From positions 1 to 44,544 of the forward strand of contig JAGCNV010000095.1 in the NCBI GenBank assembly GCA_017645765.1: a DNA stretch of 44,544 nucleotides, given 5' to 3'. The notes below the pieces were generated by a model, which saw only the letters and a list, made by a program, of their open reading frames with translations, searched no databases and was not told the origin of the DNA. The DNA comes from a bacterium. GTDB taxonomy: Bacteria; UBP6; UBA1177. Every line of letters starts with the position of its first letter. Position 1 is the first letter of the stretch. This document shows, one piece after another, positions 1-44,544 of the stretch. The position numbers were made by a program, and so were the translations under genes.

Positions 1-725
1 AGATTTTTGCGGGCTTCATCCGGATGGAATTTTGCCATATAACGTCCGAACATATCTTTTTCTGGGAAAATTCCGGCATCTTCGGCATAAAGCAGAAAAA
101 CAAGTCTGACACAGAGAATATTTAAAGATTTGAGAGTTTCTACACTTTCAGGATTTTTGTACTGCTTCAAAATCGCGTCGTAGAGCTTTCCGACAAGTTC
201 TCCTGCTTTGAGTGAAATTTGTTCTTCCGGAGAAATTGAGGTCTTTTTTGTATCTATCATAAACTGCAAACATTCGAATTTATCAGGCAAATCCTCAAGA
301 AGAACCTGAACAGGCTCTCCTTGCGGTTTTTCCATGTCGTAAATCAGAAACTCCTGAAAGTTGCAGACAACAATCCAGTTGGGACGCAGCGAATTGGGCA
401 TTTCGTCGGCATAGCGCTTTGCCTGACGGTAAGGTGTGAGCATTGCTCCGTCCGACTGTTTTGCCTCTTTACGCAGATCTACATCGGAGCTTTTCTGCTC
501 AATCAGAACCTTGGTTTCGGGAATGTATGCGTCGATGAAACTCGTGTGCTTGAGCTGAACTTTCTTCTCAAATTCAATGCGCTTTGCGGGATTTTCCATT
601 CCCAAAACATCACAGAGAAGTCCTATCCAGAAACGCGCAGTTTCCTGTCTCTCATCACCTTTGTTTTTCCAGAAATCAGCGAATTCCTTAGCAGCTTTTT
701 TGCGATTTATTGCAGTTTTTGTCAT
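1..725 (-). CDS. MmeI-type (type IIG) restriction-modification enzyme, N-terminal part, cut by window edge
   Basis: An open frame runs from an ATG at 725 to the left window edge without a stop (241 codons visible). The start is preceded by a GGAG at a normal distance. The translation resembles the N-terminal nuclease part of MmeI/YeeA-like single-chain enzymes that combine endonuclease, adenine methyltransferase and target recognition: an ERQETARFWIGLLCDVLG helix near residue 25-42, then D65 and E76-x-K78, which fit a PD-(D/E)xK catalytic core (FIDAYIPETKVLIEQK), then a TPYRQAKRYADEMP segment and WIVVCNFQEFLIYD. A later LYAEDAGIF segment is also usual in this family. The methyltransferase and specificity domains would lie outside the window, so whether the enzyme is complete is unknown. 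Gene family is fairly sure; biochemical activity is inferred. Confidence 0.8.
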   Translation of the reverse strand, partial: MTKTAINRKKAAKEFADFWKNKGDERQETARFWIGLLCDVLGMENPAKRIEFEKKVQLKHTSFIDAYIPETKVLIEQKSSDVDLRKEAKQSDGAMLTPYRQAKRYADEMPNSLRPNWIVVCNFQEFLIYDMEKPQGEPVQVLLEDLPDKFECLQFMIDTKKTSISPEEQISLKAGELVGKLYDAILKQYKNPESVETLKSLNILCVRLVFLLYAEDAGIFPEKDMFGRYMAKFHPDEARKN

Positions 726-758
726 ATTTCACTCCGCTAATCACGATTAAAGCGTTTC

Positions 759-787
759 GTTGTATCACATAAACAAACAGAAAACAA
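759..787 (-). promoter_or_regulatory. Possible promoter of the MmeI-like gene
   Basis: On the minus strand TTGTTT (787-782) and TACAAC (764-759) are separated by 17 bases, about 34 bases before the ATG at 725. The match to the sigma70 consensus is only partial, and the 168-base gap holds no other evident signal. Confidence 0.35.
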
Positions 788-893
788 GTTTTAGATTCTT
801 TGCCGAAAAATTATTTTTTATCTTCTCAAATTTATGTTTAAAAATAGTTGCGGATTTTTTGGTAAGTATTTGATAACTTTGGTAAAATCGTCT

Positions 894-1457
894 CTATAAT
901 TTCCCGAGACCGAGTTCGACGGACGATTCTTTCATTCCTTCGTGAACTATCGTGATGAAATCTTCAAGAGTGAGTGGAAAGTTTTCTGTCGCGCTTGCAA
1001 TCTGCTCGCGGTTTGCCCCTGCCGCAAAGCGTTTTTCCTTGAAGCGCTTCATCATGAAACCCATGTCGAGAAAGTGGATGTTTTTTGTCGGTGACATGAG
1101 GACGCACGCTGTCAGAAAGCCTGTTGTCGGATCAACTGCGTAAAGCGCTTTTCCCATTGCGGTTGTTGCCGGAACATTGCCTGAGTGCATAACTATCGCG
1201 TCAAGGATTTCTGTATCGTCAAAACCTTCTTTGCGGAGGATTTCGCCCGTGATAAGCCCGTGTTTCGGAAAGTCATCCTTCGTTTCTTCGTAGTCGAGAT
1301 CGTGGAGAAGTCCGGACATCGCCCATCTTTCGACATCTTTCTTACCGAGAAATTCAGCCATTTTTCTCATTCCGGCTTCAACGGCGATACTGTGTTTGAT
1401 GAGGTTTTTGTTAGGCAGATGGAGTTCAAGCAGTTTTAATGCGTCGTCTCTATTCAT
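894..1457 (-). CDS. HD-domain phosphohydrolase-like protein
   Basis: A protein of about 188 residues with an HD superfamily metal-binding pattern: HSIAVEAG near the N-terminus, LLHDLDYEET carrying the HD pair, then KHGLITGEIL and AIVMHSG. HD enzymes hydrolyse phosphate esters of nucleotides or other metabolites; the substrate here cannot be told. The later segment KALYAVDPTTGFLTACVLM is typical of a small stand-alone HD family. The start at 1457 (or the adjacent ATG at 1460) is chosen because GAGGAAG lies just upstream. An open frame extends to 1514, but it runs inside the preceding gene. The start overlaps the end of the zinc-ribbon gene by eight bases, implying translational coupling. The stop is TAG. 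Confidence 0.8.
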   Translation of the reverse strand: MNRDDALKLLELHLPNKNLIKHSIAVEAGMRKMAEFLGKKDVERWAMSGLLHDLDYEETKDDFPKHGLITGEILRKEGFDDTEILDAIVMHSGNVPATTAMGKALYAVDPTTGFLTACVLMSPTKNIHFLDMGFMMKRFKEKRFAAGANREQIASATENFPLTLEDFITIVHEGMKESSVELGLGKL

Positions 1458-1848
1458 CATCTTCCTCTTTCTTGAATGGTAAAGATTCTTTTGCTGCCTG
1501 AGTCGCAGCGGCAAGTATTACGTTCCTTCTCGATTTTTTACGCTCTTCCAGTCTGCGGTTCGATTCGCACTCCTTGCACATGATTTTTCCGTTTTCCCTT
1601 TTCGGAGCATAGAAAGCGTGTCTGAATTCTCCGCAGATATCGCAGATGAAGTCAAACATATACTTTTCGTTTTTCGGGTCGAAAACTTTCTTGATTTTCC
1701 CTTCTTTTCTGTTTTTGTGCATCTCTTTCAGGCATTCGTCGCAGTAGTAGTTTCTGTGTCCGTCGGCAACGAACGAGACGAAATATTCTTTTCCGCACTT
1801 TGCACAGGTTATTTTCGTCAAAGTCTGTGTTTTTTTGAGTTTTTTCAC
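1450..1848 (-). CDS. Zinc-ribbon protein with two CxxC...CxxC modules
   Basis: The GTG at 1848 is taken as start because an excellent AGGAGGTGG lies immediately before it; an ATG at 1875 would place that SD inside the coding region. The 132-residue product is basic and has two zinc ribbons: CAKCG followed after 18 residues by CDEC, and CDICG followed after 17 residues by CKEC. The second fits the widespread CxxC-x17-CxxC ribbon family found in small bacterial proteins. The tail is charged (KKEEDDE). Function is unknown; nucleic-acid or protein binding is a guess. It is first in a two-gene unit with the HD protein and is transcribed divergently from the Hsp70 gene. Confidence 0.75.
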   Translation of the reverse strand: MKKLKKTQTLTKITCAKCGKEYFVSFVADGHRNYYCDECLKEMHKNRKEGKIKKVFDPKNEKYMFDFICDICGEFRHAFYAPKRENGKIMCKECESNRRLEERKKSRRNVILAAATQAAKESLPFKKEEDDE

Positions 1849-1873
1849 GGTTCCACCTCCTAAAAAACAGCGC

Positions 1874-1901
1874 ATAATACGACTTTTTCAAAAATCGGCA
1901 A
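1874..1901 (-). promoter_or_regulatory. Promoter of the zinc-ribbon/HD pair
   Basis: On the minus strand TTGCCG (1901-1896) and TATTAT (1879-1874) are separated by 16 bases, about 26 bases before the GTG start. Confidence 0.6.
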
Positions 1902-1940
1902 GGGATTAAAGAGCAAAATCGGTGAATTTTTCGTGAATAA

Positions 1941-1968
1941 TTGCCAAAACATGAAAAAAATGTATTAT
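1941..1968 (+). promoter_or_regulatory. Promoter of the Hsp70/J-protein/uppS unit
   Basis: TTGCCA (1941-1946), a 16-base spacer and TATTAT (1963-1968) lie 57 bases before the start of the Hsp70 gene. It is back to back with a near-identical promoter for the zinc-ribbon gene. No CIRCE-type inverted repeat was seen. Confidence 0.55.
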
Positions 1969-2025
1969 TTCCCCCCTTTGTTTGAAAAGGGTGTTTGGTT
2001 GGTTTTTTTTGTTGGCGGAGATGAA

Positions 2026-3561
2026 ATGTCGAAATACGTTCTCGGGATCGATCTTGGAACTTCGACCACGACGGTCGCTGTCGTTCAGGATGGTCTTTCA
2101 ACTATTATTCCGATTCCAGGAGAGGAAGAAGACAAAATAATGCCTTCTGTCGTCTCTTTCGTTAATGAAGGCAAAAATATCGTTGTCGGAAAAAAGGCTA
2201 AGGATATGCGGCACTTGAACCCTGTAAACACGATTTACAGCATAAAAAGGATCATTGGCCGCAAGTTCAGCCATCCCGAAACGGTAAAATACGCGAGGAA
2301 ATTCCCGTATAAAGTCGTCGGAGGCAAGAACGACTCGGTCGAAATCGAAATCTACGGCAAGCGCATTACGCCACAGATGATTTCTTCTCTTGTCCTGAAA
2401 AAGGCGAAAAAGGCGGCGGCGGAATATCTTGGCGAAGAAGTAAAAGATGCAGTCATCACCGTTCCTGCGAACTACAACGAGGCACAAAGGCGTGCGACTC
2501 AGGAAGCAGGTCAGCTTGCAGGGCTCAATGTTCTCCGCATCATAAACGAGCCGACGGCGGCTGCTCTGGCTTACGGTTTCGGCAGCAACAGGGATGAAAA
2601 GATCGCCGTTTTCGATTTCGGCGGCGGAACATTCGATATTACCGTTCTCGAAGTCAAGGACAATGTTTTCGAAGTTCTTTCGACTGCCGGTAACAGTTTC
2701 CTTGGCGGTGACGATATCGATGCCGCGATCGTTCAGTTCATGATGTACGACATTGAAGTCAACTACGGTGTCAAAGTTTCGATGAACAGCGAAATGATGA
2801 CGGTTTTCCTTGCCGAAGCCGAGCGTATGAAGATCGCGCTTTCGACTCAGGACAAGATAAAAGTCCTAATCCGCAGCATGATTCCCCTCGGAGAGGAGAG
2901 ATTTGCCGACTACGAAAGAGTAATAGACAGAGAACTTTTCAACCAGATAATCGATCCTATTGTTTCGCAGGCTTTTGACATCTGCCGAGATGCGATGGAG
3001 AGTGCTCATCTTGATGTAACGGCACTTGACGCGGTTATTCTTGTCGGCGGTTCGTCGAAGATCCCGCGTGTTCAGGAACGCGTTTCCGAATTTTTCAAGC
3101 AGCAGCCTTACTTTGGCATCGAATCCGTCCTTGTCATCGCGATGGGAGCTAGCATAATGGGTAATTCGCTCATCAGCGACTACAGCGATCAGGCACCGGT
3201 TCTGCTTGACGTTGTTCCTCTTTCGATAGGCGTCGGCAGCGTAGGCGACTACATTGAAATATTAGTTGAAAAGAACGAACCTCTTCCCCTTGAAAGAACC
3301 AATATTTTTACGAATGCGGCAGATAATGTCGATTCGGTAAAAATAGAGATTTATCAGGGTAACGCCAAAAGCAAGCGCGAATCGCACCTGATGGGTGAAC
3401 TCACGCTTTCGGAAATGAGAAAGGCAAAAAGGGGAGAGCTCAAAATAGAGGTCAAATTCGAGATCGATACAAACGGCGTGCTTAACGTCAGCGCAGTCGA
3501 CCTCGACACGGGAAGAATGCAGAAAATTTCATTGAATATTCTTGGTTTGGAGCAACGCTGA
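2026..3561 (+). CDS. Hsp70 (DnaK-like) chaperone without the C-terminal lid
   Basis: The 511-residue product has all Hsp70 nucleotide-binding motifs in order: [13 protein letters not shown] (phosphate 1), [43 protein letters not shown] (phosphate 2) and [14 protein letters not shown] (adenosine). A substrate-binding beta domain follows from about residue 390 ([21 protein letters not shown]). It ends at LNILGLEQR, where canonical DnaK (about 600-640 residues) continues into a helical lid, so the lid is absent. The ATG at 2026 is preferred over one at 1933 because GGAG precedes it and the family begins with [11 protein letters not shown]. The stop overlaps the start of a J-domain protein, a likely partner. 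It is probably a specialised paralogue and not the housekeeping DnaK, which normally keeps its lid; that last point is inference. Confidence 0.9.
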
Positions 3562-4457
3562 TGAGAAAGAAAATCGCGATCATTATGAAAGATGAAAAAT
3601 ATCTGAAATCATTGGAAAAATTCTTGACTTCAAAAATCGAAGGCTGCGAATGTTTTATCACGCAGGATGTCAGAGAACTTCTTACTGAAGATCTGGAGAG
3701 CTACAATACGCTGATCATTTCTTCGGTTTTGTCGGAAGGAATCTGGCTGAAGGCTCTGCCGGTCATCAGAAAGGCAAAAAGTTTCATTCTTCTGGCTGTT
3801 TCGGAAGGACCGGAGCTCAATGCCGATATCGCTGCGAAATACGGTGCGGCGGCATTTTTCAAACTTCCTCTCAACAGCGAAATGTTTCTTGCAAAAGTTA
3901 AGGAAGTGGTCGAAAACGGAGCTGAAAAAGCGAAGATCCCGACCGCTGTTTCGGTAGATATGCTTGAAGAGATCTCATATTTCTCTGAAAATATGGACAG
4001 TTACGACTACTATACGTTTTTCGGTCTGCCGCAGAACGCTCCTCTTGCCGATATCAAGAAAAAATATATAGCGATGGCCCGGAAGTATCATCCTGATAAA
4101 TTCAGAAACATCCCGGCAGATATCAGGGAAAAAGCTTACGATATAACGAAGCGTGCCAACGAAGCGTACTCCGTGCTGATGAATCCTTCGAGAAAGGTCA
4201 TTTATGACAAGATGCTAAAGGAAAATCCTGATGCTAAACGCTTTGATTTCAGAATAAAAGTTGCATATAACGAAACGCCGGAAGACACGATCCAGAACAA
4301 TCAGGCGCGCCGTTTCGCGATTCTTGCTACAAAAGCCATTGAAATCGGAGATTACAGATCCGCCCTCACACAGCTTAAAATGGCGGCTTCGATGGAAAAG
4401 AACAACTCTTACATAGACCGTCTCATTGAAGAAGTTACCCAAAAACTTTCAAAATAA
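3561..4457 (+). CDS. J-domain protein with N-terminal pseudo-receiver domain
   Basis: A J domain lies at about residues 148-218 with the HPD signature at 177-179 (RKYHPDKF) and the typical RANEAYSVLMNPSRKVIYD ending, so it can stimulate an Hsp70. The first 120 residues look like a response-regulator receiver fold: [15 protein letters not shown] start, hydrophobic LIISS strand at 51-55, and FFKLP at 99-103 with the conserved Lys. Where the phosphorylated Asp should end the third strand there are serines, so it is probably a pseudo-receiver. The last 75 residues contain a TPR-like helical pair (YRSALTQLKMAASMEKNN). The start overlaps the Hsp70 stop (TGATG), and the two proteins probably function together. 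The client is unknown. Confidence 0.85.
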   Translation: MRKKIAIIMKDEKYLKSLEKFLTSKIEGCECFITQDVRELLTEDLESYNTLIISSVLSEGIWLKALPVIRKAKSFILLAVSEGPELNADIAAKYGAAAFFKLPLNSEMFLAKVKEVVENGAEKAKIPTAVSVDMLEEISYFSENMDSYDYYTFFGLPQNAPLADIKKKYIAMARKYHPDKFRNIPADIREKAYDITKRANEAYSVLMNPSRKVIYDKMLKENPDAKRFDFRIKVAYNETPEDTIQNNQARRFAILATKAIEIGDYRSALTQLKMAASMEKNNSYIDRLIEEVTQKLSK

Positions 4458-4465
4458 GGTTTGAC

Positions 4466-5221
4466 ATGAACGACTACTGCATCAAATACGGACTCAACGA
4501 AGAGCGCCTGCCGCAGCATGTTGCGATAATCATGGACGGCAACGGACGCTGGGCGAAAAAACGGCTCTGGAACAGACTGAAAGGGCATAGGGCCGGAGCA
4601 GACGCAGTTGACGCGGTAACGACTTTGTGCCGCGAAATCGGAGTCAAATATCTTACACTTTATGCTTTTTCGACTGAAAACTGGAACCGACCCGAAAGCG
4701 AAGTCTCAGGACTCATGGAACTTTTCAAAGAGTTTCTGGTATCGAAAAAGGGTCTTCTTATCGAAAAAAATATCCGTCTCAACATAATCGGAAGCAAAGA
4801 TAAATTTTCGCCGGAACTGCTCAAACTTATGAACGAAACTATTGCCGAAACAGAAAAATATGATCCGAAAATGACGCTTACGCTAGCTCTCAGCTACGGT
4901 TCACGTCAGGAGATAACTGCTGCGGTAAGAAAAATCGCTCAAAAAGTCGCGGCGCATGAGATAACTCCTGAAAATATCGATGAAAAACTGATTTCTGAAA
5001 GCCTTTACACATTCGATATGCCGGATCCAGATCTTGTAATCAGAACAAGCGGTGAATACAGGATTTCAAACTATCTTCTGTGGCAGATCGCATATTCCGA
5101 ATTTTATTTCACAGACACTTTGTGGCCTGATTTCAACAAAGACGAGTTCATCAAAGCCCTCCAAGACTTTGCCGGCAGGGAACGCCGCTTCGGAAAGACC
5201 GGCGACCAGGTCAAGAAGTAA
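4466..5221 (+). CDS. uppS: Isoprenyl (undecaprenyl diphosphate) synthase
   Basis: Cis-prenyltransferase of 251 residues that elongates farnesyl diphosphate with isopentenyl diphosphate to the C55 carrier used for peptidoglycan and O-antigen subunits. Diagnostic motifs are IIMDGNGRWAKKR with the catalytic Asp at 24, LTLYAFSTENWNRP, LALSYGSRQEI, and DLVIRTSGEYRISNYLLWQ followed by SEFYFTDTLWPDF. It is full length. It starts nine bases after the J-protein gene with AAGG upstream, and precedes the dcw cluster, which fits supply of the lipid carrier. After it, 168 A/T-rich bases lead to mraZ. Confidence 0.96.
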   Translation: MNDYCIKYGLNEERLPQHVAIIMDGNGRWAKKRLWNRLKGHRAGADAVDAVTTLCREIGVKYLTLYAFSTENWNRPESEVSGLMELFKEFLVSKKGLLIEKNIRLNIIGSKDKFSPELLKLMNETIAETEKYDPKMTLTLALSYGSRQEITAAVRKIAQKVAAHEITPENIDEKLISESLYTFDMPDPDLVIRTSGEYRISNYLLWQIAYSEFYFTDTLWPDFNKDEFIKALQDFAGRERRFGKTGDQVKK

Positions 5222-5326
5222 TTTAAGTCATTTTTATATTTCCATCGTTATTGCTGCATTTTTTTAAGTACAAAAAATCTCTTTAATTTCAGCTATATAG
5301 AAAAAAATAATATTTTTTTGAAAAAA

Positions 5327-5385
5327 GTGTTGCTTTTGTGGTGTGTTTGTGGTAACAGAGGGTTGTTTTGTGTTGTTCAGTGGGA
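5327..5385 (+). promoter_or_regulatory. Likely MraZ operator: six GTGKKR boxes at 10-11 base spacing
   Basis: Hexamers GTGTTG, GTGGTG, GTGGTA, GGGTTG, GTGTTG and GTGGGA start at 5327, 5338, 5349, 5360, 5370 and 5380, one per helical turn, directly before mraZ (5390). MraZ is known to bind short GTG/TGGG-type direct repeats with this kind of spacing before its own gene. The last box overlaps the mraZ ribosome binding site. No convincing -35/-10 pair was found in the upstream A/T-rich stretch, although TATATA at about 5294 is a candidate -10. Confidence 0.75.
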
Positions 5386-5389
5386 AAAG

Positions 5390-5887
5390 ATGTCAAATTT
5401 AGCAGATACATTTTACGGAAGAAAGGAATACAGAGTCGATCCGAAAGGAAGAATACCGCTTTCTACCGATTACTATTCAAAACTTGGGCTGAATGATGAA
5501 AATTCCACTATTATCATAACACGCTGTCCTTATAGAGATGAGAACTGCCTTGAAGTTTTTTCGGAAAGAGAGTGGGCTGAAGAGCAGAAGCTGATAAAAA
5601 ATATGGATGAAGGTCCTGTTAAAAAGTTTTTGCTCAAGAAATATGTCGGAAGTGCGGAATCTGTCTCGCTTGACTCTCAGAACAGAATAAGAATTCCTAA
5701 ATATATGATCGATTTCGCCGAAATAGACAAAGATGTCGTTTTTGTAGGCGAAATAACACGTCTCAAAATCTGGGCTAAGGAAAGACTCGAACAAATAGAA
5801 AATGATTCGGAAGTCAGCGACGAGCTCATAGACGAGGCAATGAACAAAGCCAAAAAACTTGTAGCGGAAAACAGAGGGGACGAATAA
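5390..5887 (+). CDS. mraZ: Transcriptional regulator MraZ
   Basis: A 165-residue product with two SpoVT/AbrB-like swapped-hairpin repeats: EYRVDPKGRIPLSTDYYSKL near the N-terminus and SVSLDSQNRIRIPKYMIDFAEI after residue 85. The D-x(2)-(G/N)R-I-x-(I/L)P pattern in both is the MraZ hallmark. The family forms rings that bind repeats before the dcw cluster and repress it. The start at 5390 is chosen by homology (MSNLADTFYGRKEY) and the GGGA before it; an ATG-like start at 5318 would run through the box array. The stop overlaps rsmH (TAATG). The C-terminal tail (residues 140-165) is highly charged. Confidence 0.95.
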   Translation: MSNLADTFYGRKEYRVDPKGRIPLSTDYYSKLGLNDENSTIIITRCPYRDENCLEVFSEREWAEEQKLIKNMDEGPVKKFLLKKYVGSAESVSLDSQNRIRIPKYMIDFAEIDKDVVFVGEITRLKIWAKERLEQIENDSEVSDELIDEAMNKAKKLVAENRGDE

Positions 5888-6807
5888 TGGATTTCCTTCA
5901 TGTTCCAGTCCTCTTTGACGAGGTATTGTCTTCTTTTGACAATAAACCGTCTGTTTTTGTTGACATGACTTCCGGCGGCGGCGGTCACGATGTCGGCATC
6001 CTCGAAAAATATCCGGATGTACGCGCCATCCTCATTGACAGAGATCAGGATGCGGTTGCTCATCTTAAGGAGAAATTCGCTTCTTTTCCGAATGTAACAG
6101 TGGTGAACGCTCCTTTCAGCGAAATTGATAAAGTTCTCTTTCTTCTGCAGATCCCGAAAGTCGACATTGTTTTTGCCGATTTGGGTGTCAGCAGTTTTCA
6201 GTTCGATACGCCGCACAGAGGTTTTTCGATGCAGAAAGACGGTCCGATGGATATGAGAATGGATAAAACCTCTTCCGTAACGGCACTGGAATTCATTAAA
6301 AATTCGACAGAAGGCGAACTCAGAAACATTTTGAGCCTTTATGCTCAGGAACGCGAGGCGGGAACGGTTGCGAGAACGCTGAAAAGATGCGCTGACGATG
6401 GAATGACGACGACTCTTCAGTTTGCTGATGAAATAAGAAAGGCGAAAAGGTACGCAAAAAAGGGGATCGATCCTTCAACACAGGTGTTTATGGCGATCCG
6501 TATGGCTGTGAACGATGAACTCGGTGAGCTAGAAACTGCGCTGAAGAAGGCGTTTCCTCTTCTTTCCGACAAAGGAATAATGGGAATTATCACTTTCCAT
6601 TCGACTGAAGACCGGATCGTGAAAAATTTTTTCCGCGACCGCAAAAACAAAGTTCCGTTCTATATCGACGAAAAAGACTCTGTTCCTTTTTGCGACGAGG
6701 CTTCCTTTGCAGTCGATATGATAACTCCGACAGATGATGAGTGTGCAAAAAATCCGCGTGCCAGAAGCGCGAAACTTAGAATATTGAAAAAGACCGTTTT
6801 TATATAA
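5887..6807 (+). CDS. rsmH: 16S rRNA (cytosine(1402)-N4)-methyltransferase RsmH
   Basis: The 306-residue enzyme methylates C1402 of 16S rRNA using S-adenosylmethionine. Seen motifs: HVPVLFDEVL at the N-terminus, VDMTSGGGGHDVGIL (SAM-binding glycine loop), DLGVSSFQFDTPHRGFSMQKDGPMDMRMD, TQVFMAIRMAVNDELGELE, IITFHSTEDRIVKNFF and the C-terminal NPRARSAKLRIL. Length and motif order match the family. It overlaps mraZ by one base and is followed after 17 bases by the ftsL-like gene, the usual dcw order. Confidence 0.96.
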   Translation: MDFLHVPVLFDEVLSSFDNKPSVFVDMTSGGGGHDVGILEKYPDVRAILIDRDQDAVAHLKEKFASFPNVTVVNAPFSEIDKVLFLLQIPKVDIVFADLGVSSFQFDTPHRGFSMQKDGPMDMRMDKTSSVTALEFIKNSTEGELRNILSLYAQEREAGTVARTLKRCADDGMTTTLQFADEIRKAKRYAKKGIDPSTQVFMAIRMAVNDELGELETALKKAFPLLSDKGIMGIITFHSTEDRIVKNFFRDRKNKVPFYIDEKDSVPFCDEASFAVDMITPTDDECAKNPRARSAKLRILKKTVFI

Positions 6808-6824
6808 CTTTGGGGAGGACAACT

Positions 6825-7187
6825 ATGCCGGCTTACATCCATGCAGATTCCGAAAACATTAAAAAAGAGAGAACAAAAATTTTTAGCAGTTCAAGAGTGA
6901 TTTCAACTAAGATCAGAACACTTTTTTCGGGTGAACTTGTGGTATATATCTGCATGATCCTTGCGGCTGGTTCCCTGATGCTGACTGACAGTTACTACAA
7001 GGCATATAAAGCGAACCTCAAAAACGATATTATAAGAATGATCGAGGATACTCAGGAGCTTGTATGGCAGAAAGAGTTATCCGAGCGCGGCTATCTTAAA
7101 CTGACTTCTTCCGAAGCTCTTATGAAAAAAGCAAAAGAGATGAAGCTTTCGGTCACCACTTCGGACAAATTCGTAAAATTGGATTAA
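6825..7187 (+). CDS. ftsL: FtsL-like division protein
   Basis: A 120-residue bitopic membrane protein: basic cytoplasmic N-terminus, one transmembrane segment at about 38-54 (LVVYICMILAAGSLMLT), then a periplasmic helical part suited to a coiled coil. FtsL sequences are poorly conserved, so the name rests on this topology and the position between rsmH and ftsI. The ATG at 6825 follows a strong GGGGAGG; a TTG at 6810 lies before that SD and is not used. FtsL would join FtsB and FtsQ to activate FtsW-FtsI. No FtsB gene is seen. Confidence 0.75.
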   Translation: MPAYIHADSENIKKERTKIFSSSRVISTKIRTLFSGELVVYICMILAAGSLMLTDSYYKAYKANLKNDIIRMIEDTQELVWQKELSERGYLKLTSSEALMKKAKEMKLSVTTSDKFVKLD

Positions 7188-7214
7188 GAGATCTCAAATG
7201 CGGGGTAAGTCAGC

Positions 7215-9341
7215 ATGGATACCGGACGAAAAATATATCTTGTTCTTGCGTTTATTATTTTAGTTCTTTTTTTTGTTGTCATAGGAAGATTCTATTATCT
7301 GCAGGTTGTGAAACATGCAGACCGTATGGATAAAATCGAAAATTCGGTCGAATTCTCAGTTGTCAGAGGTAAAAGGGGAACAATTTACGACAGAAACGGC
7401 AATCCCCTTGCAATGAGTGAAGTCAAAGTCAATATCGCAGTTGATCCTGCAGGTGTCATAAATAAGGAGTTCCTGGCCGATATAATTTCTGAAAATCTCG
7501 GAATGAACAAAAAAGAAACCATTGAAATCCTTAGAAAAAATAAAAAAAAGAACGGGCGTTCGAATCACTACGAAGTCTTGAAGCAGGATGTCGATTACGG
7601 TGAATACAAAGCTCTTAAAGATGCTGTAAACGAAGCCAGAAATAAAGAATCCAAGATATCGAAAAGCGCAGCTAAAGGATCTCCGGAAAAAAAACATGCC
7701 GACGAGCTTCTGAGCGATCTGAACAGAATAATTTATGAAAAAAGTTTCAAACGTGTTTACCCTCAGGGGAAACTGCTTGCCAATGTTCTCGGTTTCGTTC
7801 AGGCAAACAAAAATCCTACGGAAGAGGGTCCGGAAGGACTTGAGGGAATCGAACTCAGGTATGACTCGATGCTTGCCGGCGCAAAGGTTCAGGTAAAGCA
7901 GAACAAGCTTACAAAAAAAAGGATATACGAGGATGATATCGACATTGAAAGCGAAATAGGCGATTCAAAAAAAGGGAGCGATATTTATCTTACGATAGAT
8001 TCCGAGATCCAGTTCATAGCAGAGGAAGAACTTGCTAAAATGGTGGAAAAAGTCCATGCGAAATGGGGCGGCGTAGTTATTATGGAGCCTTATTCCGGAA
8101 AAATTCTCGCCATGGCGAACTATCCGACCTACGAGCCGGAGCGTTACCGCGAATATCCGATTGAAAACAAAAGAAATTTTGCTGTCAGCGATTTGTTTGA
8201 ACCGGGTTCCACATTTAAATCTTTTTCCATTCTGGCTGTACTTAACGAAAATCTGGCTAAACCCGGCGAACTTGTTTACGGTGAAAACGGAAGTTTTATT
8301 TTCGGCAAAAAGCTGGTCCGCGATTCCCACCCGAATCAGTGGATGACGATCCGCGACGTTGTGGTAAATTCCAGTAATATCGGTACTATAAAGTTTGCAG
8401 ACAGACTTACGAACGAGCAGCTTTACAACTATTTCACAATGTTTGGATTCGGTCAGAAAAGCGGGATAAACATTCCCGGAGAATCGAACAAACCGATAAG
8501 AGATTACAAAAAATGGTATCCTATTGATAAGGGCAACCTCTCTTTCGGGCAGGGTCTTTCAGTCAATATGGTTCAGCTGGCGAGAGCTTATTCGGCGATA
8601 TACAACGGCGGAGTTCTCTGGAAACCGGTTCTTGTCGATAAGATTGTCGGCAAAAATTCTGAAAAGGTTTTTATTCCTGAACCCAAGCGTATAAACTTCG
8701 AATATAAATCCGATAAAAAGATAATAGAAATGCTTGAAGGAGTTGTTTCGGACGAGCACGGGACAGCAAAAAGGGCGCGTCTCAAAGGTGTCGAAGTCGG
8801 CGGCAAAACAGGAACTTCCCAAATATACGACCCCGCTCTCAAAAAGTATTCGTGGAACAGAGTCGTCTGTTCGTTTGCCGGAGCTGTTCCGAATAACGAT
8901 CCGAAATTAGTCATGGTAGTCGTAATCGACGAACCGAAAGGGAAGGAATACGGCGGAACTGTCGCCGCTCCCGTTTTCAAAGAGATAGCGGAAAGGGTTC
9001 TTCCGAAATTCGATGTGTTTGTCTATAAAAGCGACAAGGATAAAGACAAAATTCCTGAATATATAACTACCGATATGACCGGCAGCGTTATCGATCTGGA
9101 CGATTCGGAAATTGCGTCGGAAATAGGTTCTGATTATGTCAAAATCCCCAATTTCAGAAATGTTGGCTCGAATGATGCGCTTGCTATAGCAAACGACAAA
9201 AATCTCGAAGTGGTTTTTATCGGAAATCCCATCAACAATAGAAAGATAGTCGGTCAGTCACCTAAAGCAGGTGAAGTCGTTCTTGCGGGAACGGTTGTAA
9301 GTCTCGATGTAGAAGAGGAAAAAAAGAATGAAAACGATTGA
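7215..9341 (+). CDS. ftsI: Septal peptidoglycan transpeptidase (class B PBP) with PASTA domain
   Basis: A 708-residue class B penicillin-binding protein with an N-terminal anchor (8-29), the RGKRGTIYDRNGNPLA dimerisation-domain motif at about 51-66, and catalytic motifs S332-TFK, S386-SN and K531-TG. A C-terminal PASTA-like domain covers about 640-705 (VKIPNFRNVG...VVGQSPKAGEVV). PASTA on FtsI is usual in Firmicutes-type and several other phyla but absent from E. coli FtsI. It crosslinks septal glycan strands in the periplasm together with FtsW. A lysine/serine-rich insert at about 105-160 is longer than usual. Its 3' end overlaps murE by 14 bases. Confidence 0.93.
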   Translation: MDTGRKIYLVLAFIILVLFFVVIGRFYYLQVVKHADRMDKIENSVEFSVVRGKRGTIYDRNGNPLAMSEVKVNIAVDPAGVINKEFLADIISENLGMNKKETIEILRKNKKKNGRSNHYEVLKQDVDYGEYKALKDAVNEARNKESKISKSAAKGSPEKKHADELLSDLNRIIYEKSFKRVYPQGKLLANVLGFVQANKNPTEEGPEGLEGIELRYDSMLAGAKVQVKQNKLTKKRIYEDDIDIESEIGDSKKGSDIYLTIDSEIQFIAEEELAKMVEKVHAKWGGVVIMEPYSGKILAMANYPTYEPERYREYPIENKRNFAVSDLFEPGSTFKSFSILAVLNENLAKPGELVYGENGSFIFGKKLVRDSHPNQWMTIRDVVVNSSNIGTIKFADRLTNEQLYNYFTMFGFGQKSGINIPGESNKPIRDYKKWYPIDKGNLSFGQGLSVNMVQLARAYSAIYNGGVLWKPVLVDKIVGKNSEKVFIPEPKRINFEYKSDKKIIEMLEGVVSDEHGTAKRARLKGVEVGGKTGTSQIYDPALKKYSWNRVVCSFAGAVPNNDPKLVMVVVIDEPKGKEYGGTVAAPVFKEIAERVLPKFDVFVYKSDKDKDKIPEYITTDMTGSVIDLDDSEIASEIGSDYVKIPNFRNVGSNDALAIANDKNLEVVFIGNPINNRKIVGQSPKAGEVVLAGTVVSLDVEEEKKNEND

Positions 9342-10776
9342 TTTTGTTGATTTTATTTCAAAATTCACTCTCGGATCGCCTGTAACTGATAAAGATAGGG
9401 AACTTGTGAAAATCACAGCTGATTCGCGCGAAGTTGCGCCGGGCAGCGTATTTTTCTGCGTCAAAGGGCTGAACAGCGACGGACACGATTTCATAGAAGC
9501 CGCTTTTGAAAAAGGGGCTGCGCTCGTTGTCGGCGAGAAGGAGTGGAACAGTAAAAATTATATCCGCGTAAACTCTGTGAAAGAGGTTCTGAAGGCGGTT
9601 CTTCCCGTTTTTTATGATGAGCCTGACAAAAAGATGAAAATGATAGGAGTTACAGGAACGAACGGAAAAACTTCGACAACTTTCATTCTGGAAAATATGC
9701 TTCAGGACGATATGAGCTGCGGAGTAATCGGGACTTTGAACTACAAATATGCAGGGAAGCTGATTCCTGCTCAGAATACGACTCCTCTCAACTGGAAGTG
9801 GTATTCCCTTCTTGATGATATGCAGAAATCTGGTGTCGAAGCTGTAATTTCAGAGGTGAGCAGCCACGCTCTTCAGGAAAACAGGATCGAAAAAACGATG
9901 TTCGACGCTGCGATTTTCACGAATCTGACACGCGATCATCTCGATTTTCACAAAACTTTCGAGAATTATTATCAGGCAAAAAAAAAATTATTCTCCGAGC
10001 ATCTTAAAAGCGGAGGAACAGCAGTCATAAATATTGACGACGAAGCGGGAAAAAGACTTTCAGAAGAACTTTCAGGTGTTCGTCAGATAAGAATTTCCGA
10101 AAAAGACAAGTCTGCTGAATTGTTTATGAAAATAGAAGAAATGTCCGATCACGGAAGCGAGGTCGTTTTTACTCTCGGCGGAGTTTCGAAAAAGGTGAAA
10201 ATTCCTCTTGTCGGAAATTTCAACATCTACAACACTGCCGGCGCTTTTGCCGCAGCAAGCCTTTTTATCGGTGTTGAAAAGGCGTTCGAAAGGATCGAAA
10301 ACAATGTTTCTGTTCCTGGGCGCCTTGAAAAAGTGGGAAAACATGCGGTCTATATCGATTATGCCCACACTCCTGACGCTATGGAAAATGTTTTGGTTAC
10401 TTTAAGAAATTTAGGTATTTACGAAAAAATAATCATCGTTTTCGGTGCCGGCGGCGACAGAGACAGCGGAAAACGTCCGATCATGGGAGAAACGGCTTGC
10501 AGATTTGCCGACAAAATCATTGTTACCGACGATAATCCGCGAACTGAAGACCCGAAGAAAATCATCGCCGATATTCTTGGCGGATGTCTGGAAAATGCAG
10601 ATGTCACCGTGATAAACGACAGGGCCGAAGCAATCAGAAAAGCTATTGAAATCAAAGGAAAAAATGATGTTGTTCTCATAGCCGGAAAAGGTGCCGAGAA
10701 CTATCAGATAACGAAAAGCGGAAAAAAGTTCTTTTCCGACAGGTACGAAGCTGAAAAATCATTAGGGGGGGAATAA
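9328..10776 (+). CDS. murE: UDP-MurNAc-L-Ala-D-Glu:meso-diaminopimelate ligase
   Basis: The 482-residue Mur ligase adds the third residue to the cytoplasmic peptidoglycan precursor. The ATP loop GVTGTNGKTSTT is at 107-118, and TTPLNW, SSHAL, the DHLDFH segment and the C-terminal domain VYIDYAHTPDAM follow. D402-NPR is the signature for meso-diaminopimelate (lysine ligases differ), so the wall is predicted to be of the meso-DAP type. The GAGGD and GKGAE motifs are intact. The start lies inside the last 14 bases of ftsI, indicating coupled translation. Confidence 0.96.
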   Translation: MKTIDFVDFISKFTLGSPVTDKDRELVKITADSREVAPGSVFFCVKGLNSDGHDFIEAAFEKGAALVVGEKEWNSKNYIRVNSVKEVLKAVLPVFYDEPDKKMKMIGVTGTNGKTSTTFILENMLQDDMSCGVIGTLNYKYAGKLIPAQNTTPLNWKWYSLLDDMQKSGVEAVISEVSSHALQENRIEKTMFDAAIFTNLTRDHLDFHKTFENYYQAKKKLFSEHLKSGGTAVINIDDEAGKRLSEELSGVRQIRISEKDKSAELFMKIEEMSDHGSEVVFTLGGVSKKVKIPLVGNFNIYNTAGAFAAASLFIGVEKAFERIENNVSVPGRLEKVGKHAVYIDYAHTPDAMENVLVTLRNLGIYEKIIIVFGAGGDRDSGKRPIMGETACRFADKIIVTDDNPRTEDPKKIIADILGGCLENADVTVINDRAEAIRKAIEIKGKNDVVLIAGKGAENYQITKSGKKFFSDRYEAEKSLGGE

Positions 10777-12063
10777 ATGTTCACGACTTTACTTCTTGAA
10801 AAGGCTCTTGAAAAAGCCGGATTAAAAAAAAAGCTTAAAAATTCACTGATCTCAAAATGCAGCATCGATTCTCGCGAATGCACTGAAAATTCGCTCTTTT
10901 TTGCCTTCAAAGGCGAGAAAACTGATGGTCACAACTATGTTCCCGATCTTCTTAAAAAAGGTGTTGTCTGTATAGGTTCTGAAGATATAAGTCAGGATGA
11001 AAATTATATCAAAGTTCAGGATGTACTTGATTTTATGAGTATTTTGGCACATGAAAGAAGAAAACTCTTCCGCGGCAAGGTGATAGCAGTTACCGGTTCG
11101 AGCGGAAAGACTTCGACGCGCCAGCTCATAGCTTCGATGGCTTCTGTTTCGGGAAAAATTGTCTGGGCAACGATTGGAAATCTCAACAATCATCTCGGTA
11201 TGCCGCTCGTTATTCTGAATATGCCGCTTCTGACAGAAGTTCTCGTTCTCGAAATGGGAATGAACCACAGCGGAGAAATCAAAAAACTTGTTGAAATCGC
11301 TGATCCCGACTTTGTGACGATAACCAATATCGGAAACGCCCACATTGGAAACTTTGCAAGCCACGCCGATCTTGCTGCGGCAAAACTCGAAATATTCAAT
11401 TTTTCCAAGGCAGTTGTTTCGGCAAATGTTTCCGATCCTTACATGAAAAAGTGGGTTGAAGAACATAAAAACTCAAGAATTATAAATACTTATTCTAATG
11501 AAGATGCGAAAAAAACTGCGGAAGATTTTGAAGAGCTGCCTGATTTTATGGCTGAAAACATAACATGTGCCGCAAATGTCGTTAAAGCGGCTCTCGGTTC
11601 TCTGCCTGACCTTAAAAAATCGGTCGAAAAATGTGTGCTTCCCGGAATGAGAGGAGAGGTTAAAGTGATCGGAAAGCGCACTTTTGTTGCCGACTGTTAC
11701 AATGCAAATCCGCAGTCGATGCAGAAATCGATAGAAAATTTTTACAAAAAATATGCTCTGAAAGAATCAAGAGAATGTTTCCTTATTCTCGGCAGTATGT
11801 TCGAACTTGGAAATTTTTCTGAAAAAATGCACAAAGAACTTGTAATCTCTTTAAAAGATTTTACACTATTAAAGGCTATTTTTTTGGTCGGTTGCGAATT
11901 CGATAAACTAAAGTCGGATTTTTTGAACTGCAAAAAGCTCGTTTTTTTGGGTGATATTGCGGATATCAAGGGCTTGCTGCCGGAAGAGGGAACATTTCTT
12001 GTCAAGGGTTCCAGAGGCAACAGACTTGAAAGACTTTTTGATTTTCCGGAGGTTTTGAAATGA
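10777..12063 (+). CDS. murF: UDP-MurNAc-tripeptide:D-Ala-D-Ala ligase
   Basis: The 428-residue ligase adds D-Ala-D-Ala to the UDP-MurNAc tripeptide. Motifs: SIDSRE near residue 30, ATP loop AVTGSSGKTSTR at 104-115, TIGNLNNHLGMPL, LEMGMNHSGEI, ITNIGNAHIGNF and DCYNANPQSM. It starts directly after the murE stop, preceded by a run of G that can serve as SD. In most dcw clusters mraY follows murF; here the next gene is murD, whose ATG overlaps the murF stop (ATGA), leaving no room for mraY. Confidence 0.95.
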   Translation: MFTTLLLEKALEKAGLKKKLKNSLISKCSIDSRECTENSLFFAFKGEKTDGHNYVPDLLKKGVVCIGSEDISQDENYIKVQDVLDFMSILAHERRKLFRGKVIAVTGSSGKTSTRQLIASMASVSGKIVWATIGNLNNHLGMPLVILNMPLLTEVLVLEMGMNHSGEIKKLVEIADPDFVTITNIGNAHIGNFASHADLAAAKLEIFNFSKAVVSANVSDPYMKKWVEEHKNSRIINTYSNEDAKKTAEDFEELPDFMAENITCAANVVKAALGSLPDLKKSVEKCVLPGMRGEVKVIGKRTFVADCYNANPQSMQKSIENFYKKYALKESRECFLILGSMFELGNFSEKMHKELVISLKDFTLLKAIFLVGCEFDKLKSDFLNCKKLVFLGDIADIKGLLPEEGTFLVKGSRGNRLERLFDFPEVLK

Positions 12064-13346
12064 AAGCATTGATAGTTGGTCTTGGGATTTCAGGTGTTTC
12101 TTCAGCAAAATTTCTGAAAAACTCCGGATATGAAATTTTTATTTACGACGACAATGCCGCACAGCTTGAAAAATATTCAGCCGAATATCTGAAATATGAC
12201 GAAACTCTTAAATATGATCTCGCAATAATCAGCCCCGGAGTTCCGGCAACTCATTCCGTTATTCAGAAGTTGAATGCTCAAGGAACTGAAATCATTGGAG
12301 AACTTGAACTTGCCGGAAGGTTCGTCAAAGACGAAAAAGTTATAGCTGTTACCGGCACAAACGGAAAATCGACGACAGTTTCACTCGTTCATACTTTTCT
12401 TAAAAATGCAGGATTCAGGTCGTTTTTGTGCGGAAATATCGGTGAGCCCGTCATCAACGGAATAGGGAAAGGATACGAATTTTTCGTTATCGAACTCAGC
12501 TCTTTCCAGCTTGAAACTCTGAAAAGCCTTAAAGTTGACGTGGCGATGGTTTTAAATGTCACTCCAGATCATCTTGACAGGTACAAAGACTTTGAAGATT
12601 ATAAAAACACAAAACTTAACTTGCTGAATTTGTTGAAGAAAGGCGGGGTTGCTGTTCTCGGGACAGGAATCGTTGCAGACGATTTTGCTCATCCTGATTT
12701 TGAGATCAGACTTTTTTCGGTTGAAGGCACAAAGGATATAAAGTGCGATGAAACGAATATTTATTTTGACGGAAAAACGCTCAAAGTAGATGATCTGAAG
12801 ATTAGCGGACATCATAATATCGAAAATATAATGGCTGCCGTTTTAGGCGTAAAAAACTGGGTCGGCGATACTGAAATTCTGAGAAAATCGCTTCTTGAAT
12901 TTAATCCGCTTGCTCACAGAACAGCTTTCGTTGATAAATTTCAAGGCGTTGAATTTATTGATGATTCCAAAGGAACAAACGTCGGAGCAGTCGAAAAATC
13001 GCTTGCCGGATTTGCTGACGGGAAAGTCGTTCTTATTCTCGGCGGAGTTGACAAAGGGGGAAGCTACGAGCCTGTAAGAGTTCTTGCTGACAGAAAATGC
13101 AAAGGAATAGTTCTTATCGGTGCGTCAAAAGAGATAATCCGTCCTTATTTCAACGGTTTTCCGAATGTCGAAAGCGCAGATTCTATGGCTGAAGCTGTCA
13201 AAAAGGCGTTTCTTCTTGCAAAAAATGACGGCGTAGTTCTCTTTTCACCTGCGTGTTCAAGTTTTGACTGGTACAAGAACTATAAAGAGCGCGGAGTTGA
13301 TTTCGTCAACAAAGTCAAGGACTTGAAATCTGAGATCGGAGCTTAG
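12060..13346 (+). CDS. murD: UDP-MurNAc-L-Ala:D-glutamate ligase
   Basis: The 428-residue ligase adds D-Glu to UDP-MurNAc-L-Ala. It has the Rossmann start MKALIVGLGISGVSSAKFL, the family motif SPGVP, the ATP loop AVTGTNGKSTT at 97-107, ELSSFQLE, NVTPDHLDR, HNIENIMAA, FIDDSKGTN and the C-terminal ILGGVDKGG and SPACSSFDWYKNYKERG. All catalytic motifs are present and length is normal. It overlaps murF by four bases and stops with TAG two bases before ftsW. Confidence 0.96.
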   Translation: MKALIVGLGISGVSSAKFLKNSGYEIFIYDDNAAQLEKYSAEYLKYDETLKYDLAIISPGVPATHSVIQKLNAQGTEIIGELELAGRFVKDEKVIAVTGTNGKSTTVSLVHTFLKNAGFRSFLCGNIGEPVINGIGKGYEFFVIELSSFQLETLKSLKVDVAMVLNVTPDHLDRYKDFEDYKNTKLNLLNLLKKGGVAVLGTGIVADDFAHPDFEIRLFSVEGTKDIKCDETNIYFDGKTLKVDDLKISGHHNIENIMAAVLGVKNWVGDTEILRKSLLEFNPLAHRTAFVDKFQGVEFIDDSKGTNVGAVEKSLAGFADGKVVLILGGVDKGGSYEPVRVLADRKCKGIVLIGASKEIIRPYFNGFPNVESADSMAEAVKKAFLLAKNDGVVLFSPACSSFDWYKNYKERGVDFVNKVKDLKSEIGA

Positions 13347-13348
13347 GC

Positions 13349-14440
13349 ATGGAAAAGGCGGTAAAGCTTTATTTTTCGATATTTTTCCTTCTCGTTGTTT
13401 TCGGGATGGTGATGGTTTTCAATGTTAAAATGTTCAATGTTCCGTCGGCTGAAGCGTCGCTTTTGCCGCAGATCCGCGGTTTTATAGTTAATTTCGCTTT
13501 TGCCGGAATTGCTTTCATTGCAGCTTATCTTGTAAATATTTCGTGGCTCAAAAATTCTTCAAAATACTTGGTTTTGTTCATTATTATACTTCTTATAGCC
13601 ACTTTGATCATCGGAACTACGAGAAACGGTGCGAAACGCTGGATAGATCTTCATTTTATGATGCTTCAGCCTTCCGAATTCGCTAAGATCGTTACTGTAA
13701 TCTACATCAGTGAAGTCATGACGAAAAAAGGTGAGAGGGTCCAGCTTTTGAAGGATGTCCTCAGCATCGGTGTCGTTGTTGTCTCGATAGTCGGATTGAT
13801 TGCTATAGAAGACCTAGGAACCGCGACAATCATCTGCGGAACGGCAATGCTTATGCTCCTTTTGGGCGGTATGAGAAAGAAATATCTCCTTTATCTTGCT
13901 CCTTTGGCGGTTGCGGCGTTCTGCGTCATGGTATTTATGCCTGGCAAAGGTTACAGGATAGCCAGACTTCAGTCTTTTATGGATCCATGCAGTGACGAAT
14001 ACAGATTCGATACGGGATTGCAGCAGTGCAGGGCTCAGGTCGCCCTCAGTACCGGCGGAGTAACAGGCGTAGGTTTCGGGAATTCCACGGTAAAAGTAAA
14101 GGATCTTCCCGAATCCCAGACCGATTTCATTTTTCCGATAATAGGAGAGGAATTCGGTTTTGTCGGTGCGGTTGCTGTGATCATGCTTTTCATGGCTTTG
14201 TTCGGGATAGGAACATATTTTATTCTGCACTTGCACGAGACATTCAATTTTTACATGGTTTCAGGTTTTGTGCTGATGCTTGCAATTCAGGTTATAATAA
14301 ATCTTCTTGTCGTCTCCTCGCTTTCGCCGAATAAAGGTGTTCCGCTGCCTTTTATAAGTTACGGCGGGAGCGCGTTGGCAAGTTATTCTTTTATGGTCGG
14401 TCTTATTCTTAATGCGGTAACGAGTGAGAGCCGGCGCTGA
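13349..14440 (+). CDS. ftsW: Septal glycan polymerase FtsW (SEDS family)
   Basis: A 363-residue integral membrane protein with about ten hydrophobic segments. SEDS motifs: GAKRWIDL...QPSEFAKI in the first half, GGVTGVGFGNS, LPESQTDFIFPIIGEEFGFVGA and the late PNKGVPLPFISYGGSA. It polymerises lipid II into glycan strands with FtsI. The large periplasmic loop carries two cysteines (DPCSDEYRFDTGLQQCRAQ), unusual for the family and possibly a disulfide. FtsW and not RodA is chosen because of the dcw context. Confidence 0.93.
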   Translation: MEKAVKLYFSIFFLLVVFGMVMVFNVKMFNVPSAEASLLPQIRGFIVNFAFAGIAFIAAYLVNISWLKNSSKYLVLFIIILLIATLIIGTTRNGAKRWIDLHFMMLQPSEFAKIVTVIYISEVMTKKGERVQLLKDVLSIGVVVVSIVGLIAIEDLGTATIICGTAMLMLLLGGMRKKYLLYLAPLAVAAFCVMVFMPGKGYRIARLQSFMDPCSDEYRFDTGLQQCRAQVALSTGGVTGVGFGNSTVKVKDLPESQTDFIFPIIGEEFGFVGAVAVIMLFMALFGIGTYFILHLHETFNFYMVSGFVLMLAIQVIINLLVVSSLSPNKGVPLPFISYGGSALASYSFMVGLILNAVTSESRR

Positions 14441-14454
14441 TTTCGGAGGTGAAG

Positions 14455-15573
14455 ATGGATAGTTCGATTGAAACCAGATATATGCTGCTTGTGACAGGTA
14501 TAAATACGAGGGAACAGCAGAAAGCTGCTCTTTCACTGGCGACTGCGCTGAGACTGCGCGGCATAATGAGTGTATTTGCTCTCACGCAAGGATCTATTTT
14601 CGCCAAGATTTTCAGTGAAAAAGGTTACGAAGTCGTTAATACTTCCAATTTTCCGCAGTCGAGGAATTTGTTTTCAAAAATTGCCAGAGCTTTGAAAATG
14701 CAGTCCTGTGTACAGGAAGCAACTCAGATTCTGAAAGTTAAGGGTATAAATGCGGTTTTGAGTTTCGGTGGATTCTCGGCTTATCCTCTTCTCGAGGCTG
14801 CTTCGAAGATAAACGGAATAAAAATTATGCTGTTTGAAGGAAATCTTGAAATTTCAAAATGCGGCGAAGACTTTATGAAAAAGGCTGACCGCATATATTT
14901 CCCGTTTGAAGCGATGCAGGAAAATATAGACTACGAATTCTACAAAAAGTCTTTTGTCGCAGGAATTCCGGTTGACAGGGAAATCCTTAAGGCGGAACCG
15001 GCTGATATCCAGACTAAAAAACGGAAACTTGTCATTCTTACATGCAAAAAAGAGACTAAAGAAATAAATTCCACTATTCGTGAACTGATAGATAAATATC
15101 CTGAAATTGCAAAGGATTTCTACATTATCCATGAAACTGGAGATCGTGAGATCGCAGCGATTAACAAATATTATGAAACACACAAGATTGACAGCACATG
15201 CGATATGTTTTTCGAAAACCGCGGTTCTTACTGTAAACTTGCAGATATTGTGATTGCCCGTCCTAACAGTGATATAATTGCGGAGCTTATCGCTCTCAAA
15301 AAACCTGCTGTATATCTTCCGCTTCCAAAAAATAAGGATTATTTCCAGAAGCAGAATGCCGTTTTTATGGCGAAAAAGAGCATGGGGTACATCGTTGAAG
15401 ACGCAAAAAGCGTAAATTCGGCGGTCAGAATGAGAAAACTTTACTCTTTCCTTAATTCTTACCTTAAGAACGAGGACAATATGAAACGAAATATGGCAGA
15501 GCTCGATTTTGAAAACTCTGCGAACAGGCTGGCTGACGATATAGAAAAGATTTTGAAGAGCGGAAAAAAATAA
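14455..15573 (+). CDS. murG: Divergent MurG-like UDP-GlcNAc transferase
   Basis: The 372-residue protein sits where murG normally is (between ftsW and murC) and has GT-B traits of MurG: GGFSAYPLLEAA (MurG GGY/GFGGY region), a FEGN in place of HEQN, KADRIYFPF, and the C-terminal donor-site motifs ARPNSDIIAEL (usually RAGA..AE) and P-x(6)-YFQKQNA (usually HQ..NA). The N-terminal glycine-rich loop GGTGGHxxP is missing; LLVTGINTREQQKAAL takes its place. It is therefore a very divergent MurG or a relative. The ATG at 14455 follows GGAGG at five bases. The stop overlaps murC. Family is probable; activity is unproven. Confidence 0.72.
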   Translation: MDSSIETRYMLLVTGINTREQQKAALSLATALRLRGIMSVFALTQGSIFAKIFSEKGYEVVNTSNFPQSRNLFSKIARALKMQSCVQEATQILKVKGINAVLSFGGFSAYPLLEAASKINGIKIMLFEGNLEISKCGEDFMKKADRIYFPFEAMQENIDYEFYKKSFVAGIPVDREILKAEPADIQTKKRKLVILTCKKETKEINSTIRELIDKYPEIAKDFYIIHETGDREIAAINKYYETHKIDSTCDMFFENRGSYCKLADIVIARPNSDIIAELIALKKPAVYLPLPKNKDYFQKQNAVFMAKKSMGYIVEDAKSVNSAVRMRKLYSFLNSYLKNEDNMKRNMAELDFENSANRLADDIEKILKSGKK

Positions 15574-16931
15574 TGCATATTCATTTTATGGGCATAGGCG
15601 GAAGTGGCGTCAGCGGACTTGCAACTGCTGCAAAGTCGCTTGGCTACAAGGTTAGCGGCTGCGACCTGAAGGAAAGTTCGTTCCTCAGAATGGTCAAAGA
15701 CCATGGAATAGAATGTATGCAGGGGCACGATCCGGCTCATCTTGATGGCGTTGATGTTCTCGTCCGCTCGAGTGCAGTTTCGCTTGAAAATCCGGAAGTC
15801 TCGGAGGCTTTGAAAAAAGGGATAAAAGTCGTTACTCGCGGCGAATTCCTGGCGATTCTTCTTGAAAAAAAGCATAAAATCGGCATAGGAGGAAGTCACG
15901 GCAAAACTTCGACGACCTGGATGATCTATGCGCTTCTTCGTGCTGCCGGTGTCGAAGCCTCTGTTTATGCAGGCGGAAAAAGCAACGGTCAGACGAGTGT
16001 TTCTGCCGGCGAACCTTACGTCGTAGAGCTTGATGAAAGCGACGGCTCTATCTTCAAAATGCGCCCTGATTCGCTCGTTATCACTAATCTTGAGTTCGAA
16101 CATGCTGATTTTTACAAGACTCCGGCAAATATGCTGAAATCGTTCGAGCACTATCTTCTTTCGGAAAGACCTGAAAATCTGATAATCGGACGCGGATATG
16201 ACCTGAGCAACAAGCTTTTTGAGATGTTTTCACCTCTTTCTTTTCCGACTCACGATGAAATCAGAAAGGGAACAGGGTTTAAAAACAGCGAAAATAGCAT
16301 TTTTTATATGAAAAACGGTTCGCTTTTCTTCCTTTCCGGCAATACCGAAATTTATGTCGGAGATGTTGCGGAACCGACTCATATCCTGCAGAACCGCTCT
16401 GCCGCGCTTCTTGCAGTTTCGGAATATTTGGGAAAAACCGGGAGAACACTGCCTGTTTTAGACCGGGAATTTTGGAAATCGGTTCCAAAAGTCGATAGAA
16501 GATTCCAAAATGTAGGAACTTATCACGGAATGACACTCATTGACGACTACGCCCATCATCCGAGTGAAGTCCACGCTCTCATCGAGCAGGCAGAGCATGA
16601 GTTCAAGAGGTTCTGTCTCGTTTTTCAGCCGCACAGAATTTCAAGATTCACTGCTTTTTACGACAAATTTAAAGAAGTTCTCAAAGATGTCGGGTGTTTG
16701 ATAATTCTTCCTGTCTATTCGGCGGGGGAAAAGTTCGAAGGCAGGGCATCAAAAGAGCTCTACGAAGAACTTAAAAACGGTGACAATTTTGTATTTTATG
16801 CTGAAAATATAGATAAAGCTGCCGGAATTATTAAAGAAAATGAAAAAAGGTTTGATGCTTCGGCGATAGTTTCGGCAGGTGCGGGTGATGTAAACACGAT
16901 TTTCGCAAAACTTATGAACGGGGAAAAGTAG
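15573..16931 (+). CDS. murC: UDP-MurNAc:L-alanine ligase
   Basis: The 452-residue ligase attaches L-Ala to UDP-MurNAc. Motifs: MHIHFMGIGGSGVSGLA at the start, SSAVS, the ATP loop GGSHGKTSTT at 106-115 (usually GTHGKTTT, with Thr replaced by Ser), ELDESDGSIF, ITNLEFEHADFY and DDYAHHPSEV. The C-terminal domain has FQPHRISRF. It overlaps the murG-like gene by one base (TAATG). It ends in TAG directly followed by TGA, and the TAG overlaps the GTG start of murB. Confidence 0.95.
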   Translation: MHIHFMGIGGSGVSGLATAAKSLGYKVSGCDLKESSFLRMVKDHGIECMQGHDPAHLDGVDVLVRSSAVSLENPEVSEALKKGIKVVTRGEFLAILLEKKHKIGIGGSHGKTSTTWMIYALLRAAGVEASVYAGGKSNGQTSVSAGEPYVVELDESDGSIFKMRPDSLVITNLEFEHADFYKTPANMLKSFEHYLLSERPENLIIGRGYDLSNKLFEMFSPLSFPTHDEIRKGTGFKNSENSIFYMKNGSLFFLSGNTEIYVGDVAEPTHILQNRSAALLAVSEYLGKTGRTLPVLDREFWKSVPKVDRRFQNVGTYHGMTLIDDYAHHPSEVHALIEQAEHEFKRFCLVFQPHRISRFTAFYDKFKEVLKDVGCLIILPVYSAGEKFEGRASKELYEELKNGDNFVFYAENIDKAAGIIKENEKRFDASAIVSAGAGDVNTIFAKLMNGEK

Positions 16932-17773
16932 TGAAGTTCAAGAAACGCGCCAACATAGGAGATTTTCTTACGATAAGAGTTAAAGACGCTGTTTGTGATC
17001 TTTACTTTCCTGAAATTATTGATGATCTTGTGCGTTTTACAAGTGAATTCGATGATTACAGGATCCTGTCGGGCGGCAGCAACATCATCGCGGGAGATGT
17101 CAAAAAGCCTGTGCTTTACATGGGAAAGGCGATTTCCACCAGCGATACAGACGATGTTGACGAATATCTGGTCAAAACTTTTATGCCTTCATGGGTAAGC
17201 AATGCGGCTCTGCTTGACTATTCGATAAAGAACGGTCTTTCGGGAGTGGAATTTCTTGCCGGAATTCCCGGAAATTTAGGTGGTGCATTGTACGGAAACG
17301 CGGCTCCTGCCGGTTCGTCGTGGGATGACGTCGTAGGTGTTATCTATGTGATTCAGGACGGTAAGGTTTTCCCGTTTATACCGAAATACAGCTACCGTTC
17401 TCTTGACAACAAGCCTGAAGGCTGTTTTGTGATTTACGGTGCGGAACTTATTCTCACTAAAGATACTTCAGAAAATGTGAGAGCAAGGATACTGGAATTC
17501 CTTTCAAAAAGGATAAAGATAAAAGGACACAGCGCAGGTTCGCTTTTCAAAAATCCGAAAGACGGCAAAGCGGGATATATGCTCGATCAGTGCGGAATGA
17601 AAGGTTTCTCAGTCGGCGGCGCGAAACTGAGCGACAACCACGCGAACATAATTATAAATACGGGCGAAGGAACTTTCGATGACTTCTGCCGCCTGAAAGA
17701 TATCGCGATAGAAAGAGTGCGCGAAAAATTCGGAGTAACTCTGGAACCAGAAGTTCAGTTTTGGTATGATTGA
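16931..17773 (+). CDS. murB: UDP-N-acetylenolpyruvoylglucosamine reductase
   Basis: A 280-residue FAD enzyme that reduces enolpyruvyl-UDP-GlcNAc to UDP-MurNAc with NADPH. Motifs: ILSGGSNIIAGD, GVEFLAGIPGNLGGALYGNAAPAGSS, YSYRS, SAGSLFKNP with the catalytic Ser, LDQCGMKGFSVGGAKLSDNHANIIINTG and the final E (LEPEVQFW). The compact size fits a type II MurB. The start codon is GTG overlapping the murC stop, so translation is coupled. The first residues (MKFKKRANIGDFLTIRV) are shorter than in E. coli. Confidence 0.94.
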   Translation: MKFKKRANIGDFLTIRVKDAVCDLYFPEIIDDLVRFTSEFDDYRILSGGSNIIAGDVKKPVLYMGKAISTSDTDDVDEYLVKTFMPSWVSNAALLDYSIKNGLSGVEFLAGIPGNLGGALYGNAAPAGSSWDDVVGVIYVIQDGKVFPFIPKYSYRSLDNKPEGCFVIYGAELILTKDTSENVRARILEFLSKRIKIKGHSAGSLFKNPKDGKAGYMLDQCGMKGFSVGGAKLSDNHANIIINTGEGTFDDFCRLKDIAIERVREKFGVTLEPEVQFWYD

Positions 17774-17791
17774 TTTTTTATGGGGGGAGAT

Positions 17792-18700
17792 ATGAAACTT
17801 GACAAAAACATGAAGATTGCGGTTATCGCCGGCGGAATGTCGGACGAACGCGAAGTCAGCCTTGTTACCGGCAATATGCTTTACAAAACATTGTGCGAAG
17901 GCGGCTACACCAACGTGAAGTTCATTGATGTCGGTTTTGATTTGAGCGAAAAGCTCCGTGAGTTCTCGCCTGATGTCGTTGTGAACGGTTTACACGGCAG
18001 ATACGGCGAAGACGGAACGGTTCAGGGGCTTCTTGAAATGATGAAGATTCCCTACACGAATTCAGGTGTAACGGCAAGCGCTGTCGGTATGGACAAGCTG
18101 ATCTGCCGCGCCGTTATGAAAGAGTGCGGAATAAATGTCGCGGAAGGAAAAACGGTTGAAGCTGCGCCTGAAATGGAAAAACCTTACGAGTTCCCGTTTG
18201 TTGTCAAAGATCCTGTCAACGGTTCGAGCCGCGGTGTTTATATCGTTAAAAACGAAGAGAGCTGGGGAAACGCGAAAAAAGAACTCAAAGCAGGTAAACA
18301 CTATCTCTGCGAAAAGTTCTTCAAAGGGCGCGAAGTCAATGTCGCGGTGCTTGAAAACAAGGTTCTGGGCGATGTCGAGATCACTCCGGCGAACGAGTTT
18401 TACGATTTCGACGCGAAATACAACAGTGACAAGACGATATACACGGTTCATCCCGATATAAGCGAAACTGTGAGGGAAAAAATCTCTGACGCCGCTTTGA
18501 AACTGCACATCGCGCTCGGCTGCAAAGGTGTCACGAGAAGCGATTTTATTATCAGCGGGGACAACTACATCATGCTTGAAATAAACACGCTTCCCGGAAT
18601 GACCGGGCATTCGCTTGTTCCGATGATTGCGAAATACCGCGGGATCGGATACCTCGAACTTATTGAAACCCTTATTTCCGAGTGTTTGAGCGCAGAATGA
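17792..18700 (+). CDS. ddl: D-alanine:D-alanine ligase
   Basis: The ATP-grasp enzyme of about 302 residues makes D-Ala-D-Ala for MurF. Motifs: IAVIAGGMSDEREVSL, GLHGRYGEDGTVQGLLEMMKIPYTNSG, MDKLICRAVM, VVKDPVNGSSRGVYIV, FYDFDAKYNSDKT, CKGVTRSDFI and LEINTLPGMTGHSLVP. The ATG at 17792 follows GGGGGGAG closely; an ATG at 17780 would put that G-run inside the gene. The stop overlaps the ftsQ start (ATGA). Confidence 0.94.
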   Translation: MKLDKNMKIAVIAGGMSDEREVSLVTGNMLYKTLCEGGYTNVKFIDVGFDLSEKLREFSPDVVVNGLHGRYGEDGTVQGLLEMMKIPYTNSGVTASAVGMDKLICRAVMKECGINVAEGKTVEAAPEMEKPYEFPFVVKDPVNGSSRGVYIVKNEESWGNAKKELKAGKHYLCEKFFKGREVNVAVLENKVLGDVEITPANEFYDFDAKYNSDKTIYTVHPDISETVREKISDAALKLHIALGCKGVTRSDFIISGDNYIMLEINTLPGMTGHSLVPMIAKYRGIGYLELIETLISECLSAE

Positions 18701-19566
18701 AGAAAATTCTCAGGATATTGAGTCTTATCGGATATGTGCTTTGCACCTATCTCTTTGTGTCGCTTTTTGCCGCATTGTTCTGCTTTGCGGGAGATACTTT
18801 CGATACCTTCAAAAACAGCGACAGAATGCTCATAACTCCTGAAAATGTCGAGATAGTAGGAAACGACCGCCTGAGCAGGGAGGATATTCTTTTTGTTGCA
18901 GGTCTTGATAAAAAAATCAGCTTTTTCGATGCCGACAGCAAAAAAATGACGCTTAATCTCTCGACCTGCGGATGGGTCAAAAAGGCTTTTGTGGAAAAGT
19001 TTTTTCCGAATTCAGTGGTGATACACATAGAAGAATTTAAACCGGCGATGATCGTCACAAGCAGAAAAAAGTCATCAGATTCCGATAAAGATTCCTTTAT
19101 GCCGTGGTTTTCCGATGCCGACGGAATCCTTTTCAAAAAGGCTCTTTCACGTGAAATCCCGAAAGATATGCCGACTTTTTATCTGAAATATTCTACTCCG
19201 GAAGAGGAGAAAAAACGTCCGGAGAAGATAAAAAACGCTATTTTTCTTGCGAAAAAGTGGGAAGGTCTGAATTCACTTTGTCAGCTTAGAAGTATCAGTT
19301 ATGAGTTTCTTGCCGGATATTCGTTGCTGTGCGCTATAGGAAACAGGCGTCTGGAGACTGTTATCCATCTCAAGGAAGAGGCGACGACCGATGAATGGAA
19401 CCAGATGATGAACAAGACCTCAGGGGCAATAGGAGACTTCCTTGCTAAAAACCAGTGGGTATGGGAGTATGATTTTGACAAAGTGAAAAACAATTTCGGC
19501 GAGACTGAATTTGAAATTATATTCGGAAAACTTGTTAATATAAAAAAGGGGGAAGCTGATGGCTAA
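18697..19566 (+). CDS. ftsQ: Cell division protein FtsQ-like (POTRA domain)
   Basis: A 289-residue bitopic protein with a short cytoplasmic tail (MKKILRIL), a transmembrane segment at about 9-31, then a POTRA domain (about 46-115: ENVEIVGNDRLSREDILFVAGL...GWVKKAFVEKFFPNSVVIHIEEFKPAMIV), matching the FtsQ/DivIB pattern. The rest is poorly conserved, as usual for FtsQ. The ATG at 18697 overlaps the ddl stop; a longer frame from 18682 lies inside ddl. Its 3' end overlaps ftsA by eight bases. It would recruit FtsL/FtsB to the septum. Confidence 0.88.
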   Translation: MKKILRILSLIGYVLCTYLFVSLFAALFCFAGDTFDTFKNSDRMLITPENVEIVGNDRLSREDILFVAGLDKKISFFDADSKKMTLNLSTCGWVKKAFVEKFFPNSVVIHIEEFKPAMIVTSRKKSSDSDKDSFMPWFSDADGILFKKALSREIPKDMPTFYLKYSTPEEEKKRPEKIKNAIFLAKKWEGLNSLCQLRSISYEFLAGYSLLCAIGNRRLETVIHLKEEATTDEWNQMMNKTSGAIGDFLAKNQWVWEYDFDKVKNNFGETEFEIIFGKLVNIKKGEADG

Positions 19567-20785
19567 AGGCAATTCTATGATTGCTGCACTTGATATAGGC
19601 ACCAAAAGCGTCACGACGCTTATAGCGCAGAAGAGTGACGACGGTACTTTTTCCATTATAGGAAAAGGGGTTGCTGACAACAACAAAGGTCTGATTGCAG
19701 GCGATGTCGTTGATGTTCAGGCTACCGCCGCTGCAATACGCGATTCGGTAGCTGAGGCCGAGCAGATTTCCTCAAAGCGCATAAAGAAGGTTTATGTCGG
19801 TGTTTCCGGTGAAGGAGTCCGTTCCGTAAACAGTCACGGTGTGATCCAGGTCAGGGGTCAGGAAGTTGCAAAGACCGATATGAACAGAGTCATAGAACAG
19901 GCGAAAATAATCACGTTGCCCGATGACAGAGAGATTATAAGTGTCGAAATAGGAAAATATACTGTTGACGGCAAAGCCGGCATAGTAAATCCGATAGGAA
20001 TGGCATGCAGAAGACTTGAGGTGGACGTTCTTATAATCACAATGCCGAAAACGATGTTCAGAAATCTCTACAAGGCTGTTGAAGATGCCGGATTTTTTGT
20101 AAACGGTGTTGTTGTGAGCGCCATAGCTTCAAGCTGGGCTGTTCTTGAAGAAGATGAGAAGAATATAGGTGTCGCGATGGTTGATATCGGTGACGGTGTC
20201 GCTGATATTGCGATTTATCAGAACGGAGATCCTGTTTATGTCGCCGTAATGCCGATGGGCGGCAAATTCATCACTGACGATATAAGTAAAGTCATGAAGA
20301 TTCCGCCTGCTGAAGCGGAAAGGGTGAAATGCAAATACGGCAATGTGCGTCCTGAGTATGTTTCGGACAGTGAAGTGTTCGAGACGGTTGTAATCGGTAC
20401 AAATGCACCGACGACAAAAAAGGTTAAGCAGCTGGCTACTGTAATAACTCCGAGGATCGAGGAAATCCTTATAGAAGTCAAAAAGAAACTTATGGAAAGT
20501 CAGAAAGAAAACATTATTCAGTCCGACATTGTTCTTACAGGAGGATCTGCTCAGTTGAAGAATATTCAGTGCGTTGCTGAAGATACTCTGGAACAGACGG
20601 TAAGGATCGGAATACCGAAAATAGATGATCCGGCTATCGGATTGAATGATGTACTTAGTTCACCTACGTTTGCGACTGCGGTCGGTATAATAAGACATTT
20701 TTCCTGCCGCAAGCAGATGGAAATTACAAAAAGAAACGGATGGTTGGCGAGGGTGGCCGATATTTTTAGAAACTTTTTCGAGTAG
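19559..20785 (+). CDS. ftsA: Cell division protein FtsA
   Basis: A 408-residue actin-like ATPase that ties FtsZ to the membrane. Motifs: MIAALDIGTKSVTTLIAQ (phosphate 1), the SHMA-like 1C domain (KRIKKVYVGVSGEGVRSVNSHG), VAMVDIGDGVADIAIY (phosphate 2, with GDG for the usual GGG/GGT) and DIVLTGGSAQLKNIQ (adenosine). The C-terminal WLARVADIFRNFFE is a typical amphipathic membrane-targeting helix. The stop is TAG; ftsZ starts nine bases later in the same frame. Confidence 0.95.
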   Translation: MAKGNSMIAALDIGTKSVTTLIAQKSDDGTFSIIGKGVADNNKGLIAGDVVDVQATAAAIRDSVAEAEQISSKRIKKVYVGVSGEGVRSVNSHGVIQVRGQEVAKTDMNRVIEQAKIITLPDDREIISVEIGKYTVDGKAGIVNPIGMACRRLEVDVLIITMPKTMFRNLYKAVEDAGFFVNGVVVSAIASSWAVLEEDEKNIGVAMVDIGDGVADIAIYQNGDPVYVAVMPMGGKFITDDISKVMKIPPAEAERVKCKYGNVRPEYVSDSEVFETVVIGTNAPTTKKVKQLATVITPRIEEILIEVKKKLMESQKENIIQSDIVLTGGSAQLKNIQCVAEDTLEQTVRIGIPKIDDPAIGLNDVLSSPTFATAVGIIRHFSCRKQMEITKRNGWLARVADIFRNFFE

Positions 20786-20794
20786 GAGAGTCGG

Positions 20795-22111
20795 ATGAGC
20801 GAGAAAGAAGGACCAGTAAAAATTGCAGTTATCGGTGTGGGCGGCTGTGGCTGCAATGCGGCAAAAATGATTGAAGAGGAAACAATTACCAATGAAGAAT
20901 CGGTATTTAAAAATAGCAACGTCAAAATAGTTGCTGCCAATACTGATGCACAGGTGTTGGCGCAGCTTAACGAGGTCGACCAGATACAACTGGGACCGAA
21001 ACTGACAAAGGGTCAGGGTGCCGGCGGAAATCCTGATTGCGGAAGAGACGCAGCGATAGAGAGTCAGGTCGATATATATTCGGCTTTGGATGGCAATGAT
21101 ATGGTTTTTCTTACCACCGGTATGGGCGGCGGAACAGGAACAGGTGCTGCTCCCGTTATAGCCGGTGCCGCAAAGAAAAACGGAATACTCACTGTCGGTA
21201 TCGTAACGAAACCTTTTTCTTTTGAAGGCAAGCAGAAGATGAAATGTGCCGAAAACGGGATCGAGGAACTTCGCAAGAATGTCGATGCTCTTCTTGTCGT
21301 TCCGAACGATATCCTTCTCGAAATAGCAGGTGACGATGACGATGCAGTTGACATGTTTAAAAAACCCAATGAGATCCTTATTTATGCCGTTAGAAGCATA
21401 TCGGAACTTATAATAAAAACAGGTTTCGTAAACCTCGATTTCTCCGATGTCAGAAGCACCATGCTCGATATGGGTATGGCAGTTATCGGTTTTGGTAGTG
21501 CTACCGGCGAACATGCTCCGCTCAATGCTGTTAAAGACGCTCTCAACAATCCGCTCTTGAAAAATTTTACGATAAAAGGAACAAAGAGAATGCTGGTTTA
21601 TGTCAACGGAAATACAAAACTCAAAGAATTCGCGGAAGCGTCCACTTATCTTAACGATATGGGTGATGAAGACGCGAGGTTCAAATTCGGTCTTTTCGTT
21701 GACAAGAACAAAACTGATGTTTCAGTTCTCATCGTTGCAGAAGCGCATGAAGCGAATGTTTCCAATTTCAAAGCGTGCAGAAAAGAGAAGGATGATAATC
21801 AGAACACGATTTTTGACATCGAAAAAACGGAACCTTTTGCAGAAGATGTAGTTGTTGAACTGCAGAACCCGGTTTCGGAAACTACAGCAGGAATTGCTGC
21901 AACAGCTTCAAAAGACATTTCAGCCGAGCCCCCAAGTCTCGAAATCAAAGATACCAAACCTTTTTCATTCAAAGATGAAACTGTGGCATTTATTCCCGAA
22001 AGTATAGAGATCGACCAGAACGACAAAAATATTCCGGCCGTTCTGCGCAAACTCTCGAAGGAAGAGAAGGAAAAAATGCAGGTTTCTCTCACCGAATATA
22101 TCTACAAATAA
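20795..22111 (+). CDS. ftsZ: Cell division protein FtsZ
   Basis: A 438-residue tubulin-like GTPase forming the division ring. Motifs: IGVGGCGCNA, AANTDAQVL, the GTP signature GMGGGTGTGAAP at about 109-120, and NVDALLVVPND. A variable linker rich in acidic residues and Pro/Thr covers about 330-410. The conserved C-terminal peptide that binds FtsA/ZipA is recognisable as IPAVLRK at 413-419, but a further 19 residues (SKEEKEKM...EYIYK) follow, whereas in most species the peptide is almost terminal. It is the last gene of the dcw cluster. Confidence 0.96.
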   Translation: MSEKEGPVKIAVIGVGGCGCNAAKMIEEETITNEESVFKNSNVKIVAANTDAQVLAQLNEVDQIQLGPKLTKGQGAGGNPDCGRDAAIESQVDIYSALDGNDMVFLTTGMGGGTGTGAAPVIAGAAKKNGILTVGIVTKPFSFEGKQKMKCAENGIEELRKNVDALLVVPNDILLEIAGDDDDAVDMFKKPNEILIYAVRSISELIIKTGFVNLDFSDVRSTMLDMGMAVIGFGSATGEHAPLNAVKDALNNPLLKNFTIKGTKRMLVYVNGNTKLKEFAEASTYLNDMGDEDARFKFGLFVDKNKTDVSVLIVAEAHEANVSNFKACRKEKDDNQNTIFDIEKTEPFAEDVVVELQNPVSETTAGIAATASKDISAEPPSLEIKDTKPFSFKDETVAFIPESIEIDQNDKNIPAVLRKLSKEEKEKMQVSLTEYIYK

Positions 22112-22161
22112 TGTCCGTTTTATACATTTCCCCGATAATACTGAAAATTTGTAGCTTTAAG

Positions 22162-22189
22162 TTGAAAATAAAAAGTCTGTGGTTACAAT
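22162..22189 (+). promoter_or_regulatory. Promoter of the carboxyltransferase/J-protein pair
   Basis: TTGAAA (22162-22167), 16 bases, then TACAAT (22184-22189), 43 bases before the ATG at 22233. It lies in the 121-base gap after ftsZ, which shows no clear terminator hairpin. Confidence 0.65.
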
Positions 22190-22232
22190 GCTCTGCTTTT
22201 TGGTTTTTTATTATTTTTGATATAGGTGCATC

Positions 22233-23882
22233 ATGGCAAAAAAACTTCTTATCAGAGACCTCACGTTAAGAGACGGTCAGCAGTCGCAGTTCGCGACCAG
22301 AATGAATCAGAATCAAGTTGACAGATTGTTGAAATCATTCAACAAAGCTCATTTTTACGCGATGGAAGTCTGGGGCGGAGCGGTTCCCGATTCCGTCATG
22401 CGTTACCTCGGCGAAGATCCGTGGGCAAGACTTGAAAAAGTTAAAGCCGGAGTAGGCGAGGCGAGCAAACTTACGGCGCTTTCCCGCGGCAGGAACCTTT
22501 TCGGCTACAACCCTTATCCTGAAGATGTAATCGAAGGCTTCAACCGCAACGCAATAAAGTCAGGTATCGACATCATGCGTATTTTCGACGCTCTGAACGA
22601 TATCGACAACATGCGCTCGACGATAAAATACGTTAAAGAGAACGGTGGAATGACCGACTGCTGTATCTGCTACACTGTTGATCCTAAATTCTCGACAAAA
22701 GACAAAATCAAGGCGATGTTCAGCGGCAAAAAACTGCCGGACAACCTCTTTTCGATCGACTATTTCGTCAACAAGGCTATAGAGCTGGAAAAAGCGGGTG
22801 CCGATATGATTTCGATCAAAGATATGGCGGGTCTTATCAATCCGGCAATGAGCGCAAAACTTATTTCGGCACTCAAAAAAGCGGTCAAAATTCCGATAGA
22901 TCTGCACACTCACTGCACTCCGGGCTACGGTTTGGGCAGTGTTCTCATGGCGATGGTAAACGACGTCGATATCGTTGACAGCGTTATCATGCCGTTTGCA
23001 GGCGGTCCTGCGGCTCCTGCATTCGAGCTTGTTCAGGTTTTTGCTACTAAACTCGGACTTGAGACAAATGTAGATCTTTCAGCTGTAAAAGAGATCAGAA
23101 CCGAGCTTTTCAAAATCAGAAAAGAACTTGCAAAATTTGACCAGTACAAACTTTTCCCGAAAGATTTCGACCCGACTGACAAACTTCCGGCAGAAGTCGA
23201 GAAACTTTTCGACGACGCTATCGCAGCGGCAAAGAAAGGCGACACCGATACAGTCACCGACCTTACGCAGCAGATCGAGCGTTACTTCAACTTCCCGAAA
23301 CCGAACGAAGTCGTCAGAATGGCGCAGATCCCCGGCGGAATGTACACGAATATGCTTGCTCAGCTTCAGGCAGGAAAAATCGAGCATCTTCTTCCGAAAG
23401 TTATGGAGATGGTTCCGATCGTCAGACTCGCTGCTGGTGTTCCGCCGCTTGTAACTCCCACAAGCCAGATTGTAGGAACTCAGGCTGTAAGTTGCGTCAT
23501 CAATCTCAATTCCGGAAAAGCGATGTATGAAAACACATCGGTCCAGTTCGTAAATCTGGTCAAAGGCGGTTACGGTCACACGCCGTGGCCGGTCGACCCT
23601 GCTTTCCGTGAAAAAATTTCCGGAAAACGCGAGGAACAGCCTTACGACACATCGAAACACGTCAAACAGGTCAATGAAACGCTTGACGAATTCGGCGGCG
23701 TGAAACTTGCTGCGAACGAAAAAGAAGAGCTTCTTCTCGAACTTTTCCCGGCAGTTGCAAAGCCTTTCCTTAAAACGAAAAGGGAAAAGGATTTCAGAGC
23801 CGAGCAGCAGAAAGTTCAGGACAAACTTGACGAAGAAAGAGGAAAACTCATCTCAGCGCTTGAAGGAAATGTCTTAGAATAA
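22233..23882 (+). CDS. Oxaloacetate decarboxylase alpha / pyruvate carboxylase subunit B, carboxyltransferase without biotin domain
   Basis: The 549-residue product begins IRDLTLRDGQQSQFATRM, the substrate and metal site of the carboxyltransferase superfamily (HMG-CoA lyase-like barrel). DIMRIFDALNDIDNM, the lysine region GADMISIKDMAGLINP (carrying the carbamylated Lys) and the metal ligands DLHTHCTPGYG follow, then the conserved PAAPAFELVQ and the PGGMYTNMLAQL segment. It transfers a carboxyl group between biotin and pyruvate/oxaloacetate. The C-terminal biotinyl domain (MKM motif) is absent, so a separate carrier protein is required; no beta or gamma pump subunits are nearby. The exact partner complex (sodium-pump decarboxylase, pyruvate carboxylase or transcarboxylase) is undecided. 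Confidence 0.9.
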   Translation: MAKKLLIRDLTLRDGQQSQFATRMNQNQVDRLLKSFNKAHFYAMEVWGGAVPDSVMRYLGEDPWARLEKVKAGVGEASKLTALSRGRNLFGYNPYPEDVIEGFNRNAIKSGIDIMRIFDALNDIDNMRSTIKYVKENGGMTDCCICYTVDPKFSTKDKIKAMFSGKKLPDNLFSIDYFVNKAIELEKAGADMISIKDMAGLINPAMSAKLISALKKAVKIPIDLHTHCTPGYGLGSVLMAMVNDVDIVDSVIMPFAGGPAAPAFELVQVFATKLGLETNVDLSAVKEIRTELFKIRKELAKFDQYKLFPKDFDPTDKLPAEVEKLFDDAIAAAKKGDTDTVTDLTQQIERYFNFPKPNEVVRMAQIPGGMYTNMLAQLQAGKIEHLLPKVMEMVPIVRLAAGVPPLVTPTSQIVGTQAVSCVINLNSGKAMYENTSVQFVNLVKGGYGHTPWPVDPAFREKISGKREEQPYDTSKHVKQVNETLDEFGGVKLAANEKEELLLELFPAVAKPFLKTKREKDFRAEQQKVQDKLDEERGKLISALEGNVLE

Positions 23883-23884
23883 TC

Positions 23885-25216
23885 ATGGATTTTATTTCTC
23901 CATATATTGACAGCGAAAAAAAGCTGCACATCAGGTTTGAAAAGCTCTTTTCTCTGCTTTCATCGTGCGGATTTTCTGGAAAAATAAATGTTTTCAACGG
24001 CGGCGAAACTTTTTTCATTATTCTTTCAAAAGGTTCTGTCTGGACTGACAAACCAATGAATTTGTTGGGAAATTTGTCTAAGAGCGCCCTCTTTAAAGTT
24101 GAAAGCATAGTAAACGATGATATGAAAAAGGGAATGAAGGAATACGACGGAAAAGAATTTCTCTTTTCGGTGATCCTGAATATGTCCCGCGAACGTGTTC
24201 TGGAAGTTCTGAAACCTTATGCCACCGAATTTATTTCGATAAAGCCTGAAGCGGCGAAACTTTTCTTTCTTCACGATGATCTTCAGCCTTTTGTCGGTCA
24301 GAAAAGGAGCGAGATCTTTTCCAATCTTAAAAAAAGTTACCGCACAATTTATTTCCTTTTGATTTCACAGCTTGCCGTAATAGTTCAGGCTACCGATGAA
24401 GAAAGAGCGAAAATAACTGAAAAACTCAGTAAATCCGATATTTTTTCAGAAAAAGCTGCAACGGAGGAAGTTGTCGAGAAGGTCACTCAGGAGAAAAAAC
24501 AGGAAGCGCTTTCGGAAGAAGATGAGATCAAAATGTTCCTCAACGCGAACGAGAAATATATAGATGTTTTCTCGCTTTTCGGACTCAAGGGAAAGTTTGA
24601 CGACAAGGTCGCAAGACGCGAATACATCAGGATAATGCAGAAGATACACCCCGATAAACTTGTCGGAATTTCACCGAATACAGCGCTTCGGGCTAAAGAG
24701 TTTCTGCAGCTTGCAGGTGAATGTTACGAGCTTATCCGCGACCCTGAAGTCGCAAGTGACATCGAACATCTGATGATGAAATACGGTCCGATACGGTCGA
24801 AAACCGAGTATCTGAAAATGAAGGAATACGATTCGGCAATGCTGAAGGCGACGGCTCTGGCGAAGATCGGTTCTTATGAAGCGGCGGCGAAACTTTTCGA
24901 TTTTATTTACAAAGATACTAAAAATCCTGCGGCTTTGGAACAGAAAAACCTTGCTCTCTGGAAGCTTGCTCCGAAGTGGAACAAATTTGAAAAAGCTGAC
25001 AGGTACAAAGAGATCAGAGATGATTTTGTGAAAATTTCGATGGTAAGGCAGCTCTCTTTCGAAGCGATGTATATTCTGGCTGAGATTTACGAATATTTCG
25101 AAGATATTCCCGATGCCGTAAAAGTTCTTGACAACATTCTTAAAGAAAGACCGGACGATTTTAAAGCTGCCGGAATGAAAAAAAGGATGCTCTATTACAA
25201 CAAATTAAAGAATTAA
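23885..25216 (+). CDS. J-domain protein with TPR-like C-terminus and N-terminal regulatory-like domain
   Basis: A 443-residue protein. Residues 15-120 resemble DUF4388-like modules (FEKLFSLLSSCGFSGKINVFNGGETFFIILSKGSVWTDKP), a weak assignment. An acidic/lysine-rich linker at about 180-215 leads into a J domain at about 226-298 with HPD at 255-257 (QKIHPDKL). The tail at 315-440 has TPR-like helix pairs (KATALAKIGSYEAAAKLFDFIY; EAMYILAEIYEYFEDIPDAVKVLDNILKERPD). It starts three bases after the carboxyltransferase stop, without a good SD. It is the second J protein near the dcw cluster and could serve the lid-less Hsp70 at 2026; this is inference. Confidence 0.8.
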   Translation: MDFISPYIDSEKKLHIRFEKLFSLLSSCGFSGKINVFNGGETFFIILSKGSVWTDKPMNLLGNLSKSALFKVESIVNDDMKKGMKEYDGKEFLFSVILNMSRERVLEVLKPYATEFISIKPEAAKLFFLHDDLQPFVGQKRSEIFSNLKKSYRTIYFLLISQLAVIVQATDEERAKITEKLSKSDIFSEKAATEEVVEKVTQEKKQEALSEEDEIKMFLNANEKYIDVFSLFGLKGKFDDKVARREYIRIMQKIHPDKLVGISPNTALRAKEFLQLAGECYELIRDPEVASDIEHLMMKYGPIRSKTEYLKMKEYDSAMLKATALAKIGSYEAAAKLFDFIYKDTKNPAALEQKNLALWKLAPKWNKFEKADRYKEIRDDFVKISMVRQLSFEAMYILAEIYEYFEDIPDAVKVLDNILKERPDDFKAAGMKKRMLYYNKLKN

Positions 25217-25224
25217 TATAAAAG

Positions 25225-25255
25225 AAGAAATGTAAATATTTTGCTTATATTTCTT
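25225..25255. terminator. A/T-rich hairpin between convergent genes, possible bidirectional terminator
   Basis: An 11-pair stem (25225-25235 with 25245-25255, one G-T wobble) and a nine-base loop lie between the converging J-protein and trxB genes. It has only one G-C pair, so termination strength is doubtful. Confidence 0.35.
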
Positions 25256-25272
25256 TGAGTCTGATTTCGTTG

Positions 25273-26202
25273 TTACAGATGTTGTTTCGAGATATAGTGT
25301 TCTGCAGCGACAGCTGCGATTGCACCGTCTCCGACTGCGGTTGAAACCTGGCGGACGAGTTTTTCCCTGATGTCTCCGGCTGCGAAAAGACCTTCTGTTG
25401 ATGTTCTGCATTCGGAATCTGTCAGAATGTGACCGCTTTCAGCAAGTTTAACAAGATCTTCGACAGGTTTTGTTTCGGGAATGTAGCCTAAAAAGATAAA
25501 AACGCCGTCAACTGCAATTTCAGAAAGTTCGCTGGTTTTTACATTTTTGACGATAAGTTTTTCAACGAAATCCTTTCCTTCGATTTTTTCTGCAACTGAA
25601 TTAAGGAGAAAGTCTATTTTCGGATTGCTGCGCACTTCGTTCTGCGTTATTTTCTCGGCTCTGAATTCCTCTCTACGGTGGACAATCGTCACTTTTTCTG
25701 CGAATTTCGTGAGGTAGAGTGCCTCTTTCAAAGCGCTGTCGCCGCCCCCCAGAACTGCGACTTTAAGCCCTCTGTAAAAGGCTCCGTCGCAGACTGCGCA
25801 GTAGCTTACTCCGTTGCCGGTGAACTCTTTTTCACCCGGGATTTCGGCTTTGCGTGGAAGCGAACCGGCAGCATAAATCACGGTTTTTGCCGAAAAGTCT
25901 TTACCGGAATTTGTTTTTATCGTAAAAATGCCGTTTTCTTCTTTTTCAACTTTCAGAACTTCTTCCGAAACGAATTCACAGCCAAGATCAAGTGCCTGGG
26001 CGTGCATTTTTTCGGCAAGTTCGTAACCAGCAATCGATTTTTCGCCGGGCCAGTTTTCAAGTTTGTCGGTGAGTGCCATGAGTCCGCCGTAAGTGTTTTT
26101 TTCAAAGATGACGGTTTTGAGCAGAGCGCGGGAAGCATAGATCCCGGCTGTCATTCCTGCCGGACCGCTACCGATAACGGCAACATCGTAAAGTTCGGGC
26201 AT
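25273..26202 (-). CDS. trxB: Thioredoxin reductase
   Basis: A 309-residue flavoprotein that passes electrons from NADPH to thioredoxin. Motifs: YDVAVIGSGPAGMTAGIYASRA (FAD), the redox-active C-A-V-C-D of SYCAVCDGAFYRG, the NAD(P)H loop LGGGDSALKEALYL with HRREEFRAEK (basic, favouring NADPH), and the late FAD motif GLFAAGDIREKLVRQVSTAVGDGAIAA. It has a textbook AAGGAGG before the ATG. It is the last gene of the minus-strand pyrimidine operon, 20 bases after an unknown gene. TrxB may supply reductant to the NrdD-fused redoxin, but there is no direct evidence for that. Confidence 0.95.
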   Translation of the reverse strand: MPELYDVAVIGSGPAGMTAGIYASRALLKTVIFEKNTYGGLMALTDKLENWPGEKSIAGYELAEKMHAQALDLGCEFVSEEVLKVEKEENGIFTIKTNSGKDFSAKTVIYAAGSLPRKAEIPGEKEFTGNGVSYCAVCDGAFYRGLKVAVLGGGDSALKEALYLTKFAEKVTIVHRREEFRAEKITQNEVRSNPKIDFLLNSVAEKIEGKDFVEKLIVKNVKTSELSEIAVDGVFIFLGYIPETKPVEDLVKLAESGHILTDSECRTSTEGLFAAGDIREKLVRQVSTAVGDGAIAAVAAEHYISKQHL

Positions 26203-26222
26203 GATACCTCCTTATGCTGAAT

Positions 26223-26840
26223 TTAGATAATAAAATCAGCGAATTTGTTGTAATAAAGATGAAGTTTTTCTATCTCTTCGATCTGGTACGGATTGTAAAG
26301 TTTGGAACTTGAAAAACGCTCTTTTTTCAGCATGAGAATAGCGATTAGAAGGTGAAGATAGTTGTTTGACGGGAAGTAATGGTTCTCGTTCATCAGAGTT
26401 CTCAGCTTTTTGAAAAAAGATGCCGCCTTCTGAGGGATGAGGAGCGATGTCCTGCTTTCTACGAAGTGGATTCCGTCCTCTTTTTCGTGAAAGTAAGAGA
26501 GGATGAAATCACGCTCTTTGTACCACGTCAGGCTGTTTTCCTCGTCTTCCGAAAGATTCAGTTTTTCTTCGGTGAAGAAATCCTCTCCTTTAAGTCTTGA
26601 AAAAAGGGAAGGGGAAAAAAGCATGATACGGGCCTTTTCAAGACCGCGTTTGTCAGCGAGAGTCGTTTTATTGCCGATGTCAAAGTGGTAGATAAAGAAA
26701 AGGTTGAAAAACTGCTGCCAGAAATCGTGGTTTTTGACGTCTTCGCCGGTGACATAAAAGCATTCTTTTTTGAAATCCTGCAATGCCGCAGATTCAAAAT
26801 CGTCAAAAGATGAGTAAATTCTTGTTTTTACGGCACTCAT
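26223..26840 (-). CDS. Uncharacterised protein in the pyr operon
   Basis: A 205-residue protein, not recognised. It is rich in Phe, Lys and Glu and lacks a signal peptide, transmembrane segments or cysteine clusters. The first half contains FWQQFFNLFFIYHFDIGNKTTL and EKARIMLFSPSLFSRLKGED; the second half looks helical (KAASFFKKLRTLMNENHYFP, LHLLIAILMLKKERF). The ATG at 26840 shares a base with the pyrC stop (TAATG), so it is translated with pyrC. Its low similarity to anything familiar and its operon position are all that can be said. Confidence 0.7.
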   Translation of the reverse strand: MSAVKTRIYSSFDDFESAALQDFKKECFYVTGEDVKNHDFWQQFFNLFFIYHFDIGNKTTLADKRGLEKARIMLFSPSLFSRLKGEDFFTEEKLNLSEDEENSLTWYKERDFILSYFHEKEDGIHFVESRTSLLIPQKAASFFKKLRTLMNENHYFPSNNYLHLLIAILMLKKERFSSSKLYNPYQIEEIEKLHLYYNKFADFII

Positions 26841-28114
26841 TAAAAATCTCTGGAATAAATTATCTTACCGTTAACGATTGTGACCGATACTGCGCCTTTT
26901 ACGTGGAAGCCGTGGAACGGAGTATTGTGGCTTTTCGATTTGAACATGTTTTTGTCAACTGTCCACTGGTAATTAGGGTCGAAAACGGTTATGTCAGCCG
27001 GTGCGCCGACTTCTATTTTGCCGCCTTTTAATCCCATGATTTTGTAGCCGGCAGTAAAAAGTTCGACGATTTTTTCAATCGAGAGTTCTTTATCGTGGTA
27101 AAGCTTTAAAACGAGCGGAAGAGCTGTTTCCAAGCCTACGATTCCCGACGGAGCGTTATTGAACTCAACTTCTTTTTCTCTCTGGTGATGCGGAGCGTGG
27201 TCGGTAGCGATCGCGTCGATTATGCCTTCTTTGAGAGCTTTGATGACTGCGAGTCTGTCAGCTTCGCTGCGCAGAGGCGGGTTGATTTTTGTATTGGTAT
27301 CGAATCCGCCGAGAGCTTCATCAGTGAGTGTGATGTAGTGCGGAGCTGTTTCCGCCGTGATTTTCGCACCGCGCTCCTTGAAGAATTTTATAATGTCTAC
27401 CGAAAGTGCCGCGCTGACGTGAGCGATGTGGATCGGGAGTTTCAGATATTCAGCCATCATGCAGTCACGTGCTATCTGCGAAGCTTCGCCGACAACGGGG
27501 CATCCAGTCATGCCGTAAACAGTTGAGTAGTAGCCTTCGTTCATCTGCGCTGTTTCAGAAAGATAAAGGTCTTCGCTGTGCGAAACATACATCATGTCAA
27601 AGGTTGACGCATATTCCATGACTCTTTTGAGAAGGTCTGTGTTCTGGATCGGTCTTCCGTCGTCGCTGATTGCGATCGCACCGCCTTCCGCAAGCTCTCC
27701 GATTGGAGCAAGAGACTCGCCTTTAAGCCCTTTTGTAGCCGCAGCTATCGGGTAAAGTTTTACGCCGTTTCCTTTTGCCGCTCTTTCATACATATAGCGG
27801 ATGGTTTCTACGTTGTCAGCCGCCGGTTTTGTGTTCGGCATCGTGCAGACAGAGGTGAATCCGCCCGCTGCAGCAGCTTCGAGACCCGAAATGATGTCTT
27901 CTTTGTATTCGAAGCCGGGATCTCTGAAGTGAACGTGGATGTCAATAAATCCCGGAGCGACGAAAAGACCGTCGGCATCGAAGACTTCGGCATCTTTCGT
28001 GTCGGGATTCTTAGTTATCTCAGTTACAACACCGTTTTCTATAACTATTGAAGTTTTTTCGGTTTTCCCGACAAGCGGATTGACAACCGTTCCGTTTTTA
28101 ACAACTAATTTCAT
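26840..28114 (-). CDS. pyrC: Dihydroorotase
   Basis: The 424-residue class I dihydroorotase cyclises carbamoyl-aspartate to dihydroorotate in pyrimidine synthesis. Metal ligands: HVHFRDPG in [19 protein letters not shown], the histidines in MYVSHSED and IHIAHVSA, and the catalytic Asp in [10 protein letters not shown]. The carboxylated-Lys position of other amidohydrolases is replaced by Asp in SDDGRP, as in this class. The C-terminus closes the barrel ([12 protein letters not shown]). The ATG overlaps the pyrB stop (ATGA), giving tight coupling to the catalytic part of pyrB. Confidence 0.95.
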
Positions 28115-28920
28115 TTGTCCGACCCTCCGAGAAGAAGATAAAGAACAGCCATTCTGACATTTACTCCGTTTGATACCTGCTCAAGGATTACCGACTGTTC
28201 GCCGTCCATGACGACATCGTCGATCTCAACGCCTCTGTTTGCCGGTCCCGGATGCATTACGAGTGCATCTTTCTTCGCGAGTTTGAGAAGTTCCGGAGTG
28301 AGCATGAAGTATCTCGAATATTCTCTGACATCGGGGTAGAGCAGGTTGCTAGCACGTTCGTTCTGGACTCTGAGCATCATGACGATGTCGGCATCCTGAA
28401 CAGCGTATTTCGGCAGTTTTTCAACTGTTACGCCCATTTTTTCAACTTCTTTCGGAAGCATTGTGCCTGGTCCGGAAATCGAAACATGCGCTCCCATTTT
28501 ATTGAGAAGGTAGATGTTCGATCTTGCGACTCTGCTGTGGTAAATATCGCCCAAAAGCGCAACTTTGAGCCCTTCGAATCCGCCTTTTCTCTGCCAGATC
28601 GTGTAGGCGTCAAGCAGAGCCTGTGTGGGGTGCTCGTGGAAGCCGTCACCGGCGTTGATTATCGAGCAGTCCATGATTTCGGTGAGCAGTTGCGGCGTTC
28701 CCGAAACCGAGTGACGGATGACCATCGCGTCGGGCCCCATAGCCTGAAGGTTGAGCGCTGTGTCGGCAAGGGTTTCGCCTTTCTGGATTGCGCTGCCTGA
28801 AACCGCGATGTTGTAGGTGTCGGCGCTGAGACGTTTTTCGGCAACTTCAAACGAAGTTCTCGTTCTGGTCGACGGCTCCGCGAAGAAGTTGATGATCGTT
28901 TTGCCTTTGAGTGTCGGCAC
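28111..28920 (-). CDS. pyrB: Aspartate carbamoyltransferase catalytic chain, open part after an in-frame TAG
   Basis: The 269-codon open part covers most of ATCase, which joins carbamoyl phosphate and aspartate. The carbamoyl-phosphate motif [45 protein letters not shown] and [12 protein letters not shown] are all intact. The family N-terminus is missing from this piece but is encoded in the same frame directly upstream (29025-28933), interrupted by TAG at 28932-28930. If read through, the protein would have 304 residues, the normal size. Independent start at the GTG at 28920 would drop about 35 residues, and no good SD precedes it. The gene is pinned between pyrR and pyrC. It is either a recent nonsense mutant, a sequence error, or translated by reinitiation. 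Confidence 0.85.
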
Positions 28921-28929
28921 TTTTTTGAT

Positions 28930-29025
28930 CTATCTCTGGTTGATTTCCGCGAAACTTACAGCCGTTTCGAGGATATTCATAATTTGATCTTTATTAAGAT
29001 TTTCGATTCCAAGAAGATGTTTCAT
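28930..29025 (-). pseudogene. pyrB: Severed 5' part of pyrB (31 codons and an amber stop)
   Basis: An ATG at 29025 preceded by CGGAG opens a frame starting MKHLLGIENLNKDQI, the standard N-terminal helix of ATCase, and continuing to AEINQR before TAG at 28932-28930. The next codons read IKK and then [13 protein letters not shown], which is exactly how the family continues. The SD lies right after the pyrR stop, so this is the authentic start. Confidence 0.85.
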
Positions 29026-29039
29026 AGTTTTTCTCCGGT

Positions 29040-29585
29040 TTATCCAAGAACAACTTTGTCTTCGCCGTCGGTTTCCTTAAAGAAAACGGCAACTTTGTCT
29101 TCCGGCGATGTTTCGATGACTTTACCGACGATATCAGGATGGATCGGGAGCTCTCTCAAACCTCTGTCGATTAGCGAAACGAATTTTATCGATTTCGGTC
29201 TGCCGTAGTCCATGACTGCTTCGATTGCTGCTCTGACCGTTCTGCCGGTGTACATTACGTCGTCAACGAGGATGATGTGGTATTCTTCCGGGTCGAAGTT
29301 GAGTACCGACGGGCCGGTTTTCGGCGAGGAGAGCCCTTTGCAGAAGTCGTCTCTGTAAAGTGCGATGTCGATCGTGCCGGTAGCCAGCTTGACATTCTCT
29401 TTTTCTTCTATTTTTTTGATGAGCCTTTCAGCCAGAATTACGCCTCTCGTGCGGATTCCGACGATTGCGACATTTTTAAGCAGACTGAGATGCTCGATCA
29501 TTTCATAAACCATTCTGTCAATGATTTTCGACATTTCTGTCTCATTGAGAAGAACTTTTTTAACGTTTATGCTTTCTCTTTTCAA
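29040..29585 (-). CDS. pyrR: PyrR: pyrimidine operon regulator / uracil phosphoribosyltransferase
   Basis: A 181-residue type I phosphoribosyltransferase of the PyrR family. Motifs: VAIVGIRTRGVILAERL, the PRPP loop HIILVDDVMYTGRTVRAA, and the N-terminal DRMVYEMIE. PyrR binds UMP and pyr mRNA to attenuate transcription in many bacteria and also has UPRTase activity. The start is TTG at 29585, supported by GGGAG six bases before it. No PyrR-binding hairpin could be recognised in the short gaps before pyrR or pyrB, so its RNA target here is unclear. Confidence 0.93.
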   Translation of the reverse strand: MKRESINVKKVLLNETEMSKIIDRMVYEMIEHLSLLKNVAIVGIRTRGVILAERLIKKIEEKENVKLATGTIDIALYRDDFCKGLSSPKTGPSVLNFDPEEYHIILVDDVMYTGRTVRAAIEAVMDYGRPKSIKFVSLIDRGLRELPIHPDIVGKVIETSPEDKVAVFFKETDGEDKVVLG

Positions 29586-29596
29586 AATAGTCTCCC

Positions 29597-29974
29597 TTAG
29601 AACATTTTGTCAACCTGGGCAGCTTCTTTAAAAATTTTGAATTCGAGATCTTTGACTTTCTGACCGAAGATCTTCATTTCGTCAAAGTAAACGAAAGTAG
29701 CTTTTACCTGTTTCGTGTCCTCGTCTTTGTCAAGGTGAAGACCTCCGCGTGTGCCGTCTTTCATCGTTTTTGTCGTGTCGACTTTACCGCCAAGATCCTG
29801 TTTGAGTCTGTTGTCAAATTCACGACTGCTCTCTTCTTCCGAATGGATAGTTGCATACTGGGCGATGTTCTCTACAGCCTTTGTTACCTTATACTTAAGG
29901 ATGTAAGGTTGAGCCACACACCAGCCGACATAAATAACCAAAACTGCAAGAACTGCTTGAATCGCTTTTACCAT
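29597..29974 (-). CDS. Small membrane-anchored protein of unknown function
   Basis: A 125-residue protein with one N-terminal hydrophobic segment at about 5-27 (IQAVLAVLVIYVGWCVAQPYIL), likely an uncleaved anchor, followed by a charged extracytoplasmic part (KVTKAVENIAQYA, EEESSREFDNRL) and a predicted beta-rich end (KQVKATFVYFDEMKIFGQKVKDLEFKI). The shape resembles DUF4845-like small anchored proteins, but this is not firm. GGAG precedes the ATG. It is the first gene of the unit that continues with pyrR, ending 11 bases before it. Confidence 0.75.
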   Translation of the reverse strand: MVKAIQAVLAVLVIYVGWCVAQPYILKYKVTKAVENIAQYATIHSEEESSREFDNRLKQDLGGKVDTTKTMKDGTRGGLHLDKDEDTKQVKATFVYFDEMKIFGQKVKDLEFKIFKEAAQVDKMF

Positions 29975-30013
29975 TTTTTTCTCCTTTAAAAGATTAACTA
30001 AAAAAACCGCGGG

Positions 30014-30042
30014 AAGTTACCAAATTAGTTCCGTGAAGTCAA
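30014..30042 (-). promoter_or_regulatory. Possible promoter of the pyr operon
   Basis: On the minus strand TTGACT (30042-30037) and TAACTT (30019-30014) are 17 bases apart, about 40 bases before the ATG at 29974. The -35 is good and the -10 poor. Confidence 0.4.
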
Positions 30043-30109
30043 AAAAAACATGGCGTCTCGGAGTATTTTTTAGATTTTTTATATGGTAAATTATTTATTT
30101 ATGTTTTTA

Positions 30110-30137
30110 TTGAAATAGTGGGCTCTTTCCGTATAAT
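30110..30137 (+). promoter_or_regulatory. Promoter of the lipoprotein/dksA/priA unit
   Basis: TTGAAA (30110-30115), 16 bases, then a perfect TATAAT (30132-30137), 26 bases before the start codon at 30163. Confidence 0.75.
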
Positions 30138-30162
30138 ATCGCAGTTTTTTTAGGAGGTCACA

Positions 30163-31167
30163 ATGAAGATATTCTTTCTCATGCTGCTTGCGGCGCTTGT
30201 TTTCGGCTGTTCCGATTCCAAACACGATGATATGGAGTTGAAAATTTCTTATGTTCTTCCTGAGGGTAGAACCTGCCAGACATATCTTGCCGATCATTTT
30301 ATCGTAACACTTTATGATTCCGAGCAGCGCAAATACGGCGGCGAGAAAAAAATCCTATGCGACAGTGAGTCTCCAGAAAGTCTGACTCTTTTGGTCAACA
30401 AAGGTTTTTACTACATTTCAGTTGTTCTGCTGGACAAAGAAAATATGTGGCAGAGTTACGGTGCTGCGAAGGTTGAAGTCAATAATGATACGGAAGTTAC
30501 GGTGAATATGGAGACTTATCTTGGCGGAATGATTTTCTTCTGGAATGCGGCTGATTGCAGTAGCAGCAAATACAATCTCGCAATGATGTCTGTAGATCTG
30601 TTGGCTGACGGAGAACCTGTCAAGGCTGTTGTCTGGGGAGAGGAAACCGAGATCAGAAATTTTCAGATCCCATGCAAAGCCGGTCAGTTCGAAGTCATAA
30701 ACATTCCGGCAGAACCTCTTTATACTGCAAAAATAAACGCCTACAGACAAAATTCACTTGCAGGAGAAAGCCGTATCGCCTACGAAATTCCTGATTTTGT
30801 ATCAGGACACGGTCAGAACAAGAGTATAAATATCGATTCCTACAAACAGATTCTTGTTTCCGACATGAAACTTTCCTGGGAATTTGACAGCAAAAGTATC
30901 GATTCATGCGAGACGGCAGGAATTACGAAGGTTGTTGCATCGCTTGTTTCTGAAGAAACTACCGTTTCGGCAGAGCAGAAATGCAATAATAAATTTGCTG
31001 ATTTTTATCTTTATGACATACCTGAACACGAATACACGCTTTATCTTTACGGGATTTCCGGCGATGATGAAACTTTGTTCGAGTCTTCGCTTGAAATCGG
31101 AATGATCGAAGCAGGTTCGATCGGTAGGGATATGCTGGAAAATAAAATTTTTCTCAAAGAAAAGTAG
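30163..31167 (+). CDS. Predicted lipoprotein, unknown function
   Basis: A 334-residue protein with a lipoprotein signal peptide: MKIFFLMLLAALVFGC, cleavage before Cys16, then a short Ser/Asp-rich tether. The mature part is mostly predicted beta strand, with repeated patterns of ligand-like carrier domains (NNDTEVTVNMETYLGG, SINIDSYKQILVSD) and four or five further cysteines that could form disulfides (for example CDSES, AADCSSS, IPCKAG, DSCETAG, EQKCNN). AGGAGG precedes the ATG. No enzyme motif was recognised. Anchoring in the inner or outer membrane cannot be decided from the Ser-Asp after Cys alone. Confidence 0.82.
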   Translation: MKIFFLMLLAALVFGCSDSKHDDMELKISYVLPEGRTCQTYLADHFIVTLYDSEQRKYGGEKKILCDSESPESLTLLVNKGFYYISVVLLDKENMWQSYGAAKVEVNNDTEVTVNMETYLGGMIFFWNAADCSSSKYNLAMMSVDLLADGEPVKAVVWGEETEIRNFQIPCKAGQFEVINIPAEPLYTAKINAYRQNSLAGESRIAYEIPDFVSGHGQNKSINIDSYKQILVSDMKLSWEFDSKSIDSCETAGITKVVASLVSEETTVSAEQKCNNKFADFYLYDIPEHEYTLYLYGISGDDETLFESSLEIGMIEAGSIGRDMLENKIFLKEK

Positions 31168-31176
31168 GAGGGAACC

Positions 31177-31560
31177 ATGCTGACAGCCGAACAGTTGAAC
31201 TACATCAGAGATCTGCTTAACAAAGAACTTGCAGAAATCGAGGAGAGGAACCGCGAAAAAGTGGGCGAAATGGAAGCTATGCGCAACGATTCCGAGACAT
31301 TCCACGGCGACGAGGCGGATCAGGCGAATTTCATGGAGGAGCGCAACAGACAGCTCCGCATGAGGGACCGCGACAGAAAACTCATCAACAAAATACGTGA
31401 GACGCTTCACAAGATCGATATCGGTGAATACGGTGTCTGCGAGTCATGCGGCTGTGACATCTCTTTCGAGCGTCTTAAACTGCGTCCGGTAGCATCGCTT
31501 TGCATCGAGTGCAAAAAAGAGGCTGAAGAACGCGAAGAGCACGAGCGCTTTTCAAGATAG
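31177..31560 (+). CDS. dksA: DksA/TraR-family zinc-finger regulator
   Basis: The 127-residue protein has the DksA layout: a long coiled coil (residues 5-78) whose tip carries DEADQA, matching the two functional aspartates of DksA (DPVDRA), and a C4 zinc finger CESCG...CIECK at about 87-110 with the usual DIGEYGVCESCG lead-in and RPVASLC. DksA acts in the RNA polymerase secondary channel with ppGpp to retune rRNA and stress promoters. It follows the lipoprotein gene by nine bases. Confidence 0.92.
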   Translation: MLTAEQLNYIRDLLNKELAEIEERNREKVGEMEAMRNDSETFHGDEADQANFMEERNRQLRMRDRDRKLINKIRETLHKIDIGEYGVCESCGCDISFERLKLRPVASLCIECKKEAEEREEHERFSR

Positions 31561-31577
31561 TTCCGAGAGGTAGAGTT

Positions 31578-32174
31578 TTGAAATTTATTCTTGCATTATT
31601 GTTCCTGTCGTTGATTTCTCCCTCCGAGATGATAACGAAAATGACAGATACACTCTATATCCCTGATAAAAAAATTGCTGTTCAGGGTGTTGACGGAGAA
31701 AATAATCCTGTCAGCCTTGAATTCGACAAGGAGAAAAAGATCCTGATAAAAACTGAAAAAGGGGAAAAGTCGGAGATCAAATTTGCCGATATGCCTCTTT
31801 TTCTCAAACTTTTCTTCTTCACAGCCGACAAAACTTCGCCCGATACGCTTGCGGTTTCGGCAAAATCGATCTCTGGAGCGCTTAACGCAGCCGGAATAAA
31901 CACTGAAGTTTCTACTCTCAGTGTTTCTGAATACGACGGAAGCGCGGTTTTGACTATAGGAAAGGAAAAACGTTTCGCCATGGCGAATGTTCTCGAACTT
32001 TCTAAAGAGTCTATGCGTCCGGCGGTACTCAAGATCGGGGACGAAACCTATATTTTTTCAGATTATCACAGAAGTCAGCTGCCTCTTGCATTTCCGGGAA
32101 ACATCAAGTTTTTCAAAAACGGCGCTTTGCAGAGCGAGTGGATTTTTTTAAGAGACGAATATAAGCAGAAGTGA
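31578..32174 (+). CDS. Exported protein of unknown function
   Basis: A 198-residue protein starting at a TTG (31578), supported by GAGAGG upstream and by the signal peptide it begins (KFILALLFLSLISPSEM). The rest is strand-rich with charged segments (LYIPDKKIAVQGVDGENNPVSLEFDKEKKILIKTEK) and no cysteine. It resembles small periplasmic proteins of the lipoprotein-sorting or LolA-like type only in general composition, so no function is given. It overlaps the priA start by four bases. Confidence 0.72.
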   Translation: MKFILALLFLSLISPSEMITKMTDTLYIPDKKIAVQGVDGENNPVSLEFDKEKKILIKTEKGEKSEIKFADMPLFLKLFFFTADKTSPDTLAVSAKSISGALNAAGINTEVSTLSVSEYDGSAVLTIGKEKRFAMANVLELSKESMRPAVLKIGDETYIFSDYHRSQLPLAFPGNIKFFKNGALQSEWIFLRDEYKQK

Positions 32175-34186
32175 GCGCCGATCCTCGAAAATTTGCCGTT
32201 GTAGCAGTTCCAAGACCTGGAATTTCGTTGCTTTTTTATAAAAATCCTGCTTTTTTGAATTGCTCTAAAGGCGACTGTGTCGAAATTGAACTCAAAAACA
32301 TGAAAATATGGGGAATCGTTTCCGATTTTTGCGATGAACTTCCTCAAGAACTCGATGAAAAAAAGGTGAAGCCGATTCTTGGAAAGATCTGTTCGAGCCC
32401 GGTTTTTGCAGACAGGAAGGAAACTGATTTTCTGAAATGGGTCGCCGACTACTACATGTTTCCTTTCCACAAACTTTTGAAGCAGATTTTTCTCCCGCTT
32501 ATAGGTTCCGACAATGCGCTGATAGGTGAGAGTTCTCCTGAAAAGCACTTGAACGCACTCTGCAAAGCAGAAAAACTTCCCGAAGCCGAGCTCAATCCTG
32601 CTCAGAAGCGCGTGGTCGGTTCGATCCTTGAGCGCTGGGAAAAGAAAGATTACAAACCTGTTCTGATTTACGGAGTTACAGGGAGCGGAAAAAGCGAAAT
32701 TTTTGCAGAACTATGCCGCGACGTGATAAAAAAAGGGAAACAGATTCTATATCTAGTGCCTGAAATCGGGCTTACGACAAAAACTTTGCAGCATCTTGTC
32801 GGAAGAATAGGAGCGCCGGGAGTTATTCTCCACAGCTCTGTAACCAAAAAAAAGAGATTTTCCGCACTTTACTGTGCTGTCAACAGACACGCGTCTATCA
32901 TCGTCGGAACGCGCTCAGCCGTCCTTTATCCATTTTTTGACATAGGTCTTATCGTTATCGATGAGGAGCATGACGGCAGTTTCAAGAATTTCGAGCCGCC
33001 TTACTACCATGCCCGCGATGTTGCCGTGATGAAGGCTGTGGCAATGAAAATTCCGGTTGTTATGGGAAGCGCAACACCTTCCGGCGATTCATGGCTCAAT
33101 GCGGTTAACGGCAAATATCATCTTGAAATCATTAAGGAAAGAGCTAACAATAAACCTCTGCCGAAAATCGAAACTTTTGCCTACCGCGGCGATTTGTATA
33201 TTCCGTCGGACCTTGTCGATATAGTCTCCGATTCGCTGAAAAACGGCGAACAGAGCCTTTTCTTTCTCAACAGACGCGGTTTTGCGACGATCGCGCGGTG
33301 TGCCGACTGCAACGAAGTAGTCATGTGTCCCAACTGCAAAACAGCTCTGATCTATCACAAAAAAAAGGAAAAACTGATCTGCCATCACTGCGGATTCAGC
33401 GTAACTCCTGAAAAGTGCGGAAAGTGCAGCGGAAAGCTTGTTTTCGAAGGGATCGGTATCGAAAAACTGTTTGAAGCGATTGAAAGTTATTTTCCAGGCG
33501 CCAAGGCTCTTTCATTCGACAAGGACACTCTTGGAACAGCCGCTCTTTTCGATAAAGCCGTAAAAGATATTTCGGCAGAGAAGTTTCAGCTAATCGTAGG
33601 AACCGTTATGATTTCGAAAGGGCACAACTTCCCGAAATTAAGGAATGTCGTAATAAAATTCGCTGATTATCTTTTGGGTTTTCGTGATCCCAGAGCTTCC
33701 GAAAAGTGTTTTCAGCAGATAGTGCAGGTCGCAGGGCGCGCAGGCAGGTTCGGTGTCGAAGGGCGTGTCTTTGCCGAAACGATTTACCCTGACCACTACA
33801 TCTGGAATTACATCAAAAACAACGACTACGAAGGTTTTATAAATGAGGAGCTTTCTTGGCGCGAACAGCTTTCTTTCCCGCCGTTTACGAGGATGATAAC
33901 AGTGAGAATTTCTGGAAACGAGGAAGAGAAAACCGATAAATTTGCAGATGAATGTTTCGAAATTATTAACAGTTTTGTTGAAAGCGCTTCCTTGGACGGT
34001 GTCGTTGTCTATCCTCCGGCAGAACCGATGCTTTCAAAAGTCCAGAACCGTTTCAGGAAAAATATTTCGATAACTTTTCCGAAAAATGCCAAAATTGCCT
34101 CATCTATTAAAAACTGTCTTTGGAAAATAGAGAAAAAATCAGGAATAACAGTAACTTATGACGTTGATCCGATAAGCGAGAACTGA
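32171..34186 (+). CDS. priA: Primosomal protein N' (PriA helicase)
   Basis: A 671-residue superfamily 2 helicase that restarts collapsed replication forks. An N-terminal DNA-binding domain is followed by Walker A in LIYGVTGSGKSEIF (about 172-185), LVPEIGLTTKT, VGTRSAVLYPF, DEEHDGSF (Walker B), VVMGSATPS and FFLNRRGFATIARC. Eight cysteines in four CxxC pairs (CADC, CPNC, CHHC, CGKC) form the zinc sites. VGTVMISKGHNFPKL and QVAGRAGR complete the motor. The start is GTG overlapping the preceding stop. Length is near the family norm (about 700). Confidence 0.94.
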   Translation: MSADPRKFAVVAVPRPGISLLFYKNPAFLNCSKGDCVEIELKNMKIWGIVSDFCDELPQELDEKKVKPILGKICSSPVFADRKETDFLKWVADYYMFPFHKLLKQIFLPLIGSDNALIGESSPEKHLNALCKAEKLPEAELNPAQKRVVGSILERWEKKDYKPVLIYGVTGSGKSEIFAELCRDVIKKGKQILYLVPEIGLTTKTLQHLVGRIGAPGVILHSSVTKKKRFSALYCAVNRHASIIVGTRSAVLYPFFDIGLIVIDEEHDGSFKNFEPPYYHARDVAVMKAVAMKIPVVMGSATPSGDSWLNAVNGKYHLEIIKERANNKPLPKIETFAYRGDLYIPSDLVDIVSDSLKNGEQSLFFLNRRGFATIARCADCNEVVMCPNCKTALIYHKKKEKLICHHCGFSVTPEKCGKCSGKLVFEGIGIEKLFEAIESYFPGAKALSFDKDTLGTAALFDKAVKDISAEKFQLIVGTVMISKGHNFPKLRNVVIKFADYLLGFRDPRASEKCFQQIVQVAGRAGRFGVEGRVFAETIYPDHYIWNYIKNNDYEGFINEELSWREQLSFPPFTRMITVRISGNEEEKTDKFADECFEIINSFVESASLDGVVVYPPAEPMLSKVQNRFRKNISITFPKNAKIASSIKNCLWKIEKKSGITVTYDVDPISEN

Positions 34187-34232
34187 TTACTTCCGAGGCA
34201 TATTAGCTACTTCCTGAAAATCGTAATTGTCT

Positions 34233-34380
34233 TCAAATTATAATCTCCCAAAATCCGCCTTTATCCGGTCCTACACGGCGGAGATATTTGCCTGCTTCAA
34301 TATTGCGATAAACCGATGTTTCGCTGAGTCCTGTTTCTTTCGCTATATCCGACCTGGAAATGTAAGGGAAATTTAAGGAT
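34233..34380 (-). pseudogene. Relic of the C-terminal winged-helix domain of an AlbA_2/Fic-type regulator
   Basis: On the minus strand about 47 codons read ISRSDIAKETGLSETSVYRNI followed by a segment ending RVGPDKGGFWEIII and TGA. This is the HTH and wing usually found at the very end of Fic-domain or AlbA_2 (RecG-like) ATP-binding proteins. Upstream the frame is closed by a TAA at about 34383 and no start or partner domain is present, so only the tail survives. Confidence 0.55.
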
Positions 34381-34450
34381 TATTTTTTGGTTCTTTCGCC
34401 GACTTTTTTACTGAAAAATCAGAATTTTTATTATAATATTCAAAAATTTG

Positions 34451-34478
34451 TTGACTAAAATTCTAAAATTTATATTTT
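34451..34478 (+). promoter_or_regulatory. Possible promoter of rhuM
   Basis: TTGACT (34451-34456), 16 bases, TATTTT (34473-34478), 80 bases before the rhuM start. The A/T-rich background lowers confidence. Confidence 0.4.
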
Positions 34479-34558
34479 CATCATTGTTATGTTTTTGTTA
34501 TATTTGATGAAATATGAAAAATAAAATCGAAAAAATTTGGCTAAGAGGATAAAACACA

Positions 34559-35391
34559 ATGAGCGAAAACAGCACCAGCTTGATAATGTATGTGACCGAA
34601 GACGGAGTGACTCGCATTCAGGCGACATTTGACCAGGATACTGTCTGGCTCTCGATAGATCAGATGGCGGAACTTTTCCAGCGGGATAAATCAACAATTT
34701 CGCGGCACATAAAAAATGTATTTGATGAACATGAGCTTACCAAAAATCGAGTTGTTGCAAATTTTGCAACAACTGCCTCTGACGGGAAAACATATCAGGT
34801 TGATTACATAACTTAGATGTAATTATTTCAGTGGGTTATCGTGTCAAATCAATTCGCGGAACACAGTTCAGAATTTGGGCTTTAAAAGTTCTGAAAGACT
34901 ATCTTCTTAAAGGTTATTCCGTAAATCAGAGGATTGAACGCCTGGAAACTCGGATGAGCAAAACGGAAGAAAAAATAGATTTTTTTGTCCGCACAGCTTT
35001 GCCTCCGGTAGAGGGAATTTTCTTCAACGGGCAGATTTTCGATGCCTATACATTTGTTTGTGACCTGATCCGCAGTGCGAAAAAACAGATACTATTGTTC
35101 GATAATTACATCGATGACAGTGTGCTGAAAATGCTCGACAAACATTGTGACGGTGTTGATGTCCGCATTCTGACCAAAAGCGTTTCACCCCAGCTGCAGC
35201 TTGACATCGAAAAACATAATTCCCAATATTCTCCAATTAAATTAGAAGTTTTTACCAATTCTCACGACCGTTTTCTCTGCATTGATGACACTGTTTATCA
35301 CATCGGGGCATCGCTCAAGGATTTGGGCAAAAAGTGGTTTGGTTTCAACCGAATGGAAATCGATACTGAGAGTCTGATCGGAAAGATGTAG
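34559..35391 (+). pseudogene. rhuM: RhuM-family protein gene broken by a one-base frameshift
   Basis: The first 85 codons encode the RhuM N-terminus (VWLSIDQMAELFQRDKSTISRHIKNVFDE; VANFATTASDGKTYQVDY) and stop at TAG 34814-34816. The family continues as NLDVIISVGYRVKS, and exactly this is encoded in another frame from about 34808 (NLDVIISVGYRVKSIRGTQFRIWALKVLKDYLLKGY). A single missing base near 34806-34810 explains the break (DYYNLD expected). The rest runs open to 35391 and includes a PLD-like segment (ILLFDNYIDDSVLKML, SHDRFLCIDDTVYHIGASLKDLGKKW). The joined protein would be about 278 residues. RhuM proteins are accessory, often in genomic islands; the molecular role is unknown. Confidence 0.85.
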
Positions 35392-35410
35392 CTCTATGAA
35401 CCTCATAGAG
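35392..35410. repeat. Perfect 8-bp inverted repeat after rhuM
   Basis: CTCTATGA (35392-35399), loop ACC, then TCATAGAG (35403-35410), directly after the rhuM stop. There is no following T-tract, so it is a weak terminator candidate; it separates rhuM from a convergent gene. Confidence 0.5.
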
Positions 35411-35438
35411 AAGTGCCTGCGCGGTGTTCCGTTTCTGC

Positions 35439-36743
35439 CTAAAAAATAGTCCCGATATTAAGATAAAAACGCGAAGGCAACCATGGACCTTCGAATCCTA
35501 ATCCCAATGTAAATTTATTGTGGAATATCATATTCATGCCGAATTCCCATTCAAAAACAGGAAAATAAAGTCTATAAACTTCTCCAAAATAAAACAAGTT
35601 TCCATACCCTGCGGAAAATAAAATGCCTACATAACGAAGAATTTTATTACTGGTTTTGAATTCATAAGCAAAATTTGCCATAATCGGTAATATTAGTTCC
35701 TCGGGGATGTAATATACTAAATCAAATCCGAATCCGATAAAAAGATTGCCTGCACCGACACCGTAAGGTTTGCTGAATACTTTGAAGTTGAAGTCGAAAC
35801 CTGTAGAAAATGCAATACCTGCAGAAGAATGAAGATCCGGATCATAAAACCATGTAGGCCCCAATCCTAAGTTCCATCTTCCGCTGAAAGTTCCTTCAAG
35901 TTTCTGGTCGGCTTTGGAATGGAGTTCCGCATCCTGTGCGGCGAGTTCTTTTGCAAAAGCCTCTTCTGCCTCGAACTCGCATTTGCCATTTGGAAATTCT
36001 TTAAGATACTGCTGCCAGCCCTGGGCGGTGTTCATTGTTTCGGCATTTTTGCAGGCAATGGAATCAAGTGCGTCTTTCGCTTCTTCTGCGCATTCACCGT
36101 TGGGGTATTTGTCGAGATAAGTCTTCCATGTTATTGAGGAATCCTTTTGGCGGGCATATTCGCAGGCCGCAGCGTCTTTGCTGTTGCTGCTTGGTGCTTT
36201 TGATTTCTGTTTTTTCGGTTTTTCCTGTGATGCAATTTCTCCGTTTACTTCGGTTTCAACCTTGACGATTTTTTCAACGAGTTTGTCGATAGCAGTTTTT
36301 AAAGCCTTGTCAGAACCGTCGTAGTCCTCTTTTGCAGCGATGATCGTCGCCTCTTTTTCAAGGTCGATAAGCTCAGATGAAAGCGTGTATAAACCGGCAA
36401 AAGATGTGATCGTCGTTTTTACGATCAGGTCTGCTGAAAGTGCCTGACCGAGCTGAATCTGGCAGTTTTTGTCGGTACACGCCTTGTAAGAGGGATCTGT
36501 GTTGAATTTTTTGCGCATATCCTTGATGGTATCTTTCTGTCTGTCTTTTGAAATGATGATGTAACGGTTCGTACTGGCGAATACAACGCGGAGATATTCC
36601 GTCGCGTTTGCGAGGATATTCTCTTCTATTGTGCCGCTCATATCCTCAAATTCCATAACGGCAAGCTTGATTTTGTCGTCATCGTCGGCAAAAAGATAGC
36701 AAAAACTTAAAAACAGGACAAAAAGGATGCAAAATTTCTTCAT
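35439..36743 (-). CDS. Modular exported protein: TolB/CsgG-like N-domain, two repeats, beta-barrel-like C-domain
   Basis: A 434-residue protein starting at the ATG at 36743, preceded by AGGAGG. A signal peptide ends near Ala19. Residues 25-160 (LAVMEFEDMSG, EYLRVVFASTNRYIIISKDRQ, CTDKNCQIQLGQALSADLIVKTTI) form a domain resembling the TolB-N/CsgG-like accessory fold seen in exported proteins of several anaerobic phyla. A Lys/Ser-rich linker (165-190) precedes two repeats of about 37 residues (194-228, 231-265), each with W-x2-YL-x2-(Y/F)PNG-x-C and paired cysteines. Residues 287-434 alternate aromatic and small residues like outer-membrane strands and end in Phe434. Insertion in the outer membrane is inferred. 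Function unknown. Confidence 0.82.
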   Translation of the reverse strand: MKKFCILFVLFLSFCYLFADDDDKIKLAVMEFEDMSGTIEENILANATEYLRVVFASTNRYIIISKDRQKDTIKDMRKKFNTDPSYKACTDKNCQIQLGQALSADLIVKTTITSFAGLYTLSSELIDLEKEATIIAAKEDYDGSDKALKTAIDKLVEKIVKVETEVNGEIASQEKPKKQKSKAPSSNSKDAAACEYARQKDSSITWKTYLDKYPNGECAEEAKDALDSIACKNAETMNTAQGWQQYLKEFPNGKCEFEAEEAFAKELAAQDAELHSKADQKLEGTFSGRWNLGLGPTWFYDPDLHSSAGIAFSTGFDFNFKVFSKPYGVGAGNLFIGFGFDLVYYIPEELILPIMANFAYEFKTSNKILRYVGILFSAGYGNLFYFGEVYRLYFPVFEWEFGMNMIFHNKFTLGLGFEGPWLPSRFYLNIGTIF

Positions 36744-36842
36744 TCTAAACCTCCTAAACAAAAAAAATGTTGAAATTATTGAATTTTTTTACAGAAAAAA
36801 CTTGACTTGGATTTAATCGGAGCGACGCTTTTTTAATAATTA

Positions 36843-36869
36843 GTTGCGTTGCGTTGCGTTGCGTTGCGT
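36843..36869. repeat. Pentanucleotide tandem repeat, five GTTGC units plus GT
   Basis: Five perfect GTTGC copies followed by GT lie 100 bases upstream of the start of the modular exported protein, within its presumed promoter region. Confidence 0.9.
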
Positions 36870-36983
36870 ATCATTTTGTCTTCAAATTGAATCAACAAAA
36901 CCGGGGAATTTTAGAGAGATACGGTTGAAAGGCAAGTTTTTGTGCAACGACTGATCAGCAACCGTCATTCTGAGTGAAGAATT

Positions 36984-37010
36984 TTCCCCTCGCCACACTG
37001 GAGAGGGGAA
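36984..37010. repeat. G/C-rich palindrome (TTCCCCTC/GAGGGGAA), possible REP-like element or nrdD terminator
   Basis: An 8-bp perfect stem (36984-36991 with 37003-37010) and an 11-base loop lie 18 bases past the nrdD stop. On the nrdD transcript the hairpin is followed by AATTCTTC, not a T-run. The flanking sequence (TCATTCTGAGTGAAGAAT) resembles dispersed intergenic repeats. Confidence 0.55.
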
Positions 37011-37027
37011 TAAAAAGGGTGAGATCT

Positions 37028-39460
37028 TTACTTCAGATTCTTCTTGAAACTGATGATATCGGAAAGGCCGGAGTAGGTTTTGTATGCGTTGTTTTCGCAG
37101 ACGACGACTGTCGGAATGCTTCTGATTCCGAATTTTCTCGCTAAATCCATGTGGTCTGCTGCATCAAGAACCTGAAGGTAAGGAGTTCCTTCCATTTCCT
37201 CTTTTGCTTTCGGGCAGTTGGGGCAGGTCTTCTGAGTGAAGAGGTAAACCTGTTTGTCGCTGCACGATGCTGCTGACATCGAAGCTGCCGGCTGAACGAA
37301 GGATTCGGGAGCTATTTTTGTGTTTAAACCGATGCCGATGGAGCCGCCGTTTCCTGAGTCGCTGCCGCCGAAAGTTTCTTCGACGATTTTCTCGGAAACA
37401 TGATATTCTGTCCTCTTCTCGAATTCCTGTTTCTTACCGTCGTTCCAGTGTTCGATCGGTCTGTAGTAACCGGTGATCCTGCTGTAGACTTCGACTTTTC
37501 CGCCGCATGTCGGGCAGGAGTCGTGTTCGCCTGCGCTGTAACCGCATTTCGGGCAGATCGTGTAGGTCGGAGAAATCGTGAAGTAGGGGAGTTTGAAGGT
37601 GTAGGCAATCTTTTTGACGAGTGCTGCAGCCGACTGCCATGAAGGAAGTTTTTCGCCGAGGAAGGTGTGGAAAACTGTTCCGCCCGTGAACTTAGTCTGG
37701 AGTTTGTCCTGGATTTCGAGAGCTTCGAAAGGATCCGTGGTGTAGTTTACCGGAAGGTGGCAGCTGTTGGTGTAGAAAGGTTTCTCGCTGTCGTTTGCAG
37801 CTGCGGTTACGATGTCGTCCCATCTTGCCTTATCCATTTTTGCAAGACGGTATGCAGTCGATTCTGCCGGAGTCGCTTCAAGGTTGTAGAGGTCGCCGGT
37901 TTCTTCCTGATAGTTTTTGAGTTTTTCGCGCATGAAATCAAGAACTTCCTGCGAGAACTTGAGTCCTTTGTGACCTGCGATGTTCTCTTTGATCCAGCAT
38001 GCGTTGAGGCACATTTCGTTCATGCCGACAAGACCGATCGTCGAGAAATGGGAGTCGAAGTTGCCGAGGTATCTTTTGGTGTAGGGGTAGAAGTTTTCGT
38101 TGAGGAGCTTCGTGCAGACTTTTCTTTTAATCTCAAGGCTTCTTCTTGCGATATCCATGAGTCTCGAAAGTTTTGCGTAGAACTCTTCTTCATTCTTTGA
38201 ATTGTATGCGATCCTCGGAAGGTTGATCGTTACAACGCCGATGCTGCCCGTTTTTTCGCCGCTGCCGAAGAGACCGCCTGTTTTTTTGCGGAGTTCCCTT
38301 TTGTCAAGCTGGAGTCTGCAGCACATACTTCTTACGTCGCTCGGATTCATGTCGCTGTTGATGAAATTCTGGAAGTAGGGAGTGCCGTATTTTGCAGTCA
38401 TTTCGAAAAGGAGATTGACGTTCTCGCCTTCCCAGTTGAAGTCTTTCGTGATGTTGTAGGTCGGGATCGGATACTGGAAACCGCGTCCTACCGCGTCGCC
38501 TTCAAGCATGATCTCGATGAACGCTTTGTTGATCATGTCCATCTCTTTCTGGCATTCGCCGTATGTGAAATCCATTTCCTTGCCGCCGACTATTGCCGGA
38601 ACGTTCTTGAGGTCTTCCGGGCAGACCCAGTCAAGCGTGATGTTGCTGAAAGGAGACTGCGTGCCCCATCTTGACGGAGTATTTACGCCGAAAACGAAAG
38701 CCTGGATCGCCTGTTTTACACCTTTGTAATCGAGTTTGTCGACGCGTGCGAACGGAGCAAGGTAGGTATCGAAGCTCGAAAAAGCCTGAGCGCCAGCCCA
38801 TTCGTTCTGCATGATGCCGAGGAAGTTGACCATCTGATTTGCTATCGTGTAAAGGTGGTTTGCAGGAGCCGATGTAAGTTTGCCGGGAACGCCGCCCAAT
38901 CCTTCCTGAATGAGCTGTTTGAGCGACCAGCCTGCACAGTAAGCGGTAAGCATCGAGAGGTCGTGAAGGTGGAAGTCGCCGTTTCTGTGGCAGTTAGCGA
39001 TCTCTTCATCGTAGATTTCGCTCAGCCAGTAGTTAGCAGTGATTTTTCCGCTGTTGTGAAGAATAAGTCCGCCGATGCTGTATGTAACGGTCGAATTTTC
39101 CTTGACTCTCCAGTCTTCGTTGCGGACGTAGCTGTTGATAGTCTCTTTATAGTCAAGGATCGTGGATTTCATCTCACGGAGTTTTTCGCGCTGCTTTCTG
39201 TAAAGGATGTAAGCCTTTGCAACCGTGGTGTAGCCGCTTTTTTCAAGAGTGTTCTCGACGCTGTCCTGAACATCTTCGATCTCGATGACGTTGTCGTGGA
39301 TCTTGCTCTGGAAGTCAGCTGTAACTCTGAGCGACAGAATGTCTAAAATATCGTCGTTAAAAAGCATATCAGCGGCGACGAATGCCTTTTTGATCGCTTC
39401 CTTGATTTTGGTAAGGTCGAAATCCGCCAAAGCGTTGTTTCTTTTTCTGATTTTGAACAT
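37028..39460 (-). CDS. nrdD: Anaerobic (class III) ribonucleoside-triphosphate reductase fused to a redoxin domain
   Basis: The 810-residue glycyl-radical enzyme reduces NTPs to dNTPs without oxygen. An N-terminal ATP-cone (residues 1-95) is followed by the catalytic barrel (GDFHLHDLSMLTAYCAGW, QNEWAGAQAFSSFDTYLAPF, VFGVNTPSRWG, LVGMNEMCLNACW), a zinc site with CPKCG and CPTCG, and the glycyl-radical loop RITGYYRP with Gly664. After a Gly/Ser-rich linker a glutaredoxin/thioredoxin-like domain covers about 735-810 with C746-PN-C749 and SIPTVVV. This fits the NrdD subgroup that uses a redoxin instead of formate as reductant. The activase NrdG is not in the window. GGAG precedes the ATG. Confidence 0.95.
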   Translation of the reverse strand: MFKIRKRNNALADFDLTKIKEAIKKAFVAADMLFNDDILDILSLRVTADFQSKIHDNVIEIEDVQDSVENTLEKSGYTTVAKAYILYRKQREKLREMKSTILDYKETINSYVRNEDWRVKENSTVTYSIGGLILHNSGKITANYWLSEIYDEEIANCHRNGDFHLHDLSMLTAYCAGWSLKQLIQEGLGGVPGKLTSAPANHLYTIANQMVNFLGIMQNEWAGAQAFSSFDTYLAPFARVDKLDYKGVKQAIQAFVFGVNTPSRWGTQSPFSNITLDWVCPEDLKNVPAIVGGKEMDFTYGECQKEMDMINKAFIEIMLEGDAVGRGFQYPIPTYNITKDFNWEGENVNLLFEMTAKYGTPYFQNFINSDMNPSDVRSMCCRLQLDKRELRKKTGGLFGSGEKTGSIGVVTINLPRIAYNSKNEEEFYAKLSRLMDIARRSLEIKRKVCTKLLNENFYPYTKRYLGNFDSHFSTIGLVGMNEMCLNACWIKENIAGHKGLKFSQEVLDFMREKLKNYQEETGDLYNLEATPAESTAYRLAKMDKARWDDIVTAAANDSEKPFYTNSCHLPVNYTTDPFEALEIQDKLQTKFTGGTVFHTFLGEKLPSWQSAAALVKKIAYTFKLPYFTISPTYTICPKCGYSAGEHDSCPTCGGKVEVYSRITGYYRPIEHWNDGKKQEFEKRTEYHVSEKIVEETFGGSDSGNGGSIGIGLNTKIAPESFVQPAASMSAASCSDKQVYLFTQKTCPNCPKAKEEMEGTPYLQVLDAADHMDLARKFGIRSIPTVVVCENNAYKTYSGLSDIISFKKNLK

Positions 39461-39510
39461 TTGTTTTTCTCCTTCGGGTTAAAAGTTATAAAAACACAAA
39501 AAGCCCGGCA

Positions 39511-39538
39511 ATATTGCACAAGCGATTGTGGTTGTCAA
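39511..39538 (-). promoter_or_regulatory. Promoter of nrdD
   Basis: On the minus strand a perfect TTGACA (39538-39533) is followed after 16 bases by CAATAT (39516-39511), about 50 bases before the ATG. It lies between two NrdR-like boxes. Confidence 0.6.
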
Positions 39539-39563
39539 TAAAAAAATACACAATATCTTGGGA
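39516..39563. promoter_or_regulatory. Paired NrdR boxes before nrdD
   Basis: GCACAAGCGATTGTGG (39516-39531, containing the perfect palindrome CACAA-N4-TTGTG) and ACACAATATCTTGGGA (39548-39563) each match most positions of the NrdR consensus ACACWATATATWGTGT. Their start-to-start distance is 32 bases, the usual three-turn spacing of NrdR box pairs, and they bracket the -35 of nrdD. NrdR represses ribonucleotide reductase genes in response to ATP/dATP. Confidence 0.72.
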
Positions 39564-39624
39564 TTTTTTGTAAGTGTCTGAAATCAAAAAGAAATTTTTT
39601 TCGTTTTTTTCGCCGCCGGAAAAT

Positions 39625-39656
39625 CGTAACGCCGTCACGATGTCACGACGTAACGT
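39625..39656. repeat. Tandem 8-mer array A (four units, consensus CGTCACGA)
   Basis: Four contiguous 8-base units, CGTAACGC, CGTCACGA, TGTCACGA and CGTAACGT, lie in the lepB-nrdD gap. A short run of A and a T precede the array. It is exactly 72 bases from array B. Confidence 0.85.
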
Positions 39657-39696
39657 TGAAAGCGGTTGCGGCGGCGGAATCGAAATATCGAAAAAT

Positions 39697-39728
39697 CGTC
39701 ACGACGTCATGCCGTCACGACGTAACGT
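39697..39728. repeat. Tandem 8-mer array B (four units, consensus CGTCACGA)
   Basis: Four contiguous units, CGTCACGA, CGTCATGC, CGTCACGA and CGTAACGT, end one base before the lepB stop codon. The last two units share their final 15 bases with the end of array A. Confidence 0.85.
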
Positions 39729-39729
39729 A

Positions 39730-40731
39730 TTATTTGAAAAAATGTCCGATTCTGTTGAGACGGAGTTCCTTGACGTCAAAAACCGAGTTGCCGAACTGCA
39801 CTGAAAACCATACGAAAAGCGGTTTTCCCTGGACGTTTCCGCGCGGAACGAAACCCCAGTATCTGCTGTCGAGGCTGTCGTCGCGGTTGTCGCCCATGAC
39901 GAAGTAGTTCCTTTCGGGGACGACGAAAGAGCGGTTGCAGTAAGGGCAGCGCGTATTGATCTGTTCTCGTATGTCGTCGGTGAAACTGTCGTTGTAAATG
40001 ACTTTGTATTTGTTGCCGTTTTCGTCAGTTTCTTCGTACTGCGTTGTTTCCTCGATTCTGCCGCGCGACGAGTAGTAGCCGACTTTGCCGGTTTCCTCTC
40101 TTTCGAGCTTGCGGTTGTTCACGTAAATATTTTTTCCGGTAATATAAATTGTGTCTCCGGGAACGCCGATGACCCTTTTTACAAGGGCTTTTTTGTCAGG
40201 ACCGGGCTCGGTGAAAGTGATTATGTCGCCTCGTTTCGGGTCTGCGAATTCGACGAACTGGCTTTCCGCAAAGGGGAGTGTCAGACCGTAATAAAACATC
40301 GAAACAAAGAGATTGTCGCCGATTTCGATCGTGTCGACCATGCTTCCGGTCGGAACGCGGAACGAGCCGATGACGAAGAATTTGAGGATGAGCGCGACGA
40401 GAACGACGAGCCAGAGTTCGTCAAAAAGCTCCCATAAAGCGTTCTGTTTATACTTCTTGAAGTAGTGTTCCATATTGTAGTTGGTTTCGCCGAACGCTTT
40501 TTTTACGTATTCAAACGTGATTTTCGGATATTTTTCAGCTGAAAAATTTTCTATGTCTGTTTTAGCACGTTCTTTTTCTTCAAAAATTTCTGAAATTTTT
40601 TTGATGTTTTCATCAAGTTTTTTCTCAACCTGCTCCGGAAGATTTTTCCGTTTTTTCTTTATCCATTCAAGCCTGTTGCCCTGAATCGCCAGCTTTTTCA
40701 ATATTTTTCTGAGTTTTAATTTTTCTAACAA
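39730..40731 (-). CDS. lepB: Signal peptidase I with long N-terminal coiled-coil region
   Basis: The 333-residue membrane protease removes signal peptides from exported proteins. Catalytic Ser130 is in RVPTGSMVDTIEIGD and Lys185 in ALVKRVIGVPGD; the box E motif MGDNRDDSLDSRYWGFV is intact. One transmembrane segment precedes the Ser (LWLVVLVALILKFFVIGSF). The first about 95 residues are a basic/acidic coiled coil (RKNLPEQVEKKLDENIKKISEIFEEKERAKTD), an unusual cytoplasmic extension. A CPYC sits in an insert before box E. The TTG at 40731 is chosen as start because GGAGGGG lies five bases before it; the upstream open frame to 40941 crosses the divergent promoter. Confidence 0.9.
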   Translation of the reverse strand: MLEKLKLRKILKKLAIQGNRLEWIKKKRKNLPEQVEKKLDENIKKISEIFEEKERAKTDIENFSAEKYPKITFEYVKKAFGETNYNMEHYFKKYKQNALWELFDELWLVVLVALILKFFVIGSFRVPTGSMVDTIEIGDNLFVSMFYYGLTLPFAESQFVEFADPKRGDIITFTEPGPDKKALVKRVIGVPGDTIYITGKNIYVNNRKLEREETGKVGYYSSRGRIEETTQYEETDENGNKYKVIYNDSFTDDIREQINTRCPYCNRSFVVPERNYFVMGDNRDDSLDSRYWGFVPRGNVQGKPLFVWFSVQFGNSVFDVKELRLNRIGHFFK

Positions 40732-40758
40732 GAGCCCCTCCGTTTTTAAAGCCCGAAA

Positions 40759-40786
40759 AAGATAGTCAAAAGAGGCTGAATTGCAA
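40759..40786 (-). promoter_or_regulatory. Possible promoter of lepB
   Basis: On the minus strand TTGCAA (40786-40781), 16 bases, TATCTT (40764-40759), 28 bases before the TTG start. Confidence 0.4.
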
Positions 40787-40829
40787 AATTTATTCTGCCT
40801 GAAAATCTTATAATATAATTGTTTTTTAT

Positions 40830-40857
40830 TTGACTTTAAAACTCCAGGACTAATAAT
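40830..40857 (+). promoter_or_regulatory. Promoter of the fumarase-kor operon
   Basis: TTGACT (40830-40835), 16 bases, AATAAT (40852-40857). The -10 overlaps an upstream in-frame ATG at 40856, so translation should start at the later ATG at 40880. Confidence 0.6.
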
Positions 40858-40879
40858 GCGGCGGTTGTTTGAGGTCGCA

Positions 40880-41698
40880 ATGCGTATTATAGAAGGTTTA
40901 GCCATAAAAGAGGCCGTGAAAGAGCTTTTTATCAAGCTCAATTATTCGCCTGTTTCGCTTGAAAATGTTGTTTTCGCAAATTCCAGTATGGATTCTTTTG
41001 AAAATCAACTTGCTGAAATTATTGATAAAAACCGCGAAATGGCAAAAACGAAAAAACGTCCTTTGTGCCAGGACTGCGGAATTGCGCAGGTTTTTGTGAA
41101 AATGGGCAAAAACGTCACTTTCAGCGATTCTCCGAGCCTTGAGATCCTCATAAACAAAGGGGTAGAGGAGGCATATAGTGAAGGTCTTCTCAGAAAATCG
41201 ACAGTCATTGACCCGTTCGAGCGGAAAAACGAAGGGAAAAACCTTCCCGCATTCATTCACTACGAGCTTTGCGACGGTGACACTTTCGAGATCTCCGGCA
41301 TCGCCAAAGGCGGCGGCAGCGAAAATGTAAGCGCGCAGAAAATGCTTGTTCCGGCAGTCGGACGCGAGGGAGTGGCAGATTTTGTTTTTGAAACTCTCAA
41401 AAACGCAGGCGGAAAAGGCTGCCCGCCTTATTTTGTCGGTGTCGGAGTCGGCGGAACATTCGATTCTGTCGCAACTTTGGCGAAAAAAGCACTTTTAGAG
41501 CAGGTCTGCGAAGATAACGAACTGCTTGAAATGATTAATGAAAAAATAAAAAATTTAGGCTTCGGAGTCCTCGGCTTTCCTGGGAAATGCCCTGTGAAAG
41601 CGGTTTATGTGAAAAAGGCTCCGACACATATTGCAATGATGCCTACGGCTGTTGCTCTCAACTGCCACAGCTTCAGAACCGGAAAGGTTGAGCTATGA
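40880..41698 (+). CDS. Fumarate hydratase class I, alpha (N-terminal) subunit
   Basis: The 272-residue subunit carries the oxygen-sensitive [4Fe-4S] cluster of two-subunit fumarases, which interconvert fumarate and malate. Cluster and substrate motifs: RPLCQDCGIAQVF, AKGGGSENVSAQKML, GVGVGGTFDSVATLAKKAL and GFPGKCPVKAVYVKKAPTHIA. An L-tartrate dehydratase alpha subunit is a close alternative; the kor neighbours favour fumarase. The ATG at 40880 follows GAGG and lies just after the predicted transcription start. The stop overlaps the beta-subunit gene (ATGA). Confidence 0.9.
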   Translation: MRIIEGLAIKEAVKELFIKLNYSPVSLENVVFANSSMDSFENQLAEIIDKNREMAKTKKRPLCQDCGIAQVFVKMGKNVTFSDSPSLEILINKGVEEAYSEGLLRKSTVIDPFERKNEGKNLPAFIHYELCDGDTFEISGIAKGGGSENVSAQKMLVPAVGREGVADFVFETLKNAGGKGCPPYFVGVGVGGTFDSVATLAKKALLEQVCEDNELLEMINEKIKNLGFGVLGFPGKCPVKAVYVKKAPTHIAMMPTAVALNCHSFRTGKVEL

Positions 41699-42186
41699 TA
41701 AGCGCGGATAAAGAACTGAAAGCGGGAAACATCGTGAATTTAAGCGGAGAAATGTTCACTCTGCGCGACAATTCAGCGAAAAAACTCGCAGTAATGCTTG
41801 AAAACGGCGAAAATCCGAACTTTCCGCTTGAAAACGCTGCTGTTTTCTTTGCCGCACCGACTCCGGGATTCGAGGAAGGACGCGCCAGCATAGGTCCTAC
41901 GACGAGTGCCAGAATGGCTGCTTTTATTCCGGAACTGATTGAAAAAGGGGTTAAATATTTTATCGGCAAAGGGGCTCTTCCGGAAGCTGCGAAAAATGCG
42001 GTTATTGAAGGAAAAGCCTTTTATTTTCAGGCTCTTGGCGGCATTGGCGCATACTACGGAAGCAAGGTTTCGTCAATGAAACTCATGCTTTTTGAAGAGT
42101 TCGGCCCCGAAGCGGTCTACAAAGTTGAGGTATCGGATTTTCCGGTAATAATTTCAATAGATTCAGATGGTGGCATATTTTTTTAA
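41695..42186 (+). CDS. Fumarate hydratase class I, beta (C-terminal) subunit
   Basis: The 163-residue partner subunit has the family features ELKAGNIVNLSGEMFTLRDNSAKKL, GPTTSARM (substrate binding), KYFIGKGAL (equivalent of the GKG motif) and the FGPEAVYKVEVSDFPVIISIDSDG ending. It is slightly shorter than many homologues but contains all core motifs. It is translationally coupled to the alpha subunit, and is followed after 16 bases by the korD ferredoxin gene. Confidence 0.9.
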   Translation: MISADKELKAGNIVNLSGEMFTLRDNSAKKLAVMLENGENPNFPLENAAVFFAAPTPGFEEGRASIGPTTSARMAAFIPELIEKGVKYFIGKGALPEAAKNAVIEGKAFYFQALGGIGAYYGSKVSSMKLMLFEEFGPEAVYKVEVSDFPVIISIDSDGGIFF

Positions 42187-42202
42187 CTTGTGAGGTTTGG
42201 AC

Positions 42203-42436
42203 ATGGGAAAAAGAGAATTTCAGGAAACGAAGTATGAAGGCGAAAAGTGCGTGCTGACGGTTCGTCCCGCGCTTTGCAAAGGCTGTGAAGTCTGCATCGA
42301 ATTCTGCCCGAAAAAAGTTCTTTCGCTCGAAAGAAAACAGCAGGTAGTAGTTGCCGACCACATCGAAAACTGCATCGCTTGCGGAATGTGCGAGCTGAGA
42401 TGCCCCGATTTCGCTATTTACATTGAGAAAAAGTAG
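42203..42436 (+). CDS. korD: 2-oxoacid:ferredoxin oxidoreductase delta subunit (2x[4Fe-4S] ferredoxin)
   Basis: The 77-residue ferredoxin-like subunit has two full cluster motifs: CKGCEVCIEFCP and CIACGMCELRCP. It passes electrons from the catalytic subunits to ferredoxin. The ATG at 42203 follows GAGG at seven bases; a TTG two codons earlier is less likely. Direct linkage to korA and korB supports the KorD name. It stops with TAG nine bases before korA. Confidence 0.93.
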   Translation: MGKREFQETKYEGEKCVLTVRPALCKGCEVCIEFCPKKVLSLERKQQVVVADHIENCIACGMCELRCPDFAIYIEKK

Positions 42437-42445
42437 GAGAGAGCT

Positions 42446-43579
42446 ATGGCAAATCCAAAGTATGAATTCATTCAGGGAAACCTTGCCTGCGCTAAAGGCG
42501 CGGCTTATGCCGGCTGCAAGTTCTTCGGAGGATACCCCATCACTCCGTCGACCGAAATAGCCGAATTCATGTCAGAATATCTTCCGCAGCACGGCGGAAA
42601 GTTCATCCAGATGGAAGATGAAATCGCGTCAATCGGCTCGATCATCGGCGCATCGCTTACCGGCGCGAAGGCAATGACGGCTACAAGCGGCCCCGGTTTC
42701 TCGCTTATGCAGGAGCTTCTCGGTTACGCATGCATCGCCGAAGTTCCGATAGTTGTAGTCGATGTAATGAGAGGCGGTCCCTCGACAGGCCTTCCGACTT
42801 CTCCGGCTCAGTCCGATATTCTCCAGGCAAAATGGGGAACCCACGGCGACCATCCTTCGATCACGATCGTTCCGAACTCGGTTGAAGAGATGTTCACAGA
42901 GACAGTCAGAGCTTTCAACCTCGCTGAATTCTTCAGAACTCCCGTTATAATCCTGGGCGACGAGATCATCGGCCACATGAGGGAAAAAATCAGAATTCCG
43001 GAGCCGGGAGAACTTGAAGTTATAAACAGAAGCCTTCCGAACAACGACGGCGTATGCAAGACTCCGTATGCGTCAGATCTCAACAAGCCGGTATGTCTTC
43101 CGAACTTCGGAAAGAGCAGGATCCACGTTACCGGTCTCAACCACGACGACACCGGTTTCCCGACCATGGATCCGAAGATCGTCGCAAGGGAAAACGAAAG
43201 AATTTCCATGAAGATCTATCATCAGAGAAATCTGATCGACAAGTTCGAAGCTCTTCACTGCGACGACGCGAAAGTCCTTTTCCTCGCTATAGGCAGCGCG
43301 GCGAGAGCGGCTGAGGAAGTCGTCAATGTTCTCCGCGAAAGAGGCGTAAAGGCCGGCCTTTTCAGACCGATCACGCTGTGGCCTTTCCCGAAGGACGAGT
43401 TCGCGAAGTATGCGGCAAACGCAGACTACATCGTTGTTCCCGAAATGAACCTGGGACAGCTCAAGACTGTTGCGGAAAGATTCACGAAACGCACGAAGAT
43501 CATTCCGATAAACCTTGTCAACGGCGAGCCGCTCGGACCTGATACCATTATTTCGGCCGTCAATCACCTTAATATTTAG
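42446..43579 (+). CDS. korA: 2-oxoglutarate:ferredoxin oxidoreductase alpha subunit
   Basis: The 377-residue subunit carries the pyrimidine-binding domain I (GNLACAKGAAYAGCKFFGGYPITPSTEI; QMEDEIASIGSIIGASLTGAKAMTATSGPGFSLM) and domain II (VLFLAIGSAARAAEEVVNVLRERGVKAGLFRPITLWPFP). VVDVMRGGPSTGLPT and QSDILQAKWGTHGDHP are typical of KorA (VorB is the close relative). The enzyme decarboxylates 2-oxoglutarate to succinyl-CoA with ferredoxin, or runs reductively. Substrate choice between 2-oxoglutarate and branched-chain 2-oxoacids is an inference. Confidence 0.93.
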   Translation: MANPKYEFIQGNLACAKGAAYAGCKFFGGYPITPSTEIAEFMSEYLPQHGGKFIQMEDEIASIGSIIGASLTGAKAMTATSGPGFSLMQELLGYACIAEVPIVVVDVMRGGPSTGLPTSPAQSDILQAKWGTHGDHPSITIVPNSVEEMFTETVRAFNLAEFFRTPVIILGDEIIGHMREKIRIPEPGELEVINRSLPNNDGVCKTPYASDLNKPVCLPNFGKSRIHVTGLNHDDTGFPTMDPKIVARENERISMKIYHQRNLIDKFEALHCDDAKVLFLAIGSAARAAEEVVNVLRERGVKAGLFRPITLWPFPKDEFAKYAANADYIVVPEMNLGQLKTVAERFTKRTKIIPINLVNGEPLGPDTIISAVNHLNI

Positions 43580-43590
43580 GGGAGGAGAAA

Positions 43591-44418
43591 ATGTTTGATT
43601 ATTCGCAATATTTAAGAAACGAAAAACTTCCGCACATCTGGTGCCCGGGCTGCGGTCACGGAATAGTTCTCAAATCGCTCATCAGAGCAGTTGCAAAGGC
43701 AGGCTGGAACAAAGACGAGATCGTTCTTGTCAGCGGTATCGGCTGCGCTTCGAGACTTCCGGGATACGTTGATTTCAATACGCTCCACACCGCTCACGGC
43801 CGAGCTCTCGCTTTCGCAACGGGCATCAAGCTCGCGAAACCCGAAATGCATGTAATCGTAGTTTCCGGTGACGGCGACTCCCTTGCAATCGGCGGAAACC
43901 ACTTCATCCACGCTTGCAGAAGAAACATCGACATCACGCTTATCTGCTTCAACAACGGAATTTACGGCATGACGGGCGGTCAGTATTCTCCGACCACGGC
44001 AAGCGGCGACAAAACGGCTACATCTCCTTTCGGAAACGTAGAACCGCACTTCAACGTTGCTGAACTTGCAAAAGGTGCAGGCGCTACATTCGTTGCAAGA
44101 GGCACGAGCTACGGTGTTCCGCAGCTTGACAACTTCATCTACCAGGGTCTCATGCACAAAGGCTTCTCGGTAATCGAGGCGGCTGAAGCATGCTTCACGA
44201 CTCACGGCAGAAAGAACCGCAAAAAATACGGTCCCAGCAACCTTGACATGCTCAAATGGCAGAGAGACCACGCGGTTTCGATCGAAAAAGCGGCCGGAAT
44301 GAGCGAGGAAGAACTTCAGGACAAGATCATCACAGGTGTTCTCCATAATGTTGATAAACCTGAATTTACCGAACAATATCAGAAACTTATTGATTCTTTC
44401 GGCGGAGGGGCAAAATGA
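43591..44418 (+). CDS. korB: 2-oxoglutarate:ferredoxin oxidoreductase beta subunit
   Basis: The 275-residue subunit binds thiamine diphosphate: WCPGCGHGIVLKSL at the N-terminus, VSGIGCASRLPGYVDFNTLHTAHGRALAFATG, VVSGDGDSLAIGGNHFIHACRRN with the GDGD metal motif, and CFNNGIYGMTGGQYSPTT. GGGGAGGAG precedes the ATG. It has the usual 270-280 residue length, and the stop overlaps the korG start (ATGA). Confidence 0.94.
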   Translation: MFDYSQYLRNEKLPHIWCPGCGHGIVLKSLIRAVAKAGWNKDEIVLVSGIGCASRLPGYVDFNTLHTAHGRALAFATGIKLAKPEMHVIVVSGDGDSLAIGGNHFIHACRRNIDITLICFNNGIYGMTGGQYSPTTASGDKTATSPFGNVEPHFNVAELAKGAGATFVARGTSYGVPQLDNFIYQGLMHKGFSVIEAAEACFTTHGRKNRKKYGPSNLDMLKWQRDHAVSIEKAAGMSEEELQDKIITGVLHNVDKPEFTEQYQKLIDSFGGGAK

Positions 44419-44544
44419 GAAAAGAGATAAGATTTTCAGGCAGCGGCGGTCAGGGCGTAATCCTTGCATCCGTAATTTTGGGAACCGCAGCGGCTCTTTA
44501 CGAGAACAAACACGCTGTTCAGAGCCAGTCCTACGGCCCTGAGG
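44415..44544 (+). CDS. korG: 2-oxoacid:ferredoxin oxidoreductase gamma subunit, N-terminal part, cut by window edge
   Basis: The ATG at 44415 overlaps the korB stop. The 43 visible codons read IRFSGSGGQGVILASVILG and later HAVQSQSYGPE, the characteristic start of the gamma (domain III) subunit. The remainder lies beyond the right edge, so completeness cannot be judged. Confidence 0.9.
   Translation, partial: MRKEIRFSGSGGQGVILASVILGTAAALYENKHAVQSQSYGPE

What the first reader, a model, noticed from the sequence alone, without database searches (positions are those of the whole stretch)
5327..5385. Six helically phased GTGKKR boxes before mraZ
Six hexamers begin at 5327, 5338, 5349, 5360, 5370 and 5380, so all face one side of the helix. 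Known MraZ operators have about three or four boxes; six is a long version, and the last one covers the mraZ SD, suggesting that MraZ binding could affect both transcription and ribosome access. The ring-shaped MraZ oligomer could contact many boxes in a row.
Basis: partly seen in the sequence, partly recalled or inferred. Interest (0 to 1): 0.58.

Follow-up and report, generated by a model that had tools for sequence, protein, structure and literature searches.

The report
Four-box MraZ operator before mraZ
The repeated GTG motifs just before the cell-division regulator gene mraZ look like an ordinary self-regulation switch with a conserved core of four boxes, not six, although the mraZ gene next to it appears to be swapped unusually often between related rumen bacteria.

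Summary
The repeats are real but overstated. Five, not six, exact GTGKKR hexamers precede mraZ; the one at 5360 is GGGTTG. In 23 mraZ upstream regions of the same (UBP6-like) order, four positions form the common frame: 0, +10, +20/21, +31 (window 5349, 5359, 5370, 5380). The first and last are exact GTGG in 23/23 and 20/23, the second in 12/23; the third is weak. The first core box supplies the TG of an inferred extended -10; the last ends 4 bp before the ATG. This is a standard MraZ operator, probably for autorepression of the dcw genes, like the 3-4-box operators of E. coli, B. cenocepacia and mycoplasmas. In 108 regions from elsewhere, three boxes are the norm, four common, five or six rare but present. 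Nothing supports control of ribosome access. Separate lead: within this genus mraZ is an island of divergence, apparently swapped between species (MraZ 50-65% identical where FtsI is 96-99%; MraZ 99-100% where FtsI is 80-84%), unlike 9 of 10 control genera.

The parts
5349..5354 (+). core MraZ box 1, GTGGTA; also supplies the TG of the inferred extended -10
   Evidence: GTGG exact in 23 of 23 aligned genomes (the alignment was anchored on this box)
   Evidence: offset +10: GTGG exact in 12 of 23, at most one mismatch in 17 of 23, the window not among them
5370..5375 (+). core box 3 position, GTGTTG (weakly conserved)
   Evidence: offset +21: at most one mismatch to GTGG in 6 of 14 genus genomes; offset +20: 4 of 9 outer genomes
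5380..5385 (+). core MraZ box 4, GTGGGA, ends 4 bp before the ATG
   Evidence: offset +31: GTGG exact in 20 of 23; best score of the six sites against a box matrix from other phyla
   Evidence: GTGT at -22 in 6 of 14 genus genomes and box-like in none of the 9 outer ones (6 of 23 in all)
   Evidence: GTGG exact at -11/-10 in 3 of 23 genomes (L001 = window, L003, L007); absent in L002 whose MraZ is 99% identical
5330..5335 (+). inferred -35, TTGCTT
   Evidence: TTGCTT/TTGATT-like element 16-17 bp before the -10 in 21 of 23 genomes
5353..5358 (+). inferred -10, TAACAG, preceded by TGG (extended -10)
   Evidence: GTGGTA in 23 of 23 aligned genomes; the consensus scanner did not report a + strand promoter
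5390..5887 (+). mraZ, 165 aa, regulator
   Evidence: PF02381 E 6.3e-17; model matches solved MraZ structures with Z about 19-21
5887..6807 (+). rsmH (mraW), next gene of the dcw cluster
   Evidence: PF01795 E 8.8e-81

Best explanation
The stretch 5327-5389 is the promoter and operator of the dcw cluster. A weak -35 (5330-5335) and an extended -10 (5350-5358) are overlapped, from the -10 downstream, by a four-position MraZ operator (5349, 5359, 5370, 5380), 31 bp from first to last box and in helical phase. The MraZ ring is inferred to bind the array and block RNA polymerase, giving negative autoregulation of mraZ and the genes behind it (rsmH, an ftsL-like gene, ftsI, murE, murF). The 5338 site is an optional extra box in phase in this lineage; the 5327 site is probably the edge of the -35. 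Shown: array, phase, conservation, gene identity. Inferred: promoter elements, start site, binding, repression.
For: MraZ family and gene order (17 of 17 aligned proteins are PF02381). Conserved register in 23 genomes: offsets 0, +10, +31 exact GTGG in 23, 12 and 20 of 23; promoter-like elements at fixed spacing in 21 of 23; ATG at +41 in 13 of 14 genus genomes. Phase beyond chance. Survey of 108 mraZ upstream regions of other phyla: 94 have at least two GTGG at 10-11-bp steps, most often three; strict three-or-more chains in 67 of 108 against 0 of 108 shuffles. Literature: (AAAGTGKN3)3 in mollicutes (PMC5282649, passages), four repeats over the start site in B. cenocepacia with gel shift (PMC7761207, passages), MraZ as repressor in M. 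genitalium (PMC8475190, passages). Fold matches to MraZ solved with promoter DNA. No other such array in the genome beyond the reversed-pattern control (4 hits against 3).
Against: Two of the four core positions are poor in the window itself (AGGGTT, GTGTTG) and score badly against the box matrix, though that matrix was built from exact GTGG sites and so penalises others by construction. The -10 TAACAG matches TATAAT in 3 of 6 positions and the scanner reports no + strand promoter here. The invariance of the first box may owe something to the promoter itself. No binding or expression data. MraZ has also been described as an activator in mycoplasmas (cited in PMC7761207).
Confidence: 0.86

Rival explanations
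1. A true six-box (or five-box) extended operator in this lineage: the 5327 and 5338 sites are also bound, so the ring or a second ring covers the -35 and gives tighter repression.
For: All six positions are in phase. The window and L003 share GTGT at -22 and GTGG at -11; L008 and L009 have GTGT and GGGG there. Arrays of 5-6 exist elsewhere, e.g. L027, L079, L106, also with mixed 10/11-bp steps. In the window the extra 5338 box may make up for the degenerate 5359 box.
Against: The 5338 site is gone in L002 (MraZ 99% identical), L004 and L005; -11/-10 is box-like in only 9 of 23. The 5327 site is tied to the -35 sequence.
Confidence: 0.25
2. The upstream conservation is only core promoter (extended -10 TGTGGTAA and a -35) and the phased G/T motifs are by-products of a G/T-rich leader.
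For: The most conserved box overlaps the -10. In shuffles of the G/T-rich 70 bp alone a phased chain of six or more appears in 15 of 20,000.
Against: The box at +31 is outside any promoter element and exact in 20 of 23; +10 is exact in 12 of 23. The same phased GTGG arrays occur before mraZ across phyla.
Confidence: 0.06
3. The last box acts at translation: MraZ, or structure of the leader, hides the mraZ ribosome site.
For: The last box ends 4 nt before the ATG and the ATG is at +41 in 13 of 14 genus genomes; in family members GTGGTGAC there gives a better anti-SD match (L015 -7.6, L017 -8.7 kcal/mol).
Against: MraZ is a double-stranded-DNA binder (recalled; PDB promoter complexes); the window's SD duplex is weak (-4.2, against -8.2 for rsmH and -10.7 for murF, with an assumed canonical anti-SD). 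Dual use as box and ribosome site needs no regulation of translation.
Confidence: 0.04

Closest known systems
E. coli MraZ operator before mraZ (Eraso et al. 2014, seen only as cited in PMC7761207 and PMC8475190)
   Same: GTGG boxes in direct repeat at 10-bp steps just before mraZ (three exact plus GGGG in K-12); autoregulated dcw promoter
   Different: there downstream of the -10 (PMC7761207 passages); here the first box is inside the extended -10 and one step in the 31-bp core is 11 bp
Burkholderia cenocepacia PmraBc operator (PMC7761207, passages)
   Same: four repeats at 10-bp period; MraZ binds the fragment that holds them in a gel shift
   Different: array downstream of the -10, over a start site 100 bp before the start codon; here it runs up to the ATG
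Mollicute MraZ site (AAAGTGKN3)3 and the M. genitalium MraZ-promoter complexes 9r4j and 9sz7 ('4 box promoter', titles)
   Same: same box core and period; four-box length; same fold (Z 18.7-18.9)
   Different: about 30% identity over the aligned part; three of the window's boxes are preceded by TTT, not AAA

Membership tests
MraZ family (PF02381) | MraZ domains over Pfam's cut-off | tested here: met
   61.8 bits against a cut-off of 23, two stretches; 17 of 17 aligned relatives match
MraZ family (PF02381) | DxxxR motif in each half (motif recalled, not from a call) | tested here: met
   D17, K19, G20, R21 and D95, N98, R99 invariant, Q97 nearly so, in 17 sequences
MraZ family (PF02381) | Fold of solved MraZ | tested here: met
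   model pLDDT 90.9; 1n0e Z 20.6, 9qlg 20.2, 9sz7 18.9
MraZ operator | Direct repeats with GTGG/GTGK core at 10-11-bp steps before mraZ | tested here: met
   as a class
MraZ operator | Position just before the first dcw gene, rsmH next | tested here: met
MraZ operator | Overlap with the promoter or start site | tested here: inconclusive
   promoter elements inferred from conservation; scanner reports none on the + strand
MraZ operator | Bound by cognate MraZ and regulates the promoter | not testable with these tools
   needs gel shift, footprint, reporter
   5360 is GGGTTG; -11 and -22 not conserved

The most novel reading that the evidence does not exclude
In this rumen genus mraZ behaves as an exchangeable allele module: divergent MraZ versions are swapped between species by recombination near the gene ends and kept diverse by some selection (for example phages, or incompatible mixed rings), while the DNA-reading segments and the GTGG operator code stay common, so that an incoming allele can still work on the resident promoter.
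Probability: 0.45. Interest if true: 0.62.

Novelty: new member of a known kind. Interest (0 to 1): 0.33.

Why it matters
It extends the MraZ autoregulation circuit to an uncultured candidate phylum and shows, with 23 aligned genomes and a 108-region survey, that a helically phased 3-4-box array is the general rule, with a conserved 31-bp core here. The side result, if it holds on genomes that are not MAGs, would be an unexpected case of a core cell-division regulator being exchanged and diversified while its neighbours stay nearly identical.

Tried and rejected
Regulon search: GTGKN(6,7)GTGKN(6,7)GTGK in the whole genome gave 4 places against 3 for the reversed pattern; the three other places lie inside open frames of 120 aa or more, so no second MraZ target was found. 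The mraZ array itself also lies in a long open frame read upstream from mraZ, so that test does not by itself separate coding from non-coding.

Shine-Dalgarno: the genome's 16S end was not found, so a canonical anti-SD was assumed; one of the eight listed starts of the window (labelled dnaK?) was not at a start codon and is dropped. Distances from last box to start codon in the survey came from a loose start rule that gave many negative values; I do not use them.

Survey limits: 100 stretches chosen from the places printed (one search found MraZ in 255 of 319 genomes; its list of places was cut), 7 loci (L024-L030), and E. coli K-12. Mostly one genome per genus, but at least four pairs share a genus. 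14 of 108 regions gave no array; some are cut by contig ends or were placed from the second domain only.

mraZ carried by viruses as the vehicle of exchange: a scan of viral contigs found 58 pattern matches, none a relative. Papers: (mraZ with allelic replacement, mosaic, horizontal gene transfer, recombination hotspot) showed nothing on mraZ exchange in the 12 of 76 papers listed; Eraso 2014 is not held and Fisunov 2016 was seen only as cited. Papers were seen as passages (a find in PMC5089854 gave no passage) and as search listings.

Control pairs: two of ten failed because a wrong frame was picked and were redone.

Full report
Observation. The intergenic region between uppS (ends 5221) and mraZ (ATG 5390) holds exact GTGKKR at 5327, 5338, 5349, 5370 and 5380. 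The claimed box at 5360 is GGGTTG. The phasing is real: steps of 10-11 bp, all within 51 degrees of one helical face at 10.5 bp per turn, and in 20,000 dinucleotide shuffles of 5222-5389 no chain of six with one mismatch allowed and no exact chain of three arose. In the harsher control, the 70 G/T-rich bases alone, chains of six or more arose 15 times in 20,000.

Who it is. The host lies in a candidate phylum whose named relatives include rumen MAGs labelled UBP6. 28 genomes of the phylum are held and 23 have MraZ; the five without are three genomes of one other family and two incomplete ones (72 and 65%). MraZ is PF02381, followed by rsmH, an FtsL-like small protein, ftsI, murE and murF (the names ftsL, ftsI, murE and murF are mine from the translations).

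Conservation. I aligned the 23 upstream regions (window plus 22 relatives) on the box at 5349. GTGG stands at offset 0 in 23 of 23, at +10 in 12 of 23 (17 of 23 with one mismatch), at +31 in 20 of 23 (22 of 23 with one mismatch). A third, weak position is at +21 in the genus (6 of 14 with one mismatch, none exact) and +20 outside it (4 of 9). Upstream, -11 or -10 is box-like in 9 of 23 and exact in 3; off-phase pairs of offsets nearby reach 7 of 23, and 11 where the -35 TTG lies. At -22 GTGT occurs in 6 of 14 genus genomes. L002, whose MraZ is 99% identical, lacks the 5338 site.

Promoter. In 21 of 23 genomes a TTGCTT/TTGATT-like element lies 16 (9 genomes) or 17 (12 genomes) bp before a hexamer that follows TGG; L007 and L014 did not fit the rule. 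In the window: TTGCTT 5330-5335, 17 bp, TAACAG 5353-5358. This is an inference from conservation: TAACAG itself is a poor -10 and the consensus scan reports no + strand promoter. The first core box thus supplies the extended -10, and the array runs from the -10 to 4 bp before the ATG; the ATG lies at +41 in 13 of 14 genus genomes.

Comparison with MraZ operators elsewhere. In 108 mraZ upstream regions of other phyla (100 stretches, 7 loci, E. coli K-12), 94 have at least two exact GTGG at 10-11-bp steps; chain lengths with one mismatch allowed are 2 in 10, 3 in 57, 4 in 21, 5 in 5 and 6 in 1, none in 14. Strict chains of three or more: 67 of 108 against 0 of 108 shuffled. A matrix from 66 of these regions scores the window sites 5380 (10.5), 5338 (4.6) and 5349 (4.2) high and 5327 (-0.4), 5370 (-5.3) and 5360 (-10.6) low, with the bias that the matrix was made of exact GTGG sites. 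So three boxes is the rule, four is common, five or six rare but not new. Mean steps rise from 10.0 in three-box chains to 10.2 in five-box chains (5 cases) and 10.4 in the single six-box one, as helical phase over a longer run would ask; the numbers are small.

Mechanism. MraZ binding to such repeats and repression of mraZ and the genes behind it are described in other bacteria (passages of PMC8475190, PMC7761207, PMC5282649). PDB holds M. genitalium MraZ with its promoter and with a '4 box promoter' (titles), and the window's protein is predicted to have the same fold (pLDDT 90.9; Z 18.7-20.6). I conclude autorepression by occlusion of the -10 and start region. The ribosome-access idea has no support: the SD duplex at the last box is weak (-4.2 kcal/mol; the other six usable starts of the window run from -3.8 to -10.7).

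Separate finding. In the 14 genus genomes MraZ identity is nearly uncoupled from that of its neighbours: correlation of pairwise identities 0.24 to RsmH, 0.32 to FtsI, 0.29 to MurE, against 0.84-0.95 among those three (murE was missing in one genome). L032 and L037: FtsI 99%, RsmH 92%, MraZ 50%. Window and L031: MraZ 99%, RsmH 87%, FtsI 84%. L037 and L038: MraZ 100%, FtsI 80%. The FtsI clade of window, L032, L033, L034 and L037 (100/100) is rejected by MraZ (p-AU 0.004), and the MraZ group window, L031, L032 by FtsI (p-AU 8e-65); RsmH rejects neither at 0.05. These groups were named after seeing the identities. In ten within-genus pairs of other lineages MraZ is at least as conserved as RsmH in nine (the exception 74 against 79%). 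The upstream flank of L032 is 96-99% identical to that of L037 and unlike the window's, while its mraZ and operator (93%) are the window's: a crossover near the -35. The window and L031 share the gene but not the operator (75%), so operator and gene do not always move together. The two segments with the DxxxR motifs are among the best conserved parts of MraZ (residues 1-30 and 91-120), which may let any allele use any operator. All these genomes are MAGs or look like MAGs by their titles, and chimeric assembly is the main doubt.

Noticed in passing
window 5390-5887; L031-L043: mraZ is an island of strong divergence and apparent exchange between species of the genus, flanked by nearly identical uppS, rsmH and ftsI; the reverse of control genera, where MraZ is usually the more conserved.
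   Followed up: partly
L032 versus L037 and window, about 5042-6000 of L032: The upstream flank of mraZ in L032 is 96-99% identical to L037, but operator and mraZ match the window; a crossover appears to lie just before the -35.
   Followed up: partly
window 4466-5221: uppS lies directly before the mraZ promoter in the window, L031, L033 and L034 but was not found beside mraZ in the other relatives, so the dcw promoter sits after different genes.
   Followed up: no
L027, L079, L106: Five- or six-box MraZ arrays with mixed 10- and 11-bp steps in other lineages.
   Followed up: no
genomes G025, G026, G027 (same phylum, other family): No MraZ found in three genomes 82-94% complete: possible loss of the regulator in that family.
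   Followed up: no
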